In this document: positions 1-64,000 of the stretch, one piece after another
Layout: every line of letters begins with the position of its first letter
Position numbering within the stretch: position 1 is the stretch's first letter
DNA from: Paeniglutamicibacter kerguelensis
GTDB lineage: Bacteria > Actinomycetota > Actinomycetes > Actinomycetales > Micrococcaceae
Direction of reading: 5' to 3'
Length of the DNA: 64,000 bases
NCBI RefSeq assembly: GCF_017876535.1
Contig: NZ_JAGIOF010000001.1
Coordinates: 1,426,001 to 1,490,000 of the forward strand
Position numbers and translations under genes: made by a program
The notes under the pieces: generated by a model
What the model was told of the DNA's origin: nothing
The model's database searches: none
What the model saw: only the letters and a program-made list of their open reading frames with translations

Positions 1-1138
1 GTTGGTTCATGGCCCCGAACGTCCCCTTGGCGATGTTGGCCGGGATCTTGGTGAAGTACCCGTAGAGGTTGTGGCGATCGTCGCCCGGCCGTGGTCGGTC
101 CGCCAACGCCGCCCCGATCATGCCCAGTTGCTGCCGCTGCCGCACGATGCCGAAGCTCAGGTTCCGCATCAGTAGATCGGTCGTGGACTTGGCCGGAACG
201 CGTGTTTCACCGTAGATGCATAGCCCGTAGTCGGCCAGGTTGTCTCCCGAAAGGCACTGCATGCGCCACAGTTCGTCGGATGAGTAGACGCCGACGTTGA
301 GCTCCTTGCCGGCGAACCGCGGCGACGTCGCATAGAGCTTCCGCAGAACGACCTCAGGGTCTTTGACCACCAGCACCAGGTCGTAGTCGGCAAATTCCCT
401 GCTGTTGACGCTGGAGCCGTAGACGATGACGCACTCGAGCTGGGACCCGATGCTGTGCCGCAGCTCGTCGATGAAGCCGAAGCGGGGACCAAGGACCGGG
501 GGGACTTCCTGCCGGGCGAGGCTGACCTCCGTTACGAATTCCGGACCGCGGAGGTGGGCAACGACCTCTTCGAAGCGGCGCCGGATGGCCAGCAGGCGCT
601 CCAGGTCGGAGGTGCCGGAGTCGCGGGCCATGGCGGTAACGTCGTCCATCAGCAGCTGGCCCTGCAATCCCGGAACCAGGCCCGTCGAGGCGAACTTTCC
701 GGCCTGCCAGAGCCTGTCGTACTTGCTGGCCAACGTGCCGCTGCTGAAACGGGATTGGACGATGGCAGCGGAGAGCGTGACGGATGCCAGGAAGACCACC
801 GACTCAAACCACAACCGTTGGAGGGAGGAGTCGGTGCCATTGGCCTCCACCGGTTGCAGGGGGCGAACGGTTGTTGCACCGGTGCCTGCGGCGGCCCGGT
901 AAAAGCGCGGATGGTACACCGAGGACCATTCCATGGTGATGGGCGAGATCACCCGCGGGTTTTCCAGGTGCTGTTCCGTTGCCCAGCGGTGGATGCCCAG
1001 GAGCTCCGCACCGGAAACCTCGCGGTCGAGGTGGACATAAGAAAGGTGGAATGGAGTTCCCCGCCAAGAGGGAGGTCGCTCAACAACGACCACTTCGCGG
1101 ACCGTATCTGGCGCCGTATCCGCAACGCGCGCCGACAT
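1..1138 (-). CDS. nucleotidyltransferase-domain protein, C-terminus beyond the window
   Basis: An open reading frame of 379 codons runs from an ATG at 1138 off the left edge, so the C-terminus is missing. An AGGGGG ribosome-binding site lies six bases before the ATG. Around residues 230-250 the protein reads VYGSSVN followed by DYDLVLVV, the GS...DxDL signature of the polymerase-beta-type nucleotidyltransferase fold (as in KNTase or MNT proteins). The first ~200 residues have no motif I recognise. The protein probably transfers a nucleotide or is a degenerate member of that fold; the substrate is unknown. Reading this frame rather than the opposite-strand frames is supported by continuous coding character with GC-rich third positions. 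Confidence 0.75.
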   Translation of the reverse strand, partial: MSARVADTAPDTVREVVVVERPPSWRGTPFHLSYVHLDREVSGAELLGIHRWATEQHLENPRVISPITMEWSSVYHPRFYRAAAGTGATTVRPLQPVEANGTDSSLQRLWFESVVFLASVTLSAAIVQSRFSSGTLASKYDRLWQAGKFASTGLVPGLQGQLLMDDVTAMARDSGTSDLERLLAIRRRFEEVVAHLRGPEFVTEVSLARQEVPPVLGPRFGFIDELRHSIGSQLECVIVYGSSVNSREFADYDLVLVVKDPEVVLRKLYATSPRFAGKELNVGVYSSDELWRMQCLSGDNLADYGLCIYGETRVPAKSTTDLLMRNLSFGIVRQRQQLGMIGAALADRPRPGDDRHNLYGYFTKIPANIAKGTFGAMNQ

Positions 1139-1399
1139 CCCAGACCCCCTGTTCCGCCGAGTGGCCCGCCGCGGCGAGGCGCCGCAGGGCAGCTCAGTAC
1201 CCCCAAGTTTCCGCCTGCCGGGCGTTCACTGTCAACGAATGGGGTTGCCGCTTCTGAGCCGGGCGGTCCGGAACGCTTGGCAAACCAACGGCTCTAATCC
1301 GGACCTCCATGGACCACAAATCCGGGCAATCGGGCCGATTTCGCCGGCGTGCCACCCGCGTGGCCGGATGTTGCGTCGTGAACTGGCAGGATGGGACCC

Positions 1400-1903
1400 A
1401 TGAAAAAATTGAGTGCCGTCCTGCCAGCGCGTTCCCGAACCCACACGGTCGCGTTGGGTGTCGGTGCAGCCACGTGGTTGGCCGGATTCGTTTCGGTATA
1501 TTTGGTTGCCCCGGTGGGTACAGGTCTGAATGTGTGGCAGTCCTACGCGGCATTCCAGGCCGGATCCAATGCGGGCAACGCGCTGGCGCTTGCCATCTAC
1601 GCCGTGTGGGGCGCCGGCGTGCTCTTTGTGGTTCGTGGGTCGCGGCTCAGCGCCGTGACCTCCGTCCTTGGCGCGCACGGACTCATCGGAATCGGTGTCT
1701 TTTACCCGGCCGCGGTCATGGGCTTCGGGATCGCGCACGTTGTCGGCTATGAAGACGATGTGCCGTCGCACGGCGGCATGGCCATGGGCCTGGTGGTCAG
1801 TGGCGGCATCGCGTTGGTGCTCCTGTTCGGCATGCTCGCGGGTCGTCGTGCCGCCAATCTCATGGAGCGTGCCGGCATTTCGGGGCCGATGAACATCCCA
1901 TAG
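1400..1903 (+). CDS. small four-span membrane protein, function unknown
   Basis: A 167-residue hydrophobic protein with about four membrane spans (roughly residues 15-37, 55-80, 88-112 and 125-150). The ATG at 1400 is preferred to an in-frame ATG at 1391 because GGCAGG ends nine bases before 1400 but directly abuts 1391, and because the protein then begins MKK. No catalytic motif is visible. It stands alone, with opposite-strand genes on both sides. Function not recognised; DUF-type integral membrane protein. Confidence 0.7.
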   Translation: MKKLSAVLPARSRTHTVALGVGAATWLAGFVSVYLVAPVGTGLNVWQSYAAFQAGSNAGNALALAIYAVWGAGVLFVVRGSRLSAVTSVLGAHGLIGIGVFYPAAVMGFGIAHVVGYEDDVPSHGGMAMGLVVSGGIALVLLFGMLAGRRAANLMERAGISGPMNIP

Positions 1904-2034
1904 TGAAATGCCGCGGTGGATGGCCGGGGCGGGCGCACAGCGTTGCGGTGGAGCGGGGCCTTCCCCTCATGGGCTACCACTCACCAATAGGTTTTCGGTC
2001 GATGGCAAGCGTCTGGCCCGGAACAAGGGCCGAA

Positions 2035-3369
2035 TCACAGGCCGCCGGCACGCCTCGGATCTTGCACCGCTCGAGGCGGCTGCCGGGTTTGGGTGCGCCG
2101 GGAGGTGCTTCGTGCGTAGTTCCCGGCGCGTCCGCTGGAGAGGGCCAGCAGGATCAGCACGTCGCAGGCCAGCCCGACTAGGCCAGCCTCCAGGGTGATC
2201 CTCGTGACGCCAGTGGAGACATCGATCGCCTGGATGACGATCGACACGGCGCTGAGCCACATGGCAGCGACGCGCGCCCAGTTCCTGCCGGCAAGGATGC
2301 CCCACGCCATGACCAGTTCGCCGACGCCGAACAACAGGACGACGGCGGCAATGACGGCCAGCGCGGCCGTGGTGACTGATGGTTCCGCGGGCGCCCCGTC
2401 GATCGTCACGTGGGCGAACTGCGTGGAGGCGCCCAGCAGCTTCGGGACCAGAAGCAGGGCGACCACAGCCCTGGCCACGACCAGGAGGCCGCCGACCACA
2501 GTGGGGGCGGAAATCGCCGCGCCGGCGTGCGACGACGGGCCCGGAAGGCCGGATGTGGCGGGGATCCGCCGGACATCGATGATCGGCAGGTCCCCGTCCG
2601 TGGAAATCGAGTCCCCGCCTCCGTTGCGCGAGTGGTAACCCGTGGAGAAGTCCTTGATCACGCCGACCGACACCAGGGGTTCGGCCGCGGACACGCTGCG
2701 GACGATGTGGTCCCGCTCGACGTCGGTGTTCCGTTCGATCTTGTGCGTGATCTGCAGGGTGAACAGCGAGAATCCCACGCTGCGGTCGTAAGTCCCGGTA
2801 GCAAGCCAGGCGACGGTGCGGCCGCCGGGCAGCATCCACCCCTCGGGGCAGCGCCAGAAGCGCACATGGTGCCGCTGGCCGGGGGTGTTGTCCACCTCCT
2901 GCTGGTAGGCGAAGTCCTGCTGCCGGCCAAAAAGATACAGCGGGCTGACCGGCGCCCCCGGGTAGCTGCGGCGCAGGATCGTCGACTCCGCGATGCGCCG
3001 GCCGCTGGAGAACGTCAGGTCGTCGGCCATGGTCCAGCCCGCGGAGCCCATGGCCGCATGGACTTGGCTTTCGGAGCCCAGCAGGGCGAGGTTCACGGGG
3101 TCGCCCAGCAGCCCGTCGCTGGTCCGGGCGCGGCCGATGAAGTAGCCGGGGACGTAGATCGCCGTCAGGATCCGGTGCAGGCGCGGCAACAGCAGGTAGG
3201 CGACGAACGCCCAGAAGACCAGGGGAAACCAGAGCTGGCCCCAGCCCAGGTGGAAACTCTCGCCGACCAGGAGGAAGGCGAGCCACACCGTTGCGGTGCC
3301 GCCCAGGACAAAGAAGACATGGTCCAGTGCGCTGTCGGTGATGGTCCGCTTTTTCGCCCTTTTGGCCAT
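2035..3369 (-). CDS. LssY C-terminal domain membrane protein
   Basis: A 444-residue membrane protein. Two membrane spans occur near residues 18-65, a soluble central part follows (about 85-250), and four hydrophobic stretches lie at 290-420. The central part carries the conserved blocks of the LssY C-terminal family: GSESQVHAAM, LRRSYPGAPVSPLYLFGR, then QRHHVRFWRCP and TYDRSVGFSLFTLQITHKI. GGAG stands seven bases before the ATG. The C-terminal 35 residues are basic and low-complexity. LssY domains occur on their own or fused to PAP2/DedA domains; the biochemical role is not established. Family assignment is from recognised sequence blocks, function is open. Confidence 0.8.
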   Translation of the reverse strand: MAKRAKKRTITDSALDHVFFVLGGTATVWLAFLLVGESFHLGWGQLWFPLVFWAFVAYLLLPRLHRILTAIYVPGYFIGRARTSDGLLGDPVNLALLGSESQVHAAMGSAGWTMADDLTFSSGRRIAESTILRRSYPGAPVSPLYLFGRQQDFAYQQEVDNTPGQRHHVRFWRCPEGWMLPGGRTVAWLATGTYDRSVGFSLFTLQITHKIERNTDVERDHIVRSVSAAEPLVSVGVIKDFSTGYHSRNGGGDSISTDGDLPIIDVRRIPATSGLPGPSSHAGAAISAPTVVGGLLVVARAVVALLLVPKLLGASTQFAHVTIDGAPAEPSVTTAALAVIAAVVLLFGVGELVMAWGILAGRNWARVAAMWLSAVSIVIQAIDVSTGVTRITLEAGLVGLACDVLILLALSSGRAGNYARSTSRRTQTRQPPRAVQDPRRAGGL

Positions 3370-3466
3370 TGACCACTCCGTTCCGTCGCATCCAACTGGT
3401 TAGAGCTTACTTTCCGAGGCGCTTCGTGAGCACCCGAGGATCACCTGCGGTGCGCTTCGGAACTGA

Positions 3467-4336
3467 CTAGGGAAGAGCGAGTGCGGCAGCGATCATGCGG
3501 TGACCTTGCCGCTCGAACGTTTCGTCGCCGATCTTGTATGCCCACGCCGCAGTTCCAATTGCTTCACGGATTTGAATGATCCTCCACAGTTCTCGGTCGC
3601 GGGGATCTGCGCCGTATCCGTCGAAGAACGCGGCCTCCAGTTCCGGGTTGTCTTGCCACTGTTGGGCGGCGAGACGGCAGAAATCACTCATCGCCGGGCG
3701 GTGTTCGAATCGTCCGAAGTCGATGATGCGCACGGTTCCAGGCCTGTTCTGGTCGTTTGCGTTGAAGAGCCAGTTACGTGGCTGCCAATCGCCGTGCGTC
3801 GGCACAACGGGCACCGAAACCGGAAGATGGGAGCGGAGTGTTTCCCGCAGCAGGGTGGCGGTGCCGTGGTCAATCCGGTGCTCGCCGTCCAACCAGGCCA
3901 GTGCCTTGCATGTCGCCCGGGCATCGACGGCATCATCGATCCGCACGTGCTGCCGGTGAAACCTTCCCAGCAGGCGACCTGCCTGCAGGTATGTGTCGGG
4001 ATCGGCTTCCGCCGAAGTGCCCTGTACCAGCTGCCCGGGCAGGTACGTGGTGACGAGGATGTTTGCCTCGTTGTCGCAGTGGACCATTCGCGAGGCGTGG
4101 CCAGTGTCGGCCAGTACACCGGTGGCCGTCCGGTGGGCCGCTATCTCGCGGGAAACGTGGTGGTTGTCGCCGGACCCGGCCTTGACGATGAAGCGTCCAG
4201 CTCCCGCGGATACGTCCAACACGGTTGTCAGCGCCAAACCCCAGCTCAGGTCAGCACCCAGCTGCGCGTCAGGCAACCAAGTATCGAGGAGTGCGGACTG
4301 CGATTCGGCGAGATGTTCCCGATGCCAAGAAGTCAT
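3467..4336 (-). CDS. aminoglycoside-phosphotransferase-family kinase
   Basis: A 289-residue protein of the APH/choline-kinase fold. The catalytic loop HGDWQPRNWL (about residues 184-193) has the family HxDxxxxN pattern and IIDFGR (about 209-214) supplies the metal-binding aspartate. The N-lobe has a short glycine-rich segment followed by FIVKAG, with the expected ATP-binding lysine. It probably phosphorylates a small hydroxylated metabolite; antibiotic resistance cannot be inferred from sequence alone. It is a single gene in the same direction as its neighbours, with gaps of about 100 bases on each side. Confidence 0.82.
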   Translation of the reverse strand: MTSWHREHLAESQSALLDTWLPDAQLGADLSWGLALTTVLDVSAGAGRFIVKAGSGDNHHVSREIAAHRTATGVLADTGHASRMVHCDNEANILVTTYLPGQLVQGTSAEADPDTYLQAGRLLGRFHRQHVRIDDAVDARATCKALAWLDGEHRIDHGTATLLRETLRSHLPVSVPVVPTHGDWQPRNWLFNANDQNRPGTVRIIDFGRFEHRPAMSDFCRLAAQQWQDNPELEAAFFDGYGADPRDRELWRIIQIREAIGTAAWAYKIGDETFERQGHRMIAAALALP

Positions 4337-4455
4337 TCGGGAAACTTTACCCGGTGACTTGAATCGAGGCGTTGATCCTTGTGGCTTGGGCGGTTCTGCC
4401 CGGAGCCATTCGCGTGGACCACCACCGACCGGCAGGAATCCACCGCTCGCGGAAC

Positions 4456-5922
4456 CTAGCGCTTGAGGTAGTCCGAGCAGACGGGGTCCACCGGGATGTC
4501 GCGGTGCAGCACCATGATGCCGTGGTCGATCGGGGCGACCTGCTTGAACCCCAGCGCCTCGGCGCGGCGCAGCGCCTGCGGGGGCAGCAACGGATCCCAG
4601 CCGCCCATTTCCTGTTCGTTGAAGTCGATGATCATCCAGCTGGACAAGTCGGTGCCGATGTCGCCCATCATGCCCACGTAGGTGCGGTCGGTCAGGTGCG
4701 GGACCAGGGTGTCGGCCGATTCGACGCAGACGCCGTCGGGAATCATCTCCACGGCGCGTTCCTTGGCGGCGACCAGTTCGCTGGTGCTCCAGTTGGCGCC
4801 GGTGAGCGTGCGGCCCAGCGGGAAGATCGAGTGGAAGAAGAGCGTGCCGACCAGCGCAAAGGCCAGCAGGTAGGCCGGGGCGATGACCTTGATCCTGGTC
4901 CAGCCGTAGCGGTCGATCAGCTTGCCCAGCACATGCACGGCGGAGAGGATGAGGATCGGGGCCATGATCGCGTCGTACTGGTAGACCGGGGCCCAGGTGT
5001 TAAGCCGGTCGTTGAACAGTCGGCTGAGCAGCAGCGGCGCCCCGAGGATCACGTACGGGGAGGCCAGCGGCAGCAGCGCCAGCGGCAGGAAGCTCAGCAG
5101 CCAGAGCAGCAGCTTGAGCTGGTGGTTGAAGAGGATGCCGATGGACTGGAAGGGGTGGGTGGCCAGGAAGACGATCGCGGCGCCCGCGCTGGCGCCCAGG
5201 GCGGTGTACTGCCAGTAGGTGAAGGCTCCCGCGGGGGAGAAGAGCGGGATCAGGTAGCTGGTGACAACCACGTACCCGGCCAGGCCGATGGCCATGGTCA
5301 GCCCCGCCTTGGCCCACTGTTTGTGGAAGAGCAGCACGATGCCGACGGCGACCATGGTGATGCCCATGTCCTCGCGCACCAGCAGCAGGGAGCTGGCCAG
5401 CCCGACGACCAGCCAGTAGCGGCCGCGGTCGAACGCCCAGATGATCCACGCCATGATCGGCACGCCGAACGCGACCTCGTGGAACTCCCAGTTGACGATC
5501 GACTGGAACGGCCACCACAGCAGCAGGGCGCAGGCGGTGAGCAGCGCGCCGAGGTGCCCGAAGCGCGGGCGGGTGAACAGGTAGACCGGGATCGCGGTGG
5601 AGACCAGCAGGGCCGCCAGAGCGATGCCGAGCATGCGCGGGTCGTCCCAGATCCAGTACAGCGGGGCCAGCAGGGCCAGGATCGGGTGGAAGTGGTCGCC
5701 CAGCAGGTTGAAGTCCACGCCCTTGATCGGGACGATCGGCGGCTTGAACAGCGCATATTGCCGCACGGCCTGGTCGAAGATGCCAAGGTCGTAGCCGCGG
5801 GACTCGTAGTTCTTGAACTTCAGGAACGCGTGGGCGACGTACAAGACCCCCGCGAGAGCCATGGCCAGCCCGAGATGGAGTTTCTGCGGGCGAGTCATTT
5901 TCGCGGGGGTCTTGGTAGGCAT
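4456..5922 (-). CDS. DUF2079 polytopic membrane protein
   Basis: A 488-residue integral membrane protein with about ten hydrophobic spans. It has the DUF2079 signature: an N-terminal span followed by YDLGIFDQAV and, further on, LLGDHFHPILALLAPLYW with a conserved histidine cluster, then REDMG. The family resembles GT-C glycosyltransferases or mannosyltransferases in topology, with acidic and histidine residues in the first extracytoplasmic loop, so a polyprenyl-phosphate-sugar role in the envelope is possible but unproven. The C-terminal ~140 residues are extracytoplasmic. The start ATG follows GAGG at a tight spacing. The downstream end lies about 120 bases before the kinase gene. Confidence 0.82.
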   Translation of the reverse strand: MPTKTPAKMTRPQKLHLGLAMALAGVLYVAHAFLKFKNYESRGYDLGIFDQAVRQYALFKPPIVPIKGVDFNLLGDHFHPILALLAPLYWIWDDPRMLGIALAALLVSTAIPVYLFTRPRFGHLGALLTACALLLWWPFQSIVNWEFHEVAFGVPIMAWIIWAFDRGRYWLVVGLASSLLLVREDMGITMVAVGIVLLFHKQWAKAGLTMAIGLAGYVVVTSYLIPLFSPAGAFTYWQYTALGASAGAAIVFLATHPFQSIGILFNHQLKLLLWLLSFLPLALLPLASPYVILGAPLLLSRLFNDRLNTWAPVYQYDAIMAPILILSAVHVLGKLIDRYGWTRIKVIAPAYLLAFALVGTLFFHSIFPLGRTLTGANWSTSELVAAKERAVEMIPDGVCVESADTLVPHLTDRTYVGMMGDIGTDLSSWMIIDFNEQEMGGWDPLLPPQALRRAEALGFKQVAPIDHGIMVLHRDIPVDPVCSDYLKR

Positions 5923-5993
5923 AACCTCGAGTTTATCCAGTCGTCAGGCGCGGCTTGCCGCACCTTGGTGTGCGGCTGGTCACGGAAGTGCGG

Positions 5994-6626
5994 CTACTTG
6001 GCCGAGGACAGGCCGGTGCGGGCCATGGCGTCGGCGTAGGCCGCGTAGATCTCTTCGAGGTGTGCCTGCTGGCGCTCCGGGGAACCGGCGAACGCGCGGC
6101 CGTCCAGGGACTTGACCTTGTAGGTCTTGAAACCGCGGCGCCAGAGCAGCGGGTTCTGGGTCTTGAGCAGCTGCTCGGAGAGGCGGTGTGCCTCGGTGCC
6201 GTGGGCGATCAAGACCGAGGCGCGCGGGACGACCTTGAGCAGGCGCAGCAGCGGCTTGAGGCCCGAGGTGATCTCCGGCGGCTGGAACTTGCCGTTCGGC
6301 TCGCCCGGGGTGTGCCACGGGGAAACGTTCCACGGCAGGATGTACTCGGGGCGCAGGCCCAGCTGCCACTGCATGCCCAGCATACGGGTCGCGGCCTCCT
6401 GCGAGCCGGCATCGATGAAGCCGTTTTCGTTGGCGACGCCGATGTTCGAGTACAGCGAAATGATGCGTGCTTCCTCGATGTTGTGCACCGGGTCCACGTA
6501 GGAAACCGAGGAGGTGGGTCGCAGCAAGCGAGTCTCGTCCAGAAGGCGGTTGACTGGTTCGATCTGCTCTTCGTAACGGCGTTCCATGAGGGAGTTCTCG
6601 ACGTGGTCCGGGGCAATTGCTGTCAT
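5994..6626 (-). CDS. uracil-DNA-glycosylase-superfamily-like protein
   Basis: A 210-residue soluble protein. The block ILPWNVSPWHTPG (about residues 94-106) followed by SVLIAHGTEAHRL (about 136-150) resembles the NxxPW and late motif regions of the uracil-DNA glycosylase superfamily. The classical GQDPY water-activating motif is not evident; SLYSNIGVANENGFIDAG precedes instead. It could therefore be a divergent glycosylase or a related fold with another role. GGAGAA lies 12 bases before the ATG, a rather long spacing. Assignment by motif resemblance only. Confidence 0.6.
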   Translation of the reverse strand: MTAIAPDHVENSLMERRYEEQIEPVNRLLDETRLLRPTSSVSYVDPVHNIEEARIISLYSNIGVANENGFIDAGSQEAATRMLGMQWQLGLRPEYILPWNVSPWHTPGEPNGKFQPPEITSGLKPLLRLLKVVPRASVLIAHGTEAHRLSEQLLKTQNPLLWRRGFKTYKVKSLDGRAFAGSPERQQAHLEEIYAAYADAMARTGLSSAK

Positions 6627-6914
6627 TGAGGTGCGCTTCTCCTGCTGGGGTCGAACGAGGGGGCATGGGGGAGGTTTGGGCGCGCGGGAATACGGTTCCC
6701 GCGCGTCGCGAACACGCCGATGCTACTTAAGTGGTTTGGAGGGGTGGGACCTGGTGTGATCCGGTGGCTGGAATGCCACGGGAAGAACGGGAGGAAGGTC
6801 CACTTTCAACAATAGCCGCTGAGGGCGGAATTTGGCACACGTGGCGTCGGCCAATGCGGGGTGATGATCGGCACAAAATGCCGTTTGCGCGGCCATGTTC
6901 GGTAGTTTTGTCCG

Positions 6915-8069
6915 ATGAACACGATGCTTTGGCCCGGCTGGATCGCCATCCTTTTTGCCACGCTCTTCACGGCCGCCGCCGGGGTGTTTCTCCTAGCCAT
7001 GCAGTACCACCGGCACGGCCGCCTGTCCTGGCGCCGGTCCCTGGCCAGCGTCACGGTGATCCTCTACCTGTTCGGCCTCCTGAGCTACACGATGCTTCCG
7101 TTGCCGCCCACCCGCGGGGACTTTTGTGACATCCCGGGAATGGGCGGGGTGCAGAAGATGCCCTTCGCCTTCCTGCCGCAGCTCAAGGAGGCGCTGCTGG
7201 ATTCGCCGGGGGCGATCCTCCATGATGCGCTGTTGCTCCAGGTTGCGTTGAACGTGGTGCTGTTCCTGCCGCTGGGCGTGCTGGCCGTGCGCTGGGCGCG
7301 CGTCGGCTTCATCGGCGCGGTGCTGCTGGGCGGGCTGGCCTCGGTGCTGATCGAGACCACCCAGTACACGGGCGTCTTCGGGATCTACGACTGCGCCTAC
7401 CGGGTGACGGACATCGACGACGTCATCGCCAACACCTCCGGCGCGGCGATCGGCGCCCTGCTGGCCTACCTGCCGGTGTTCGCCTGGATCTCGGGCCCGA
7501 ACGAGCGGGTGGCGGCCCGGGAATACCACAGGCCGCGCCCGGTGACCCGCACTCGGCGCATGCTGGGCATGGTCTTCGACCTGGCGCTGGTGGCCGTGTT
7601 CGCGTTCATCCTGGGCACCGGCGGCGCCCTGGTGAACAACGTGGCCGGGAAGCCGCTGGACACCAACGTGCTTGACGTTGCGGCCGCGCTGCTTCCCCCG
7701 CTTCTGGTAATCATCCTGCCGGCGCTGGCGCCGGGGCGCGCCTCGCTGGGCCAGCGCTGCACCTGGATCTTCGCCGCGGACGAGTCGGGCTACCCGGCCG
7801 GGATCGGCAGCCAGGCGCTGCGCACCTTGCTCGGCGGCGGCGGGTTCACGCTGCTGCTCGGCGCCGCCGAGCTGGCGGGGGACACCGGAGCCGGGCTCGG
7901 GCTGCGCGCCACCGCCTTCCTGCTGGGGGCCGCCTGCCTGCTGGTGGTCCTCCTAGATGCCTCCGGCCGCGGCTTCTCCGCCCGCATCACCGGCCTGCAC
8001 TTTGCCGACCGGCGCGCGGTTCCGGCCAGCGGCCGGGCCGCCGGCCGGAACCGCGAATGGGCCGCCTGA
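6915..8069 (+). CDS. VanZ-RDD fusion membrane protein
   Basis: A 384-residue membrane protein made of two families. Residues ~30-170 form a VanZ domain: four spans with YTMLPLPP after the second and NVVLFLPLGVL plus the acidic VTDIDDVIANTSGAAIG typical of VanZ. Residues ~205-350 form an RDD domain: RMLGMVFDLALVAVF at its start and further spans. VanZ confers low-level teicoplanin resistance in the Tn1546 cluster but is widespread and mostly of unknown function; RDD proteins are often small transporters. No glycopeptide-resistance genes are adjacent. The C-terminal tail is basic. The ribosome-binding site is weak, so the start is reasonable but not certain. Confidence 0.85.
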   Translation: MNTMLWPGWIAILFATLFTAAAGVFLLAMQYHRHGRLSWRRSLASVTVILYLFGLLSYTMLPLPPTRGDFCDIPGMGGVQKMPFAFLPQLKEALLDSPGAILHDALLLQVALNVVLFLPLGVLAVRWARVGFIGAVLLGGLASVLIETTQYTGVFGIYDCAYRVTDIDDVIANTSGAAIGALLAYLPVFAWISGPNERVAAREYHRPRPVTRTRRMLGMVFDLALVAVFAFILGTGGALVNNVAGKPLDTNVLDVAAALLPPLLVIILPALAPGRASLGQRCTWIFAADESGYPAGIGSQALRTLLGGGGFTLLLGAAELAGDTGAGLGLRATAFLLGAACLLVVLLDASGRGFSARITGLHFADRRAVPASGRAAGRNREWAA

Positions 8070-8228
8070 GGTCGGCCCGGGAACGACCTGCAAATCGTGC
8101 GTTTTGCCCTGTGGGCACGCTGTCCACGTAGGATTGAGGCTGGTTTGCCATGGGGGCGTGTCACTTGCACGAAGGTCCAGACCACACCTGCACCGCGAAA
8201 AACCGACGAAGATTGAGGCAATTAAACG

Positions 8229-9050
8229 ATGAATGAGAAGATCCCGAACGAGCCGCACAAGGCGGTCCTGCGCACCGCCGTAGCGGCAACGGTCCTGATC
8301 GCTGTGGGCGCCTTCGTGCTGTCCTTCGACGCGTTGACGGACCTGGCCGGGCGCTCGGGCATCAACGCCAACCTCGCCTGGATCTGGCCGATCATCGTCG
8401 ACGGCATGATCGTCGCCTCCACCGTGGCGATCGTAGCGCTGAACGGCCACAGCCGCCGCGCCATGATCTACCCGTGGTCGCTGCTCTTCTTCGGTGCGAT
8501 CGTCTCCACCGCGGCGAACTCCGTGCACGCGATCCTCACCGTCAGCGCCCAGCAATCGGACATCCCTCCGGTGGTTTCGGCGCTGGTCGCGGCCATGCCG
8601 CCGGTGGTCCTGCTGGCCATCACCCACCTGACGGTCCACATGTACCAGAAGAAGGCCGAGGCGGCGGAGCTGCGCGCGGCGGCCGAGTACGACGAGGAAG
8701 CCGCCGAATCGGAGAAGTACGGGCTGGCCTACGACGATGGATTCCAGGCCGCGATGGCCGACGCGCAGGCCGCGGAGGCCGAACGCCTGGAAGCTGCCCG
8801 CCAGAAGGCCGCCGACGACGTTGCACGGGCCCGCGTCGAGGGCAAGCTCGAGGGCTCCAAGGCCGCGGCGCAGGCCTCGACGAAGCCCGGCACGCCGCCC
8901 GCCGTGATCCCGGCCAACTCCAACGGCGCCCCGGCCAAGAACAACAGCCAGGGCGCGAAGAATGGCAAGGTCCAGGTCCTGACCCCGGCCAAGAACGGCG
9001 CATCCCCGTTGTACGACGAGGTTGCCCAGTCGATCGACAGCAAGAACTAA
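8229..9050 (+). CDS. DUF2637 membrane protein with charged C-terminal tail
   Basis: A 273-residue protein with four spans in the first ~140 residues in the DUF2637 arrangement (WIWPIIVDGMIVASTVA, then YPWSLLFFGAIVSTAANSVHA). An alanine- and glutamate-rich stretch (about 140-225) is probably coiled coil, and the end is low-complexity, asparagine- and lysine-rich. DUF2637 proteins are common on actinobacterial plasmids (SpdB-like spread proteins) and chromosomes; some carry DNA-binding tails. No plasmid genes are seen next to it. GAGG precedes the ATG by about 12 bases, and a strong hairpin terminator follows. Confidence 0.85.
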   Translation: MNEKIPNEPHKAVLRTAVAATVLIAVGAFVLSFDALTDLAGRSGINANLAWIWPIIVDGMIVASTVAIVALNGHSRRAMIYPWSLLFFGAIVSTAANSVHAILTVSAQQSDIPPVVSALVAAMPPVVLLAITHLTVHMYQKKAEAAELRAAAEYDEEAAESEKYGLAYDDGFQAAMADAQAAEAERLEAARQKAADDVARARVEGKLEGSKAAAQASTKPGTPPAVIPANSNGAPAKNNSQGAKNGKVQVLTPAKNGASPLYDEVAQSIDSKN

Positions 9051-9135
9051 CACCAGGAACCAGCACTGGTATCATCCGGCCGCGGCGGATTTCCCGCCGC
9101 ACCGTGAATCCGCTGCCTGAGTCCGCACCACGACG

Positions 9136-9178
9136 CCCCGCCGCACCCCGTATCGCTTCCGGGGCACGGCGGGGTTTT
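9136..9178 (+). terminator. intrinsic terminator after the DUF2637 gene
   Basis: An inverted repeat pairs CCCCGCCG (9136-9143) with CGGCGGGG (9067+100 region, 9167-9174) and CCCCG (9146-9150) with CGGGG (9160-9164), separated by a CA/CA internal mismatch, and is followed by TTTT. This is a canonical rho-independent terminator about 85 bases past the stop codon. Confidence 0.85.
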
Positions 9179-9304
9179 GTATTCCGGGGGGATTCCCTGC
9201 GGATTGTCAGGTTTGCGGCGTGCGGCGGAACCCGGCACGGCAAATCGGCAGTTGATAGGGTGGGAAACTGATTCCCCAAGAGCAGTTGTATGTAGGAGGC
9301 ACGT

Positions 9305-10477
9305 GTGGGCACCCCCTGGGAAACCCTCGATGATTCATTGCGCGAAGAGGTCGCGGCCAGCGTCGAACGCTACGCCAAGGCCCGCCCGATGCTCGAACAC
9401 GTCGCCGAGGCCATGCGCTCCCGCATTTCCTCGCTCTTCGAGGAGACGGAAACCTCGCCGCTTTTTGTGGTCAGCCGGGTCAAGGGCGTCGAGTCGTTCC
9501 GCGACAAGGCCTCGCGCATGCTTGCTGCCGAGGAGGACGGCGGCGCACCGGCGCTGGAGTTCCCCAGCCCGCTGCGTGAAATCCACGACCTGGTCGGGGT
9601 GCGCGTGATCGTGAAGCTGCCCTATGAAATCCGCGACGCCGCGAACCTGATCAAGCGCCGGCGCTCGGACTTCGACTGCCGATCGGACCGCGAAAAGGAC
9701 ATCGGATCCGTCGAATCGGGAACCTACGGCTACTCCAGCCGCCACCTGATCCTCAAGACCCGCGGCGAGGAGGTCGTCCGCGACTTCCAGGCGGTGCTCG
9801 GCGGGGACATCAAGATCACCGGCAACTTCGTGTTCGAGGTGCAGATCCGCACCATCCTGTCCCACGCGTGGAGCGAGATCGAGCACGACATCCGCTTCAA
9901 GAACGCCGAGCCGCGCGCCTGGAGCCCGCACATCGACAGGCAGTTCACCGCCACCGCCGCCATGCTGGAGGCCGCCGAGGACCAGTTCTCCGAACTCCAC
10001 GAACGCTTTGAAACGGTGACCGGGTTCTGGGACGCCGAGGGCGAGGGTGCCGTGCCGCTTTCGGCCGCGCGCATCCAGTTCATCTGGCGCACGCTGCTGC
10101 CCCACGTGGACAGGAAGTCGGACGACGACTGGGGCTGGGCGGCGGAGCTTGTCGCGGCGCACGGGCTGAGCAGCACCCGGCAGTTCGCCGAGCTGTTGCA
10201 GCCCGGGGTGATCACCTCGGTGCGTGCGGCCCTCGACCACCGGTACTCCCCGGGCCCGGACCGTTTGCTCGACGACGTGTTGCTCTGGCACTTCGGCGCC
10301 GAGCACATCAAGGCGACCAGCGGCGGAGACGCCCACCGGGCCGACTCGCTGCGCCGCCGGCTGGCCCAGATGGACGCCTACCGGCACAAGCTTGCCCCCA
10401 AGTCGGCACCCAAAACCGCCCCCGCCGGGGAACCGGGGGACGCGCCCCGAAAGGGCCAGGACGAGACGCCGGAGTGA
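9305..10477 (+). CDS. RelA/SpoT-domain (p)ppGpp synthetase-like protein
   Basis: A 390-residue cytoplasmic protein with a RelA/SpoT nucleotidyltransferase domain at about residues 50-215: DLVGVRVIVKL, GTYGYSSRHLIL and FEVQIRTILSHAWSEIEHDI are the conserved synthetase motifs. There is no HD hydrolase domain and no TGS/ACT region, so it belongs with small alarmone synthetases but is longer, with an additional ~170-residue C-terminal part of unknown role. It likely makes or binds guanosine penta/tetraphosphate; some family members modify tRNA or adenylate instead. The GTG start at 9305 has AGGAGG about six bases upstream. The tail is proline/alanine-rich. Confidence 0.83.
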   Translation: MGTPWETLDDSLREEVAASVERYAKARPMLEHVAEAMRSRISSLFEETETSPLFVVSRVKGVESFRDKASRMLAAEEDGGAPALEFPSPLREIHDLVGVRVIVKLPYEIRDAANLIKRRRSDFDCRSDREKDIGSVESGTYGYSSRHLILKTRGEEVVRDFQAVLGGDIKITGNFVFEVQIRTILSHAWSEIEHDIRFKNAEPRAWSPHIDRQFTATAAMLEAAEDQFSELHERFETVTGFWDAEGEGAVPLSAARIQFIWRTLLPHVDRKSDDDWGWAAELVAAHGLSSTRQFAELLQPGVITSVRAALDHRYSPGPDRLLDDVLLWHFGAEHIKATSGGDAHRADSLRRRLAQMDAYRHKLAPKSAPKTAPAGEPGDAPRKGQDETPE

Positions 10478-10571
10478 GCTTCACCGCATCGTAGCCGGAA
10501 CCGCGCCCCGACCCCGGTAGACTGGATAGGTTGCCCATCAGGGCTCCTAAAACTCCACCGAAAGGGTCACC

Positions 10572-12173
10572 GTGATTTCCGTTGCCGATTTGGAGCTGCG
10601 CGCCGGCGCACGCCTTCTCATGGAGGGCGTCTCGTTCCGCATCGACAAGGGCGATAAGATCGGCCTCGTCGGGCGAAATGGTGCTGGCAAGACCACCATG
10701 ACGCGCGTGCTGGCCGGCGAATCGCTGCCAGCAGGTGGCTCAGTCACCACCTCCGGAACCATCGGCTACCTGCCGCAGGATCCTCGCACGCCCAACATGG
10801 AGCAGCTGGCCCGCGACCGCATCCTTTCGGCCCGTGGCCTGGACATCATCGTCGGCAAGCTCAAGAAGTGCCAGGACGACATGTCCTCCGAGGACCCGGC
10901 CGTCGCGGCCAAGGCGATGCGCCAGTACGACCGCATCGAGGCCGAGTTCATCGCCGGCGGCGGCTACGCCGCCGAGTCCGAGGCCGCCGCGATCTCCAAC
11001 AACCTGTCCTTGCCCGAGCGCCTGCTCAACCAGCCGCTTTCCACGCTTTCCGGTGGTCAGCGCCGCCGCGTCGAGCTTGCCCGCATCCTGTATGCGGACG
11101 CCGAGACGCTGCTGCTCGATGAGCCCACCAACCACCTCGACGCCGACTCGATCACCTGGCTGCGCGGCTTCCTCGCCAACCACCAGGGCGGGCTGCTGGT
11201 CATCTCGCACGACACCTCGCTGCTTGAGGCCACCGTCAACAAGGTCATCCACCTTGACGCCAACCGCGCCACCATGGACGTCTACAACCTGGGTTGGAAG
11301 CGCTACCTGCAGCAGCGCGAGACCGACGAGCGTGCCCGCAAGCGCGAGCGCGCCAACACGGAGAAGAAGGCAACCACCCTGCTGGCCCAGGCCAACAAGA
11401 TGAAGGCCCGCGCCTCCGGCGCCTCCGCGGCACAGTCCATGCTCAAACGCGTGGACCGCCTGATGGGCGGCCTGGACGACGTCCGCGTCGCCGACCGCGT
11501 CGCGAACCTGCGCTTCCCGGATCCGGCCCCCTGCGGCAAGACCCCGCTCATGGCGGAGGGCCTGTCCAAGTCCTACGGTTCGCTGGAGATCTTCACCGAC
11601 GTCTCGCTGGCGATCGACCGGGGTTCCAAGGTTGTCATCCTGGGCCTGAACGGCGCGGGCAAGACCACCCTGCTGCGCATGCTCGCTGGCGTGTCCACCC
11701 CGGACACCGGCGACCTGGTCCCGGGCCACGGCCTGAAGATCGGCTACTTCGCCCAGGAGCACGACACCCTGGACGTCGACCGTTCGGTGCTTGAGAACAT
11801 GCGCTCGGCGGCCCCGAGCCACATGGGCGACAAGGAAGTGCGCGGCATCCTCGGTTCGTTCATGTTCAGCGGCGACGACGTCGACAAGCCGGCCGGCGTG
11901 CTGTCCGGCGGCGAGAAGACCCGTCTGGCGTTGGCGACCATCGTGGCATCCAGCGCCAACGTGCTGCTGCTCGATGAGCCCACCAACAACCTGGACCCGG
12001 CCTCGCGCGCCGAGATCCTCTCCGCGCTGTCGAACTTCTCCGGCGCCGTGGTCATGGTCTCGCACGATGAAGGAGCGGTGTCCGCACTGAATCCCGACCG
12101 CGTGGTGCTCCTGCCGGACGGCGACGAGGACCTCTGGAACGATTCCTACCTTGAGCTGGTCACCCTGGCCTAG
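10572..12173 (+). CDS. ABC-F family ATPase
   Basis: A 533-residue soluble protein with two ABC ATPase domains and no membrane spans, as in ABC-F translation factors. Domain 1: GRNGAGKT near residue 34, LSGGQRRR near 160, LLLDEPTNHLD. A linker (about 250-300) is rich in lysine and arginine. Domain 2: GLNGAGKT, LSGGEKTR, LLLDEPTNNLD. ABC-F proteins act at the ribosomal E site to rescue stalled ribosomes or protect against antibiotics; this one resembles the broadly distributed Uup/EttA-type housekeeping set rather than a resistance determinant. The start is a GTG with AAAGGGT upstream. A very long hairpin terminator follows. Confidence 0.9.
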   Translation: MISVADLELRAGARLLMEGVSFRIDKGDKIGLVGRNGAGKTTMTRVLAGESLPAGGSVTTSGTIGYLPQDPRTPNMEQLARDRILSARGLDIIVGKLKKCQDDMSSEDPAVAAKAMRQYDRIEAEFIAGGGYAAESEAAAISNNLSLPERLLNQPLSTLSGGQRRRVELARILYADAETLLLDEPTNHLDADSITWLRGFLANHQGGLLVISHDTSLLEATVNKVIHLDANRATMDVYNLGWKRYLQQRETDERARKRERANTEKKATTLLAQANKMKARASGASAAQSMLKRVDRLMGGLDDVRVADRVANLRFPDPAPCGKTPLMAEGLSKSYGSLEIFTDVSLAIDRGSKVVILGLNGAGKTTLLRMLAGVSTPDTGDLVPGHGLKIGYFAQEHDTLDVDRSVLENMRSAAPSHMGDKEVRGILGSFMFSGDDVDKPAGVLSGGEKTRLALATIVASSANVLLLDEPTNNLDPASRAEILSALSNFSGAVVMVSHDEGAVSALNPDRVVLLPDGDEDLWNDSYLELVTLA

Positions 12174-12185
12174 GGCCTGGGTGGA

Positions 12186-12226
12186 CGCGTGGGGGGCTGC
12201 ACCAACATGGTGCAGCCCCCCACGCG
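12186..12226. terminator. 19-bp perfect hairpin between convergent genes
   Basis: CGCGTGGGGGGCTGCACCA (12186-12204) pairs perfectly with 12208-12226 around a three-base loop. It starts 13 bases after the ABC-F stop and faces the convergent small gene, so it probably ends transcription from both sides. There is no T-run. Confidence 0.8.
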
Positions 12227-12266
12227 CTTAACGTCCAGGGTTCGGCCGGCTTGCCGGGGATGGAAA

Positions 12267-12530
12267 CTACACCTCGACGAGGAGCACCAACGTCTCGCGC
12301 AGCACCCCGTCGTGGGCCATGGCCTCGGCAAACGCTTCGGATTGCATCGCAATCAAGAGGGTGTCCATATCGGGAACGTCCATCTCCACGGCGACTTGCG
12401 TCGGGTTCAACGGGTCCACGAAGGTGCGGACGTTGGTGATGCCCAGTGGGCCGAAGAGCTCTGCGCGCTTCCGCGAGGCAAGCCAATGTTCCATGTCCTT
12501 GACATCGTGGCGGGCAATCACGGTTGGCAT
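12267..12530 (-). CDS. small conserved protein, possibly dimeric alpha/beta-barrel type
   Basis: An 87-residue soluble protein: VIARHDVKDMEHWLASRKRAELF at the start and a later VAVEMDVPDMDTLLIAMQSEAFAEAM. The strand-helix-strand pattern and length resemble monodomain ferredoxin-like (dimeric alpha/beta barrel) proteins, but no family signature is certain. AGAGGA lies eight bases before the ATG. The gene converges on the ABC-F gene, with which it shares the terminator at 12186-12226. Function unknown. Confidence 0.65.
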   Translation of the reverse strand: MPTVIARHDVKDMEHWLASRKRAELFGPLGITNVRTFVDPLNPTQVAVEMDVPDMDTLLIAMQSEAFAEAMAHDGVLRETLVLLVEV

Positions 12531-12732
12531 GGTGTGTCCTCTCTCCGGGGGCCGGCGGTCCGCGGGCCACTGTTCATCACGCTACGGGCCGTTCGTCGCC
12601 CAAACAAGATTTCCAGGCCCGCTTCCGGCCCGAAGCGGGCCGCCCGAAAAGGCGACACCCCGCCGGTCGCCGGTCAGTCGGCTGCCGGGCGCCGCGCCCG
12701 CCGACGCTGCGTTCCCGCTCGACGGCAAGCGA

Positions 12733-12783
12733 AAAGCGGCCCTGTCCATCCAGAAAGAAATTCAGGATGGACAGGGCCGCTTT
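12733..12783. terminator. bidirectional hairpin terminator after SURF1
   Basis: AAAGCGGCCCTGTCCATCC (12733-12751) pairs with 12765-12783 across a 13-base A-rich loop. It is flanked by A4 on the left and T3 on the right, so it can act in both directions; it follows the SURF1 stop codon on the minus strand. Confidence 0.85.
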
Positions 12784-12819
12784 GTCGTCGTGACGGCGTC
12801 GATATAACCGGGTGCCGGA

Positions 12820-13749
12820 TCAGCCGGCGTCGGGGCGCCCGGCGTGCCCGTGCTGCGATGCCCGGCGTTCGAGCTCGTCGAGGTACGCGTCCTCTTCTGC
12901 CTCGTCGGTGGGGGTTCCGTCGCGGCGCACCAGCTTCTTCGGGCGCTTGCGCATCCTGTGCGCCTGGTGCAGCACGGGTCCCTCGCCGCGCAGCGCTGCC
13001 TCGGCGGCCTCCTCGCGGTCCTCGCGGTTGATGCGGGCCTGCTGCTTGGCGGCGTAGCCGAAGCCGATGAAGACCAGCACGCCGAAGGCGAACCACTGGA
13101 ACGAATAGGACAGGTGCGGTCCCTCGTCCTCCTCGGGGCGCTGCAGCTGGGTCGGTGCGGTGGCCGGGGCCGGGGCCTCCAGGAACATCAGGCCGTAGCT
13201 GCCGGTGGCGATCGGGTAGTCGAGCTTGGCCGCGTAGGCCGGCAGGTCGATCGAGGCCAGCTGCCCTTCGGGGGCGCCGCGGTCCAGCTTCGGCTCGCTC
13301 GCTTTCAGGCGCACCTGGACCTTCACGGTGCCGGCCGGGGGAGCGGGGATGCTGTCCGGCTGCCCGGCGTTCTCGTTGCCGATGGGCAGGAAACCGCGGT
13401 TGACGATGACTGTGGTGCCGTCGGTGGTCCGGAACGGGACCAGCACCTCGTAGCCGGGGCGGGACCCGGAGATCCGGTTGCGCACGATCGTCTGGTCCTC
13501 GGTGAGGTAGCTGCCCTCCAGTGTGACCGGTGTCCACTTGCCGTCGGCGGGAAGCTGTCCAAAGAGCGGCTTGGCCTGGGCGAAGGGAATGGGGGCCGCG
13601 TCGAAGTTGCGTTGCACATGGGAGATCTCGGTCAGCGCTTGTTCGCGCCTGTCCATCTGCCAGTTGCCCAAGAACGCGAAGGCGACGGCGACAAGGCAGA
13701 CGAGCAGGAGCCAGCCGATCCAGCGGGTGCTGGCCAGGAATCGATACAC
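12820..13749 (-). CDS. SURF1 family protein
   Basis: A 309-residue membrane protein of the SURF1 (cytochrome c oxidase assembly) family. An N-terminal span (about residues 10-28) is followed by GNWQMDRREQA, the central block has YLTEDQTIVRNR, GYEVLVPFRTTDGTTVIVNRGFLP, and the C-terminal span begins HLSYSFQWFAFGVLVFIGF, all typical of SURF1. It helps haem insertion or assembly of aa3-type oxidase in the membrane. The GTG at 13749 is chosen because AGGAGA lies about nine bases upstream and codes directly before the family's first span; a longer reading to 13938 overlaps the upstream gene. The last ~65 residues are a charged tail beyond the family core. It is the third gene of a DUF3099 / 96-aa / SURF1 operon. 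Confidence 0.88.
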   Translation of the reverse strand: MYRFLASTRWIGWLLLVCLVAVAFAFLGNWQMDRREQALTEISHVQRNFDAAPIPFAQAKPLFGQLPADGKWTPVTLEGSYLTEDQTIVRNRISGSRPGYEVLVPFRTTDGTTVIVNRGFLPIGNENAGQPDSIPAPPAGTVKVQVRLKASEPKLDRGAPEGQLASIDLPAYAAKLDYPIATGSYGLMFLEAPAPATAPTQLQRPEEDEGPHLSYSFQWFAFGVLVFIGFGYAAKQQARINREDREEAAEAALRGEGPVLHQAHRMRKRPKKLVRRDGTPTDEAEEDAYLDELERRASQHGHAGRPDAG

Positions 13750-13754
13750 GCTAG

Positions 13755-14045
13755 TTAGTTCTCCTTGGAAGTGGTGCCGTCGGGCTGTGCCGGTGCCTGG
13801 CCTATTTGGGTGGCAAGCGGCAGGCGCTGCTTGAACAGCAGGCGTTCGGAAAGGTAGTTTTCCAGCCAGTCGGCGTGCTCGGCGCAGGCCAGCCAGATCT
13901 TGCGGCGTTCCGGGGCATGGATCTTCGGGTTGTTCCACAGCAATTGGATGCTCGCGTCATTGCGGCAGCCCTTGCGGGAGCATTTGGCCGGCCCGGCGGG
14001 TTCCGGGGGAGTGCCGGAGCCGGAAAGGCTGTCGAGCAGGTTCAT
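13755..14045 (-). CDS. conserved small actinobacterial protein with Cys/His motif
   Basis: A 96-residue protein. The segment CSRKGCRNDASIQLLW followed by LACAEHADWLENYL supplies CxxxxC and CxxH pairs that could bind a metal. The protein is often found in this gene neighbourhood in Arthrobacter relatives and has been labelled 'acetone carboxylase' in databases without a clear basis. Its ATG overlaps the DUF3099 stop codon (ATGA), and it ends five bases before the SURF1 GTG, so translation of the three is probably coupled. Function unknown; a role linked to oxidase assembly is only suggested by position. Confidence 0.75.
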   Translation of the reverse strand: MNLLDSLSGSGTPPEPAGPAKCSRKGCRNDASIQLLWNNPKIHAPERRKIWLACAEHADWLENYLSERLLFKQRLPLATQIGQAPAQPDGTTSKEN

Positions 14046-14560
14046 TTGCCGTCCTCGGTTTTCGGTTCGCCGGCGCCCTCTGGATCCGGGCCGTCTTGTG
14101 CTGAAGTTGCCGCGCCGGCTTCCGGCTCGTCGACAAACGACCCGTCGATCGTGACGGGCGCATCCTGGGGGTAGTGGTCAGGTTCGGTTTCCGCGGTCCA
14201 TCGGCCGGGGTCGGCCTCGTGGGACGCCTGCGAATCCGGCTCGGGCGAAGCGGTGAGTGAACGGGGTTCGTCGCCGGCGAAAAATTCCGCGGGCGGTTCG
14301 CGCTTTGTCAGGTCGGCACCGCCGTTGGCGATCACCACAGCCACGTAGGGCAGCACGATCGCTCCGGCAAAGCACACCCACTGGATCCATCCGTGGGTGA
14401 AGAAGGCCGCAAGGAAGCAGAGCATACGCACCGACATGGAGATTGTGTATTTGAGCACACGGGAATTCTGCTCCACGGTGTGGGATTCACGTGCCTCGGT
14501 GATTCGATGCACCTGGGGCCCGTGCTCGTGATGATGGTGGCTGGAGTGTGGCTCGCTCAT
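14042..14560 (-). CDS. DUF3099 membrane protein
   Basis: A 172-residue protein with the DUF3099 signature: RITEARESHTVEQNSRVLKY, then two spans (about residues 42-85) containing SVRMLCFLAAF and GWIQWVCFAGAIVLPYVAVVIANGG. A histidine-rich N-terminus (HSSHHHHEHG) and an acidic, glutamate- and proline-rich tail flank the core. DUF3099 is actinobacterial and of unknown function. It heads the operon with the 96-residue protein and SURF1. GGAAGA stands close before the ATG. Confidence 0.85.
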   Translation of the reverse strand: MSEPHSSHHHHEHGPQVHRITEARESHTVEQNSRVLKYTISMSVRMLCFLAAFFTHGWIQWVCFAGAIVLPYVAVVIANGGADLTKREPPAEFFAGDEPRSLTASPEPDSQASHEADPGRWTAETEPDHYPQDAPVTIDGSFVDEPEAGAATSAQDGPDPEGAGEPKTEDGK

Positions 14561-14766
14561 AGTTCTTCCGTCGATCCGTCCTTGTCATTGTCTCACCGAC
14601 CAGTCTCGGGTTACGAATCGGGTGCCGCTCCGAGGCGCATCCCCCGCAACGATCGGCCAGCGCGGAGGATGCGACCGGGATCCTGCGGCCACAACCCCGA
14701 ACCGCCGCGCGCTAGGATTGAAGCAGCAGAAATCACAAGCCCCTGATTACGTCTTTTGGAGGATCC

Positions 14767-15492
14767 ATGTCCGAAATCCCATCCGCTCCCGCCCGCAGTG
14801 TTCTGGTCACCGGCGGCAACCGCGGCATCGGCCTGGCCATCGCCCGCGCATTCGAGGCCAACGGCGACAAGGTCGCCATCACCTACCGCAGCGGCGAGGT
14901 CCCGGAGGGACTGCTGGGCGTGAAGGCCGACGTCACCGATGCAGCATCCATCGATGCCGCCTTCACCGAGGTCGAGGCGGCCCACGGACCGGTCGAGGTG
15001 CTGATCGCCAACGCCGGCGTCACCCGCGACACCCTGCTGATGCGCATGAGCGAGGACGACTTCACCTCCGTCATCGACACGAACCTCACCGGTGCCTTCC
15101 GCGTGATCAAGCGCGCCTCCAAGGGCATGATCAAGATGCGCAAGGGCCGCGTTGTGCTGATTTCCTCCGTGGTGGGACTCTACGGTTCGCCGGGCCAGAT
15201 CAACTATGCAGCTTCCAAGGCCGGCTTGGTGGGCATCGCCCGCTCGCTGACCCGCGAGCTGGGTTCCCGCGGCATCACGGCCAACGTCGTGGCCCCGGGC
15301 TTCATCAACACGGACATGACCGCCGAGCTGCCCGAGGCAACGCAGAAGAGCTACCTCGCCTCCATCCCGGCCAACCGTTTCGCCGAACCCGAGGAAGTTG
15401 CCAACGTCGTCCGCTGGGTTGCCAGCAACGAGGCTGCATACATTTCCGGCGCCGTGATCCCGGTTGACGGCGGACTGGGCATGGGCCACTAG
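14767..15492 (+). CDS. fabG: 3-oxoacyl-ACP reductase (FabG type)
   Basis: A 241-residue short-chain dehydrogenase/reductase. The NADP-binding TGGNRGIG is at about residues 16-23, NAG at about 82-84, and the catalytic Ser-Tyr-Lys set is in LISSVVGLYG and YAASKAG. VAPGFINTDMT and the C-terminal IPVDGGLGMGH fit the FabG/MabA branch, which reduces 3-oxoacyl-ACP in type II fatty acid synthesis. Among actinobacteria this gene next to DUF3099/SURF1 is a familiar order, although here the two units diverge. GGAGG precedes the ATG by five bases. A 20-bp hairpin lies directly downstream. Confidence 0.88.
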   Translation: MSEIPSAPARSVLVTGGNRGIGLAIARAFEANGDKVAITYRSGEVPEGLLGVKADVTDAASIDAAFTEVEAAHGPVEVLIANAGVTRDTLLMRMSEDDFTSVIDTNLTGAFRVIKRASKGMIKMRKGRVVLISSVVGLYGSPGQINYAASKAGLVGIARSLTRELGSRGITANVVAPGFINTDMTAELPEATQKSYLASIPANRFAEPEEVANVVRWVASNEAAYISGAVIPVDGGLGMGH

Positions 15493-15509
15493 GGCTTTCG
15501 CTTATTGCC

Positions 15510-15555
15510 GGATGCTGTGGCTTCCGCGGCCGCAACCGCGGAAGCCACAGCATCC
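15510..15555 (+). terminator. 20-bp perfect hairpin after fabG
   Basis: GGATGCTGTGGCTTCCGCGG (15510-15529) pairs perfectly with 15536-15555 around a six-base loop. It starts 18 bases beyond the fabG stop codon and has no T-run. Confidence 0.75.
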
Positions 15556-16520
15556 AGATACTGAATACGGCGACCCCAGGGGTTGTTGCACGGATGGACC
15601 AAGTCCTCCGTTGCCCCCGTCGGTTCCCTTGGATGGGAACCCGCGTCCATTTTCTTGATTCCGCAGGATTTTTGAGGCTGCCCCGTCCGGTCCTCCGGGG
15701 GTACCGGACTCGATTCGTGTAGCGACCCCGAACGCAATTCTGCGCAGTCCGAACCCCGTTGGGTGTCGCGACATCTCCATGTTGTTGCACGGGTGGCCTT
15801 GAAGCCGCCAATCAGCCCTGCCGGATAGTTTCCGGTATTGCCTCGCTAAGATTCTCTGCGCATTTTTGCGCGCCCTCGAGCAATTCGGGGTTGAATGCGT
15901 TTTGCCCTCGATGCCGGGCCGACGCCTCCGCCTGCCCAGAGCGTGGCCCACAGACGTTCCCAGGATTTTCGGGCGCGAATGGGCCCCAGCGGGGAAGAAC
16001 GGTCCGATGCCCGGGCGGTTCCGCACAGGCATCGGGGGAGGGCGCATGGCCATGCCCAGTACCAGGGGGCGTTGCCGCCCGATCAGATGTGTCGACGCTC
16101 CCTCGTTTCCCCGGACGCCAACATTGCCCGGATCGCGGTCGCTGCGGGCAAAAATCCGCCTTCGCACGCCGGTTCCGAATTCGATCTCAGCCGGAAATCC
16201 AGGGTGTGCATATCTGTGCTCCCATATTATATCTAGATAAATTTTTGACTTAGTCCGGAAAATCCCACACCGGTCAGGCAAAATCCTCACCACCAAAACA
16301 ATCCACGACGTGCCGGCCCGGTGTCATCGTTGGGGGAGCCGGGCACGAGTCGCCGGCCGAGGCCTCGTCATTTCCGCGAGCCCTTGTGAGGTGCCAGTAT
16401 GGGGATCTGCCGGGTGTGCCGGAAGCCTGGCCAAGGCAATAAACTGGAATGGATACCGGCATGGAACGGGTGCGGCCGCACTGCGTACTTGCCGGATAAG
16501 CAGCGAAAGAAGACCACGCC
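15556..16520. other. 965-bp stretch without a supported gene
   Basis: Frames of 100-260 codons exist on both strands but have the arginine/serine/proline-rich composition of non-coding GC-rich DNA, and none has a recognisable family or good start. Two near-identical 16-mers GTTGTTGCACGGRTGG occur at 15582 and 15781, and an AT-rich patch lies at 16222-16255. The function, if any, is unknown. Confidence 0.5.
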
Positions 16521-16985
16521 ATGGAAAACCTGAAAACCCGCCTGCGCGAAGACATGAAGAACCACCTGAAGGCTGGAAACCGTGTCGAGCTGATGACTGT
16601 GCGGAACCTGCTTGGTGAAATCAACACGCGCGAAAAGGGCGGAAAGGCCCCCGTTGAGCTCGACGACGCCGCTGTAACTGCCTTGCTCCAGAAGGAAGCT
16701 GCACGCCGCCGCGAAACCGCCCAGACCTACACGGAGGCCGGGGCGTTGGACCGAGCCGCGTCGGAAAACGCGGAGGCGGAGATCATCGAGGCCTACCTGC
16801 CTGCCCCGCTGGATTCGGCCGCGGTGCAGGGCATCATCGATTCGGCGATCGCCTCCCTGCGCGCCGACGGCGTTGAGCTGTCGATGCGCTCGATGGGATC
16901 GGTCATGAAGCTGGTCAGCGCCGAAGTTGCCGGCCGCTTCGACGGCAAGGCCGTCAGCGAAATGGTGCGCGCAGCACTGGCCTAA
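16521..16985 (+). CDS. GatB/YqeY domain protein
   Basis: A 154-residue soluble protein of the YqeY family. It opens with LKTRLREDMKNHLKAGNRVELMTVRNLLGEI and continues with the helical YAEAGALDRAASENAEAEI-type segment and EIIEAYLPAPLD; the C-terminal half is the helical tail related to the GatB C-terminal domain, which in the amidotransferase contacts tRNA. The role of stand-alone YqeY is not established. Length is typical of the family (~150). The ATG follows AAGAAG at about ten bases. It is separated from the next gene by ~180 bases. Confidence 0.9.
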   Translation: MENLKTRLREDMKNHLKAGNRVELMTVRNLLGEINTREKGGKAPVELDDAAVTALLQKEAARRRETAQTYTEAGALDRAASENAEAEIIEAYLPAPLDSAAVQGIIDSAIASLRADGVELSMRSMGSVMKLVSAEVAGRFDGKAVSEMVRAALA

Positions 16986-17166
16986 GCACCGGGGCATCGC
17001 ACGGCGGCAAATTTGGAGGTTTCCTACAAGCCATCCGCTGTGCAGCTGCTGGCAGGATTGAACCAGCAGAACGTACTTTTGTAAGAATTAACCAAACTTT
17101 CGGTGACAAGCCGGTTCCGTGTGCGCCAAGCGCAGGATTCCCGCTTCACCACTTTTAGGAGCAGAA

Positions 17167-17910
17167 TTGACCGATCTTTCAGCCAAGGGCGCCATCGTCA
17201 CGGGTTCCTCGCGCGGCATTGGCGCAGAAGTTGCCAAGATCCTTGCCGCCCAGGGTGCCGGCGTTGTCATCAACTACCGCCAGAAGGCACCGCGCGCCAA
17301 CAAGATTGTCGCCGCCATCACCGAAGCAGGCGGCCGCGCAGTTGCGGTTGGTGCCGACCTCACCACTCCCGATGGCCCGGCAGCCTTGGTTGACGCTGCC
17401 ATCGAGAACTTTGGTTCGCTCGATGTGCTGGTACTCAACGCATCCGGCGGCATGGAGTCCGGCCTGGGCGAGGACTACGCCCTGCGCCTGAACCGCGACG
17501 CCCAGGTTGCCATGTTGCAGGCGGCCACCGAGAAGATGGCTCCGGGGTCCCGTGTGGTCTTCGTGACCAGCCACCAGGCGCACTTCATCGACCAGGTCGA
17601 GACCATGGACGCCTACGAGCCGGTTGCCCGCTCCAAGCGTGCCGGCGAACTTGCATTGCGCGAATTCGTCCCCGCGCTTGAAGCCAAGGGCATCACCTTC
17701 GTGGTGGTTTCCGGCGACATGATCGAGGGCACCATCACCGCGACCCTGCTGGACCGTGCGGAGCCTGGCGCCATCGAGGCCCGCCGCGCCGCCGCCGGCA
17801 AGCTGTACTCCGTTGAGGAATTCGGTGCCGAGGTGGCGGCAATGGTCACCGCCGATGTTTCAACCGGCCACACCGAATACGTCGGTGGCGCAGGGGACTT
17901 CCTGAAGTAG
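17167..17910 (+). CDS. SDR family oxidoreductase with atypical active site
   Basis: A 247-residue short-chain dehydrogenase with TGSSRGIG near residue 10 and NASGG near 87. In place of the usual YxxxK it has DAYEPVARSKRAGE, with tyrosine and lysine seven positions apart, and TSHQAHF at the catalytic serine region, so classical SDR chemistry is doubtful or altered; this variant is seen in a subfamily of actinobacterial SDRs. The TTG at 17167 is preferred because AGGAG lies about seven bases upstream and the cofactor motif is then near the N-terminus as usual. Substrate unknown. A hairpin terminator follows within 20 bases. Confidence 0.82.
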   Translation: MTDLSAKGAIVTGSSRGIGAEVAKILAAQGAGVVINYRQKAPRANKIVAAITEAGGRAVAVGADLTTPDGPAALVDAAIENFGSLDVLVLNASGGMESGLGEDYALRLNRDAQVAMLQAATEKMAPGSRVVFVTSHQAHFIDQVETMDAYEPVARSKRAGELALREFVPALEAKGITFVVVSGDMIEGTITATLLDRAEPGAIEARRAAAGKLYSVEEFGAEVAAMVTADVSTGHTEYVGGAGDFLK

Positions 17911-17929
17911 TAGTCATCAAGCCAGACGC

Positions 17930-17966
17930 GTAGGTCCCCGCTTCCGAGACAGGAAGCGGGGACCTA
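17930..17966 (+). terminator. intrinsic hairpin after the SDR gene
   Basis: GTAGGTCCCCGCTTCC (17930-17945) pairs with 17951-17966 around a short GAGACA loop; four more pairs can form outside a single C/A mismatch. It lies 20 bases past the stop codon. Confidence 0.8.
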
Positions 17967-17997
17967 CACGTCTTAAGGTGCGGGCTGGGCACCTCGG

Positions 17998-18437
17998 CTA
18001 TCGGCAGGGCAACGGGATTTCGGTGGCGGATGCGGTTGACGTGTATCCACGTCCGCCTGGTTGGGATTCGCACCATTCATCGACCACTGCCTCGGTGGCC
18101 ACCCACGTGGCGGGTGTCGATGTGGCGCTGACGATGACGATGAAGAACGTTGCCCGCAGCCACGTCTTGCGGACCGTGGTGTTCCGCAGCATCCTGTAGA
18201 AGGCCATCGCCGCGGCGGCATACGCGATCGGGATAATCTGGAGCAGGAGAACAATTTTCCCCGCTCCGTACGGCTCATCGACCGCGGAAACACTGCGAGT
18301 ATGAGCACCATGAAGGTGATGATGGTCGGCACCACCGCAAGCGCGCACACCGTTGATGCCAATCCGACGGCCGGGCGCGATCGATGGTCGCCGCGCCGCC
18401 GCGAGGCGGGTTTCGATTGAGGCTTTGTAGAGGTCAT
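17998..18437 (-). pseudogene. frameshifted membrane protein gene
   Basis: Two overlapping minus-strand frames each hold half of a plausible membrane protein. The frame starting at the ATG at 18437 gives a basic N-terminus and then LASTVCALAVVPTIITFMV, a good span, but becomes arginine/serine nonsense after about 18280. The frame one base over, ending at 17998, continues with GAGKIVLLLQIIPIAYAAAAMAFY and KTWLRATFFIVIVSA, two or three further spans, while its own upstream part is nonsense. A single-base insertion or deletion near 18270-18290 would rejoin them into a ~147-residue protein. It is either a broken gene or a sequencing error. Family not recognised. Confidence 0.6.
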
Positions 18438-18511
18438 CGCCCATTCACGCTACCAGCGGCTCCCACGGCACCCGGGCAGTTGCGTTGCAGGTGACAGCGG
18501 GTTGCCGGGCG

Positions 18512-19573
18512 TCAAGCCGAGCTGGCCGCCGTGACGGCCTTCTCCCGGCGCCAACGCATGAAGAGGAAGAGCACCAGCATGCCGATGACGGCGCCGATCG
18601 TTGTCTCGGCGGCACGGTCCAGGACCAGCCCCCGCAGCGGCCCCGGGTTCGCCAGGTAGGTCATGGCCAGGATCAGCGGCGTGAAGAACACCAGGGAGAG
18701 CCCGTAATGCCGCATGATGTACAGCTCGGTGGGGAACTGGAGCGCTATGACCAGCAGTACCAGGAAAACAGGGTGGGTGAAAGCGCCGAGGGCCAGGGCG
18801 GCAACCACCAGGCCGGCATAGGTCCCGATGACGCGGTGGAATCCGCGTGCCATTCCCGCGGAAAGGCCCGCCGCTGACAGTGGAATGGCGGCGGAGGCCA
18901 TGGCCCAGTACGGGTGGCCCCAGCCCATGGCCGTGGCGAGGGAGCCGGCCAATCCGACGGCAACCACGTACATCGCCCCGGTGGCCAAGTGCTCTGGCAG
19001 CGTCGGCATGAGGTGCGGCCTGGGTGTCCGGCGTTTGCCGGGGTGCCACGTGCGGACCCGGAACCAGCCGGCAAACCCGACGGCGATTGCGCAGACGGCG
19101 GAGAGGACTGCCACAAGTGCCGGAACCCAGGGAGTCGTGTCCAGCGGCGTGGCGGCACAGGCGCCGAAGGCAAAGACGCCAAAGAACGGGCCCACCGGGC
19201 GCAGCCGCATGCGGTCCGTGACCACCGAACCGACTCCTGCCACCAGCGTCTCGATGCCGACGAATGCCCAGTCGCCCACGTTCGCGGCCGAGGTCAGAAC
19301 CCCGGCAAGCACGCAGGCGCACAGGAACGCCGCGGCGGAAACCTGGTGGAACAACCTCAATTGGTGCGGCTCGCCGCGCCCGTACATGCCGGTGAAGCAG
19401 CCGAACACCGCGTACATCACCAAGTCGTGGTGCCCGGTGGAGAGCAGGACCAGGGAAGGTATGGCCAGCCCGACGAACATCCGCAACGCACCGAGGTGCT
19501 CACCCCTGGCCGGGGGGATGTAGAAGAACGCCTTGGCTGCCGTGCCCCATTGCCTTGCATTCTTCCCGATCAC
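18512..19573 (-). CDS. FUSC family membrane protein
   Basis: A 353-residue membrane protein with about ten spans in two groups (residues ~28-165 and ~200-340). The arrangement, the HPYWAMASAAIPLS motif opening the second group, and RGFHRVIGTYAGLVVAA are typical of the FUSC/aromatic acid exporter-like (ArAE, YccS) superfamily. Such proteins are thought to export small aromatic or organic acids, with substrates mostly unproved. A basic tail MRWRREKAV ends the protein. It stands alone between the frameshifted gene and an eroded stretch. Confidence 0.82.
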   Translation of the reverse strand: MIGKNARQWGTAAKAFFYIPPARGEHLGALRMFVGLAIPSLVLLSTGHHDLVMYAVFGCFTGMYGRGEPHQLRLFHQVSAAAFLCACVLAGVLTSAANVGDWAFVGIETLVAGVGSVVTDRMRLRPVGPFFGVFAFGACAATPLDTTPWVPALVAVLSAVCAIAVGFAGWFRVRTWHPGKRRTPRPHLMPTLPEHLATGAMYVVAVGLAGSLATAMGWGHPYWAMASAAIPLSAAGLSAGMARGFHRVIGTYAGLVVAALALGAFTHPVFLVLLVIALQFPTELYIMRHYGLSLVFFTPLILAMTYLANPGPLRGLVLDRAAETTIGAVIGMLVLFLFMRWRREKAVTAASSA

Positions 19574-19736
19574 TGAAAAACCCTATAACGCGGGCATCCC
19601 TCGGCGGGAATCCGATGACGGGAGCGGTCCCGGGCATTCGATTCCGCAGCGCCCGGTGAACCAACAAAGCGCCCCGGCCCTGCCCCGTACGGGGGAGGAT
19701 CGGGACGCTTCGTCGAACCAAATCAGGTGCGTTGTG

Positions 19737-19850
19737 CTACGGCTTCTTGCCGCAGACGACCTTGTTCCACGGGGAGTAGGTCCACGACTTGGTCTCCCAT
19801 TGTAGTAAGAACGCCGTAGTCCTCTGACGCAAAGTCGAGACCGGAGTTGA
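19737..19850 (-). pseudogene. orphan C-terminal fragment of a VanW-type protein
   Basis: On the minus strand the last ~36 codons read RTTAFLLQWETKSWTYSPWN then KVVCGKKP and a stop. This matches the last residues of the intact VanW gene that ends at 21525, which finishes ETKSWTYSPWNKVVC. Identity is high only over the final ~60 bases; upstream it fades (CSDSRNKGLEPPGKH against CKPESGGKQGF). No VanW core lies upstream. It is a remnant of a second, deleted copy or of a partial duplication. Confidence 0.65.
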
Positions 19851-20341
19851 GCTATTTTCGTGCTTCCCAGGTGGTTCCAAGCCCTTGTTCCGGCTGTCGG
19901 AGCAGAGCAAGTCGCTGGTTGTACAGAATGTGGATCGCGTCGGCCCAAAACCGTCCAGACAGTCAGAAGTCACCACATGTTATGAACGTACGCAGTTACA
20001 TTGTGTCAGGGGGAAACCTTCGGGACATGACTGGGCCTTGAGGTGGTTGGTGGCGGTGTCGGCCGTGGCCAAGGATTCCAGCCGTCAGGTCTGGGCCAGC
20101 ATCTGGCGTGAGAGCGCCATGGCACTGATCTTCTTGAAGGCGGCATTAATGCCGATGACCGGTATCTTCTTCACGGCCGAATTGGATCTCGGAAGGGAAC
20201 TGTTTGGGGGGCTTGCTTTCCTTGCCTGATGGATTCCCCCGCGAATTGAGCTCCGTTGCGGCCACGTCACGGAGCCACCCGCCCCAGCGCGAACCTACCA
20301 GATCACCGGGTCGATTCTGCAGCGTTCTGTGCGCCCTTGCG

Positions 20342-20689
20342 TCAGTGGAGGCGCAGCGTGTCATCGAGGATTCCCCAGCCCACCTCGATCTTGGCAAGAC
20401 CAAGCACACGGCTGTCGCTACTCCCGGTTTGCCAACACCAATCGAATGCCCTTGAAGGCAACTGCGTGAAGAAGGGTCCGCTCCACGCCCTGGTGCGGGA
20501 CTCATTCTCGGCGAAAACAAAGTACTTGCCTGGCCCGGCCCAACCGCTGAGAACCTTCGCGGTTCCGCCGGGTGCGATACCGTACCACCCCTTCTTCGCC
20601 CAGTCAGTGCCGCCCTCGCAACCGGGAGCGTGGTATGCGTAGGCAAGATAGAGCGTGTCTTGGGTTCCGTTCTGGAAGTAGAGTCACAT
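20342..20689 (-). pseudogene. DUF1036-like gene with a stop at codon 2
   Basis: Starting from the ATG at 20689 the reading is Met, then TGA, then a clean 113-codon frame: LYFQNGTQDTLYLAYAYHA, GTDWAKKGWYGIAPGGTAKV, KYFVFAENES, WSGPFFTQLP, FDWCWQTGS. These resemble DUF1036-type proteins (PGGTAxVL after a GWY, then YFVFAE and the DWCW block). The ATG overlaps the stop of the upstream gene (TGATG) and has AAGGAGG eight bases before it, an excellent initiation site that leads immediately into the stop. There is no other ATG, GTG or TTG start in the next 40 codons. Either a point mutation (for example CGA to TGA) inactivated the gene, or the stop is bypassed. Confidence 0.6.
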
Positions 20690-20928
20690 CACAGGCCTCC
20701 TTGATCCGTGGGGCGTTGCGGCGGATCCGGTGGAACACGGAGTACGCCGCCAGATTCGTCGGCCGAGACCTCCTCATACATTTCCTCACCTGACAGCAAG
20801 TCCATTCCACCTGCCCTGCCTCGTACCTGGAACCTGTCAATGGTTCGCGCTTCCGGCAGGCTCTCGTTTGCCGCGCTAAGGCTCTCCTGCACCTGCTGCG
20901 GCTTCCAATTACTTCGGAGTTCACTCAT
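20689..20928 (-). CDS. small hypothetical protein upstream of the DUF1036-like frame
   Basis: A 79-residue frame beginning MSELRSNWKPQQVQESLSAA and continuing hydrophilic, with LPEARTIDRFQVRGRAGGMD and a proline-rich end. GGAG lies six bases before the ATG, and the stop codon overlaps the ATG of the next frame, suggesting a two-gene operon. No family was recognised. Base composition is less GC-rich than the housekeeping genes. It may be the intact half of a decaying pair. Confidence 0.5.
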   Translation of the reverse strand: MSELRSNWKPQQVQESLSAANESLPEARTIDRFQVRGRAGGMDLLSGEEMYEEVSADESGGVLRVPPDPPQRPTDQGGL

Positions 20929-21454
20929 CACGTCTCCATTCCTCTGCGAATCCGTAGGGCCAGTATCCGGACTACGCATCACTGCAGCGTTACCGAACAA
21001 AGCGTCACCGACACGTGAGAGATCTCTCCCCGATGTGGGCGTTAGTTGGGCATGGCAGTTTTTCTTCCGTTTCACATGTTGGTTCCAGACCGCTGGTCCT
21101 GGGGCTCTCCACCTTGGAAAGCCCTCTGATCCAAGAGCTTCTAGTCGAGCTTGTCCCGTCACGACTGGCGATTTCCAGTCACTCCAGCCAGCCAGACAAG
21201 GCTTCGTTCCAGGACATGTGTGGAGCACCCCAATGTTGTGGATTGACGAATGCATTTCCTGAGATCCACGAAGCGCTCTTCGATGACTCGCCATCTTATT
21301 GTGGTCATTGAGCGATTGCAGGTTTGAGATGTACGGCCCGAGCGGCAGACCCAATACCTGTTCGTATTTTTAAGGAGCCGAACTTGAGGCCTCGAACTTG
21401 TAATCGGGGATTTTGGTCTCCGACCACCAGACCCGCGATGGTGCAGCCGGAAAC
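20929..21454. other. stretch without a supported gene
   Basis: Frames of up to ~180 codons cross this part on both strands, but none has a good ribosome-binding site or recognisable sequence. It is less GC-rich than its surroundings and lies inside the eroded 19.6-21.4 kb stretch. Confidence 0.4.
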
Positions 21455-21494
21455 AGCGAGGCGCCCCCACCCGAAGGGGTGGAGGCGCCTCGCT
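21455..21494 (-). terminator. hairpin terminator after the VanW gene
   Basis: AGCGAGGCGCC at 21455 pairs with GGCGCCTCGCT ending 21494, and inside it CCACCC pairs with GGGTGG, with one C/A mismatch and a GAAG loop. It lies 31 bases beyond the VanW stop on the minus strand. Confidence 0.8.
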
Positions 21495-21524
21495 CATGCT
21501 GTGAAAGCAAATGCTGCGTTGCGG

Positions 21525-23216
21525 CTACTTCTCGCAAACGACCTTGTTCCACGGCGAGTAGGTCCACGACTTGGTCTCGGCCGGCAGCGTCTTCTCGGCG
21601 GACGTGCGCGTGCGAGTCACGTTGATGGAGAAGCCCTGCTTGCCGCCGCTTTCCGGCTTGCAATTGGAGGCGGAGTTGCGCTCGGTGCCCGGGTTGGTGA
21701 AGTTGTACTTCGCCGAGGACTTTGAGGTCACGCTCCAGTACGGGGTGCTCCACAAACGCGTGTGGACCCGGCCGCCGCCGACCCAGGCCTCGACCATGAC
21801 GGCGTAGGGGGTGTTATTCTTCCACGCCATGTCCACCTGGCCCTCCCAGAGGGTGGCCTCGCGGCCAGCGGGGTAGCGGTCGAACCAGCGGCTGTGCGGC
21901 TTGTGGGTGATGTCGTCGTAGCCGGCCAGGAAGCCCGCGTTGTACATCTGGGTCGAGATCTGCGACAGGCCGCCGCCGACTGCCTCGGTGGCGAAACCGT
22001 TGACCACGACGCCGGAACCGTAGTAACCGTTGGCGGCCGTGATCGGGCCCAGCGCCTTCTCCAGGGAGAAGGTCTCGCCCGGCTTCACGATGACGCCGTT
22101 GAGCCGGCGTGAACCTGCCAGCAGGTTCTTGGTGCGAATGGTGTCGGCCGCCGGGTACGGGGTGGAGAAGTGGACGATTTCCTTCTTCACGCCCAGGGCC
22201 TTGGCCTTCTCGGTGGTCAGCTCGGGCTCCACGGTGGTGAGCGAAATCTTTGCCGTGCGCTCCGGATCCTGGCTTGCGGCCAGGACCTTGTCCGCCAGGC
22301 CGTCGGGGTCGATCGACTTGCCGGTCCGCGACGGGATCACCTTCGGGGCGCCTCCGGCCAGCACGATCTGCGCGTCCTTGGCCGTGGACTTGAAACCGTC
22401 GGCGCCCTCGGCCGCCGCGGCAATGAGCTTGTCGGTGTCCAGGGACATGGTGACCTTGTCGCCCTCGTTCTTGAAGGACGTCACGGCCGCCAGCTGGGCG
22501 GGGGAGAGACTTGCCGTCGAGGTGCCGTCGGTCAGCTTGACCGGGCCGGCGACCAGCGGCTCGACGGTGTCGTCGAGCAGCTTCTCGAAGGTCTCCGTCG
22601 AGACCTTCGGCTCCTGCTTGTTGACGGGCAGCTCGACGGGGTCCACCGGCGCAAACCAGCTGGCACCGACGGTCTTGACTGCGGCGTCGAGGTCGACCTC
22701 GATGCCGGTCACGGGCTTGGTCAGCTCGGGCTTGGCGCCGTCGAAGGCCAGCTTGCCCTCGGCGGTCTCGGTGGCGAACTTGGGGGCGAGCTTGACCAGC
22801 GCTTCGCGGAGCTTGGCCTCATCGATGGTGGTCACGGGTTCCACGGACAGGGAGCCGGTGAGGCGTTCGACGATCGTGGCCGGGTTCATGTTGAATCCCG
22901 TCAGGCCCTCGAGCGTGGCATCGACGTCGATGGCTAACCCCGCCTTGGAAGGCTTGAGGTTTTCGGTCTTCTTGCCGACGGCCAGCGCGACGGGTTCGGT
23001 GGCCAGCGGCTTCAGCTTGCTCTCCAGGAGCTGGCGCGCGGCCTCCGGGGACAGTGAGCCGATGTTGACGCCGTGGACGGTGGTGTTCGCGGGAATCTGC
23101 GTGCCGGCGTACGCCGCGGCGCCGCCGTAAAGCCCGCAGGCCAGGAGCGCCGAGGCCCCGGCAATGTACCAACCGCGCCGGGACTTGCGTTGGCGACCGC
23201 GCTTCACGTTGTCCAT
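21525..23216 (-). CDS. VanW family cell-envelope protein
   Basis: A 563-residue protein with a basic cytoplasmic N-terminus (KRGRQRKSRRG), one membrane anchor (about residues 15-37) and an extracytoplasmic body. Two YoaR-like putative peptidoglycan-binding segments lie at about 110-330. The VanW domain follows (about 355-480): VKPGETFSLEKALGPITAANGY, then GGGLSQISTQMYNA and HSRWFDRYPAG. The last ~80 residues form a domain ending ETKSWTYSPWNKVVCEK. VanW occurs beside vancomycin-resistance genes, but most members are chromosomal and of unknown envelope function. ATG at 23216 is preferred to a TTG at 23231. A fragment of a second C-terminus lies at 19737-19850. Confidence 0.87.
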   Translation of the reverse strand: MDNVKRGRQRKSRRGWYIAGASALLACGLYGGAAAYAGTQIPANTTVHGVNIGSLSPEAARQLLESKLKPLATEPVALAVGKKTENLKPSKAGLAIDVDATLEGLTGFNMNPATIVERLTGSLSVEPVTTIDEAKLREALVKLAPKFATETAEGKLAFDGAKPELTKPVTGIEVDLDAAVKTVGASWFAPVDPVELPVNKQEPKVSTETFEKLLDDTVEPLVAGPVKLTDGTSTASLSPAQLAAVTSFKNEGDKVTMSLDTDKLIAAAAEGADGFKSTAKDAQIVLAGGAPKVIPSRTGKSIDPDGLADKVLAASQDPERTAKISLTTVEPELTTEKAKALGVKKEIVHFSTPYPAADTIRTKNLLAGSRRLNGVIVKPGETFSLEKALGPITAANGYYGSGVVVNGFATEAVGGGLSQISTQMYNAGFLAGYDDITHKPHSRWFDRYPAGREATLWEGQVDMAWKNNTPYAVMVEAWVGGGRVHTRLWSTPYWSVTSKSSAKYNFTNPGTERNSASNCKPESGGKQGFSINVTRTRTSAEKTLPAETKSWTYSPWNKVVCEK

Positions 23217-23374
23217 TTCTTCACTGAGCAAAACGTCTGTTTCTCTTCCATCGATGGCACGGCTTGGTGCCGTATGTCAGGGTGCGGATGCACAACAAAG
23301 TGGTCAACCGCCGAATAAATCTTACCGGTGTACTCCAATCGCCGGAGTAAATATCGGGTGTTCGGGGCAAATCG

Positions 23375-24283
23375 TTATGCGATTCCCACGAGATTCCCAA
23401 TGACGTCAAGGCGCGGGAGGTCGATCCGGGCGTCGGCGGCATCGCGTAGCGCCGGCTTTGCGTTGAACGCCACACCCAGCCCCGCGGCGCCGACCATGTC
23501 AAGGTCGTTCGCGCCGTCGCCCGCGGCAATGGTGTGCCCGAGCTCGATGCCGAGCTGTCCGGCCCAGGCACGCAACATGGTCTCCTTGTAGGCGCGGTCG
23601 ACGACCTGGCCGTTGACGGTGCCGGTCAGCTTGCCGTCCTCTATGCCCAGGTCGTTGGCGCAGGCGAAGTCCAGGCCCAGCTCGGCGGCCAGCGGGTCCA
23701 GGATCTGGGCGAAGCCGCCGGAAACGACCGCAACGTGGTGGCCGGCCGCCTTGAACGAGGCGATGAGTTCGCGGGCGCCGTCGCTGAGCTCGATTATCGA
23801 ACGCACTTGCTCGATCACCGCGACGTCCAGCCCGGCCAGCATCTTCACGCGGGTATGCAGCGACTGGGCGAAATCCAGGTCGCCGCGCATGGCGGCCTCC
23901 GTCACCTCGGTGACCTCGTCCTCGCAGCCCGCGTGCGCCGCGAGCAACTCGATGACCTCCTGCTTGATCAGCGTGGAGTCCACGTCCATGACCAGCAGCA
24001 TCTTCGGTGCGCGCACCAGCTCGGACGGCACCACGGAAATGCTCAGTGCGCGGACCGCTGGGTCCTCGGAGCGCGCATTGTTTCCATCGAGCGGGTTTAC
24101 CAGGGCGCGGAGCTGCCGGACGCTGCCGGTGACCTCCCAGCGGGAACCGCTGCGCCCGGGGTCTTCGAACGGCTCCTCACTGAGCACGCGGTGGCCCGCG
24201 GCGGCCAAGGTGGAGCGAAGCCTGGCCGGCTCGACCGGGTGCGGGGCAGCGGAATGGAACACAATGAAGGCAGTGGGATGCAT
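23375..24283 (-). CDS. serB: phosphoserine phosphatase
   Basis: A 302-residue HAD-superfamily phosphatase. LLVMDVDSTLIKQEVIELLA at about residue 95-115 contains the nucleophile aspartate (DxDST); VVSGGFAQ supplies motif II and AAGDGANDLDMVGAAGLGVA the acidic motif. The ~85-residue N-terminus is the extra ACT-like part found in actinobacterial SerB. It hydrolyses O-phosphoserine, the last step of serine synthesis. ATG at 24283 (MHPTAF) is preferred; an ATG at 24292 is possible, with GGGAGA positioned better for 24283. It is divergent from the ABC ATPase gene. Confidence 0.9.
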   Translation of the reverse strand: MHPTAFIVFHSAAPHPVEPARLRSTLAAAGHRVLSEEPFEDPGRSGSRWEVTGSVRQLRALVNPLDGNNARSEDPAVRALSISVVPSELVRAPKMLLVMDVDSTLIKQEVIELLAAHAGCEDEVTEVTEAAMRGDLDFAQSLHTRVKMLAGLDVAVIEQVRSIIELSDGARELIASFKAAGHHVAVVSGGFAQILDPLAAELGLDFACANDLGIEDGKLTGTVNGQVVDRAYKETMLRAWAGQLGIELGHTIAAGDGANDLDMVGAAGLGVAFNAKPALRDAADARIDLPRLDVIGNLVGIA

Positions 24284-24401
24284 GGTTCCCATTCTCCCGC
24301 GGCGGCGCATTCTGCCCAAAACCGCGGCCCAAATGTTGCAGCATGTGTGGAACCGGGCGTCGGTTGGGTCAAAAGCGGGTGGCTGGCCTAGTGTTTTACC
24401 C

Positions 24402-25187
24402 ATGAATGAAGTGCTGGGCCTGGCCGACGTCTGCGTTGTACGCGGACGCAAAGACTTACTGACGGACATCAACTGGCAAGTTAAAGAGGGTGAGCGGTGG
24501 GTCGTACTCGGGCCCAACGGCGCCGGAAAAACCACGCTGCTGCAGATCGCCGGTGCGCGCATGCACCCCACGCGCGGTGTTGCCGGCGTGCTGGGCGAGG
24601 TGCTCGGAGCCGTCGACGTCTTCGAGCTGCGCCCTCGCATCGGCCTGTCCTCGGCTGCCCTCGCCAACCACATCCCGGAGCACGAGACGGTGCTCAATGT
24701 GGTGCTGACCGCCTCCTACGGCATGACCGGACGCTGGCGCGAGGACTATGAAAAGCTTGACGAACGCCGCGCGTTTGCCCTGCTGCACGACTGGGGCATG
24801 TCCACCATGATCAACCGCCCGTTTGTCACCCTCTCCGAGGGTGAACGCAAGCGCGTGCAGATTGCCCGCGCGTTGATGACCGACCCGGAACTGCTGCTGC
24901 TTGACGAGCCCGGCGCCGGCCTGGACCTTGCCGGCCGCGAGGACCTGGTGGCCCGCCTGAGCGAACTGGCAAACGACGAGGAAGCCCCCGCCATGGTGTT
25001 GGTCACCCACCACCTTGAAGAGGTCCCCCCGGGATTCACCCACGCCATGTTGCTGCGCGACGGGAAGCTGGTTGCCGCCGGCCCGATCGCCGAGACCCTC
25101 ACCGAGGAAAACCTCTCCGAGACCTTCGCCGTGCCGCTGAGCCTGCGCGCCGAAAACGGCCGCTACAGCGCCGTCGCCAAGCACTAG
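24402..25187 (+). CDS. ABC transporter ATP-binding protein
   Basis: A 261-residue single ABC domain: GPNGAGKT near residue 38, LSEGERKRVQIARAL near 143 (the signature has E in place of the second glycine), LLLDEPGAGLD, then the switch histidine in LVTHHLEEV. No permease gene is adjacent, since the next gene is a TauE/SafE exporter; the family with LSEGERKR and this HHLEE pattern is a stand-alone cytoplasmic ATPase in many actinobacteria. Partner unknown. It is 15 bases upstream of the TauE/SafE gene, so the three genes to 26865 probably form one transcript. Confidence 0.87.
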   Translation: MNEVLGLADVCVVRGRKDLLTDINWQVKEGERWVVLGPNGAGKTTLLQIAGARMHPTRGVAGVLGEVLGAVDVFELRPRIGLSSAALANHIPEHETVLNVVLTASYGMTGRWREDYEKLDERRAFALLHDWGMSTMINRPFVTLSEGERKRVQIARALMTDPELLLLDEPGAGLDLAGREDLVARLSELANDEEAPAMVLVTHHLEEVPPGFTHAMLLRDGKLVAAGPIAETLTEENLSETFAVPLSLRAENGRYSAVAKH

Positions 25188-25202
25188 GGCGCGGGGTCTG
25201 CG

Positions 25203-26006
25203 GTGGAGTACTGGCGTGAGATAGTCATCTTCTTCGCCGGCCTGTGGGCCGGCACCATCAACACCATCGTCGGCTCCGGCACCCTTGTCACCTTCCCGGT
25301 GCTGGTGGCCCTCGGGTTCCCCCCGGTGAACGCCGTGGTCTCAAACGCCATGGGCCTGGTGGCCGGCGGCTTCTCCGGGGCCTGGGGCTACCGGCGCGAG
25401 GCTGCCAGCGTGGGCAGCACGCTGCTCAAGCTCATGCCGGTCTCCCTGGCCGGCGGGTTGGTCGGCGCCTACCTGCTGCTGCATCTGCCGGAGGCGGTCT
25501 TCTCATACGTCGCCCCGGTGCTGATCGTGGTGGCGCTGTTGCTTGTCATCTTCCAGCCGCGGCTCTCCGCCTGGGCCAAGAAGCGGCAGGCCGTTTCCGT
25601 CGGGGTGGACCCGGACGAGGCGAACCGCGCGACGGTGTCCCCGCTGCTCTACGTGCTGGTGTTCCTGATCGGCATCTACGGCGGCTACTTCACCGCGGCG
25701 CAGGGCATCTTGCTGATGGCCGTGTTCGGGGTCTTCCTGCACGCCTCGCTGCAGCAGTCCAACGCGATCAAGGTGGTCCTGACCCTGGTGGTCAACCTGG
25801 TCGCCGCGGCCTCCTACCTGATCTTCGCGCCCGAACGCATCAGCTGGCCGGTCGTCATCCTGATCGCGGCGGGCTCGCTGATCGGCGGATTCATCGGGGC
25901 CAGGGTGGGGCGCAGGCTTTCCCCGGGCTGGCTACGGGCCGTGATCGTCATCCTGGGCCTGGTGGCGCTGGCCACCATGGTCGCCAAACTTTTCTCCGGA
26001 GCCTGA
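25203..26006 (+). CDS. TauE/SafE family exporter
   Basis: A 267-residue membrane protein with eight spans in two repeats, of the TauE/SafE (DUF81) family. The N-terminus has AGLWAGTINTIVGSGTLVTFPVLVALGFPPVNAVVSN and the second repeat IGIYGGYFTAAQGILLMAVFGVFL, both family hallmarks. Such proteins are proposed to export sulfite or sulfonates; the substrate is not proved. The start is a GTG 15 bases after the ATPase stop, and the end is one base before the methyltransferase ATG. Confidence 0.9.
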   Translation: MEYWREIVIFFAGLWAGTINTIVGSGTLVTFPVLVALGFPPVNAVVSNAMGLVAGGFSGAWGYRREAASVGSTLLKLMPVSLAGGLVGAYLLLHLPEAVFSYVAPVLIVVALLLVIFQPRLSAWAKKRQAVSVGVDPDEANRATVSPLLYVLVFLIGIYGGYFTAAQGILLMAVFGVFLHASLQQSNAIKVVLTLVVNLVAAASYLIFAPERISWPVVILIAAGSLIGGFIGARVGRRLSPGWLRAVIVILGLVALATMVAKLFSGA

Positions 26007-26007
26007 C

Positions 26008-26865
26008 ATGAGCCAGAAACCGCCCGCCGACATCTCCGCCCTGCGCGCGCAGCTGGGGGACAGGCTTGTCATCGTCCAGGACGCGGGCGACCCCCGCGTG
26101 TCCGACTACGTGGCGCTGTCCGACGCGGCGCTGCGCCAACGCACCGACCCCGAACACGGGCGCTACATCGCCGAAAGCTCAAAGGTGCTGCGCCGCGCGC
26201 TGGCCGCCGGGCACAAGCCGCGCTCGTTCTTCATGGCGAACAAGTGGCTGGAATCGCTCACCGACGTGTTCGAAGAACACCCGGAGGTGCCGATCTTCGC
26301 CGGCGAGGACGCCGTGCTAGAATCCATCACCGGGTTCCACCTGCACCGCGGCGCGCTGGCGGCCATGAACAGGCCCGAACCGCTGACCCTGGACCAGGTG
26401 TTGCCGGCGGCCAAGCGCGTGGCGATCCTCGAGGACATCGTCGACCACACCAACCTGGGCGCGATCTTCCGTTCCGCCGCCGCACTGGGCATCGACGCAG
26501 TGCTGATCACCCCGCGCTGCGCGGACCCGCTGTACCGCCGCTCCATCCGGGTGAGCATGGGCGCGGTGTTCCAGGTCCCCTGGGTACGCCTGGAATCCTG
26601 GCCGGACGACGTCGCGGAGTTGCGCGCCGCGGGCTTCGACATCGCGGCCATGGAACTGACATCGCATTCGCAGGGCATCGACGAGGTGGCCGCGATGCAC
26701 AGCGAGAAACTCGCGCTGGTCCTCGGCACCGAGGGGGCCGGGGTGAGCCCCGCGGCGCTGGAAATGGCCGACCGCACGGTGATGATCCCGATGCGCCCGG
26801 GCGTCGACTCGCTGAATGTCGCCGCGGCCTCGGCCGTCGCTTTCTGGGAGCTGCGCAGCCGTTAG
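26008..26865 (+). CDS. TrmH family RNA 2'-O-methyltransferase
   Basis: A 285-residue SPOUT methyltransferase. The C-terminal domain has the three knotted-fold motifs: [21 protein letters not shown] (about 142-162), [11 protein letters not shown] (about 236-246) and [20 protein letters not shown] (about 257-276). The ~110-residue N-terminal part is the substrate-binding domain. It methylates a ribose in rRNA or tRNA using S-adenosylmethionine; the site cannot be told from sequence. Its ATG almost touches the TauE/SafE stop codon, indicating cotranscription. Confidence 0.9.
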
Positions 26866-26878
26866 CCGCCGGCGGGCA

Positions 26879-27775
26879 TCACCAGCGGATGTCGGAGGTG
26901 CTCGCCAAGGGTCTTATTTCCCCGAAGAAGGGGACTGCGAGAGCCGGCAGGGGTTCGGCGTCGTGCAGGGTCCGGGGGAAACGGAGCTGCGTGCGAGCCT
27001 CGAGCTCGGCCAAGGTGATCTGGTAGACCCGGAATTCGTCCAGGGCCAGAAGAGCCCTGAGCTGGACAAGGTCCTGTGTCAGCAGGAACGCCCGGGCCTT
27101 CAACACGCCGTTTTCCTGGAAGGCCAGGAGCTTCCAGTACTCCGAGGGCAGTGCCGTGCCACGGTAGATGCGGTCGTCCTCGCGAAAGACCGGCCCGCCG
27201 AAGACGCTGACCCTGAGTCTTTCAACCTCGACATCCGCATACAGGGCATTCTCCAGCCGGCCCCAAATGCCTTGCTGGCTGCTCTGGTTGAAGTCCTCCA
27301 TCTGCGGGGTGATGTTGCTGTAGTAGAACGAGTCCTTGTTCGCCTGGCGTGCCTCCGCCTGGTCGCCCCAGAGCAGGTCGGCCCGGCGGGCAATGTGTCC
27401 GCGGTCCAGCCGGTTGTCGATGTAGAGTTCGTTGCCGGTCTGCGCGTCGGCAGGCAACCGCGGATCCTTGGAGAACTCGAGGTTACTGCGGCTGAGCATC
27501 TTGATGCTGCTCCCGTCGATGTTCCAGGCGACCCAGCGGGCGAACCGCCGCGACTTGCTCAGGGCCAGCGAAAAGTGGGTGTAGGGGATGGCTTCCGAAC
27601 CTTCCCACTTGACCGCGTCACTTTCCATGCCGGGGTCCATGATCGGAAACCCGACCCAGGTGCCAAGGAAATCCGGTGCGTACCCGCTGCGCGGGATTGT
27701 TGCCTCGGATTCGTGCGAGTGTGCGGACATGCCAGCCAGAGCCCCTTTCGACGGTGGCGCCGTGTTGCACGGCAT
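26879..27775 (-). CDS. DNA/RNA non-specific endonuclease (NUC1 type)
   Basis: A 298-residue protein of the beta-beta-alpha-metal nuclease family. [16 protein letters not shown] (about residues 128-143) contains the DRGH active-site motif and [16 protein letters not shown] holds the metal-binding asparagine, both family hallmarks. There is no signal peptide, so it may act inside the cell or leave by another route. The ATG at 27775 has AGGAGG seven bases upstream; a later ATG at 27730 is possible. The gene converges on the methyltransferase gene with a 13-base gap. The role (nutrition, defence or toxin) is open. Confidence 0.85.
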
Positions 27776-27936
27776 TCTGCCACCTCCTGCGGATGCGACC
27801 AGCATACCCAAGGGGCGACGCCTTCACGACGGGCAGGCGCAACGCCGAACAAGACGCTTCCGGGTGCGAAGGCTTCCTGGGTTCCGGTGTTTATCCAGCG
27901 GATGAGGTCGGGTGGAAAATTGCTTGGGCGCTCCGC

Positions 27937-27942
27937 TATACT
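27937..27942 (+). promoter_or_regulatory. possible -10 element for the L31 gene
   Basis: TATACT lies about 90 bases before the L31 start, in the AT-richest part of the interval. The -35 region is poor. No clear zinc-repressor operator was recognised. Confidence 0.3.
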
Positions 27943-28030
27943 GGAATGTCGGCTTCGTGACCTCACGGGCCGGTTTGACGCAAATTTTGGTCGCTGGCAA
28001 AATCCAGTGACGCGAACAAAGGTTTTTAGC

Positions 28031-28288
28031 ATGAAGGCTGATATTCACCCGCAGTACAACACCATGGTGTTCAACGACCTCGCCTCGGGCGAGAAGTTCT
28101 TGACCCGTTCGACGGCCAAGAGCAACAAGACCATCGAGTGGGAAGACGGCAACACCTACCCGGTTATCGACGTCGAAATCTCCGCCGCTTCGCACCCGTT
28201 CTACACGGGCAAGCAGCGCATCATGGACTCCGCCGGACGCGTCGAGCGCTTCAACGCTCGCTTCAAGGGCTTCGGCGCCAAGAAGTAA
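28031..28288 (+). CDS. rpmE2: 50S ribosomal protein L31 type B
   Basis: An 85-residue ribosomal protein L31, beginning [16 protein letters not shown] and including [15 protein letters not shown] and RVERFNARF. It lacks the CxxC pairs of the zinc-binding L31 form, so it is the C-minus (type B) paralogue that replaces the zinc form under zinc shortage in other bacteria. AAAGG lies eight bases before the ATG. No other zinc-response gene is adjacent. A textbook terminator follows. Confidence 0.93.
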
Positions 28289-28306
28289 TTCTTCGCCTTC
28301 ACGCCT

Positions 28307-28346
28307 GCAACGGGATCTTCCTTCGGGAAGGTCCCGTTGCTTTTTA
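28307..28346 (+). terminator. UUCG-loop intrinsic terminator after L31
   Basis: GCAACGGGATCTTCC (28307-28321) pairs with 28326-28340 around a TTCG loop (one T-G wobble) and is followed by TTTTT. A canonical strong terminator 19 bases after the stop codon. Confidence 0.95.
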
Positions 28347-28645
28347 ACTACGTTTTCCCGGCCTGCCGAATCGAGCAGTTCCCGGGTTTCCTGCCGTTCG
28401 AGAAGGCCGGCAGGTCGGTGCCCGCCCGGGGATTCTCGGTGGTGCCCGGGATTTGGCCGGGCGTGCCGGATGGGGTAGGTCCAGGCGGTGCCGCGACTTG
28501 TGGCGATGAATTGGGCAAACCGACCGCAGGCCCATTCGTTGCCGCCGGCCCGGTCCGGAAGTACGATTGCGGCAGCAACTCCGGCACCGGGGCCCGTTCC
28601 ATCCGCAGTCGTTCTCGCGCCGGCGGAGGTTCATAGAGGTCAACC

Positions 28646-29893
28646 ATGTTCAATGCCGCAAATCCCCGCGTACCCGAGCCCGGCGAACAGCAGGCCAAGC
28701 CTTCCGGCAGGAAGCGCGTCACCGCAATTGATGCGGCGCGTTGCTTGGCCTTGATCGGCATGATGGGAATCCACGTGCTGCCCGAGGAACATTCCGGGGG
28801 CAATCCTTCCCTGACATGGGTCCTCTTTGCGGGCAGGGCATCCGCGCTCTTCGCCCTGCTGGCCGGGGTCTCGCTGGCGTTCAGCTCCGGCGGGACGCGC
28901 CCCCTTCGCGGGCGGCCGCTGAAGGCGGCCATGGCCGGGGTCGCCGCCCGCGCGCTTGTCATTATGGCCATCGGGATGCTGCTGGCATACGCCGGTCCCG
29001 ACGTCGAGATCATCCTGGCCTACTACGGTGTCATGTTCCTGCTGGCGGTGCCGCTGCTGGGGCTCACCCCGCGGGTGCTGGCCGTCCTGTCGGCGGTCTT
29101 CGCGATCGGGGGCCCGATCCTGCTGCAGGCCGTGCGAAACGTGATACCCGCTCCGGAGGAGGACAACCTCACCTTCGGCACGTTGTTCACCGAACCGTTC
29201 TCGACCGTCGGGCAACTGCTGTTCACAGGCTTCTACCCGGCGGTGCCGTGGATGGCCTACATGTGCGCCGGCCTGGCTATCGGCAAGCTGGACCTGAGCT
29301 CACGCCGGATTGCGGCCTGGTTGGCCGCAGGCGGCGCGTGCCTTGCCGCGGCGGCCTGGGCGCTCTCGTGGCTGCTGATGATAGGCGTTCTGCAGCTGTC
29401 CCCGGGGGAGTCCGCCGGGTTGCTCGTAGCGGGCGAAGACCCGCCGGTCGACGAGGACGACTGGGCCTGGCTGGTGGCGGCCTCCCCGTACTCCTCCATG
29501 CCGCTGGAACTGCTGCACACCATCGGCACCAGCATGGTGGCCCTTGGCGTACTGATACTGGCCGGCAAGTACATCCACCAGATCATCGATGTGCTGGCCC
29601 CGGCCGGCAGCATGACACTGACTCTGTACTCCGGGCACCTGTTGTTCCTGGCCAGCGGAGTGCTGGGGGAGGAACCGTTCGCTTCCTTCGGGCTGCAGGT
29701 CGGCGCAGCGCTGCTCTTCGGCGTCCTCTGGCGCAACCTTGCCGGTCGCGGGCCGTTGGAGTCGGCTGTCTCCGCCGTCGCCACGCGTGCCAGGAACGCG
29801 GTGCTCGGCAAGGAAACCACCAAGGCGGGCAAACCGGACCCGGACAAACAGGACTCGGACAGGCCCGGGGCGGCAAGGCCGTCGGGGCCGTAG
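28646..29893 (+). CDS. DUF1624 / heparan-alpha-glucosaminide N-acetyltransferase-like membrane protein
   Basis: A 415-residue membrane protein with about ten spans. The start VTAIDAARCLALIGMMGIHV with the DxxR of the first span and the GRASALFALLAGVSLAF block are typical of DUF1624/DUF418-type acyltransferase-like proteins (YeiB-related). These are proposed to move acyl groups across the membrane to surface glycans; the acceptor is unknown. The C-terminus is a charged, low-complexity tail (KPDPDKQDSDRPG). GAGG lies about six bases before the ATG. It is followed by the lipoate ligase gene 57 bases on. Confidence 0.8.
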   Translation: MFNAANPRVPEPGEQQAKPSGRKRVTAIDAARCLALIGMMGIHVLPEEHSGGNPSLTWVLFAGRASALFALLAGVSLAFSSGGTRPLRGRPLKAAMAGVAARALVIMAIGMLLAYAGPDVEIILAYYGVMFLLAVPLLGLTPRVLAVLSAVFAIGGPILLQAVRNVIPAPEEDNLTFGTLFTEPFSTVGQLLFTGFYPAVPWMAYMCAGLAIGKLDLSSRRIAAWLAAGGACLAAAAWALSWLLMIGVLQLSPGESAGLLVAGEDPPVDEDDWAWLVAASPYSSMPLELLHTIGTSMVALGVLILAGKYIHQIIDVLAPAGSMTLTLYSGHLLFLASGVLGEEPFASFGLQVGAALLFGVLWRNLAGRGPLESAVSAVATRARNAVLGKETTKAGKPDPDKQDSDRPGAARPSGP

Positions 29894-29950
29894 ATGCTGA
29901 CGCCGGATGCGAAGCGGGGAACCGTGCCCCGTGGACATAGGATTGAAACC

Positions 29951-31018
29951 ATGGATTTGGGCTACACGCATCACGGTGAATACAAGGTTGTCGGCGGCAA
30001 GTTGGTGGTTGCCGACCTGAGGGTCGAGGACGGGGCCATCGCCGCAGCCTCGATCAACGGGGACTTTTTCCTGGAACCCGACGATGCCCTCGAGGATCTG
30101 AACGCGGCGCTCATCGGGCTGCCGCAGGACGTAGAGCATTCGGTGATCCGCGACGCCGTGAAGGCGGGGCTGCGCGCCGACGCAGTGATGTTCGGGTTCG
30201 ATTCCGACGCCGTGGCACGCGTGGTCCGCCGCGCCCTGGGCCACGCCACCGCGTGGGCCGACCACCTGTGGGAGGTCATAGCCCCCTCGGTGTTGCCGAT
30301 CGCCCAGAACGTCGCCCTCGACGAGGTGATAGCCCGGCAGGTTGCCGCCGGAACCCGCGGACCGACCCTGAGGTTCTGGGACTGGGCCGACTCGGGCGTT
30401 GTCATCGGTTCTTTCCAGTCGCTGCGCAACGAGGTCGACGCCGATGCGGCCGCAGCCTACGGCATCCAGGTGGTCCGAAGGATCAGCGGAGGCGGGGCCA
30501 TGTTCATGGAGGCCGGGAACTGCATCACCTACTCGCTGTACCTGCCCGGCTCGCTGGTGGACGGCATGAGCTTCGCCGATTCCTACCCGTTCCTCGATGT
30601 CTGGGTCATGGAGGCGCTGGCATCCATCGGGGTCAAGGCGCACTACAAGCCGCTGAACGACATCGCCACGGACACCGGCAAGATCGGCGGGGCGGCACAG
30701 AAGCGCCTGGCCGGCGGCGTGGTGCTACACCACGTGACCATGAGCTACGACATCGACGCGGAAAAGATGCTGAAGGTGCTGCGTATCGGACGCGAGAAGA
30801 TCTCCGACAAGGGCATCGCCTCGGCGGTCAAGCGCGTGGACCCGCTCAAGCGGCAGGCCGACATGGGCCGCATGGAACTCATCGAGACGATGCGCCGAAC
30901 CTTTGCCGCCAAGTACGCGGCGGTGCCCGGCACGCTCGACGAGGCGACGCTGGCCGCCGCCAAGGATCTGGCCGAAACGAAGTTCACCACCGAGGAATGG
31001 ACGGCACGCGTTCCGTAG
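29951..31018 (+). CDS. lipoate-protein ligase with the accessory domain at the N-terminus
   Basis: A 355-residue protein of the lipoate/biotin ligase fold. Residues ~115-340 form the catalytic domain: RFWDWADSGVVIGSFQSLRNEVD, the ligand loop RRISGGGAMF, and KIGGAAQKRLAGGVVLHHVT. The first ~85 residues (HGEYKVVGGKLVVADLRVEDG and DFFLEPDD) resemble the small LplA accessory domain that in E. coli LplA is at the C-terminus, so the order is swapped. It attaches lipoate or octanoate to E2/GcvH lysines. AGGA lies about nine bases before the ATG at 29951. A long hairpin ends the unit. Confidence 0.85.
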   Translation: MDLGYTHHGEYKVVGGKLVVADLRVEDGAIAAASINGDFFLEPDDALEDLNAALIGLPQDVEHSVIRDAVKAGLRADAVMFGFDSDAVARVVRRALGHATAWADHLWEVIAPSVLPIAQNVALDEVIARQVAAGTRGPTLRFWDWADSGVVIGSFQSLRNEVDADAAAAYGIQVVRRISGGGAMFMEAGNCITYSLYLPGSLVDGMSFADSYPFLDVWVMEALASIGVKAHYKPLNDIATDTGKIGGAAQKRLAGGVVLHHVTMSYDIDAEKMLKVLRIGREKISDKGIASAVKRVDPLKRQADMGRMELIETMRRTFAAKYAAVPGTLDEATLAAAKDLAETKFTTEEWTARVP

Positions 31019-31068
31019 GCGCAAGCCCTGCGGTGCCGGGCGTTGCCGGCCCGGCCCCCAAAAGTCTC

Positions 31069-31117
31069 GTAGACGAGTGTGGCCCTCCGGAACTGCCGGA
31101 GGGCCACACTCGTCTAC
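31069..31117. terminator. 22-bp perfect hairpin between convergent genes
   Basis: A 22-base arm starting GTAGACGAGTGTGGCC at 31069 pairs perfectly with the arm ending at 31117 around a five-base loop. It sits between the ends of the lipoate ligase and mtnN genes and can terminate both. Confidence 0.8.
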
Positions 31118-31142
31118 TAAGGGCGCTTGTTGTGCCCGGGGG

Positions 31143-31913
31143 TCATGCGAACGCTGGCTCCAACTCCGCCCGGGGTGCCCCGGCCGCAATCCAGGACCCG
31201 ATGACCGCCGTGGCAATCTCGGCCGAGCGCTCGGCGGCGTCGTCGACGTGCGTCAGGAAGTCCGCGTCGGACGCCGGCCCGCAGAGGTCGGAGATGCCGC
31301 GGATGGCCAGGAACGGGGCGTTGAATGCCCGGCAGGTCTGCGCGATGGCCGACGATTCCATGTCCGTCGCCAGGACCTGGTCGAACTGGCCCTTGATGAT
31401 CGCCGCACGGTCAATGCCGACAAACGAGTAGCTGGAAACGATGAGTCCGTGGTGCACCGTGGCCACGATGCCGTATCCGGGCGCCCCGATTTTGCTGGCC
31501 TCCACCAAGGAATCCGGCACCGGGTAGGAGGCCGGCATGCCCGGCACCTGCCCGAGTTCGTAGCCGAAGGCGCGCGCATCGGCGTCCGCGTTGACGTTCA
31601 CGGTGCCGATGACAACGTCGCCCACCCGCACGGAATTGCCAAGCCCGCCGGCGCTGCCGGCACTGACGACCAAGGGGGCCGGTGCATCCGCATCGTCCCT
31701 GTTCGCCTGCAGCAGTGCGGCCGTGGCCGCGCCCGAGGCGTTGACCAGGCCGATGCCGCTCTGGACGAAGATGGCGTTCAGGCCGTTGAGCCGGCCGCTG
31801 CGGTGGATCGCGTTGCCGACCCGAACCGGCTCGCTGACCTCCGCGGCACGCTGGAGGAACGGGGTGATTTCCTCTTCCATGGCCGCGATGACAATGACAT
31901 CGACCGCGCTCAT
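31143..31913 (-). CDS. mtnN: 5'-methylthioadenosine/S-adenosylhomocysteine nucleosidase
   Basis: A 256-residue phosphorylase-superfamily nucleosidase. It begins [17 protein letters not shown] with the catalytic-loop glutamate, has [10 protein letters not shown], the [13 protein letters not shown] motif (substrate-binding glutamate and general-acid region) and [10 protein letters not shown] with the catalytic aspartate, all typical of MTA/SAH nucleosidase (Pfs). It splits S-adenosylhomocysteine to adenine and S-ribosylhomocysteine, the substrate of LuxS encoded just upstream; the two frames overlap by four bases (ATGA), so they are translationally coupled. The family is usually ~230 residues; the extra length is an alanine-rich C-terminus. 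Confidence 0.9.
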
Positions 31914-32377
31914 TCGGAGACCTGCTCCCAGACGGCGCGCTGCGCCAGGAATTCCCGGGCGGCATCCTGGGCGGCCTCGAGGGAGTGGTTTTCGCCCCAG
32001 CCGCATTGGACCTCGTTGGCCGCGGGGACCTCGGTGGCATCCAGCACGTCGGTGAGGGTGGCCTCGATCAGGTCCACGACGGCGGCAACGTCGGGCTCGC
32101 CCTGCAGAATGAGGTAGTAGCCGGTCTGGCAACCCATCGGGGAGAAGTCTACGACGGAGGATGAATGGTTGCGGGAGTGCTCGGCGAAGAGGTGCTCGAG
32201 TGAGTGGATTGCCTTCATCTCCAAATGGGCAACATTTGGCTGGGTGAACCGCACGTCATATTTGGTAATAACGTCTCCGTGCGGGAGTTCCTTGCGGTCG
32301 GCCACGCGCACATACGGTGCCGAGACCGTGCGGTGGTCAAGGTTGAAGGACTCTACGTTCATGCGTGAAGGGGTCAT
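31910..32377 (-). CDS. luxS: S-ribosylhomocysteine lyase
   Basis: A 155-residue LuxS. The metal ligands are seen in [14 protein letters not shown] (HxxEH) and in [17 protein letters not shown] (late cysteine), with the catalytic cysteine region MGCQTGYYL. It converts S-ribosylhomocysteine to homocysteine and DPD, the precursor of autoinducer-2, and so completes the activated methyl cycle with the downstream nucleosidase. The ATG at 32377 gives the family length; the ribosome-binding site is weak and an ATG at 32362 is an alternative. Presence of luxS does not by itself show quorum sensing. Confidence 0.93.
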
Positions 32378-32853
32378 GATTGCGCTTTCATGCGTGGGAA
32401 TCGAAGCCGGACAAACTCGTGGCAGGTTCTTTGCCACCTCAATGGTAGCTGGCGGCGCCTGTGAGCCGGGTGTGTGCGCGGCACTGCCGGGCTTCGCACG
32501 GTCGGTGCGCGCAGCGCGGCTCAATTGGCTCGAGGGTCGAGGGGACCGGTGCGGAATTTCACGCTATGGTGCCAGGCGGCTGTTGAATTGGTGGCGGTTG
32601 ATTTTCTCAGTGATGTGCAGGTCGCAGGGTTCGACTGGTTCCCTGATGAGGTATCGCGGGTGGACCGGAGCACTTTCGTTGGCCCGACGATGCCGATCTA
32701 TCGATAGCGGGCCGGCGAGGGACTGGTTCTGGTCTCCGTGGAGGGTGAGAGTCCCTGCGGTGCCGGCCCAACCCGGGCGCTCCGCGGCGACGGGATAAGT
32801 GTCTGTGACGTGCGGCCCCGCCAACGCCAGTGGCTTGACTCGAGGCATCACTC
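32378..32853. other. intergenic stretch upstream of luxS
   Basis: No gene is supported here. TACCAT about 60 bases before luxS could be a minus-strand -10 element. An imperfect inverted repeat (GCCGGCGAGGGAC at 32711 against GTCCCT...GCCGGC near 32750-32766) may be the terminator of the MFS gene. No S-adenosylhomocysteine riboswitch pattern was seen. Confidence 0.4.
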
Positions 32854-34218
32854 TCAGAGGTTGTGCGTGGGGCCGGGGGTGTCGTCGTCCTCCAACGGCT
32901 GCAGCTTGATGTCCTGCGGGTACAGGTCGGTCCCGGTGCGGTCCTCCAGGGTCAGGGTGGCGACCAGCGAGGCCGCCGCGAGCAGGAACAGGTACGTCGA
33001 GACGGCGAGGGTGGTGTTGAACGTGCCCACCAGCGCGGTGGCGATCGTGGGGGCGAAGGCCCCGCCGAGCACCGCACCGATCGCGTAGCTGATGGAGGCG
33101 CCGCTGAGCCGGATGCGGGCGGGGAACAGCTCGGCATACAGCGCCGGAAGCGGTCCGTAGGACAGGCCCATGACCGCGCCGAAGACCACCAGGGCGAGGA
33201 CGACGAGGACCACCTCGCCGGTGTCGATGAGCAGGAAGAGCGGGTACAGCCAGGCGAGCATGCACACCCAACCGATGATGTACATCTTGCGCCGGCCGAT
33301 GCGGTCCGAGAGCACCCCGGAGACCCAGGTGGAGACCAGCCAGGCCACCGAGCCGAGGGTGATGATGTTGAGGATGGTCCCGGCGTTCATCTCCAGGCGC
33401 GTGGTGGCGTAGCCCAGGATGAAGCCGCCGGTGAGCATGTAGCCGGCGGCGTTGTTGCCCATGAAGACGAGCGTGGCCTGGACGACCTTCGTGGGGTGCT
33501 CGCGGAAGAGGGTGGACAGCGGCGCGGTCTCGGTCTGTTTCGTGGCCTCCAGCTCGTGGAACACCGGGGACTCCTCGACCCGGGTGCGGATGTAGTGGCC
33601 GATCAGGATCAGCACGAAACTCAGGAGGAAAGGCACCCGCCAGCCCCAGGCCAGGAACTGCTCGTCGGTGAGTGCGGCGGCGAAGATTGCCGTGACCCCG
33701 GAAGCCAGAAGCATCCCGGCGGGAACGCCAAGCTGGGGGAAGGCCCCGAATTTGCCGCGGCGTTCGGCCGGGGCGTGTTCGACGGCCATCAGCGCCGCCC
33801 CGCCCCATTCGCCGCCGGCGGAGAATCCCTGGATGATGCGCAGGAGAACCAGCAGGATCGGGGCCCACACCCCGATGGTGGCGTAGGTGGGCAGGACGCC
33901 GATGAGGGTGGTGCCCAGGCCCATGAGGATCAGGGTGATGATCAGCACGATCCGGCGGCCGTACCGGTCGCCCACCCGGCCCATGATGACGGCCCCGAGG
34001 GGGCGGAACAGGAAGCTGATGCCCACGGTGGCGAATGAGACGATCGAGGCCATCGGCCCCTGCAGCGGGGAGAAGAACAACGGGGCCAGGACCAGGGCGG
34101 CGGCGTTGGCGTAGATGAAGTAGTCGTACCACTCCACCGTCGTGCCGATCATGGTGGCCCCTGCCACCCGGCGCTGTTGCGGGGTCATGCGGCCTGTGTC
34201 TGTCGGGCTGGTGTTCAC
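32854..34218 (-). CDS. MFS transporter, metabolite:H+ symporter type
   Basis: A 454-residue transporter with 12 spans. GTTVEWYDYFIYANAAAL at the first span, MGRVGDRYGRR between spans 2 and 3, the RIIQGFSAGGEWGGAALMAVEHAP block and SDRIGRRKMY in the second half are the hallmarks of the MHS family (as in ProP, ShiA, KgtP and dicarboxylate/shikimate symporters). It takes up a small organic acid or osmolyte with protons. The GTG at 34218 has GGAGGA about eight bases upstream. It lies downstream of xylB in the same direction but 424 bases away, so a functional link to xylose use is uncertain. Confidence 0.88.
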   Translation of the reverse strand: MNTSPTDTGRMTPQQRRVAGATMIGTTVEWYDYFIYANAAALVLAPLFFSPLQGPMASIVSFATVGISFLFRPLGAVIMGRVGDRYGRRIVLIITLILMGLGTTLIGVLPTYATIGVWAPILLVLLRIIQGFSAGGEWGGAALMAVEHAPAERRGKFGAFPQLGVPAGMLLASGVTAIFAAALTDEQFLAWGWRVPFLLSFVLILIGHYIRTRVEESPVFHELEATKQTETAPLSTLFREHPTKVVQATLVFMGNNAAGYMLTGGFILGYATTRLEMNAGTILNIITLGSVAWLVSTWVSGVLSDRIGRRKMYIIGWVCMLAWLYPLFLLIDTGEVVLVVLALVVFGAVMGLSYGPLPALYAELFPARIRLSGASISYAIGAVLGGAFAPTIATALVGTFNTTLAVSTYLFLLAAASLVATLTLEDRTGTDLYPQDIKLQPLEDDDTPGPTHNL

Positions 34219-34642
34219 GAGGATTCCTCCGTCCGGAATCGACGGGCCCGGTCGGGGCAGGCCAATCGTCGATGGCCACGGCCAAGAGGTGGCGGACGGG
34301 ATGGTGGCCGGCCTCATGGCCCGCGACAACGCCAATTTTACGGCTTGCGGGCCGCCGAATGATAGGGGCGCGATGCCCCTCGGTGTCACGAAGACCATGA
34401 GCCCCATCCAGGGCCGGACGCCGGGGAACCCTCCCGGCCGGAGCCCGGCCACGATCCGGCCGGGAACCCGATCCTCCGACGGCGCATCCGGCAGGACTGC
34501 GGCCATGACCGAGATGCCTCGGCCGCCCGGGCCGCCCACTCTGGAACAGAAAAAGTCCGGCAGCGCATCGCCCGACCTCGTTGGCTTCGCCCTCGCGCAT
34601 GTCGGTGGCCTGCACGGCAACCACAGGATCACCACCAGGAAA
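34219..34642. other. intergenic stretch between xylB and the MFS gene
   Basis: Reading frames cross it but no start, family or codon pattern supports a gene. It presumably holds the end of the xylB transcript and the MFS promoter, neither of which could be pinned down. Confidence 0.4.
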
Positions 34643-36118
34643 TCAGAACCGAATGCCCTCGGCCGCGGTGTTGTACCGTTCCCGGATGGCCGGGCGGTGG
34701 TCGGGCTCGGGTGCGGCCAGACCGGGGTGCGGCCATTCGGGCCGGATGCCGGACAATGCCCAGGCGGCCTGGACCGCTGCGCCACGCGCAACATATTCAC
34801 CGGGCGCCGGAACCTGGACCGGAACGTCGAAAACCTGCGCAGTGGCCGCCTGCACCGCCGGGCTTTGGGCGGCGCCGCCGATGAGCAAGAGCCGTTTGGC
34901 CGTAACCCCTTGGCGGAGGATCGCGTCCAGTCCGACGGCCAGAGAGCAGAGCATGCCCTCGACCGCGGCCCGGGCAACGTTTTCCCGGGTGGTCGAGGCC
35001 AGCGACAGTCCGTGGAAGCTTGCCGTCGCGTCGGGCAGGTTCGGTGTCCGCTCGCCCTCGAAGTAGGGGACCAGCACGACGCCGTCGCTGCCTGGTTCCG
35101 CGGCCAGCGCGAGTTCCGAGAAGCGCTCCAGGTCGATCCCCAGCAGGGAAGCGGTGGTTCCGAGGACCCGGGCGGCATTCAGCGTCACGGAGATGGGCAG
35201 GTAGGCGCCTGAGGCATCGGCGAAAACCGCAACGGTTCCCGTGTCATCGGCGCCAGGGGAATCAGTCACGGCGTAGACGGTGCCGCTGGTCCCGAGCGAG
35301 ACCACCACGTCGCCCGACATGGCCCCCAGGCCGAGTGCGCCGGCGGCATTGTCTCCCGCTCCCGCGCCGAGTCGGATGCCGTCGAAGCCGCCGGCATGGG
35401 TCGGGTGGATGGTGCCAGTGGTTTCCGCGGGCCCCGCGACCCGGGGCAGGATGACGTGGCCGTCGTCCTGCCGGAAGCGACCGGGCGATGCCACGCGGGC
35501 GGCGCGGCCGAATGCGTGCCCGAACAATTCCACGTCGTAGTCTTCGAGCCGCGGCGACCAGTATCCGGTGCCGCTGGCATCCGAGCGGTCGGTGGTGAGT
35601 TCTTCCAGGTCCGGGCCCAGCGGGCCGTGGCCGGCGGGGCCGTAGCCGCGCAGCCGCCAGGCCAGCCAGTCGTGGGGGAGCGCCACCGCCGCAACCCGTC
35701 GGGCGATCCCCGGCTCGTTGTCCCTGACCCAGCGCAGCTTGGTGATGGTGAACGAGGCAACGGGCACCGAGCCGCAGCGGGCCGCCAGCTCGGCGGCGCC
35801 GAGCTCTGCGACAAGGTCGTTCGCGGCCGGGGCGGAGCGCGTGTCGTTCCAGAGCAGGGCCGGCCGCAACACGTTTCCGGAGGCGTCCAGCAGCACCATG
35901 CCGTGCTGTTGCCCGGCCACCGAAAGCGCCGAAACTCCCTCCAGCCCGCCGGCATCGGCAACGGCCTCCAGCAGGGCCTCCCACCACAGGGATGGGTCGA
36001 TTTCCGTCCCGTCCGGGTGGGCGGCCTTGCCGGAGCGGACCAGGGCGCCGGTGCCCGAATCAAGCACCGCGACCTTGCAACTTTGGGTCGAGGAATCGAT
36101 CCCGGCCACGAGCCCCAC
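34643..36118 (-). CDS. xylB: xylulokinase
   Basis: A 491-residue FGGY-family kinase. It opens VAGIDSSTQSCKVAVLD (phosphate-binding loop), has SVAGQQHGMVLLD and LWNDTRS typical of xylulokinases, VVSLGTSGTVYAV in the C-terminal ATPase half, and LLLIGGAAQSPAVQ near the end. It phosphorylates D-xylulose to xylulose 5-phosphate. The GTG start lies six bases after the xylA stop codon, with AAGG inside the end of xylA, so the pair is an operon xylA-xylB with coupled translation. Length is typical (~490). Confidence 0.93.
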   Translation of the reverse strand: MGLVAGIDSSTQSCKVAVLDSGTGALVRSGKAAHPDGTEIDPSLWWEALLEAVADAGGLEGVSALSVAGQQHGMVLLDASGNVLRPALLWNDTRSAPAANDLVAELGAAELAARCGSVPVASFTITKLRWVRDNEPGIARRVAAVALPHDWLAWRLRGYGPAGHGPLGPDLEELTTDRSDASGTGYWSPRLEDYDVELFGHAFGRAARVASPGRFRQDDGHVILPRVAGPAETTGTIHPTHAGGFDGIRLGAGAGDNAAGALGLGAMSGDVVVSLGTSGTVYAVTDSPGADDTGTVAVFADASGAYLPISVTLNAARVLGTTASLLGIDLERFSELALAAEPGSDGVVLVPYFEGERTPNLPDATASFHGLSLASTTRENVARAAVEGMLCSLAVGLDAILRQGVTAKRLLLIGGAAQSPAVQAATAQVFDVPVQVPAPGEYVARGAAVQAAWALSGIRPEWPHPGLAAPEPDHRPAIRERYNTAAEGIRF

Positions 36119-36124
36119 GGGTGC

Positions 36125-37315
36125 CTACCTTGCGCCGAGCAGGTGTTCGATGAACAGCTGCTGCAGCTTCACGAAGCCGAAGCCCTTGCCGCCCATGTAG
36201 GCGTCGGCATCGAATTCCTCGTAGGAGGACGTGTCGGCGATCAGTTCTGCGTGGCCCTCGCCCGGGTTCAGGGTGGGGACGTTGATTTCCTCGACCTTGG
36301 AGATTGCCAGGGCGGCCTTCACCTCCGGGTCGGCCCGGAACGCCGCCGCGCGTTCCTTCAGGAGCAGGTAGGTGCGCATGTTGGCGGCCGCGGAGTCCCA
36401 GACGCCGTCGAAGTCCTCGGTGCGGGAAGGCTTGTAGTCGAAGTGGCGCGGGCCGGCGTAGGCCTGGGAGCCGCCGGGGCCGCCGTTCTCCAGCAGGTCC
36501 ACCAGGGAGAAGGCGTTTTGCAGGTCGCCGTGGCCGAAGACGAGGTCCTGGTCGAACTTCACGCCGCGCTGTCCGTTGAGGTCGATGTGGAAGAGCTTGC
36601 CGCGGTCCAGCGCCTGGGCGATCCCGTGGGTGAAGTTCAGGCCGGCCATTTGCTCGTGCCCGGTTTCCGGGTTGACACCGAACATTTCCGGTCGGTCCAG
36701 GGTCTCGATGAAGGCCAGGGCGTGACCGACCGTCGGGAGCAGGATGTCGCCGCGTGGTTCGTTGGGCTTGGGCTCGATCGCAAAGCGGAGGTCGTAGCCG
36801 TTGTCGGTGACATACCCGGCGAGCAGGTTCACCGCCTCGCGGTAGCGCGCCAGCGCGCCGCGGACGTCCTTGGCGGCGTCGTATTCGCTGCCCTCGCGCC
36901 CGCCCCACATGACAAAGGTTTCGGCGCCCAGCTCGGCGGCCAGATCGATGTTCTCCAGGACCTTTCGCAGGGCGAACCGGCGGACGTCGCGGTCGTTGCT
37001 GGTGAACCCGCCGTCCTTGAAGACGGGATGGCTGAACAGGTTTGTGGTGACCATTGGAACGACCATGCCTGTGGACTCTAGGGCACCCTTGAGACGCTTG
37101 ATCTGCGTGCGGCGCGCGGTGGGGAAGGAGCCAAACGGGAACAGGTCGTCGTCGTGGAACGTGATTCCGTAGGCGCCGAGATCGGAAAGCCTGTTCACGG
37201 CCTCCACCACGTCCAGCGGCGGGCGCGTCGCGGAACCGAACTGGTCCTGCGCTTCCCAGCCGATGGTCCAGAGCCCGAAGGAGAATTTGTCGTCGCGGGT
37301 GGGTTCAAGCGCCAT
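36125..37315 (-). CDS. xylA: xylose isomerase
   Basis: A 396-residue class I (actinobacterial) xylose isomerase. The catalytic histidine is in [16 protein letters not shown] (about residue 54), metal ligands are in [13 protein letters not shown] (about 179-191), [15 protein letters not shown] and [11 protein letters not shown], and the late [11 protein letters not shown]. It converts D-xylose to D-xylulose. Length matches the Streptomyces/Arthrobacter enzymes (~390). AGGAGC precedes the ATG. A promoter with TTGACA and an overlapping inverted repeat lies upstream (see 37346-37396). Confidence 0.95.
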
Positions 37316-37345
37316 GGTGTTGCTCCTTGTATCTTCGGGTGTTCA

Positions 37346-37396
37346 TTTTCCAATAAGTTCTGTGTCCAAACATATTAGAAAAGATGCCGATGTCAA
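37346..37396 (-). promoter_or_regulatory. xylAB promoter with overlapping operator-like inverted repeat
   Basis: On the minus strand TTGACA (37396-37391), a 16-base spacer and TATGTT (37374-37369) form a sigma-A-type promoter about 50 bases before xylA. TTTTCCAATA (37346-37355) and TATTAGAAAA (37373-37382) are inverted repeats matching at nine of ten positions and covering the -10 region, where a repressor would block initiation. A ROK protein, the family of xylose repressors, is encoded at 40729-41967. Promoter and repeat are seen; the regulator is inferred. Confidence 0.6.
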
Positions 37397-37827
37397 CCCC
37401 TTTTCGTGGCAGCAACCTTCAGACAAAAATTGTGCACGTTCAAGGGAAATTCAGCGGGGGACATGAGGGAGAGTTTATGTTGTGCAATTCGCAAAATGGT
37501 GAAGAGGGCATGCGTGAACAATGTCAGGCGGAGTGTTCAACGCGTGCGCAGGGAGAACCAGGTGGGTCAATGCAAGAGCCGGTGGCGGGCGCGGAACCGC
37601 CATTGGGGCGCCAGGCAGCCGGTAGTGCGTACTCCTGAACTGCATGTGTCGGCCGGCAAACCGATAGCCACCGGCCGCGGGCAGTGGTGCCGTCGACAGA
37701 ATTTGAGGCTGCGAGTGGGGGTCAGAGGGTGAGTAATCGCAGCACGTGGATTACAGCCCTGATCCGAACAACTTTGCTCTAAACGTCACCAATCCCGTAG
37801 GGAGGAGGGACGCTGAGCTCATGTGCG
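37397..37827. other. intergenic stretch upstream of xylA
   Basis: Plus-strand frames of 80-108 codons exist but show no family, and their composition is that of non-coding DNA. Nothing else was recognised. Confidence 0.4.
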
Positions 37828-38970
37828 CTAAGGTCCCACAACCGTGTCGATCTGAACCTTTGCACCCAGCGGTAGTGCTGCCACCTGAACCGGAGTGCGG
37901 ACCGGGAACGGTCCACGCAAGTGACTAGCGTAGGCGGCCGGAGGGCCTCCGTTAATGGCACCAGCGGACGGCTTGCGCTGGTTCTCATGTAAGGGGGGAT
38001 GCGCCGGTGGGGAGAAGCTCGCCGGAGCGGCAATTGTTGGATAGGTCCGGTCGCGGTATCGCGTCGGGCTCATCCCGAATCGTCTCTTGAAAGCCGTGCT
38101 CAACGCAAAGGGGCTGCCATACCCGACCTTGAATGCGATCTGTGCGGTTGTGAGATGGGGTTCGGCAAGTAGTTCACTGGCGAGTAGCATCCGCCAGTTC
38201 GTCAGGTAGGTCATGGGCGGTTCGCCCACTATGGCGCGGAACCGACTCGCGAGGGTTGCCCGGGACACGTTGAGACGCTGTGCGAGTGATTCAAGGCTCC
38301 AAGAATCTGCGGGCGATTCGTGGAAAAAAGTCAGTGCCTTGGCGACGATAGGGTCGTTGCCGCCGGCAAGCCAGCCTCGTGCGGTTTCTGGGTGGAGCCT
38401 GGCCCATGCGCGGATCGAGTGGACGAGAAGCACGTCGAGCAGCCGATCGATGACGCTGCCTTGCCCCGGTGCCTCGGTGGTAATTTCACCTTCGAGGAAA
38501 CCGAGCAGGGACTGGCTGACGTTCCCGGACGGGACGATAGCCACTCGGGGCAAAGCGTTTGTGACGACCGCACCTACCTCGGTGTTGGTTTCGTAGGTGC
38601 CGATGAGCATCGTCGTTGCCCCGGAGGAGTCATTGCCCCAAGTTCGTATTCCGTGGGTCAGGCTCGGGTGGAGATCTTCCCCGGAAGGGGAAGTGCACCG
38701 TTGCCCGGGATGAATGACCACATCCGGGTCGCGTTCGGGATCATCGGACACGATGTAGGGGGCTGTGCCTCGGACGACAGCAATGTCGCCTTTGTTCAGT
38801 GGGAATCGGTCGTTGTCGGCTTCCAAGAATGCACTGCCCGTCATCATGGCCATGACAGTCAGGGGCGCTTGGTCCTGCACACGAATGGACCAACCGGGCG
38901 ACATGACCATCCGGAGCGCAAAGGCGCTGCGCGCCCGGGGGCCGTCCAAGAGGCGAGTCAGTGGATCCAT
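37828..38970 (-). CDS. AraC family transcriptional regulator with cupin-like sensor
   Basis: A 380-residue regulator. Residues ~5-190 form a Cupin_6-type ligand domain (MVMSPGWSIRVQDQAPLTVMAMMTGSAFLE, then KGDIAVVRGTAPY). Residues ~215-310 are the double helix-turn-helix: LESLAQRLNVSRATLASRFRA and TTAQIAFKVGYGSPFALSTAFKRRFGMSPTRYR. An additional ~70-residue proline-rich tail follows, longer than usual. It is divergent from the NmrA-like and DUF1772 genes, the common arrangement in which such regulators control an adjacent redox or detoxification pair. Inducer unknown. Confidence 0.87.
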   Translation of the reverse strand: MDPLTRLLDGPRARSAFALRMVMSPGWSIRVQDQAPLTVMAMMTGSAFLEADNDRFPLNKGDIAVVRGTAPYIVSDDPERDPDVVIHPGQRCTSPSGEDLHPSLTHGIRTWGNDSSGATTMLIGTYETNTEVGAVVTNALPRVAIVPSGNVSQSLLGFLEGEITTEAPGQGSVIDRLLDVLLVHSIRAWARLHPETARGWLAGGNDPIVAKALTFFHESPADSWSLESLAQRLNVSRATLASRFRAIVGEPPMTYLTNWRMLLASELLAEPHLTTAQIAFKVGYGSPFALSTAFKRRFGMSPTRYRDRTYPTIAAPASFSPPAHPPLHENQRKPSAGAINGGPPAAYASHLRGPFPVRTPVQVAALPLGAKVQIDTVVGP

Positions 38971-39050
38971 GCCATAAACCTAGACGACCACGTATGGATT
39001 TGCATCATAGAGATATTCATAGTGCGGGATTGATGCAGTTGACTGGTGTC

Positions 39051-39893
39051 ATGACTAATACAGATGTGCTTGTACTTGGCGGTACTGGTCGCACGGGCCG
39101 CCGAATCGTTCGCCGTCTACACAACCGCGGCATCCAGACGCGGGTCGCTTCCAGACAGGGAAAGAATCCGTGGTCGTGGGAGGACCGCTCAACCTGGGAC
39201 ACCGCGCTCCACGGAGCTTCGGCTGCCTATGTTTGCTATTCGCCGGATCTGGCCTTTCCCGGCGTGGCGGAGCTAATCGGCGAGTTCGCCGAACAGGCGC
39301 GCAAGCTGGGCGTGAATCGCCTGGTGCTGCTCTCGGGCCGCGGGGAAAAGGGAGCTCTCGTGAGCGAAAGGGCCGTGCAGGATACGGTTGCGGAATGGAC
39401 GATCATCCGATCCTCGTGGTTCGCCCAGAATTTCAGTGAGCATTTTCTGCTCGGTCCCGTCCTTCGGAGTCGACTCGTCCTGCCGGCGGGCGATGTGCTG
39501 GAACCTTTCATCGATCTTGACGATCTTGCCGAGGTCGCAAGCGCGGCGCTTGTCGAGCAAGGGCACGCGGGGGCCGTCTACGAAGTGACCGGGCCTCGGT
39601 TGTTGTCCATGCTAGATGTGGCGGACGAGATCTCAGCGGCGACCGGACGGCACATTGAATACGCCCCCAGCACGGCCGAGGAGTTCGTGGCCGACGTAGC
39701 CTTGGATGGCATCCCGCATCAGGATGCTCGACCCCTCGCTGAGCTATTCGAGTCGATCCTCGATGGGCGCAATGCCTCTGTCACCGACGATCTGGAAAGG
39801 GCTCTTGGCCGGCCCGGGACGGACTTCACCGAGTATGCCCGCCGCGTTGCCGCGCTCGGCATCTGGAGCCCACGTATCAAGGCAAGCGCATGA
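39051..39893 (+). CDS. NmrA-like NAD(P)-binding protein
   Basis: A 280-residue Rossmann protein of the atypical SDR (NmrA/TMR-like) type. VLVLGGTGRTGRRIVRRL at the start binds NAD(P); VNRLVLLSGRGEKGA and WTIIRSSWFAQNF are typical of the family, which lacks the SDR catalytic tyrosine. Some members are redox sensors, others reductases. ATG at 39051 is chosen because the nucleotide motif then lies at residue 9; ATG at 39033 is possible. It overlaps the DUF1772 gene by four bases and is read away from the AraC gene. Confidence 0.85.
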   Translation: MTNTDVLVLGGTGRTGRRIVRRLHNRGIQTRVASRQGKNPWSWEDRSTWDTALHGASAAYVCYSPDLAFPGVAELIGEFAEQARKLGVNRLVLLSGRGEKGALVSERAVQDTVAEWTIIRSSWFAQNFSEHFLLGPVLRSRLVLPAGDVLEPFIDLDDLAEVASAALVEQGHAGAVYEVTGPRLLSMLDVADEISAATGRHIEYAPSTAEEFVADVALDGIPHQDARPLAELFESILDGRNASVTDDLERALGRPGTDFTEYARRVAALGIWSPRIKASA

Positions 39894-40369
39894 GCAACAC
39901 GATCATAACCGCCCTGACGGCCGCTTCTGCTGTCTGCGCCGGCGTCGCGGGAGGGGTCTACTTTGCCTTTACGGTGATTGTCATGCCAGCACTTCGAACC
40001 CTGCCTGCAGCTGAATCAGTTACTGCGATGCAACGTATCAATGACAGTGCAGTTCGAAAGCCCTTTATGGCCGTTTTCTTCGGCGGTGCGGCAGCCTCCG
40101 CCGGCGTGCTTGTTGCGGACCTAACCACAGGTGGGACAGCTTCAAACCGCTTTGCCGGCGCAGCCTTGGCCCTCGTCTCGTTCGGCGTCACCGTCGCGCG
40201 CAACGTTCCCCTCAACAACACCATCGCCCGGGTAGCCCCTGACTCGCTGGAATCCGCAGCTCAATGGATGGCCTTTGACCGTAGCTGGAGCAGATCAAAC
40301 CTTGTACGCGGATCGGCTGCGATAGCCGCAACGATCCTTCTCGTGGAGTCGCTTTCAAGATCGGCCTGA
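39890..40369 (+). CDS. DUF1772 (anthrone-oxygenase-like) membrane protein
   Basis: A 159-residue membrane protein with four spans. GGVYFAFTVIVMPALRTLPAAESVTAMQRIN near the start, VARNVPLNNTIA and FDRSWSRSNLVRG are DUF1772 signatures; some fungal members are anthrone oxygenases. It overlaps the NmrA gene by four bases (ATGA) and is probably translated with it. The pair under AraC control suggests conversion of a small aromatic or quinone-like compound, which is inference. Confidence 0.85.
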   Translation: MSNTIITALTAASAVCAGVAGGVYFAFTVIVMPALRTLPAAESVTAMQRINDSAVRKPFMAVFFGGAAASAGVLVADLTTGGTASNRFAGAALALVSFGVTVARNVPLNNTIARVAPDSLESAAQWMAFDRSWSRSNLVRGSAAIAATILLVESLSRSA

Positions 40370-40674
40370 TTTCCGCGGGGCAGGGGAACGGTAACCGATG
40401 CTTGCAAAGCCATGGCTGGACTGCTCGCCGGTTTCGCGCGCGTATCCACCAATTGCCAGTCCCCACAGCCCGGAAGAATGCATGGGTTGCCCGTGCCGTG
40501 GGCCGCTTCCCCTTCAACGCCCGGGCGCCCTCCACGAAACGGGAAGCCGCGCGACGGCGGAAATTGCCGAACTCATTGCGGTTGCCCGTTCAACCGTTCG
40601 CCGCGCCATCAAATGCTCCGACGACATCACCGGTTGGATCCGCATGATTTCACCGTCGACACCGGAGCAATCGC
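40370..40674. other. intergenic stretch between convergent genes
   Basis: About 300 bases without a supported gene; only short arginine-rich frames occur. It ends at the hairpin that terminates the ROK gene. Confidence 0.4.
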
Positions 40675-40714
40675 AGGGACTCCCCGGGCTCGGGATGCTG
40701 CTCGGGGAGTCCCT
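40675..40714. terminator. hairpin terminator at the end of the ROK gene
   Basis: AGGGACTCCCCG (40675-40686) pairs with CGGGGAGTCCCT (40703-40714), extended inward by a G-T wobble and two more pairs, with TTT on the plus strand. It begins 15 bases beyond the ROK stop codon. Confidence 0.8.
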
Positions 40715-40728
40715 TTCCCTGAGGATTC

Positions 40729-41967
40729 CTAGGCAGACGCACCCGCGGTGGCCAGGATGCTGGCCGGGTCGGCCAGGAACGGCGCGAAGGCCAGTTGGGC
40801 CGCGCCCACCAGGAGCAGGTCGGCTCCCAGCTCGGCCCTTGCGAAGCGGACGTCTTCGCTCGGCCCCGCCAGCGCCCGGGATTTCACCAACCGGGCCATC
40901 CGCTGCGGATCGGCCGAGTACAGGGTGCCCAGGAATCCGCCAAAGATGATGAGTTCCGGGTTGAAGATGTTCACGGTTCCTCGCAGCGCGTCGGCGAGGA
41001 ATTCCATCTGCCGGTGCACCACCTCGAGGACCTCGACATCGGGGCCCCCCGGACGGGAAACTTGCGCAAGGAGCGCGCTTTCCAGCTCCTCGAGCCCGGA
41101 CTTTCCCAGTCCCAGAGTTGCCAGCAGCTGCTCCTGCCGCACTTCGGTTTCCAGGCAGCCATGGGCGCCGCAATGGCACGGCTTGCCCGCGGAGTTGACC
41201 AGGGTGTGGCCGAACTCGCCGGCGAAACCGCTGGCCCCCTTGAGGAGCTTGCCCTCGACGGCGATGCCGCCGCCGATGCCGCTGGCACCTCCATTGAGGT
41301 AGACATGGTCGCGGACCCCGCGGCCGGCACCGAAGAGGGATTCCGCCATGAGGCCCGTGGAAGCGTCGTTCGCCGCCGCCACCGGAAGCCCGAGCGCCGT
41401 GCCGAGCATTCCGGCAAGCGGCACGTTGTGCCAGGCAAGGTGCGGGGCCAGCACAACCACGCCGTCCTGTTCGCGGACCAAACCTGGAACGGCCAGCCCG
41501 ACGCCGACCGTCCGGAAGGAACTTTGCAGTTCCCCGGCCATCCCCGCGACAACCGCCGCAACGATGTTGACGACCTCCTCCGGGGTCGGGACCCGGGCGG
41601 TGTCGTAGCGGATCCGCTTGAGCACCTTGCCGGACAGTGAGACCAGGCCGATGGTCACGGCGTCGACCTCCGGGTTGACCGCGATGGCCACGACGTCTTC
41701 GCGCGGGACGATGATGGGGCTGGGCCGCCCCGCGTGGTGGGTCGAACCCGGCTCTTGCTCCTCGACGAGCCCGAGCTCCACCAGCTCGGCCACGAGGCCG
41801 CCGACGGTGGAACGGTTCAGGCCCGTCGCCCTGGTGATTTCCGCACGGGACACCCGGCGTTGCGTATGCGCCATGCCCAGCACCGCGGCCAGGTTGCTTC
41901 GACGGACGTTGTCCAGATTGCTGCCCGTGCGCGCGGTTGGAGCCACTGCGGAATCGGAAACCGACAC
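40729..41967 (-). CDS. ROK family transcriptional repressor
   Basis: A 412-residue repressor. An N-terminal winged helix (about residues 20-85) contains SRAEITRATGLNRSTVGGLVAELVELGLVEE. The ROK sugar-kinase-like domain follows, with AVNPEVDAVTIGLVSLSGKV, GVGLAVPGLV and the zinc motif GEFGHTLVNSAGKPCHCGAHGCLE (around 240-265). This is the XylR/NagC architecture, in which sugar binding releases DNA. It lies downstream of the isomerase, dehydrogenase and binding-protein genes in the same direction and 3.4 kb from xylA, so it could control the ABC-transporter cluster, xylAB or both. The inducer is unknown. Confidence 0.9.
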   Translation of the reverse strand: MSVSDSAVAPTARTGSNLDNVRRSNLAAVLGMAHTQRRVSRAEITRATGLNRSTVGGLVAELVELGLVEEQEPGSTHHAGRPSPIIVPREDVVAIAVNPEVDAVTIGLVSLSGKVLKRIRYDTARVPTPEEVVNIVAAVVAGMAGELQSSFRTVGVGLAVPGLVREQDGVVVLAPHLAWHNVPLAGMLGTALGLPVAAANDASTGLMAESLFGAGRGVRDHVYLNGGASGIGGGIAVEGKLLKGASGFAGEFGHTLVNSAGKPCHCGAHGCLETEVRQEQLLATLGLGKSGLEELESALLAQVSRPGGPDVEVLEVVHRQMEFLADALRGTVNIFNPELIIFGGFLGTLYSADPQRMARLVKSRALAGPSEDVRFARAELGADLLLVGAAQLAFAPFLADPASILATAGASA

Positions 41968-42082
41968 TCAGATCACCTCTCTGGACTCGCTTGAAACAAC
42001 GCTTGCACTGTGTGGGCCGGCAGCTGCATCGTTCACACGTGCAGGCCGGGCGCAGAATCTTAACCGCATAGGGTGCCTAATT

Positions 42083-43084
42083 TTATTGCGCTTTGAAGGC
42101 CGAGTCGAACGCGGCCACCGGTGCGGCGAAGGCGTTACGTTTTACGAAGGCCAGCGCCTCCGGGGCGCCGAGCAGCCGGTCCATGCCCGCGTCCTCCCAT
42201 TCGACGGAGATGGGCCCGTCGTAGCCGATCGAATTCAGCGCGCGGAAGCTTGCCTCCCAGGGAACGTCGCCGCGGCCGGTGGAGACGAAGTCCCAGCCCC
42301 GGTTCAGGTCCGCCCAGGCCAGGTGGGATCCCAGCACGCCGTTGCGGCCGTTGCCGAGGCGCAGCTTCACGTCCTTGCAGTCGACATGGATGATGCGGTC
42401 GGCGAACTCCAGGATGAAATCCACCGGGTCGAGCTGCTGCCACATGAAGTGGCTGGGGTCCCAGTTCAGGCAAAACGCCTTGCGGTGCCCGATGGCCTCC
42501 AGGGTGCGCTTGGTGGTCCAGTAGTCGTAGGCTATTTCGCTGGGGTGCACCTCGTGGGCGAAGCGCACGCCAACCTCGTCGAACACGTCGAGGATGGGAT
42601 TCCAGCGGTCGGCAAAGTCCTGGTAGCCGGCGTCGATTGCGTCCTGGGAAACCGGCGGGAACATGGCCACGTACTTCCAGATGCTGGATCCGGTGAATCC
42701 AATGACGGTGTCCACGCCGAGTTTCGCCGCCAGGCGGGCCGTGTTTTTCATTTCCTCCGCCGCCCGGCGGCGCACGCCCTCCGGGTCCCCGTCGCCCCAC
42801 ACCGTATCCGAAAGGATCTCCCAGTGGCGCTGGTCGATGGGATCGTCGCAGACGGCCTGGCCCTTGAGGTGGTTGGAGATCGCGTAGACCTTCAGGTTGT
42901 ATCTGGCGAGCAGGGCAAGCTTGTCGGCCACGTACTGGTCGTCGTCCCAGCGCCAGGGGTCCAGGTGGTCGCCCCAGCAGGCGATTTCCAGGCCGTCGTA
43001 GCCCCACCCGGAGGCGAGCGCGGCAACTTCTTCCAGCGGCAGGTCGGCCCACTGGCCGGTGAACAAGGTGATGGGGCGGGTCAT
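42083..43084 (-). CDS. sugar phosphate isomerase/epimerase, TIM barrel
   Basis: A 333-residue AP-endonuclease-2-type TIM barrel. [34 protein letters not shown] at the start, [21 protein letters not shown] (metal ligand), [21 protein letters not shown] and VEWEDAG mark the metal-dependent isomerase/epimerase family found with Gfo/Idh/MocA enzymes in sugar and inositol catabolism. GAGGAGA precedes the ATG at 43084. It is 53 bases downstream of the dehydrogenase gene. The exact substrate is not predictable. Confidence 0.9.
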
Positions 43085-43137
43085 TTCGGTCTCCTCGGTG
43101 GCAATGGGTGTGTTGTGGTGGATGGGTGTTGGCCGGG

Positions 43138-44331
43138 TCAGTTGGCGACGGCGGTCCAGACGCTGTTTGCGGCGGCGCTTCGTTCGACGGCGTCGAGCAC
43201 TTGCTGGACCTGCAGGCCGTCGGCGAACGACGGCGTCGGCTGGGTGCCGGCGGCGACAGCCTGGATGAAGTCCCGGGCCTGGTGGGAAAAGCCGTGCTCG
43301 TAGCCCAGCATGTGCCCGGCCGGCCACCAGGCATCCACGTAGGGGTGCCCGGGTTCGGTGACAAGGATGGTGCTGAATCCCTGGGTTTGGCCAGGTGCGG
43401 TGGCGTCGAAGAACTGGAGTTCGTTGAGCCGTTCGAGGTCGAAGCCCAGCGCCCCCTTGGAGCCCGAGACTTCGATGCGCAGCGCGTTCTTGCGCCCGGT
43501 GCTGAAGCGGGTGGCCTCGAAGGACCCGAGGAAGCCGGAGGTGGTGTCCGTGGCGCCGAACCGGCCGGTGAATAGCGCCAGGTCATCGACGGTAACCGTG
43601 CCGCGCTCCCGCCCAGCGGTGCCCGAGAGCCCGCTGGATTCGGCAAGGACCGGGCGCTCGGCAATGATCGTCTCCATCGTGCCGCTGACCGAGGACAGGC
43701 TGGAACCGGTGATGTATTGGGCGAGGTCCACCGCGTGGGCCCCGATGTCTCCCAGCGCGCCCGAGCCGGCGCGGTTTTTCTGCAGGCGCCAGCTCAGCGG
43801 GCCGTCCTCGTCCATGAGCCAGTCCTGCAGGTAGCTGGCGCGGACCTGCCGGATCTCGCCCAGCCGTCCCTGGGCCACGAGGTCCCGGGCCAGCGTGGCG
43901 GCGGGCACCCGGCGGTAGGTGAAGCCCACCATGGCGTAGATTCCGCGCGCCGCGGCCCGCTCCGCCGCGGCGGCCATGGCCCGGGCTTCCTCCGCGGTGT
44001 TGGCCAGGGGCTTTTCGCACAGCACGTGTTTGCCCGCATCGAGCGCGGCAATGGCGATCTCCGCGTGGGAATCGCCGGGCGTTACGATGTCGACGATGTC
44101 GATGTCGTCCCGCAGGATTGCCTCGCGCCAATCGGTGGACACCTCTCCCCAGCCCCATTTTTGCGCGGCGGCCTCGGTGCGGCCGTGGTCCCGGCCGACC
44201 AGCAACGCCATTTCCGGGTGTGCCTGGAGCTCAAAGAACCGGGGAGCCACACGCCAGCCCTGCGAATGGGCGGCACCCATGAATCCGGCGCCGATCATGG
44301 CCACCCGCAAGCGGGGGGAGCTGTCAGTCAT
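43138..44331 (-). CDS. Gfo/Idh/MocA family oxidoreductase
   Basis: A 397-residue NAD(P)-dependent sugar or polyol dehydrogenase. [18 protein letters not shown] at the N-terminus is the Rossmann motif, [14 protein letters not shown] the conserved CEKP segment with the catalytic lysine, and [20 protein letters not shown] the substrate-side block with the catalytic histidine region. It probably oxidises the imported sugar to a keto derivative before the TIM-barrel enzyme acts. It lies between the isomerase and binding-protein genes on the same strand. Confidence 0.9.
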
Positions 44332-44409
44332 GTCTAACCTTTCTTGAAGATTACGGGGGGTGGTGCGGTGCCCGCGCCCCGCAGGATCGCGGGCACCGCG
44401 GGAAATGGA

Positions 44410-45480
44410 TCAGGAATCGAAGGCGGCACCGATGTAGGTGTCGACATTTTCCTTGGTGACGACCGGGGCGTCAAGCACCACTCGGTTCGGGACGCCCTGG
44501 GTGACAAAGTCGGTCGCCGGCAGGCCCAGTGCGATCAGGCGTGCCATGGCGATTCCGTCGGCGGCCTGGGTGGAAGGGTAGATGACGGTTGCGCGCAGGA
44601 CGCTGTCGCCGGCCTTGATCGATTCCATGGCGTTCTTGGAACCGGCCCCGCCGACCATGAAGAACTCGTTGCGGTTGGCGGCGGTGATGGCGGCCAGTAC
44701 GCCGATGCCCTGGTCGTCGTCGTGGTTCCACACGGCGTCCAGCTTCGGGGCCGATGCGAGCAGCTGCGAGGTTGCGGCCTCGCCGCCCTGGACGGTGAAG
44801 TCGGCGGCAACGCGGTTGGAAACCGTCAGCCCGCAGTCGCCGAGCGCTTCCTTGAAGCCGCGGCTGCGGTCCTGGGTCAGCGGCAGGCTGTCGATGCCGG
44901 CGATCTCCGCGACGACGGCGTCCTTCTTGCCCCCCAGTTCGTTACAGATGTAGGTGCCGGCGCTGACGCCCATGCCGTAGTTGTCGCCCAGGACCGTGGT
45001 GCGGGCGGCAAAATTGCTGCTGAATTCGCGGTCGACATTGACCACGGGAATGCCGGCCTGCATGGCCTTGATGGCGACGTCGGTCAGGGCGGCACCGTCG
45101 GTGGGCAGCATGACGATGGCGTCGACCTTGTTGTTGATGAAGGTTTCAATCTGGCTGATCTGCAGGCTGGCGTCGTTGGTTCCCTCGGCGACCACGAGTT
45201 CGACGTCGCTGAATCCCTTGGCGGACTTGAGTGCCGCGCTGTTGATGGCGCCCATCCAGCCGTGGTCGGCTGCGGGGCCGGAGAACCCGATCGTGACCTT
45301 TTCGCCGGGCTTGGCCGCCTCCGGGCTTGCCGGTGTTCCGGCGTCGCTGCTGGCTCCGCCGCTGCCGCCGGCTGCGGGGTCGGTCTCTCCGGGCGTACAT
45401 GCGGTGAGAAGTCCCGCAACGGCCAGCATCGCGCCCGAGGCGAGCAGTATCCGGTGACGTCGTGATCGTGTGTGGCGCAT
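44410..45480 (-). CDS. sugar ABC transporter substrate-binding lipoprotein
   Basis: A 356-residue periplasmic-binding-type protein of the ribose (Peripla_BP_4) family. An N-terminal signal ends in LAVAGLLTAC, a lipobox, so it is a membrane-anchored lipoprotein; a Gly/Ser/Pro linker follows. The mature protein has GWMGAINSAALKSAKG, VDAIVMLPTDGAALTDVAIKA, IPVVNVDREF and AVWNHDDDQGIGVLAAI, typical of this class. GGAGG lies eight bases before the ATG at 45480. The matching ATPase and permease genes are transcribed in the opposite direction from the same 290-base interval. Confidence 0.92.
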   Translation of the reverse strand: MRHTRSRRHRILLASGAMLAVAGLLTACTPGETDPAAGGSGGASSDAGTPASPEAAKPGEKVTIGFSGPAADHGWMGAINSAALKSAKGFSDVELVVAEGTNDASLQISQIETFINNKVDAIVMLPTDGAALTDVAIKAMQAGIPVVNVDREFSSNFAARTTVLGDNYGMGVSAGTYICNELGGKKDAVVAEIAGIDSLPLTQDRSRGFKEALGDCGLTVSNRVAADFTVQGGEAATSQLLASAPKLDAVWNHDDDQGIGVLAAITAANRNEFFMVGGAGSKNAMESIKAGDSVLRATVIYPSTQAADGIAMARLIALGLPATDFVTQGVPNRVVLDAPVVTKENVDTYIGAAFDS

Positions 45481-45771
45481 GTTGTTTCCTCCAAGTTGAT
45501 AAAACGCAAGTGTTCTGTGCAAGTGCTTACGAGTCGCCGCGGCGGAGGTGCTCATCCGGCTGAGACCAACCAAATGGGTCTCGGTGTCCACTTTGACGTG
45601 TGAAGCAACATATCAGGCAAATTTTCAGTTTGCTAGGGATTCAGACGGAAAGTATCACGAGAATTACGACGGAATCCGCACGGAACAAACAAACCAGAAT
45701 GTGCAGGTTTACGTGGAATTCTCTGGAAAACAACTGGTGCAAATTGGAGTTCTTGCTGTTATGTTGCCTCT
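45481..45771. promoter_or_regulatory. divergent control region of the sugar ABC transporter
   Basis: An AT-rich 291-base interval between divergent transport genes. A direct repeat GCAAGTG occurs at about 45507 and 45520 beside the binding-protein start, and the complementary CTTGCAC appears upstream of the ROK gene near 42003. TATGTT at 45760-45765 lies so close to the ATPase ATG (45772) that a transcript would begin at or near the start codon, and no ribosome-binding site is present, which suggests a leaderless mRNA. The regulator is inferred, not shown. Confidence 0.45.
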
Positions 45772-47292
45772 ATGACCAATGTAGTCAATGGCGGACCTCT
45801 GCTGACAGTTCGCTCACTCACCAAGGGATTCTCCGGCGTCCAGGCGCTCAAGGGCGTGGACCTTGAAGTGCTGCCCGGGGAAGTGCACTGCGTGCTCGGC
45901 CAGAACGGGGCAGGCAAGTCCACCCTCATCAAGACGCTCTCCGGGACGCACCAGCCCGACAGCGGGGAAATCCACTGGCATGGCGAGCCGATCTCGATCG
46001 CCAACCCCGTGGCGGCCCTGGGATTGGGCATCGCAACGATGTACCAAGAGCTGGACGTCGTCGACGGGCTGAGCGTCGCGGAGAACATCTTCCTGGGCCA
46101 CGAACATGCCAAGGCCGGTGTCATCGACCGGCGGATGACCAACAGGCGTGCCAGGGAGCTGATGGCGAGGCTGGGCCACGGCAACATTTCCGCCACGGCA
46201 GAGGTCGGCACGCTCTCCGCGGCCAACAAGCAGATCGTGAGCATGGCCCGCGCCCTGTCGCACGACACCAAGCTGATCATCATGGACGAACCCTCGGCCG
46301 TCCTGGACAGCGACGAAGTCAAGAACCTGTTCCGGGTTGTCACCGACCTCAGCGCGGCCGGCATCGCAGTGATCTACATTTCACACAGGCTTGAAGAGAT
46401 CCACCAAATCGGAGACCGCATCACGGTGCTCAAGGACGGGCGCACCGTCGCCACGAACCTTCCGGTGGACGCCACGCCCACCGCCGAGTTGATCAAGCTG
46501 ATGACCGGCCGGGACGTGGCCAACGTGTTCCCCGCGGCCACCCCGCTGGAGGACGGCGCGCCCGTGGTATTGGACGTGAGGGAGCTGGCCCTGCCGGGGG
46601 TCTTCGAGGACGTCAACCTGCAGGTCCACGCGGGGGAGATTGTGGGCCTTGCCGGCCTGGTGGGATCCGGACGGTCGGAAATCCTCGAGACCATCTACGG
46701 GGCCCGGAAGTCCTCCAAAGGCTCCGTCACGGTTTCCGGGGTCGCGGTGAAGCCGGGGTCGGTCGGATCGGCGGTCGAGGCGGGCATGGGGCTCTCGCCC
46801 GAGGAACGCAAGAGCCAGGGCCTGATCCTCGACGAACCGATCTACCGCAATGTCACGCTTGCCAGCTTCGTCCGCTGGGCCAAGGGCGGACGGCTCAACG
46901 AGAAGGCGGAACGGGCGGTCGCCCGCGAGCAGCTCGTGTCGCTGGAACTGCGCCCCGCGGACCCCGACCGGGTCACGCGCACGCTTTCCGGCGGCAACCA
47001 ACAGAAGATCCTGCTGGCGCGCTGGCTGGTCCACGGCACCAAGGTGCTCTTGCTGGACGAGCCGACCCGCGGCGTGGACGTCGGTGCCCGCGCCGAAATC
47101 TATGCCTTGGTGCGCCAACTCGCCGACGACGGAACGGCCGTCGTGGTGGTCTCCAGCGAAATCGACGAGGTGCTTGGTCTCTCCGACCGGGTGCTCGTGA
47201 TAGCCGGAGGCCGTGTCCTCCACACCTCACCCGCAGACGCCATCGACGAGCACGGGGTGCTCGACATGGTCATGAAAGGATCCGCAGCATGA
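45772..47292 (+). CDS. sugar ABC transporter ATPase (RbsA/MglA type)
   Basis: A 506-residue protein of two fused ABC domains. Domain 1: GQNGAGKSTLIKTLSG (about 43-58), the degenerate signature LSAANKQIVSMARAL and IIMDEPSAVLD. Domain 2: GLAGLVGSGRSEILE in place of a classical Walker A, LSGGNQQKILLARWL and LLLDEPTRGVDVG. This is the carbohydrate-uptake (CUT2) arrangement. It energises import with the permease whose ATG overlaps its stop codon by four bases, and with the lipoprotein encoded divergently. No ribosome-binding site is seen before the ATG (see the control region). Confidence 0.93.
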   Translation: MTNVVNGGPLLTVRSLTKGFSGVQALKGVDLEVLPGEVHCVLGQNGAGKSTLIKTLSGTHQPDSGEIHWHGEPISIANPVAALGLGIATMYQELDVVDGLSVAENIFLGHEHAKAGVIDRRMTNRRARELMARLGHGNISATAEVGTLSAANKQIVSMARALSHDTKLIIMDEPSAVLDSDEVKNLFRVVTDLSAAGIAVIYISHRLEEIHQIGDRITVLKDGRTVATNLPVDATPTAELIKLMTGRDVANVFPAATPLEDGAPVVLDVRELALPGVFEDVNLQVHAGEIVGLAGLVGSGRSEILETIYGARKSSKGSVTVSGVAVKPGSVGSAVEAGMGLSPEERKSQGLILDEPIYRNVTLASFVRWAKGGRLNEKAERAVAREQLVSLELRPADPDRVTRTLSGGNQQKILLARWLVHGTKVLLLDEPTRGVDVGARAEIYALVRQLADDGTAVVVVSSEIDEVLGLSDRVLVIAGGRVLHTSPADAIDEHGVLDMVMKGSAA

Positions 47293-48389
47293 GCGAGAAC
47301 GACAGCGCCGTCGAGACGGTCGACGCACCCCCTCCCGCCGCAGCCGGGGTTGCCGGCAGCCACGGCGGGCCGGCGAAACCCGGCAGCGTGTTTTCCCGCC
47401 TCTCCGGAGGGTCGATGACGCGCTCCATCGGCCTGGTCATCGCGCTGCTGGGCCTGGTGCTCATCGGCTTCCTCACCGCGGGCGACCGCTTTGTCAGCGT
47501 GGGCAACCTGCTGGTGATCCTGCGCCTGGCCTCGGTGATCGGCGTGATCAGCATCGGCATGACCTTCGTGATCACCGGCGGCGGCATCGACCTGTCGGTC
47601 GGCTCGGTCATGGGCCTGAGCACCGTGGTGGCCACGCTGTCCTGGGTGCAGGCCTTCGCCAAGGACTCCCACTGGATCGTGATGGTGCTGGTGGCGCTGC
47701 TGGTGGGGGTCGCGGCGGGGTTCATCAACGGGTTCGTGGTGGCCTACGGCGGCGTGGTGGCGTTCATAGCCACGATGGCCATGCTGGTGGGTGCCCGGGG
47801 GCTGGCCGAATTGCTGGCCAACCGCACCACCCAGATCGTCAACGTCAACGGGTTCAAGGCGGTGTTTGCCGGCAGCCTGCTCGGCATCCCGGTGCTGATC
47901 TGGATCTTCGCCCTGGTGGTGGCCGGCGGCTGGTTCCTGCTGAACCGCACCACCTTTGGCCGCCGCACCGTGGCCATTGGTGGCAACGTCGACGCCTCCC
48001 GACTGGCCGGCATCAACGTCAAGCGCCACACCATGTACCTGTACGCGCTGACCGGGCTGACGGCGGGCATCGCCGGGGTCATGATGCTCGGGCGCACCAC
48101 CGCCGGCACCTCCACCCACGGCACGCTCATCGAGCTCGATGCGATCGCCGCCGTGGTGGTCGGCGGGACCCTGCTGGTGGGCGGCCGCGGCAGCATCATG
48201 GGCACCGTGCTCGGTGTGCTGATCTTCTCCACGCTGTCCAACGTGTTCACGCAGAACAACATGTCAACCTCGGTGCAGGCGATCGCCAAGGGCGCCATCA
48301 TCGTCGGGGCCGTCATGCTGCAGCAGCGTTTTGCCAACCGCCCGACCAAGAAGGCGGTTCCCCCGGCGCCGGCTCCTGCGGGCGCCTAG
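47289..48389 (+). CDS. sugar ABC transporter permease (RbsC type)
   Basis: A 366-residue membrane protein with about ten spans. VISIGMTFVITGGGIDLSVGSVMGLS, GFINGFVVAYGGVVAFIATMAMLVGARGL, TTFGRRTVAIGGNVDASRLAGINV and the GGTLLVGGRGSIMGTVLG block are the signature of BPD_transp_2 (CUT2) permeases. It forms the channel of the importer with the preceding ATPase (ATGA overlap). The N-terminal ~45 residues are a proline/alanine-rich extension beyond the family core. Confidence 0.93.
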   Translation: MSENDSAVETVDAPPPAAAGVAGSHGGPAKPGSVFSRLSGGSMTRSIGLVIALLGLVLIGFLTAGDRFVSVGNLLVILRLASVIGVISIGMTFVITGGGIDLSVGSVMGLSTVVATLSWVQAFAKDSHWIVMVLVALLVGVAAGFINGFVVAYGGVVAFIATMAMLVGARGLAELLANRTTQIVNVNGFKAVFAGSLLGIPVLIWIFALVVAGGWFLLNRTTFGRRTVAIGGNVDASRLAGINVKRHTMYLYALTGLTAGIAGVMMLGRTTAGTSTHGTLIELDAIAAVVVGGTLLVGGRGSIMGTVLGVLIFSTLSNVFTQNNMSTSVQAIAKGAIIVGAVMLQQRFANRPTKKAVPPAPAPAGA

Positions 48390-48412
48390 CCCCGCGGCAC
48401 CCGGTTCCCGCA

Positions 48413-48464
48413 CCGCATGGCAACTGTCGGCATTCTCTTGGGGGAGCCGGCCGCTGCCATGCGG
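48413..48464 (+). terminator. possible terminator after the permease gene
   Basis: CCGCATGGCA (48413-48422) and TGCCATGCGG (48455-48464) are perfect inverted arms of 10 bases separated by 32 bases; no T-run follows. The long loop makes this only a possible terminator, shared by convergent genes. Confidence 0.4.
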
Positions 48465-48484
48465 CTGTGGCCAGGACCTGCGGG

Positions 48485-49141
48485 CTAGCCTTGGCGCTCC
48501 AACTGCACGTGGATGACCTCGTCGCTGGGCTCGAATTCCGTGCACTGGTAGCCCGCGGCGTTCCAGTCGTTTTCGAAGAGGCGTTCCCCGGTGCCCAGAA
48601 GCACGGGGATCAGTGCCAGGTGCAGGGTGTCGATGAGGCCGCGGGCGATGTAGTCACGCACAGTGCCCACGCCCCCGGCCACCCGGACATCGGCCCCCGC
48701 CGCCGCCTGCGTGGCGCGCTCGAGGGCCACCAGCGGGCCGCCGGTCACAAAGTGGAACGTGGTCCCGCCGTCCATGGCCAGCGGTTCCCGGGCGTGGTGG
48801 GTCAGTACGAACACCTCATGGTGGTACGGGGGATTCTGGCCCCACCAGCCACGCCACGTGCGCGCGTCGTCGTCGGAATCCCAGGGGCCGCGGACGGGGC
48901 CGAACATGTTCCGGCCCATGATCGTTGCCCCGATGTTTTCATCGCCGTCGCGCAGCATCCCGTCATCCAGCCCGGTGCTGCCGTTGCTTTTACCGATCAT
49001 CGACCTGCCGTAGGCGGTGTCGAAGATCCACCGGTGCAATGCGTTGCCGCCCACGCCGATCGGGTGCTCGAGGTTCTGGCGGGGACCGGCTCCAAAGCCG
49101 TCGAGTGAGATGCAAAAGTTGTGGACGCGTAGCTTGCTCAT
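48485..49141 (-). CDS. dihydrofolate reductase family protein (RibD C-terminal type)
   Basis: A 218-residue protein of the DHFR/RibD-C fold. It begins LRVHNFCISLDGFGAG, has GATIMGRNMFGPVRGPW (NADPH-binding region), VFVLTHHAREPL and DVRVAGGVGTVRDYIARGLIDTLHLALIPVLLGTGERLF. The family comprises pyrimidine reductase-like enzymes of unknown substrate, common in actinobacteria and unlikely to be the cell's essential DHFR. It converges on the permease gene. Confidence 0.88.
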   Translation of the reverse strand: MSKLRVHNFCISLDGFGAGPRQNLEHPIGVGGNALHRWIFDTAYGRSMIGKSNGSTGLDDGMLRDGDENIGATIMGRNMFGPVRGPWDSDDDARTWRGWWGQNPPYHHEVFVLTHHAREPLAMDGGTTFHFVTGGPLVALERATQAAAGADVRVAGGVGTVRDYIARGLIDTLHLALIPVLLGTGERLFENDWNAAGYQCTEFEPSDEVIHVQLERQG

Positions 49142-49294
49142 GGCGGGGCTCGATAGATGATGCTGGATTGGTCTGGACGAGCTCAGCATATGCCCGCGGA
49201 CGCCGCGACCGGTAGTGCCCGGGGGCCGCGTTGACTCCGTAGGACTTTCAGCACACCGGAGTGGAGACGGTTCGCACCGATTTGGAGCGATGAA

Positions 49295-49697
49295 ATGACC
49301 ACGAATGAAATTCCCGGCTACGGCTACGGCTGCGCAGGGCGTTCCCCGGTCGCCGAGATCGATCTGGCGGAAATGAAAGCAAACGTATTGTTCACTGATG
49401 CTGACGTAGCGGCCTCGTCCCGGGCCGGGGGCGTGTTGGCGCACTAAATTGAGGCAATCCTCGACATCTGGTATGGCTTCGTTGGCGCCGATCCCCAACT
49501 TCTTGCCAATTCCTGGACTCCGGTCGGAGAACCGTTGCCCGACTATCTCAATCGGGTCAGGCCCAGATTTGGAGGGTGGATCCTTGATACTTGTCGGAGG
49601 CCGTGTGACATCCACTGGCTGGCATACGCCGAGGAGATCGGCCGCAGGTACCTGCCGCCCCACAAGGACGAGACCGACGGGATTACGACGGCTATTC
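49295..49697 (+). pseudogene. protoglobin gene with internal stop and lost 3' end
   Basis: The frame from the ATG at 49295 (GGAG about 10 bases upstream) reads NEIPGYGYGCAGRSPVAEID, KANVLFTDADVAA then a TAA after residue 50. It continues in the same frame with IEAILDIWYGFVGADPQLLA, RPRFGGWILDTCRRPCDIHW, LAYAEEIGRRYLPPHKDETD and GITTAIP. This is the protoglobin (sensor-globin) family in order, with the proximal region YAEEIGRRY containing the usual H position as Y/E context altered. After about 49697 the frame enters the end of the Hsp20 gene, so the last ~50 residues are missing. The gene is doubly broken. Confidence 0.75.
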
Positions 49698-50105
49698 CCT
49701 GTCGATCCGCACCTTCGATGATGCTGTTTGGCCTTCTTCGGGGCACGGAACCCGGATCTGCAATACGCCATCCCTATAGGATGCCCGAACCTCATCCTCA
49801 TGGCAGCCAGCTGGCAGCGGAATACTCCGGGAAAATGACCCGTACCGGAACTCGGAGCGGTACCCGCTCTTCTCTTTGTGCTCCAGCTCCTCACGCCGTT
49901 CGACCTTAATGGTCAGGACGCCGTTGCTGATTGAGACATCGGCATCTTGGTCCGGATCTATGCCGGGCAGCTCAGCCCGGACAACCATTGCCTCGCCATC
50001 CCGGTATTCCTCCACCCTTGGCCACGGCGAATCCCAATCACCTTCAAAGAGCCGCCGAACGGGGTCCGGCAGCTCAAAGCGTCCAGTCTTTCCGAAACCA
50101 GCCAT
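49692..50105 (-). CDS. small heat-shock protein, Hsp20/alpha-crystallin family
   Basis: A 137-residue protein. Residues ~30-125 form an alpha-crystallin domain: EEYRDGEAMVVRAELPGI, DADVSISNGVLTIKVERREE and, near the end, ASYRDGVLQIRVPCPEE with the conserved GVL. The N-terminus FGKTGRFELPDPVRRLFEGDWDSPW is typical of actinobacterial Hsp18-like chaperones. It binds unfolding proteins as oligomers. The ATG at 50105 has GGAGG seven bases upstream. It is the only intact gene within a 2-kb group of gene remnants, and its 3' end replaces that of the protoglobin gene. Confidence 0.88.
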   Translation of the reverse strand: MAGFGKTGRFELPDPVRRLFEGDWDSPWPRVEEYRDGEAMVVRAELPGIDPDQDADVSISNGVLTIKVERREELEHKEKSGYRSEFRYGSFSRSIPLPAGCHEDEVRASYRDGVLQIRVPCPEEGQTASSKVRIDRE

Positions 50106-50195
50106 GACAACGCCTCCGCTCCTCATCGCCGGGCCTCCGGTGTCTCCAAGTGAGGCAGACGCGGTCGCGACCACATCGGGCCGGAAATCCCGACA

Positions 50196-50372
50196 ATGCA
50201 AACAGCCTACTCCGCGATCCTGGCCTCCGGAAGATGCCGGCCAGACGAAGCTGCGGTGTTCGTCGAGGCAATTCTGGACGATGACGGCCTTCCGCGTACA
50301 GACCTCGTGGATCTCTTCGCAAACCACGGGTGTCCGAGGGCGAATCATACGAATCCATCGAGCAGGCTATGA
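50196..50372 (+). CDS. possible 58-residue protein
   Basis: The frame from the ATG at 50196 reads QTAYSAILASGRCRPDEAA, FVEAILDDDGLPRTDLVD and LFANHGCPRANHTN before a TGA. The acidic and hydrophobic alternation looks protein-like, but no family is recognised and the ribosome-binding site is poor. It is divergent from the Hsp20 gene. It may be a remnant or spurious. Confidence 0.3.
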   Translation: MQTAYSAILASGRCRPDEAAVFVEAILDDDGLPRTDLVDLFANHGCPRANHTNPSSRL

Positions 50373-50622
50373 CTCCTGGCCGCCGCGCTCTCCACGGCCC
50401 TGGCTATGGATTGCAGCGTTCGTTGGCGCACCATTGTTTTCCGACAACAAAATCCAAGCTTTTCCCGGCGTTCTCCTCACCGGCAACTGATGAGGCTTGA
50501 CATCGACCAATCACAGAACGCCAGCAGTTTCACGCCATCCAGACTTCTACTGAGATGAGCGAGGGGCACCATTTTTATGGGAAACACGACCGTACTTGAA
50601 ACGACAGTGAATCGCAGGTTGC

Positions 50623-50754
50623 GAGGTGGACGGCCGGTCGGCGTTGTCCGGCACCACGATCTTCGCCCGTGATATCGCCCACGCCCGGCGGCAAGATATG
50701 GTCGACCGTGGCGAGCAGCTGTCGGACTACTTCACGGACCTTCCCGTGTACTAA
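50623..50754 (+). pseudogene. fragment of class I fumarate hydratase
   Basis: The frame reads SALSGTTIFARDIAHARRQD, MVDRGEQLSDYFTDLPVY and then TAA followed by TEPA. Class I fumarases have a C-terminal block of the form LSGT-x-x-ARDIAHA ... GE-x-x-x-Y-x-x-x-x-PVYYAGPAKTP; here the second tyrosine codon is a stop. Only about 40 codons remain. No other fumarase part is nearby. Confidence 0.65.
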
Positions 50755-50777
50755 ACGGAGCCCGCGTCGTCCTTTCG

Positions 50778-50873
50778 ATAGTCGTCGGCGAGAGCACCAA
50801 CGAGATCCAGCTGAACGTTATCGCCAAGCAGCTGGTCGCGCGCAAACAGGAGCCAGTGCGGTACTTCACCTAG
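50778..50873 (+). pseudogene. C-terminal fragment of an acyl-CoA dehydrogenase
   Basis: The frame reads IVVGESTNEIQLNVIAKQLV then AR and a short tail to TAG at 50871. GE-[GS]-TNEIQRNVIA-x-QLV is the C-terminal FAD/dimer-contact motif of acyl-CoA dehydrogenases. The rest of the gene is absent. The fragment is in the same direction as, and immediately after, the fumarase fragment. Confidence 0.65.
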
Positions 50874-50927
50874 TTGTCGAGCCGGAATCGGGTGCTCCTC
50901 GATTTGGACTGTTCCTGATGGGCACAG

Positions 50928-51089
50928 TTACTCTGTCTCCCGGGCAACGTCCCCTTCGGTCTGCGGTGGGTTCGGGCCAAGGAGTTCCACGATTCCACCG
51001 ATTTCCTCTCGGTTCGGGAAAACCTTGGGAGCAATGAAACCACAGATGCCGGACGCTACACACGCGGCACCCTGTATGGCGACTTTCAT
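50928..51089 (-). pseudogene. truncated ferredoxin gene
   Basis: From the ATG at 51089 the frame reads KVAIQGAACVASGICGFIAP then KVFPNREEIGGIVELLGPNP and ends after ~53 residues. It matches the N-terminal two thirds of small actinobacterial 3Fe-4S/4Fe-4S ferredoxins (CVxSGxC, then AP-x-VF). The late cysteine (CP) and part of the first motif (the aspartate/cysteine pair is altered) are missing, so a cluster could not be held normally. Confidence 0.6.
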
Positions 51090-51156
51090 TGTGCGGGTTC
51101 CACTCTCGATATCCTGCGGATCCAATCATGGCTAGGCGCTGTAACCGGTTGCTCCC

Positions 51157-51484
51157 TCACCCGCGGTATCTCTGCACCAGTGGACAGACGTACGGGTCCC
51201 GGTTCTTCACCCCGATCTGGTTCAGGTATGTCACCACTGTGGTGGAGGCGTCGCACAGGGTCCTTTCGGTGTACGGGATGTCGTATTGGGAACAGTACTC
51301 GCGGACCAGCTTCCGCAATGCAGGAAGGCTGGGCCGTGGAGCCACCGGGAAAAGATAGTGCTCGATCTGGTATCGCAGGCCACCCATCAGGAACCGCACC
51401 AGCGGCCCGTCTTTGATGTTTCGGGACAAATTCACCTAGCCTGCGCAGAAAATCAATATTTACACCGGAGGGGACTGTTGGCAT
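51157..51484 (-). pseudogene. C-terminal fragment of a fatty acid desaturase, frameshifted
   Basis: The frame ending at 51157 reads NLSRNIKDGPLVRFLMGGLR, then YQIEHYLFPVAPRPSLPALR and YCSQYDIPYTERTL. This is the third histidine-box region of membrane acyl-CoA/acyl-lipid desaturases (QIEHHLFP, here QIEHYLFP with one histidine lost). The ~16 codons before it continue in a frame shifted by one base (VNIDFLRRL from 51484). The first ~250 residues with the earlier histidine boxes are absent. Confidence 0.75.
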
Positions 51485-51930
51485 CCCGATGTGATTCAGT
51501 GCAAATACACCACCCAGCAGAGAAATTGACAGTATCTAACTGCTGGATATTTGGCTTCCGGGTGCGACGGTGGGGGATCAGCCTACGAACTCCCAATGGG
51601 GTCCGATCGTTGCGGAAATCTGTTCCAAATGTTGCAGCGGGGATGGCCTTTTTGAAGCAGGACCTGCTGCGTCCTATTTGATTCCGCAGAGGTCTTTTGC
51701 ACTGCCGACCAGCGATGTTCCATTTCCAAAAACCTGGGACATGAGCACGTTCATCCGGTCGCGGCAAGGTCGACCTTGCGAGCGCTCTGCTGAGAACATG
51801 TAAAAATGTCAGTCGTCATCGATTCCTGTCATGGGCAGAAAGACTTGGGGGGACAAGTGATGCCGCACCCTACGTATTTCAGCATCTCCAGATATGGCCG
51901 GTCTTCCTTGTAACTGCTTGGAGAAGGCAC
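51485..51930. other. stretch without a supported gene
   Basis: A 104-codon minus-strand frame (51453-51767) overlaps the desaturase fragment but has no recognisable family or coding composition. The DNA is noticeably less GC-rich than the chromosome average. Confidence 0.4.
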
Positions 51931-52014
51931 CTAGATCGCTGAAACGATCCAGATCACCAAGGCAATGACCGCAAGAACGCCCACAATTGTCCAAATAAGG
52001 CTGCTTCCACGCAT
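51931..52014 (-). CDS. 27-residue single-span membrane protein, copy 1
   Basis: The frame from the ATG at 52014 reads MRGSSLIWTIVGVLAVIALV followed by IWIVSAI and TAG. It is one hydrophobic helix with a basic N-terminus, so N-terminus in. GGAAG lies nine bases before the ATG. A second gene with 23 of 27 identical residues lies at 57493-57576, and the differences are conservative or silent, which argues that the peptide is selected. Flanking sequence is also shared: the 60 bases upstream (ACTTCCGTT...CTTCTCATCA) and ~20 bases downstream. Function unknown; too short for routine gene calling. Confidence 0.65.
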   Translation of the reverse strand: MRGSSLIWTIVGVLAVIALVIWIVSAI

Positions 52015-52148
52015 GTTGCTGACTTCCGTTCAATTCGTTGCTACTTCTCATCATCGGCTTGCGGGGCCTTCAATTCAAGGAATGCGCGAACGGAACGAAA
52101 GGTCTCCCAAACCTTGAATCCACGCCGGTGCCGCCATAGCGTGGGCCC

Positions 52149-52583
52149 ATGGATTTATCGATACAGGTCACCCTCGATTGCACCGATCCGCACACGCAGG
52201 CCGCATGGTGGGCGCAGACGCTCGGCTGGACGGTTGAGCCGATCGAGCCGGGCTTCATCAGGAAAATGGTCGACGCCGGCCAGGCCTCCGAGGCCGACAC
52301 CATGGACTTCAACGGGGAGCTTGTCTGGAGGATCGGCGCCGGGATCTGCCCGGTGGACCAGGTGGGGCAGATGCCGCGGCAACGCATGGTCTTCCAGCGG
52401 GCGCCCGAGCCCAAGACCGTGAAGAACCGCATGCATCTGGACCTGCACCCGGGCACGGACAAGGATGTGCAGCGCGAGCAATTGATCGCGCGCGGGGCCC
52501 GCTTCCTGTATGCGGGGAACCAGGGGCCGTTCACCTGGTACGCCATGGCCGACCCGGAGGACAACGAGTTCTGTATTTCCTGA
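52149..52583 (+). CDS. VOC (glyoxalase-like) protein
   Basis: A 144-residue protein of the vicinal-oxygen-chelate superfamily, Glyoxalase_6 type: QVTLDCTDPHTQAAWWAQTLGW at the start, KNRMHLDLHPGTD in the middle (likely metal-binding histidine) and WYAMADPEDNEFCIS at the end. Such proteins bind or modify small molecules; no substrate can be named. Single gene followed by a hairpin shared with convergent pepN. Confidence 0.85.
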   Translation: MDLSIQVTLDCTDPHTQAAWWAQTLGWTVEPIEPGFIRKMVDAGQASEADTMDFNGELVWRIGAGICPVDQVGQMPRQRMVFQRAPEPKTVKNRMHLDLHPGTDKDVQREQLIARGARFLYAGNQGPFTWYAMADPEDNEFCIS

Positions 52584-52618
52584 GCCCGCCGGCGCCAAGA
52601 GGAGCCTGTCCGAACGCA

Positions 52619-52652
52619 GTCGGGGCGGCGGAACGAATCCCGCCACCCCGAC
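52619..52652. terminator. hairpin between the VOC and pepN genes
   Basis: GTCGGGG (52619-52625) pairs with CCCCGAC (52646-52652) and GGCGG with CCGCC inside, around one C/A mismatch and an eight-base loop. It lies between convergent genes. Confidence 0.65.
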
Positions 52653-52714
52653 ATCGGTGCCTGTGACTAAGGCACCATGTGCTTAGTGCACGCGATGTTT
52701 GGTCCGCTCCGAAT

Positions 52715-55393
52715 CTAGCGTGCGGACTCCAGCGCGTGCAATACATGGCCAACGCAGAGACGCTGGGCCGCCAGCGAACGCACCAGTGCGTCGCGCTCTT
52801 CCAGCAGGATCCGGCGCAGCGCCCGCGGGGCGGCCGGGTGCTCCTGAAGCCAAGAGTCGACTTCCAGCACCACGGGGTGGACCTTCGCGTCGCCAAGGTT
52901 CTGCGAGGCTGGGAAGAGCCCGCGGATCACGCGTGTGGCCAGGCCCATGGTCAGCGTTTCCCAGATGTCCTCGAGGGACGGCCAGTAGGCGGCGTAGTGT
53001 GCATCGAGCAGCTCGTGGCCGCCGAGCTGGAAGCCCGCGGCGGTTGCGCTGATCGCCTCGTTGGACAACGCCGCGCCGTTGGCGTCGTGGCCGGAGATGA
53101 CCGCCCCGAATGCCGCGGCCTTCACCGCCGCGTCGGGGCGGGCCGCCAGCGCCAGCAGGCGGCCGGAGGTTGCAACGGCGGACGGATGTGCCGCCGCGTC
53201 CGCTTCCATGGCTGCACGCGCTGCCTCGTCGAGGCGTCCGGTGGCGGCCTTTGCCTGCCACAGGGCCCAGCGCAGGTCCTCGTCGACAACCAGGGAATCC
53301 CAGCGCGGTTCACCTGCCAGCAGCGAATCCACGACGTCGGTGGCCACGTGGCCGCGGGCCAGCTTCGCCAGCGCGCGGGCCATTGCGATCTGCGCGTCGC
53401 TGCCCGGATTTGCCCGGTCCAGCCAGGTGACAAGCGCGTCGGCAAGCGCCTGGCGTTCGTCGGCCCGCAATTCGGGTGGCAGGTATTGTCCGATTGCGGT
53501 GTTGGCCTGTTCAAGCAGGAAGGCGAAGACCGAGACCTCGGTGACCGATTCGGCGTGGGCGCGGACTGCGGCGAGGAAGTCCGTGGCCGCAAGCCTTGCA
53601 TCGCGGACCATGTTCCACAGCGCGGCCCAGCAGCTGGCGCGCGCCAGCGGATCCCCGAGCGTGCCCAGGTGGCCCAGGAGCGTTTCCAGGGAGCGTTCAT
53701 CGAACGCGACCATGGCGTAGGTGGCGTCGCCGTCGTTGGGCAGGATGAGATCCGGGCATCGTTCGCCGGCCAGGAAGTCGAGGGCGACCCCGGTTCCGGT
53801 GAGTTCCACCGCGTGGCTGGCGGTGCGGGTCAGCTCGCCGTCCACCAGGTCGAAGAGGCCGACGTTGAGCACGTGCGGGTGGGTGATCGGGGTGTTGGTC
53901 AGCGGGTCGATGCCGGACTGGGTGAGCCGCGCCGCGGTGACCAGCCCCTCTGATTCGGTGAGTTCGATGCCCAGCACCGGGACGCCGGCCGTCTTCAGCC
54001 AGGCATCGGCCCAGGAGTCCATGTTGCGTCCCGAGGCATCCTCGAGAACCGCAAGGAAATCCTTCAGCGAGGTGTTGGAGAATTCGTGGACGCGGAAGTA
54101 CTTGCGCGAGGCGTCGCGGAACGCTTCGGCGCCGACGTAGGCGGCGAGCTGCTTGAGCACCGAGGCGCCCTTGGCGTAGGTAATGCCGTCGAAGTTCTGC
54201 TTGGCGGCTTCGAGGTCGGTGATGTCGGCGACGATCGGGTGCGTGGTGGGCAGCTGGTCCGCGACGTAGGCCCAGCCCTTGCGGCGGTTGGCGAAGGTGA
54301 TCCAGGCGGTGGAGAACTCCGTGGCCTCGTCGTTGGCCAGGGTGCCGATGTAGTCGGCGAAGGACTCCTTGAGCCAGAGGTCATCCCACCAGCTCATGGT
54401 GACAAGGTCGCCGAACCACATGTGGGCCATCTCGTGCATGATGGTATTCGCGCGGGTCTCGTGCTGACCCTCGGTTGCGCGCGAGGTGAAGACGTAGCCC
54501 TCCGTGAACGTGACCAGGCCCGGGTTTTCCATGGCGCCAAGGTTGTACTCCGGCACGAACGCCGAATCGTATTTGCCCCACGGGTAGGGGTAGTCGAAGA
54601 GCTCGTGGAAGAAGTCGAGTCCGGTCTTGGTCAGGTCCAAGATGTTTTGCGCGTCGAAGTGCGTGGCGATCGAGGCGCGGCAGGTGGCGTTCAACGGGAT
54701 GACCAGTTCGCTGCCGTCGGACAGCGTGCGGGAGTAGCTGTCGGTGGCCACGAAGTAGGGCCCGGCAAGCACCGCGGTGATGTAGGTGGAGATCGGCAGG
54801 GTCGGGGCGAAGTTGGTGGTCGCGGTGCCGTCCCCGTGCTCTTCGACACCGGAGGCCGACTGGTTGGAGGCTACGTGCCATTCCCGGGGCGCGCGCACCG
54901 TGAAGGTGAATGGGGCTTTCAGGTCCGGCTGCTCGAAGTTGGCGTAGACGCGGCGGGCGTCGGAGGGCTCGAACTGCGTGTAGCAATATGTCAGGCCGTC
55001 GGCCGGGTCGACGTAACGGTGCAGGCCCTCGCCGCTGCGCGAGTAGTAAGCCGTGCCGTCGACAACAAGCGTGTTGGGGGAGTCCTCACCCGGGAGCAGG
55101 TTTTCGAGGTAAATGCGGGAACCGGTCACGGCAGTTGCGGGGTCGACAGCCACGCCGTTGAGCGTAATGGAACGGATGGATTCGTGGATGAAGTCCACGA
55201 AGGTTTCGGTCGTTTCCTCGGCGGAGAACACGATCGTGGTGGTGGACCTGTAGCCGGTCACCGAGGCATCGCGGGCCTCCGAAAGGTCTAGTTTCACCTG
55301 ATAGGAATGCACGTCAAGGGTCTGCGCGCGCCATGCCGCTTCATCGCGGGAGAGGTTTTCGTTCGGGCCGGAGATTCTCTGTAACTGATCCAC
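52715..55393 (-). CDS. pepN: aminopeptidase N
   Basis: An 892-residue M1-family metallo-aminopeptidase. GAMEN (substrate recognition) is followed by HEMAHMWFGDLVTMSWWDDLWLKESF with the zinc ligands HExxH-x18-E, both near residues 290-340. The N-terminal beta domain begins near SRDEAAWRAQTLDVHSYQVKLDL, and the C-terminal ~450 residues are the ERAP1-like helical domain typical of actinobacterial PepN. It cleaves N-terminal residues from peptides in the cytoplasm. The start is uncertain: GTG at 55393 keeps the conserved N-terminus with few extra residues, but has no clear ribosome-binding site; an ATG at 55483 would add 30 residues. Confidence 0.92.
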   Translation of the reverse strand: MDQLQRISGPNENLSRDEAAWRAQTLDVHSYQVKLDLSEARDASVTGYRSTTTIVFSAEETTETFVDFIHESIRSITLNGVAVDPATAVTGSRIYLENLLPGEDSPNTLVVDGTAYYSRSGEGLHRYVDPADGLTYCYTQFEPSDARRVYANFEQPDLKAPFTFTVRAPREWHVASNQSASGVEEHGDGTATTNFAPTLPISTYITAVLAGPYFVATDSYSRTLSDGSELVIPLNATCRASIATHFDAQNILDLTKTGLDFFHELFDYPYPWGKYDSAFVPEYNLGAMENPGLVTFTEGYVFTSRATEGQHETRANTIMHEMAHMWFGDLVTMSWWDDLWLKESFADYIGTLANDEATEFSTAWITFANRRKGWAYVADQLPTTHPIVADITDLEAAKQNFDGITYAKGASVLKQLAAYVGAEAFRDASRKYFRVHEFSNTSLKDFLAVLEDASGRNMDSWADAWLKTAGVPVLGIELTESEGLVTAARLTQSGIDPLTNTPITHPHVLNVGLFDLVDGELTRTASHAVELTGTGVALDFLAGERCPDLILPNDGDATYAMVAFDERSLETLLGHLGTLGDPLARASCWAALWNMVRDARLAATDFLAAVRAHAESVTEVSVFAFLLEQANTAIGQYLPPELRADERQALADALVTWLDRANPGSDAQIAMARALAKLARGHVATDVVDSLLAGEPRWDSLVVDEDLRWALWQAKAATGRLDEAARAAMEADAAAHPSAVATSGRLLALAARPDAAVKAAAFGAVISGHDANGAALSNEAISATAAGFQLGGHELLDAHYAAYWPSLEDIWETLTMGLATRVIRGLFPASQNLGDAKVHPVVLEVDSWLQEHPAAPRALRRILLEERDALVRSLAAQRLCVGHVLHALESAR

Positions 55394-56212
55394 CAGACCA
55401 TTGAAACATGAAAGGAGCGCTTGACAATATTGCGAGGCAAAATTGTCGCAAATACGCCACCATGTTGCGTCGCGCGGTGTCATAGACGTGAAGCGGGGGA
55501 CGCGAGGCGTGGTTCCAGGTAGCCGGGGGACAACGGTGAGAAACGTGGGGAACCGTGGTTGCGGCGTCCCTCTCGTCGTGATGTTGAGGTGGGAGTTTCC
55601 TTGACGGAGAGGGACCAGAGCTCAGTGGGGCAGGCTCCGGGAAAGGGCATGCCCGGCCGGTTGAGCGCGATGGCTTAGCGGGCCTTGGCTCCTGCCCTTC
55701 TCACGGGTTGTGCCAACCAGCCCTTGCGGTCTGCTGCTCATGGTGCGGCCGGAATTTTTCTGGTCGGGGAATCCCGATTCCAGTAGTCATTTCAGAAGGC
55801 GCCTCAAGACGCGTACATGCGTGCGAACTGTCGAATTCCGTTCGGGCCGGTCAAAAGCGTTTCAGGACCCGAATGGCGCGCGTTGAAGGTTACGAGGAGT
55901 GTTGGTTTCAAACCCCACGAACGGCGAGCGCGGAGCATGGACAATAGCGCGGGTGTGCTTCGGGCACCCCCTATCGGAGCGGGCTCAAGTAGGGAGTGCC
56001 CCTCAGCGCAAACTTGAAGGTGAGACGTGCTTAAACACGAGTTGGGAAACGTTTCGCTGCCGGCATTCCATTTGTGGTCCCTACTCCTCCCTACTCGCAT
56101 CTTTACAGGCAGCCTGCGGGTAAGCAATGCTGAATACGCCGTGACTAGTCGACACGCGGCAAGGCGGCTTTGGGTGTCGGAGGCAGTACACAAATGAAGA
56201 AGGCGATGGCCC
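55394..56212. other. 820-bp stretch without a supported gene
   Basis: It contains the pepN promoter region at its left end. Frames up to 147 codons on the minus strand have non-coding composition. Inverted arms GTCCCTCTC and GAGAGGGAC occur near 55567 and 55607. I looked for a tRNA near the TTTCAAACCCC sequence around 55908 and could not fold one. Confidence 0.4.
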
Positions 56213-57229
56213 ATGGATGAGATCCGGTTGCGCGTGAAAGACGCCATACGATCGAGTCAGCGCGGATTGAACCAGTCGTTAATCGCCCGCGAGATCGGCA
56301 TGAGCACGGACGCCCTGAGTCGTTCGCTCAATGGACAGCGGAACTTCAATGCGGGGGAACTTGCGAGGCTCGCAAATGTACTGGAAGTTTCCCTGGGATG
56401 GTTGATCACCGGCGATCCGCGTCCCGATAGCTACGTGGACGAATCGATGGATCCAGTCCCTTGGCGTCGCGACCAAATTGCGGAAACGGTTGCATTTCCT
56501 GCGGGGGCGTATCGGGAAGTCGGACTTACCACTGGTTCGATTCCGCATTTGGATCCTGAAATAACGCCGGAATCGGCGGCTGGCATTGTCGCAAGAGACC
56601 TCAGTGAGCTTCTCGACTTTCCCTTCGTTCACGATCTCCCGGCTGCGATCGAAGGATGCTATGGCGTTGGTGTATTCGTGGCTGCAGAAGGACCAGACTT
56701 TGATGCCCGCGCCATGCGCAACAGAGACCTGACATACATTGTGGTGCGCGCTACCGGTGCCTGGTACCAAGCCAATTTGGTGCTTGCACGTGAACTCGGA
56801 GAATTGCTGAGTGGACGGCAATCAGTCATTGGCCAGCGAGGCCTAGAACCCGCCAACTGGCCAAACGAGTTTGCATTGGCCCTATTGATGCCCGCCGAGC
56901 GGTTGCTCAAGATCGACTGGGATCGACAGACTCCGCGAGAACTTGCAAATTTCCTCTGGGAGTCCGGAGTCTCGGCCAAGGCCCTGATGCGAAGGCTGGA
57001 TGGACTTGGCATACGCAGGGGCCCGGCGCTGGTTCACGCCGACGAGGGGACATTGCAGCTTCTGGTCTGGCAAGATCCCGACTGCCTGAGCCATAACAGG
57101 GCAAGAGCTTATCGTTCCCCCCGGATTCCCTTTGACCTCTTCAGTGCACATCTAAAGGGAATGCGCGAAGGACGCGTCGACGGGACTTCGCTTGCCTGGA
57201 TGTTGGATACTCCACTTGCGGAGCTGTGA
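56213..57229 (+). CDS. XRE regulator fused to a degenerate ImmA/IrrE-like domain
   Basis: A 338-residue protein. Residues ~1-70 are a helix-turn-helix: LNQSLIAREIGMSTDALSRSLNGQRNF and LARLANVLEVSLGWLITGD. Residues ~120-290 resemble the ImmA/IrrE (DUF955) metallopeptidase: DLPAAIEGCYGVGVFVAAEG and then LVLARELGELLSG, at the position where active members have HELGHLLxG. Both zinc histidines are replaced (by R and E), so it is probably not a protease. Active relatives cleave repressors or sense DNA damage; this one may act only by binding. Composition is less GC-rich than the chromosome genes, in line with transfer. Its last ~40 bases are repeated 464 bases downstream. Confidence 0.72.
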   Translation: MDEIRLRVKDAIRSSQRGLNQSLIAREIGMSTDALSRSLNGQRNFNAGELARLANVLEVSLGWLITGDPRPDSYVDESMDPVPWRRDQIAETVAFPAGAYREVGLTTGSIPHLDPEITPESAAGIVARDLSELLDFPFVHDLPAAIEGCYGVGVFVAAEGPDFDARAMRNRDLTYIVVRATGAWYQANLVLARELGELLSGRQSVIGQRGLEPANWPNEFALALLMPAERLLKIDWDRQTPRELANFLWESGVSAKALMRRLDGLGIRRGPALVHADEGTLQLLVWQDPDCLSHNRARAYRSPRIPFDLFSAHLKGMREGRVDGTSLAWMLDTPLAEL

Positions 57230-57335
57230 GGCCTACCGACGGCTCGCACATAACGAACCGAGGCGTTGTCCTGTGAACTGCTTTCGGTCGACGCAAACAC
57301 GAAGGATTCATCCGTGCGCCGCAATGATTTTGGCC
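57191..57335. repeat. diverged direct repeat, copy A
   Basis: About 145 bases, starting CTTGCCTGGATGTTGGATAC inside the 3' end of the XRE gene, recur at 57655-57801 with roughly 75-80 % identity by eye, ending around CATCCGTGCGCCGCARTGAT. Confidence 0.7.
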
Positions 57336-57492
57336 TTGGATTTTGTTCGCGGCGCGGCAAATGACAGTAGGCAGCGACTTCCGTCAGGACAAAATGGCTT
57401 GGACTACGAGTAACCCTTGTATGCCAAGCCATTCCCGAAGTCGTGCCTCCAGCTGTGGTCTGGCCTCTGCGCGACTACTCAGGGAAATCGTC

Positions 57493-57576
57493 CTAGATCG
57501 CCGAAGCGATCCAGATCACCAGTGCTACGGCCACAAGAACGCCCACGATTGTCCAAACAAGGCTGCTTCCACGCAT
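57493..57576 (-). CDS. 27-residue single-span membrane protein, copy 2
   Basis: The frame from the ATG at 57576 reads MRGSSLVWTIVGVLVAVALV followed by IWIASAI and TAG, a near-identical paralogue of the peptide at 51931-52014. GGAAG lies ten bases before the ATG, as in copy 1. The upstream ~60 bases (CTTACTTCCGTT...CTTCTCATCAC) are also shared. The gene lies between two diverged direct repeats of the XRE 3' end, pointing to duplication of a small cassette. Confidence 0.65.
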   Translation of the reverse strand: MRGSSLVWTIVGVLVAVALVIWIASAI

Positions 57577-57654
57577 TTTACTTACTTCCGTTCTATTCGT
57601 TGTTCCTTCTCATCACCGGCCTGCGGAACCTCCAATTCAAGACGGGGGAATTTG

Positions 57655-57801
57655 CTTGCCTGGATGTTGGATACTCCGCTTGCGGAGCTGTGTTCCCTAC
57701 CGGCGGTTCACACCTAGCGGAACCGGGGTTCTTGTTCCGTGATCTGGTTTTGGCCGACACAGTCTCGAAGGCTTCATCCGTGCGCCGCAGTGATGGTGGC
57801 C
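57655..57801. repeat. diverged direct repeat, copy B
   Basis: Second copy of the 57191-57335 block. It repeats the last ~40 bases of the XRE gene (with A-to-G at one place and a changed stop) and ~100 bases of what follows. The spacing of the two copies is 464 bases, with the small membrane protein gene between. Confidence 0.7.
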
Positions 57802-57861
57802 TGGCATTCCGGTGAGTGGATCGATGATGAAGAATTCTTCCTCGATGCCAAAAGTACGCAT
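57802..57861 (-). pseudogene. N-terminal stub of a GCS2-family carboxylate-amine ligase
   Basis: From the ATG at 57861 the frame reads MRTFGIEEEFFIIDPLTGMP, the exact type of N-terminus found in YbdK/GCS2 glutamate-cysteine-ligase-like enzymes (MRTFGVEEE...DPxTG). An AGGTG-like ribosome-binding site precedes it. After ~20 codons the frame enters repeat copy B and loses all similarity, so the enzyme was truncated where the repeat joined. Confidence 0.55.
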
Positions 57862-58023
57862 GACGAGCACCTACTTTCGCGTGGCGATTTCCGGTCCTAC
57901 CGGTGCGACAGGGAAATCGGTTGGGCCAGTAATCGTTTGAAATCGACGTTCGTTGGAAGTGAAATCCGGCGGTTCGCCAGCCAAAAGATGTCATTAGGTG
58001 GCACCCGCCCGACATTCGGGAAG

Positions 58024-58359
58024 CTAGGAATGTTTGATTGATCCCGCATTGGCGGATCGAGTCAGCGTCATGATCCCCGTTCGCACGACGTGGGGATCCT
58101 TGGGCGGGTGGAGGGTCGTGAATCCGTAGAACGTCTCACATTCGCCACACCAGAATTCAAGTTCCCACATGGGCGATGCCAATCGAGCGGGGTCAACCAC
58201 GATTCGGACATGTTCGAAGACCAAATATTCATCTGACTGACAGGGATCACAGTTGGGGCGTGATCCCATTTCGGAACCTACTGCGGTTGCTCCGTGAATT
58301 TGGAATAGAGACGATGGCGTGGACGGACGAACAATCGTCGTGAATCGCAAACTTGTCAT
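58024..58359 (-). CDS. hypothetical protein with two CxxC motifs
   Basis: A 111-residue protein. RPNCDPCQSDEYLVFEHVRIVVD (about residues 34-57) and WELEFWCGECETFYGFTT (about 65-83) give two CxxC pairs 30 residues apart, a likely zinc ribbon. GGGGA lies eight bases before the ATG. No family was recognised. It could bind nucleic acid or protein; nothing in the neighbourhood indicates which. Confidence 0.65.
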   Translation of the reverse strand: MTSLRFTTIVRPSTPSSLFQIHGATAVGSEMGSRPNCDPCQSDEYLVFEHVRIVVDPARLASPMWELEFWCGECETFYGFTTLHPPKDPHVVRTGIMTLTRSANAGSIKHS

Positions 58360-58878
58360 GGCTTTGTCCCCGCTCCCAGATCTTGTTTTTGTCAGAAACT
58401 ACGTATTCGAGTGGCCCCAGCAGCGCTCATTTCCATACTGGGGGTTGGCGCTGTCGGTGTTCAATAGACACCTCGCGAATGTGTCTCGTTTCGGCGAAAA
58501 GTATCGTTGCAGTGTTGGCAAAACCTCTACAGGGACTTTCCACTGGCACGCGCAGCGGCTACAGACGGGTGCCGGATGCGTACGGGTCGCAACCCGCCGA
58601 CCTGCAACGCGATGCGCTCCTTTCCTCCGCGGTCGATACTTGAATCTCTGCGAAGAACACGCGTTGGGCAGGATGGCCGAAACCGGCAGCCGCCTGGTGG
58701 GTCGGCGGTTTCCCACGCTAAATGTCGCAGCTCCAAGCGCCTGAACTCGCGGTAGCCTGTAGGCGCGGGCCACGGGGGCCGCCGCCCCAGATGTGAACAT
58801 TTAACGGTACGGTGACTTCGGTGATTCTGAAGCACCTGAAATCCAGTAATTGCATCTGGACAGCCTACGATTGGGCCA
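58360..58878. other. stretch without a supported gene
   Basis: Frames of 82-141 codons exist on both strands, but none has a recognisable family or convincing start. Possibly a decayed gene. Confidence 0.4.
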
Positions 58879-59271
58879 ATGCTGTTCATGGCAGTCGAGG
58901 AAAGGTATGTCGAAGTGAGTGACCTGATTTGTGAAGTGCATTTCCCGCTCGTCATCAGTGAGGACGTGGTCTCCGGCGATCTGAACGAACGTTTCCCCTG
59001 GGTTGAGGTGGGAGAGGAATGGATCGAGGATCTTGAAGATCTTGACCCTCCTGGCGTCGCTGAATGGGACACAAGCGACGCGTGGTCGAGCGTTCCCGGC
59101 GGCGAAACGGACGAGTACGTTTACTACCTGACCGGAGATACCTCTGAGGAGATGTTGGCCGCAGCGAGGACTCTCGCGTCCCTGGAGGGCATGCCGGCAG
59201 GTGCGTATGCGATCCTGGGCGTGAGCGATCCGCTTGAATTGGGAGAGGGGCAGAAGGTCCAGCTTTCGTAA
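58879..59271 (+). CDS. acidic hypothetical protein
   Basis: A 130-residue, strongly acidic soluble protein: YVEVSDLICEVHFPLVISED, WVEVGEEWIEDLEDLD and LAAARTLASLEGMPAGAYAILGV. The even mix of strands and helices looks like a folded domain, but I recognise no family. ATG at 58879 or at 58891 (MAVEERY) could be the start. Orphan gene in the accessory region. Confidence 0.6.
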   Translation: MLFMAVEERYVEVSDLICEVHFPLVISEDVVSGDLNERFPWVEVGEEWIEDLEDLDPPGVAEWDTSDAWSSVPGGETDEYVYYLTGDTSEEMLAAARTLASLEGMPAGAYAILGVSDPLELGEGQKVQLS

Positions 59272-60055
59272 ACGGATAATTCCTCTCGACTTTTCTGGCA
59301 GCGTGGCTACAACGTCGCTTCGCGGCCACGAATCCTAAGACCGGATACGAATCGTGCGCCAGATGCCAACGAGTAGGAACGCCTCTAAGGGTGGTATGCC
59401 CTCCTGACGGCACAGGGCCACTGTCCCAGAAGCGGAACTGTCTACGGGACTCTGCAAGGTGTTGGCGCCTTGGAAATTTGAGAGTTGGATGGCAACGCGG
59501 ATGCGCCGCCGCTGGTCGCAAGCAGCACACTGTTGGTCGTCTGGATGAAGCGGTGTGGGTATGTTCTTGGGGGTCAAGTGGGCGCTGATCAGGCTAGTGA
59601 TCCCCGCGATCCGGGGCTTGCTCGACGTCACAACAGCTTCGTCTTGGCTTCGGCACTTTCTGTTTGCTTGCGGTAGTTCCTCAACCTTGCGATTGAGATG
59701 CCTAGCCCCGTCGAGTGGAACTAATCGTGACAGCCCGCACCTTGCCATGTGCAATTGCTCGGAGCACGGTTGGGTTTCGGTAGGGACAGGTGTGGGAATC
59801 TACTGGCAACCGTGCGTATTCGTTCCGGCACCAATCCCTATTGGCCGGATTCCAAACGCGGACACGGCATCATGCTCAGCAGTCTTTGAAGCGACCAATC
59901 AGGCGGCCATTTCTTGAATATTGTCGCCTGAATAGGTCCGGCCCGGTCTTCCGCCAGACGGCGCTCCTTGCAAGTTGCCTCGAGGAGAGCGGTTTGAATT
60001 GATCGGCATGAAACAAATAGAGATTGCGTTTGACTTGGGCATAGACTCAAGCGCC
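59272..60055. other. 780-bp stretch without a supported gene
   Basis: A 139-codon minus-strand frame (59335-59754) and a 120-codon plus-strand frame (59555-59917) overlap, but neither has recognisable sequence or a good start. Composition is lower in GC than the chromosome genes. Confidence 0.4.
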
Positions 60056-60907
60056 ATGAGTGATAGCCGAATTGCAATCGACTGGGAATCTGCACGCGCG
60101 AGCAACCGTGAGAACTGGGAAGACCGGGTTCCGCTGCACGAAACGGCGTACGCGATCAGTGACTTGGACGATCCGGACCATCTGACCGGAGTCATCCGAA
60201 CCGACCTGACAGCACTCGCACCTTTTCTCCCAAACGGCACGGTCTCGGGTTTGGACGTGTGCCATCTCCAGTGCCATATCGGCACGGACACGCTGTCCCT
60301 GGCCCGGGCAGGGGCTCGGGTCACCGGCGTCGATTTCTCCCCCTCCGCCCTGGAATCTGCCGCCGGACTGGCAGGTCGTCTGGGCCTAGAAGCGACGTGG
60401 GTCGAGACCGACGTTCTCGAAGCCCGTGCCGCCGTAGAGAGCGACTTCGACCTCGTTTACACCAGCATAGGAACCATCACGTGGCTTCCCGACCTGGATC
60501 GTTGGGCCGCACAAGTAGCGGGGCTCTTACGGGCCGGAGGGACGTTTTACATGCGTGATGGGCACCCTGCCCTCTACGCCATTGATGAGCATGCCGACGG
60601 ACTACAGCTTCGCTACCCATATTTTGGCAACGGCCAGGCCCAGGTATGGGACGACGAGTCCACCTACGCCGGGGACGGCAAAGTGGCTCATCCCCGAACG
60701 TTCCAGTGGGCCCACCCAATCTCCGAAATCCTCAACTCCCTCATCGGGGCGGGGCTGCAGATTCTTCGTCTCGACGAGGGTACGACGCTTCCATGGAAGT
60801 TCAGCCCCCGCATGATCGAAGTCCCGGACGGCTTCGCGTGGCCGGAATCCGAACGTGATCTTGTACCTTGCACATACACGATCATTGCCCGAAAAACGGG
60901 CAAGTAG
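60056..60907 (+). CDS. class I SAM-dependent methyltransferase
   Basis: A 283-residue Methyltransf_11/25-type enzyme. The SAM-binding motif I is LDVCHLQCHIGTDTLSLA (about residues 65-82, in place of the usual LDLGCGxG), with VTGVDFSPSALESA as motif II and FDLVYTSIGTITWLPDLDRWA as motifs III-IV. SRIAIDWESARASNRENWEDRVPLH at the N-terminus is typical of a group of small-molecule methyltransferases in actinobacteria. The ATG at 60056 is chosen for that conserved start; the ribosome-binding site is weak. Substrate unknown. Confidence 0.8.
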   Translation: MSDSRIAIDWESARASNRENWEDRVPLHETAYAISDLDDPDHLTGVIRTDLTALAPFLPNGTVSGLDVCHLQCHIGTDTLSLARAGARVTGVDFSPSALESAAGLAGRLGLEATWVETDVLEARAAVESDFDLVYTSIGTITWLPDLDRWAAQVAGLLRAGGTFYMRDGHPALYAIDEHADGLQLRYPYFGNGQAQVWDDESTYAGDGKVAHPRTFQWAHPISEILNSLIGAGLQILRLDEGTTLPWKFSPRMIEVPDGFAWPESERDLVPCTYTIIARKTGK

Positions 60908-60990
60908 ACAAATCAGGCTGGTCGCAGCCCGGTACGTGGCCGAGCAAGGCACAATTGCCATCATCGCCACCCACGATGACCACGTCGAAG

Positions 60991-61602
60991 TCAGGGGCCG
61001 CACGAGCCTCCTCGTCGATAGGCTTGCCACGACCGGCCAACAATTGCACGGGCAATACAACTCCAAATCATGAAGCTTAAGTGGGACGAGGAGCTCGCCC
61101 GGGTCACGCGGATGGTTGCTTCATCGTGGGTTGACAGGTATCGCAAGTACTGCCGAGCAACCAAGAAAGCGATACAGGAAGAGACAAGAACGAACCCTGC
61201 CCCGATCACGATGGCTGTTTTGTACTCCTCACCGGTTGCAAGCATCAGAACGACGGCAGGAACGGCCGCCGCGGCTGTTGCTCCCCAGCATGCAGCCAGG
61301 GCTTGTTGATTTACGGACGGCAAAGGCACATGCCCGGAATGAATGAATAGCCCTAGGAAAGCTCCGGCCGCAGGGACAAGGGCAACCACACCAGCCACGG
61401 GCATACCGTAGATTACCGGGATCGTGCCGTAGCCCCGGCGACCCCAACCAGCCCACAATTCTGGATCGTTGGCGGCTTCAATGATCGAATACAAGCTCAT
61501 GACACCTCCGGCGATTGCTCCAACTGCAACGCCGGCGACCATTCCGAGCAAGAACACCGGAGCGAACAGCGTTCCCAGCTTTTGTCCCGATGTATGTCGC
61601 AT
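60991..61602 (-). CDS. four-span membrane protein, function unknown
   Basis: A 203-residue membrane protein with spans at about residues 15-40, 62-88, 100-125 and 130-150, and a serine- and histidine-containing cytoplasmic tail. No family was recognised. The ATG at 61602 (MRHTSGQKL) is preferred to one ten codons upstream. It converges on the methyltransferase gene. Confidence 0.65.
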   Translation of the reverse strand: MRHTSGQKLGTLFAPVFLLGMVAGVAVGAIAGGVMSLYSIIEAANDPELWAGWGRRGYGTIPVIYGMPVAGVVALVPAAGAFLGLFIHSGHVPLPSVNQQALAACWGATAAAAVPAVVLMLATGEEYKTAIVIGAGFVLVSSCIAFLVARQYLRYLSTHDEATIRVTRASSSSHLSFMIWSCIARAIVGRSWQAYRRGGSCGP

Positions 61603-61842
61603 AGGTTCAGCGTAGGCGAAACGACAGTGCACTTAATCAATTGGAGGTGAACCGCAAATGCTCCAAACCAAGAGCGTTTGGTTCAAACGAAATGAAACCG
61701 CATAGCCCTATTCTTGTCTTCGCGGGTGACCCGAATCCCAGAATACGACGGGCCACCGGTCGTAGACGGTTTGCCGCCGTTCTTCGTCGCTGGATCAGGT
61801 CCGCTTGGGACCTTTACTGGATAAAGTGAACGGGCCGGGGGT

Positions 61843-62358
61843 TCAGTCGTTGAATACAGACCAGCAGATGTCGTTGCGGCGGGTTTGGTCTTCGAGGACG
61901 AGGTCGTAGAGACTGCCGGGAATCTGCCGGCGCTGCCAGTCGCGCTCAGCCCGGCCTGCCTCTTTTTCATTTCCCCGCGGCGCTGCGGCCTGAACCGCCT
62001 TGATGGCGTAGGCAGCGGCACCAAGGTCGTGCTCAGGAACATGAGCAACGCAGGCAGCTTGCCCGGCCGCGTATGCCGCAAAGCGCGCGGCGCCCCGCAG
62101 AGGGCGAGCGGCACCCATTGCGTGCCCGCCGATCGCACGGGTGTCCATCATCTTCGCTTGGCCGCGAGCCCAAGTCCGTGCCGCTTCAATTGCGTCACGA
62201 GGTCGGGTGTCCCGGCCATTCGCTTCCTCAAACAAGGGCAGCACATGTTCGGCGCAGGTGGCGGCCCACACGGCCAGAAGCCTGTGGTCGGTTTCGGTGA
62301 GCGTCCCACCACGGCGGATGCTCACGAGCCGAGGGTCATGAACAGCGGGAAGGATCAT
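61843..62358 (-). CDS. Imm5-like putative immunity protein
   Basis: A 171-residue, alanine-rich helical protein. LTETDHRLLAVWAATCAEHVLPLFEEA, DAIEAARTWARGQ and the HVPEHDLGAAAYAIKAV block match proteins annotated as Imm5-like putative immunity proteins. In polymorphic toxin systems such proteins neutralise a cognate toxin; no toxin gene is visible next to it, so the assignment is by sequence resemblance alone. It is divergent from the following acidic gene. Confidence 0.7.
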   Translation of the reverse strand: MILPAVHDPRLVSIRRGGTLTETDHRLLAVWAATCAEHVLPLFEEANGRDTRPRDAIEAARTWARGQAKMMDTRAIGGHAMGAARPLRGAARFAAYAAGQAACVAHVPEHDLGAAAYAIKAVQAAAPRGNEKEAGRAERDWQRRQIPGSLYDLVLEDQTRRNDICWSVFND

Positions 62359-62504
62359 GCGGCTACCTTACGCCGACAGCACGTTGCGACGGCAACTTCG
62401 TGGGGGTGTCTGGGGCTGCGTCCGTAAGCCGAACCTCATCCGGGCGATGTCTCGATCGGCCAGTAGCCGCATTCATGCCTGGCCGCACGTGGAAGACTGA
62501 CACG

Positions 62505-62915
62505 GTGACCATCGACATCAATGCCATGCTCCAGCGGGTCGTCGCTGAGGTGTTCGACCAGAACTTCACCGTGGAAGATGTGACTTCCGGAGACGACCCT
62601 TTTCGATACTCGGTCCGTGTGATCAGTGAACCCGAGCAAGACCGCACGGCAATCATTCGTGCCTCTTACACGTGGATGGACGGTTTCATCCCGGAACTGA
62701 ACGTGCAGACCGGTGTGCTTGACGACGACGATGTGGAGCAGGAGAAGGAAGACGAGCTTCGGCGGCTCTGCCTCGTCATGCGTGCCTACCTCCGGGGCGA
62801 AGCACGTATCGATCAACGGAGGCGGTTGTTCCGCCGGGGCACTGTCCCCGTCGTGACTATCGAGGTGGATGGCCACGAGTGGCGTCTTGGCCGGAATGGT
62901 TGGACGGTGCGTTAG
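62505..62915 (+). CDS. hypothetical protein
   Basis: A 136-residue acidic protein: TIDINAMLQRVVAEVFDQNF, TAIIRASYTWMDGFIPELNV and a basic end LFRRGTVPVVTIEVDGHEWRL. The GTG at 62505 has GGAAGA about nine bases upstream; an ATG at 62475 is an alternative. No family was recognised. Confidence 0.6.
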   Translation: MTIDINAMLQRVVAEVFDQNFTVEDVTSGDDPFRYSVRVISEPEQDRTAIIRASYTWMDGFIPELNVQTGVLDDDDVEQEKEDELRRLCLVMRAYLRGEARIDQRRRLFRRGTVPVVTIEVDGHEWRLGRNGWTVR

Positions 62916-63005
62916 GGAATGGAGGTTCCCACGTTCCGTAGGACGAACCCCTTACTGCACAGTCTTTCGGCCCCGAGGCCTGGCAATACAGGCATGACTA
63001 TGGAG

Positions 63006-63443
63006 TCAGTCTTTCTTCAGTTCCTCGGCGAGCATCACGAGGATTCCGCTGGGGCCTCGGAGGTACGTGAGTTTGTAGACGTCGGCGTAGGTCGCCACGC
63101 CGCGTAGTGGATAGCATCCGTGCTTCGCAGCTACCTCAAGGGCCTTGTCGATGTCGTCTACCGAAAAGGCTACGCGGTGCATTCCGATGTCGTTGGGACG
63201 AGTTGGGTTCGACTCGATCGCTTTGGGATGGATATATTCGAAGAGCTCAAGACGGCCATGACCGTCTGGGGTCTGGAGCATCGCGATGTTGGCGTGGTTG
63301 CCATCAAGTCCGACGGCGGTGTCGGTCCACTCGCCGCTGACCGTGTCACGGCCGATGACAGCAAGACCGAGATCGGTGAAAAAGGCGATTGTTGCTTCGA
63401 GGTCGCGAACGGCGATACCGACGTTCTCAAGTTTGATGGCCAT
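63006..63443 (-). CDS. VOC family protein (glyoxalase/bleomycin-resistance type)
   Basis: A 145-residue vicinal-oxygen-chelate protein with two paired beta-alpha-beta modules: LENVGIAVRDLEATIAFFTDLGL and GMHRVAFSVDDIDKALEVAAKHG. Histidine and glutamate positions at GMHRVAF and RLELFEY may bind a metal. Substrate unknown. Isolated gene. Confidence 0.87.
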   Translation of the reverse strand: MAIKLENVGIAVRDLEATIAFFTDLGLAVIGRDTVSGEWTDTAVGLDGNHANIAMLQTPDGHGRLELFEYIHPKAIESNPTRPNDIGMHRVAFSVDDIDKALEVAAKHGCYPLRGVATYADVYKLTYLRGPSGILVMLAEELKKD

Positions 63444-63909
63444 GCGTTGAAAGCTACCAAGGCGGACAAATTAACTCCAGTAGCGAGGCACCACTACTAT
63501 CCGCAAGACGTTCCCCGGACGGTGCAAACACAACCTAAATTCTGAGGATCAATATGCCATTTCTCGAAGTCGACTGCACTGGTGTCCGAAGTCCTCTGCA
63601 CTGCGATCGTGCGTCCTCAAGCGGAACGCTCTGCGGGACACCGAAAGCAGGCGAAGTAGCCGGACAGCCCTCCAAGTTTTTTGGTGCCACGCGCTGCGCC
63701 GAACGCCGATATGGCTTCCGCGGATGTTCGCTCATGCCTTCGGGGCCTCTGGGCGACGGAAACATCAGATCGCCTGGCCCATACATGCCACAATCCCCCC
63801 AGCGATGAGGGGCCTCTCTGCCGACTGCTCCTCGATGAGAAGCGGCGGGCAGACGCGGGGGAGTGGGCCCTGCCGCAAACCTTTTTCGTGGTGGTGGACA
63901 CTACCAGGT
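63444..63909. other. stretch without a supported gene
   Basis: Short frames only, none convincing. It precedes the sigma-factor fragment. Confidence 0.35.
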
Positions 63910-64000
63910 ATGAACCAGCCACCGGGCAACGACCAGGACCTGTGGGACTGATGCCGAGGAGCTGGTCTTGATCGCCTTCATGGAGGCATCGCGCAAGCGC
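63910..64000 (+). pseudogene. fragment of an ECF sigma-factor-like gene with an internal deletion, cut by the window
   Basis: The ATG at 63910 gives NQPPGNDQDLWD and a stop; one base over, the frame continues DAEELVLIAFMEASRKR to the window edge. ECF sigma factors begin with a short segment like DQDLWD-x-x, then ~35 residues later carry DAEDL-x-x-x-F-x-E-A-W-R (region 2). The two pieces are next to each other here, so about 35 codons appear deleted with a frame change. The rest lies outside the window. Confidence 0.4.

Follow-up and report, generated by a model that had tools for sequence, protein, structure and literature searches.

A conserved family of putative single-span membrane micropeptides in Paeniglutamicibacter and other actinobacteria

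Two copies in the window and four elsewhere in the genome

The stretch of DNA analysed here, hereafter the window, covers 64,000 nucleotides of the genome of Paeniglutamicibacter kerguelensis and carries on its reverse strand two frames of 27 codons plus stop, which encode the peptides MRGSSLIWTIVGVLAVIALVIWIVSAI (copy 1) and MRGSSLVWTIVGVLVAVALVIWIASAI (copy 2), each terminated by TAG (Table 1). Both lie exactly where a first-pass annotation, made from the sequence alone, had placed them, and its description of the pair holds as well: the GGAAG motif said to stand at the right spacing is found as GGAAGT 13-8 nt ahead of each ATG, the common upstream sequence of ~60 bases extends over ~65 nt, which together with the frame make up a 150-nt repeat of 86% identity, and the differences, described as mostly third-position or conservative, comprise 5 residue changes, each hydrophobic for hydrophobic, at pS 0.24 and pN 0.09. 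By reading, both peptides are hydrophobic almost throughout from residue 6 and fall in the class of small single-span membrane proteins (<50 residues, one hydrophobic span).

The copy number of two, on the other hand, was too low. A search of the whole genome, with either the DNA or the peptide as query, finds 6 copies, three of them spread over ~31 kb of the contig that contains the window and one on a different contig. Start, frame and stop are retained in 5 of the 6, the remaining copy having AAG in place of ATG. Among the 5 intact copies mean pS is 0.29 and mean pN 0.08, which places the paralogues under selection as well.

Table 1. Features of the two window copies and positions of the further genomic copies. 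Positions are those of the window unless a contig is given (C1, contig of the window; C4, a different contig).
Feature	Position	Strand	Basis or state
27-residue single-span peptide gene, copy 1, stop included	51931..52014	-	frame reading
27-residue single-span peptide gene, copy 2, stop included	57493..57576	-	frame reading
Ribosome-binding site GGAAGT, copy 1	52022..52027	-	sequence motif
Ribosome-binding site GGAAGT, copy 2	57584..57589	-	sequence motif
Promoter-like site, copy 1: TTGAAT (52078-52073), 17 nt, GATGAT (52055-52050)	52050..52078	-	promoter score
Promoter-like site, copy 2: TTGAAT (57640-57635), 17 nt, GGTGAT (57617-57612)	57612..57640	-	weak score, 5.0
Imperfect terminator-like hairpin 3' of copy 2, 17-nt arms	57391..57435	-	hairpin scan
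Repeat unit 1, 150 nt, 86% identical to unit 2	51930..52079	-	DNA comparison
Repeat unit 2, 150 nt, 86% identical to unit 1	57492..57641	-	DNA comparison
Further genomic copy	C1:1850620		intact
Further genomic copy, AAG replacing ATG	C1:1861756		decayed
Further genomic copy	C1:1881853		intact
Further genomic copy, different contig	C4:288594		intact

A conserved coding frame in several actinobacterial groups

The gene is conserved in several groups of actinobacteria. Within Paeniglutamicibacter, a peptide search at E <= 1 matched 13 of 15 genomes. Eleven of the matches are strong (E < 1e-7); we doubt the other two (E = 0.5 and 0.7) and set them aside. A second genus carries the gene in 9 of 10 genomes, six of them with two copies, and a third genus, from another family, carries a shorter form in 8 of 9, with 24 residues encoded at all 8 loci read from seven genomes. 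A profile search across the family matched 43 of 295 genomes at E <= 0.01, including 37 at E <= 1.6e-7 that belong to 7 of the 32 genera; one of these 37 (G195) has a decayed copy only, and the other 6 of the 43 look like chance matches. Carriers include Arthrobacter mobilis, A. psychrochitiniphilus, Zafaria cholistanensis and Agrococcus baldri. Since only 37 of the 295 family genomes carry the gene, most of the sampled relatives manage without it. Wider draws gave 14 matching genomes among 396 from the order (11 convincing, including the source genome), 4 among 394 from the class (3 convincing), and 2 among 296 and 9 among 396 from the phylum, where the convincing ones are the source genome and a single distant genome, whose peptide is MPRGGIWTVVGVLLAIALLIWIIQAL (G1273). 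The matches set aside at each level (2 of 13 genomes in the genus, 6 of 43 in the family, 3 of 14 in the order, 1 of 4 in the class and 7 of 9 in the phylum) are probably chance hits to spans within longer frames.

In all, 52 copies were read with their flanks, 50 from fetched loci and two from the window. Of these, 48 are intact, 47 having 27 codons and one 24 (L107), and 4 are decayed. The 47 intact copies of 27 codons represent 39 genes and 32 peptides once duplicates are merged. Their mean pN/pS is 0.196 in the frame; for the two remaining forward frames it is 1.39 and 1.82, and for the three reverse frames 1.02, 0.36 and 3.32. Codon-position entropies of 0.43, 0.16 and 1.14 make the third position the most variable. 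Across 31 members, M1, R2, G3, W8, T9, I10, V11, G12, L14, A18, L19, I21 and I23 are invariant, the core being W-T-I-V-G-[VI]-L and the length mostly 24-27 residues. The frame is thus conserved and under selection, and the likeness of the two window copies is more than chance, given strong matches in 37 of 295 family genomes and a frame under purifying selection.

Broken frames in relatives, which had been named as grounds for refutation, do occur, in 4 of the 52 copies; the other 48 are intact. The decayed copies are found one each in the source genome, G195, G012 and G013; one has lost its start (L103), one contains two stops (L108) and two run without a stop and have an altered core (L109, L110). 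G195 has no other strong copy, and the other three genomes do.

That the frame is incidental to a conserved small regulatory RNA would fit hairpin arms that co-vary downstream and a conserved 5' region, both seen by eye, with pairs uncounted, in part of the family. Against it stand the excess of variation at third codon positions, the low pN/pS in the frame and the flanks, which diverge between genera (at once after the stop, by eye) where the peptide does not. We regard the RNA reading as barely credible, and that this is a real protein-coding family as nearly certain.

Expression signals and genomic neighbourhood

Promoter and ribosome-site signals were scored at 33 of the 47 loci, near-identical upstream regions having been removed. 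Sigma-70-like scores peak 50-31 nt upstream of the start, with a mean of 7.2 and values >5 at 24 of the 33 loci; the mean over 40 random control sets is 0.6, and none of them has more than 7 of 33 loci >5. This contrast is inflated by the mostly coding and G+C-rich nature of the controls and rests on a rough model of host promoters. Outside this peak, other sense bins reach at most 4.5 and antisense bins up to 4.76, with 14 of 33 loci >5. A ribosome site with at least 5 of 6 matches is present at 29 of 33 loci; among 2000 control stretches, 13% have one. The start region, folded as 40 nt upstream plus the frame, is more open than its shuffles at 24 of 33.

Downstream, a hairpin at z < -2 lies within the first 75 nt in 23 of 47 copies, versus 16 of 215 control segments, and none was found there at this threshold in the other 24; some other copies have one near +140, whose arms, by eye, change together between copies. 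The only hairpin found 3' of copy 1 has 7-nt arms. The hairpin is not universal, since the six copies of the source genome score low (6.1 to 12.7, most strong ones reaching 14 to 26), as do several elsewhere (e.g., L070, L074, L085, L086, L090, L100 and L112). Together, the promoter-like site, the ribosome site and the frequent hairpin suggest, at the level of sequence, a stand-alone transcription unit.

The same signals bear on the idea of a chromosomal type I toxin, where a hydrophobic peptide depolarises the membrane, an antisense RNA silences it, and the multiple copies, like the decayed ones, are traces of toxin turnover. ZorO, Ibs and Ldr, all type I toxins, are short and hydrophobic and may be multi-copy, and the family is likewise small, hydrophobic and single-span, with six copies in one genome, decayed copies and relatives in phages. 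The antisense promoter scores, too, lie above the control mean of 0.6, but without a single peak like that of the sense strand (7.22, 24 of 33 loci). In type I toxin mRNAs the ribosome site is sequestered, whereas here the start region, in the fold described above, is open rather than locked; and so stable a place (11 of 12 loci of one family, see below), like a presence in most genomes of three genera, would be atypical for a toxin. We therefore consider a toxin unlikely.

In Micrococcaceae, no neighbouring gene keeps its position from one genus to another. The 438 called proteins at 52 loci include 12 clusters that span two or three genera, and a conserved operon partner was rejected for this family because these clusters change in distance or strand. 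The largest is a PLP-dependent enzyme, found at 8 loci of three genera; nearest to a shared order is this enzyme with an adjoining gene, upstream and on the same strand at 4 loci of two genera, at distances of 0.2 and 3.4 kb. Neighbours named through Pfam comprise GCS2 (YbdK-like), ferritin-like (Dps-like), PLP-dependent decarboxylase and NDK genes, others having been named by eye. A stress island, proposed from stress-like neighbours seen by eye, was also set aside: among the 75 proteins that surround the gene at 14 loci, taken from two genera, no Pfam family has more than two matches, and we claim neither an enrichment of such genes nor its absence.

In a second actinobacterial family, the gene lies between prmC and sua5, on the opposite strand, within a prfA-prmC-sua5-glyA cluster (Pfam names taken from one locus, L175). 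In 11 of 12 loci from four genera the prfA frame stands at a constant distance; only the second copy in one of the genomes departs from this. The constant position indicates vertical descent in this family. A frame that resembles atpB, by eye, lies a few kb from the gene in this family.

Small accessory subunits of membrane complexes are known, with KdpF, CydX and AcrZ as models, and the peptide could be a constant subunit of one such complex (a transporter, an oxidase or an ATP synthase). The very strong conservation of its N-terminal half would fit this, as would, in the second family, the prfA-prmC / sua5-glyA setting with the atpB-like frame close by; but the gene is opposite in strand to that cluster and located elsewhere in Micrococcaceae, where no Pfam family occurs more than twice among the 75 neighbours scanned and the families shared between genera differ in distance or strand, and six copies in one genome as well as phage copies would be odd for a constant subunit. 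On balance, we find a subunit role rather unlikely.

Phage look-alikes, proposed role and known systems

None of the 31 members has a match below E 0.01 in NCBIfam (best 0.13) or Pfam (best 0.016), nor a PDB sequence at E <= 10, and literature searches by the core motif, the N-terminal peptide and the topic of small membrane proteins (the broader ones by title) did not find the family. The sole match in the phage library is phrog_34999, a family of 23 residues with no function assigned there, whose profile aligns to copy 2 over positions 6-22 of 23 (E = 4.2e-5, 24.3 bits), to L115, which comes from the second actinobacterial family, at 6.2e-7 and to a peptide of Streptomyces phage Jay2Jay (L133) at 4.3e-17. 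The Jay2Jay relative is annotated as gp150 (AIW02630.1) and sits between tRNA-Ala and tRNA-Lys; Streptomyces phage Larnav has a relative at the same place, without an annotated gene. A tblastn search of phages and plasmids gave no match, which is not evidence of absence, because the same phage collection holds relatives. The ten frames around the window copies match no phage family in Pfam. In the window as a whole, no Rfam family reaches its gathering threshold.

A search with the core DNA pattern found 39 stretches in viral contigs, of which 18 encode short peptides of the family type; the other 21 encode none and were set aside. The 18 represent 15 distinct peptides, 17 being of 19-31 residues and one of 49. 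Neighbours were scanned for 4 of the 15 (L131, L134, L132 and L128, the last with one neighbour). At L131 and L134 the peptide gene is the first one found beyond matches to an endolysin/transglycosylase, to phrog_9990, a small membrane protein present in both contigs, and to an Rz-like spanin, while no lysis gene was recognised among the scanned neighbours of L132 and L128. Lysis is therefore a lead and not a rule, and with ~24 mostly hydrophobic residues, the phage resemblance could still be convergent.

Two readings build on these phages. Domestication of a lysis-associated peptide (holin- or antiholin-like) would agree with the setting of L131 and L134 and with DNA related to one of the two, L131, that is annotated as Rz-Rz1 after an endolysin and a holin in a Sphingomonas phage; but that Sphingomonas phage stretch itself holds no family peptide, the Streptomyces phage peptides sit between tRNA genes, and lysis genes were recognised for two of the 4 distinct peptides scanned, out of 15. 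We consider it improbable. More improbable still, in our estimate, is that host and phage share one micropeptide family whose host copies act against phages, the host helix pairing with the phage helix in the membrane and so shifting the timing of lysis or blocking takeover; if true, this would explain both the repeated host copies and the place of some phage copies directly after spanin genes.

As the most likely role we favour that of a regulatory single-span membrane peptide comparable to YohP, over the subunit, toxin and domestication readings given above; taken as a whole, including transcription on its own, we give this account an even chance. Each gene would most likely be transcribed alone, from a sigma-70-type promoter ~40 nt ahead of the start codon, and translated from an accessible ribosome site, the transcript often being ended by the hairpin. 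The peptide would probably insert into the inner membrane as one helix of ~20 residues that carries one arginine near its N-terminal end as well as W8 and W22. The invariance of the first half suggests contact with something specific, and this half may pack against a membrane partner or against itself; conservation, however, does not concentrate on a single side of the helix (p = 0.73), so that a specific packing surface is conjectural. Embedded in the membrane, the peptide might act as a regulator that shifts the membrane, or a transporter, into another state, with extra copies arising by duplication and some then decaying. The lack of a constant neighbour in Micrococcaceae, the lack of a conserved helix face and the carriage in 37 of 295 family genomes sit less comfortably with this account.

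Proteins this short often escape annotation, as illustrated by the 31 members without matches in Pfam, NCBIfam (E 0.01) and PDB and by the unannotated relative in Larnav. A family that most genomes in each of three genera carry, that is clearly under selection and that has look-alikes in phages offers a testable micropeptide case outside E. coli, and its core and near-fixed length make it easy to seek elsewhere.

Escherichia coli YohP, also of 27 residues and with a single span, is reported to lower the membrane potential and to bring about metabolic quiescence (PMC12719787). It comes from a different phylum, and our parallel is drawn from length and the single span, with no claim of a sequence relation. 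From toxins of the ZorO, Ibs and Ldr type the family differs in having no single antisense promoter peak, an open ribosome site and a stable position in one family. YmiA (NF000536) resembles it in being a short single-span protein and, alone among NCBIfam families, is listed for copy 1; its weak matches, to 9 of 31 members, outnumber those of any other such family, but membership was rejected, as copy 1 scores 8.9 bits against a curated cut-off of 30. With phrog_34999 it shares the W-T-I-V-G-[VI]-L core and the size class; that profile is four residues shorter and describes a phage family, while the window gene is chromosomal and has a constant place in one family, and the Jay2Jay peptide (MGNNT) lacks the N-terminal MRGS. 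The first-pass proposal of an undescribed family of small membrane proteins that gene callers overlook thus stands on conservation, codon-level selection, near-fixed length, the ribosome site and the 31 members without a Pfam, NCBIfam or PDB match, and needs correction for the phage branch, already catalogued without a function as phrog_34999. Apart from this catalogued but unexplained branch, the peptides form a new, largely undescribed family of a known kind, the small single-span membrane proteins.

Surroundings of copy 2

The gene directly adjoining copy 2, the second peptide gene in the window, encodes a helix-turn-helix protein (PF01381), which also has a weak match to the ImmA/IrrE-like peptidases (PF06114), under the cut-off for that family. 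Copy 2 itself is flanked by the two units of a direct repeat, which are spaced by about 465 nt. The repeat consists of two parts, one of 77 nt with 79% identity and one of 74 nt with 85% identity; a search of the own genome at E <= 0.01 returned no further copies of this repeat.

Features around copy 2 (window coordinates)
Feature	Position	Strand	Basis or remark
Helix-turn-helix protein	56213-57229	+	Pfam match; directly adjoins copy 2
Direct repeat, both units	57182-57342 and 57646-57808		either side of copy 2
YbdK-like glutamate-cysteine-ligase frame, start MRTFGIEEEFFIIDPLTGMP	57802-57861	-	named by eye

The YbdK-like frame upstream of copy 2 is truncated, and the own-genome search found a 59-base match to this piece at C1:1948578. 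At L090, a peptide locus in another genus, the peptide gene is adjoined by an intact GCS2 gene (PF04107, Pfam), and a frame resembling the latter is found 0.9-1.4 kb upstream of the peptide gene at L070. Pieces of ybdK are seen near three peptide loci (copy 2, L070 and L090).

Membrane orientation and a viral frame with the same core

Inspected by eye, the terminal charges are inconsistent among the relatives L131 and L134 (both on phage contigs), L182, L227 and L233, some of which carry basic residues after the span, either exclusively or additionally. Because of this inconsistency, the orientation in the membrane may vary across the peptide family rather than being fixed. The DNA pattern for the core also matched an 88-residue viral frame (at L199, L201, L204, L207, L216 and L217), which has IIWTIVGVLW in its second half and looks unrelated to the family.

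Inverted repeat upstream of some peptide genes

In part of the peptide family (bacterial loci L064, L067, L072, L081, L087, L092, L103 and L108), we observed by eye a CTTCTC-N13-GAGAAG inverted repeat, or variants of it with paired changes, about 35-60 nt 5' of the start codon. It lies in the promoter region of these genes and may serve as an operator or form a hairpin in the leader.
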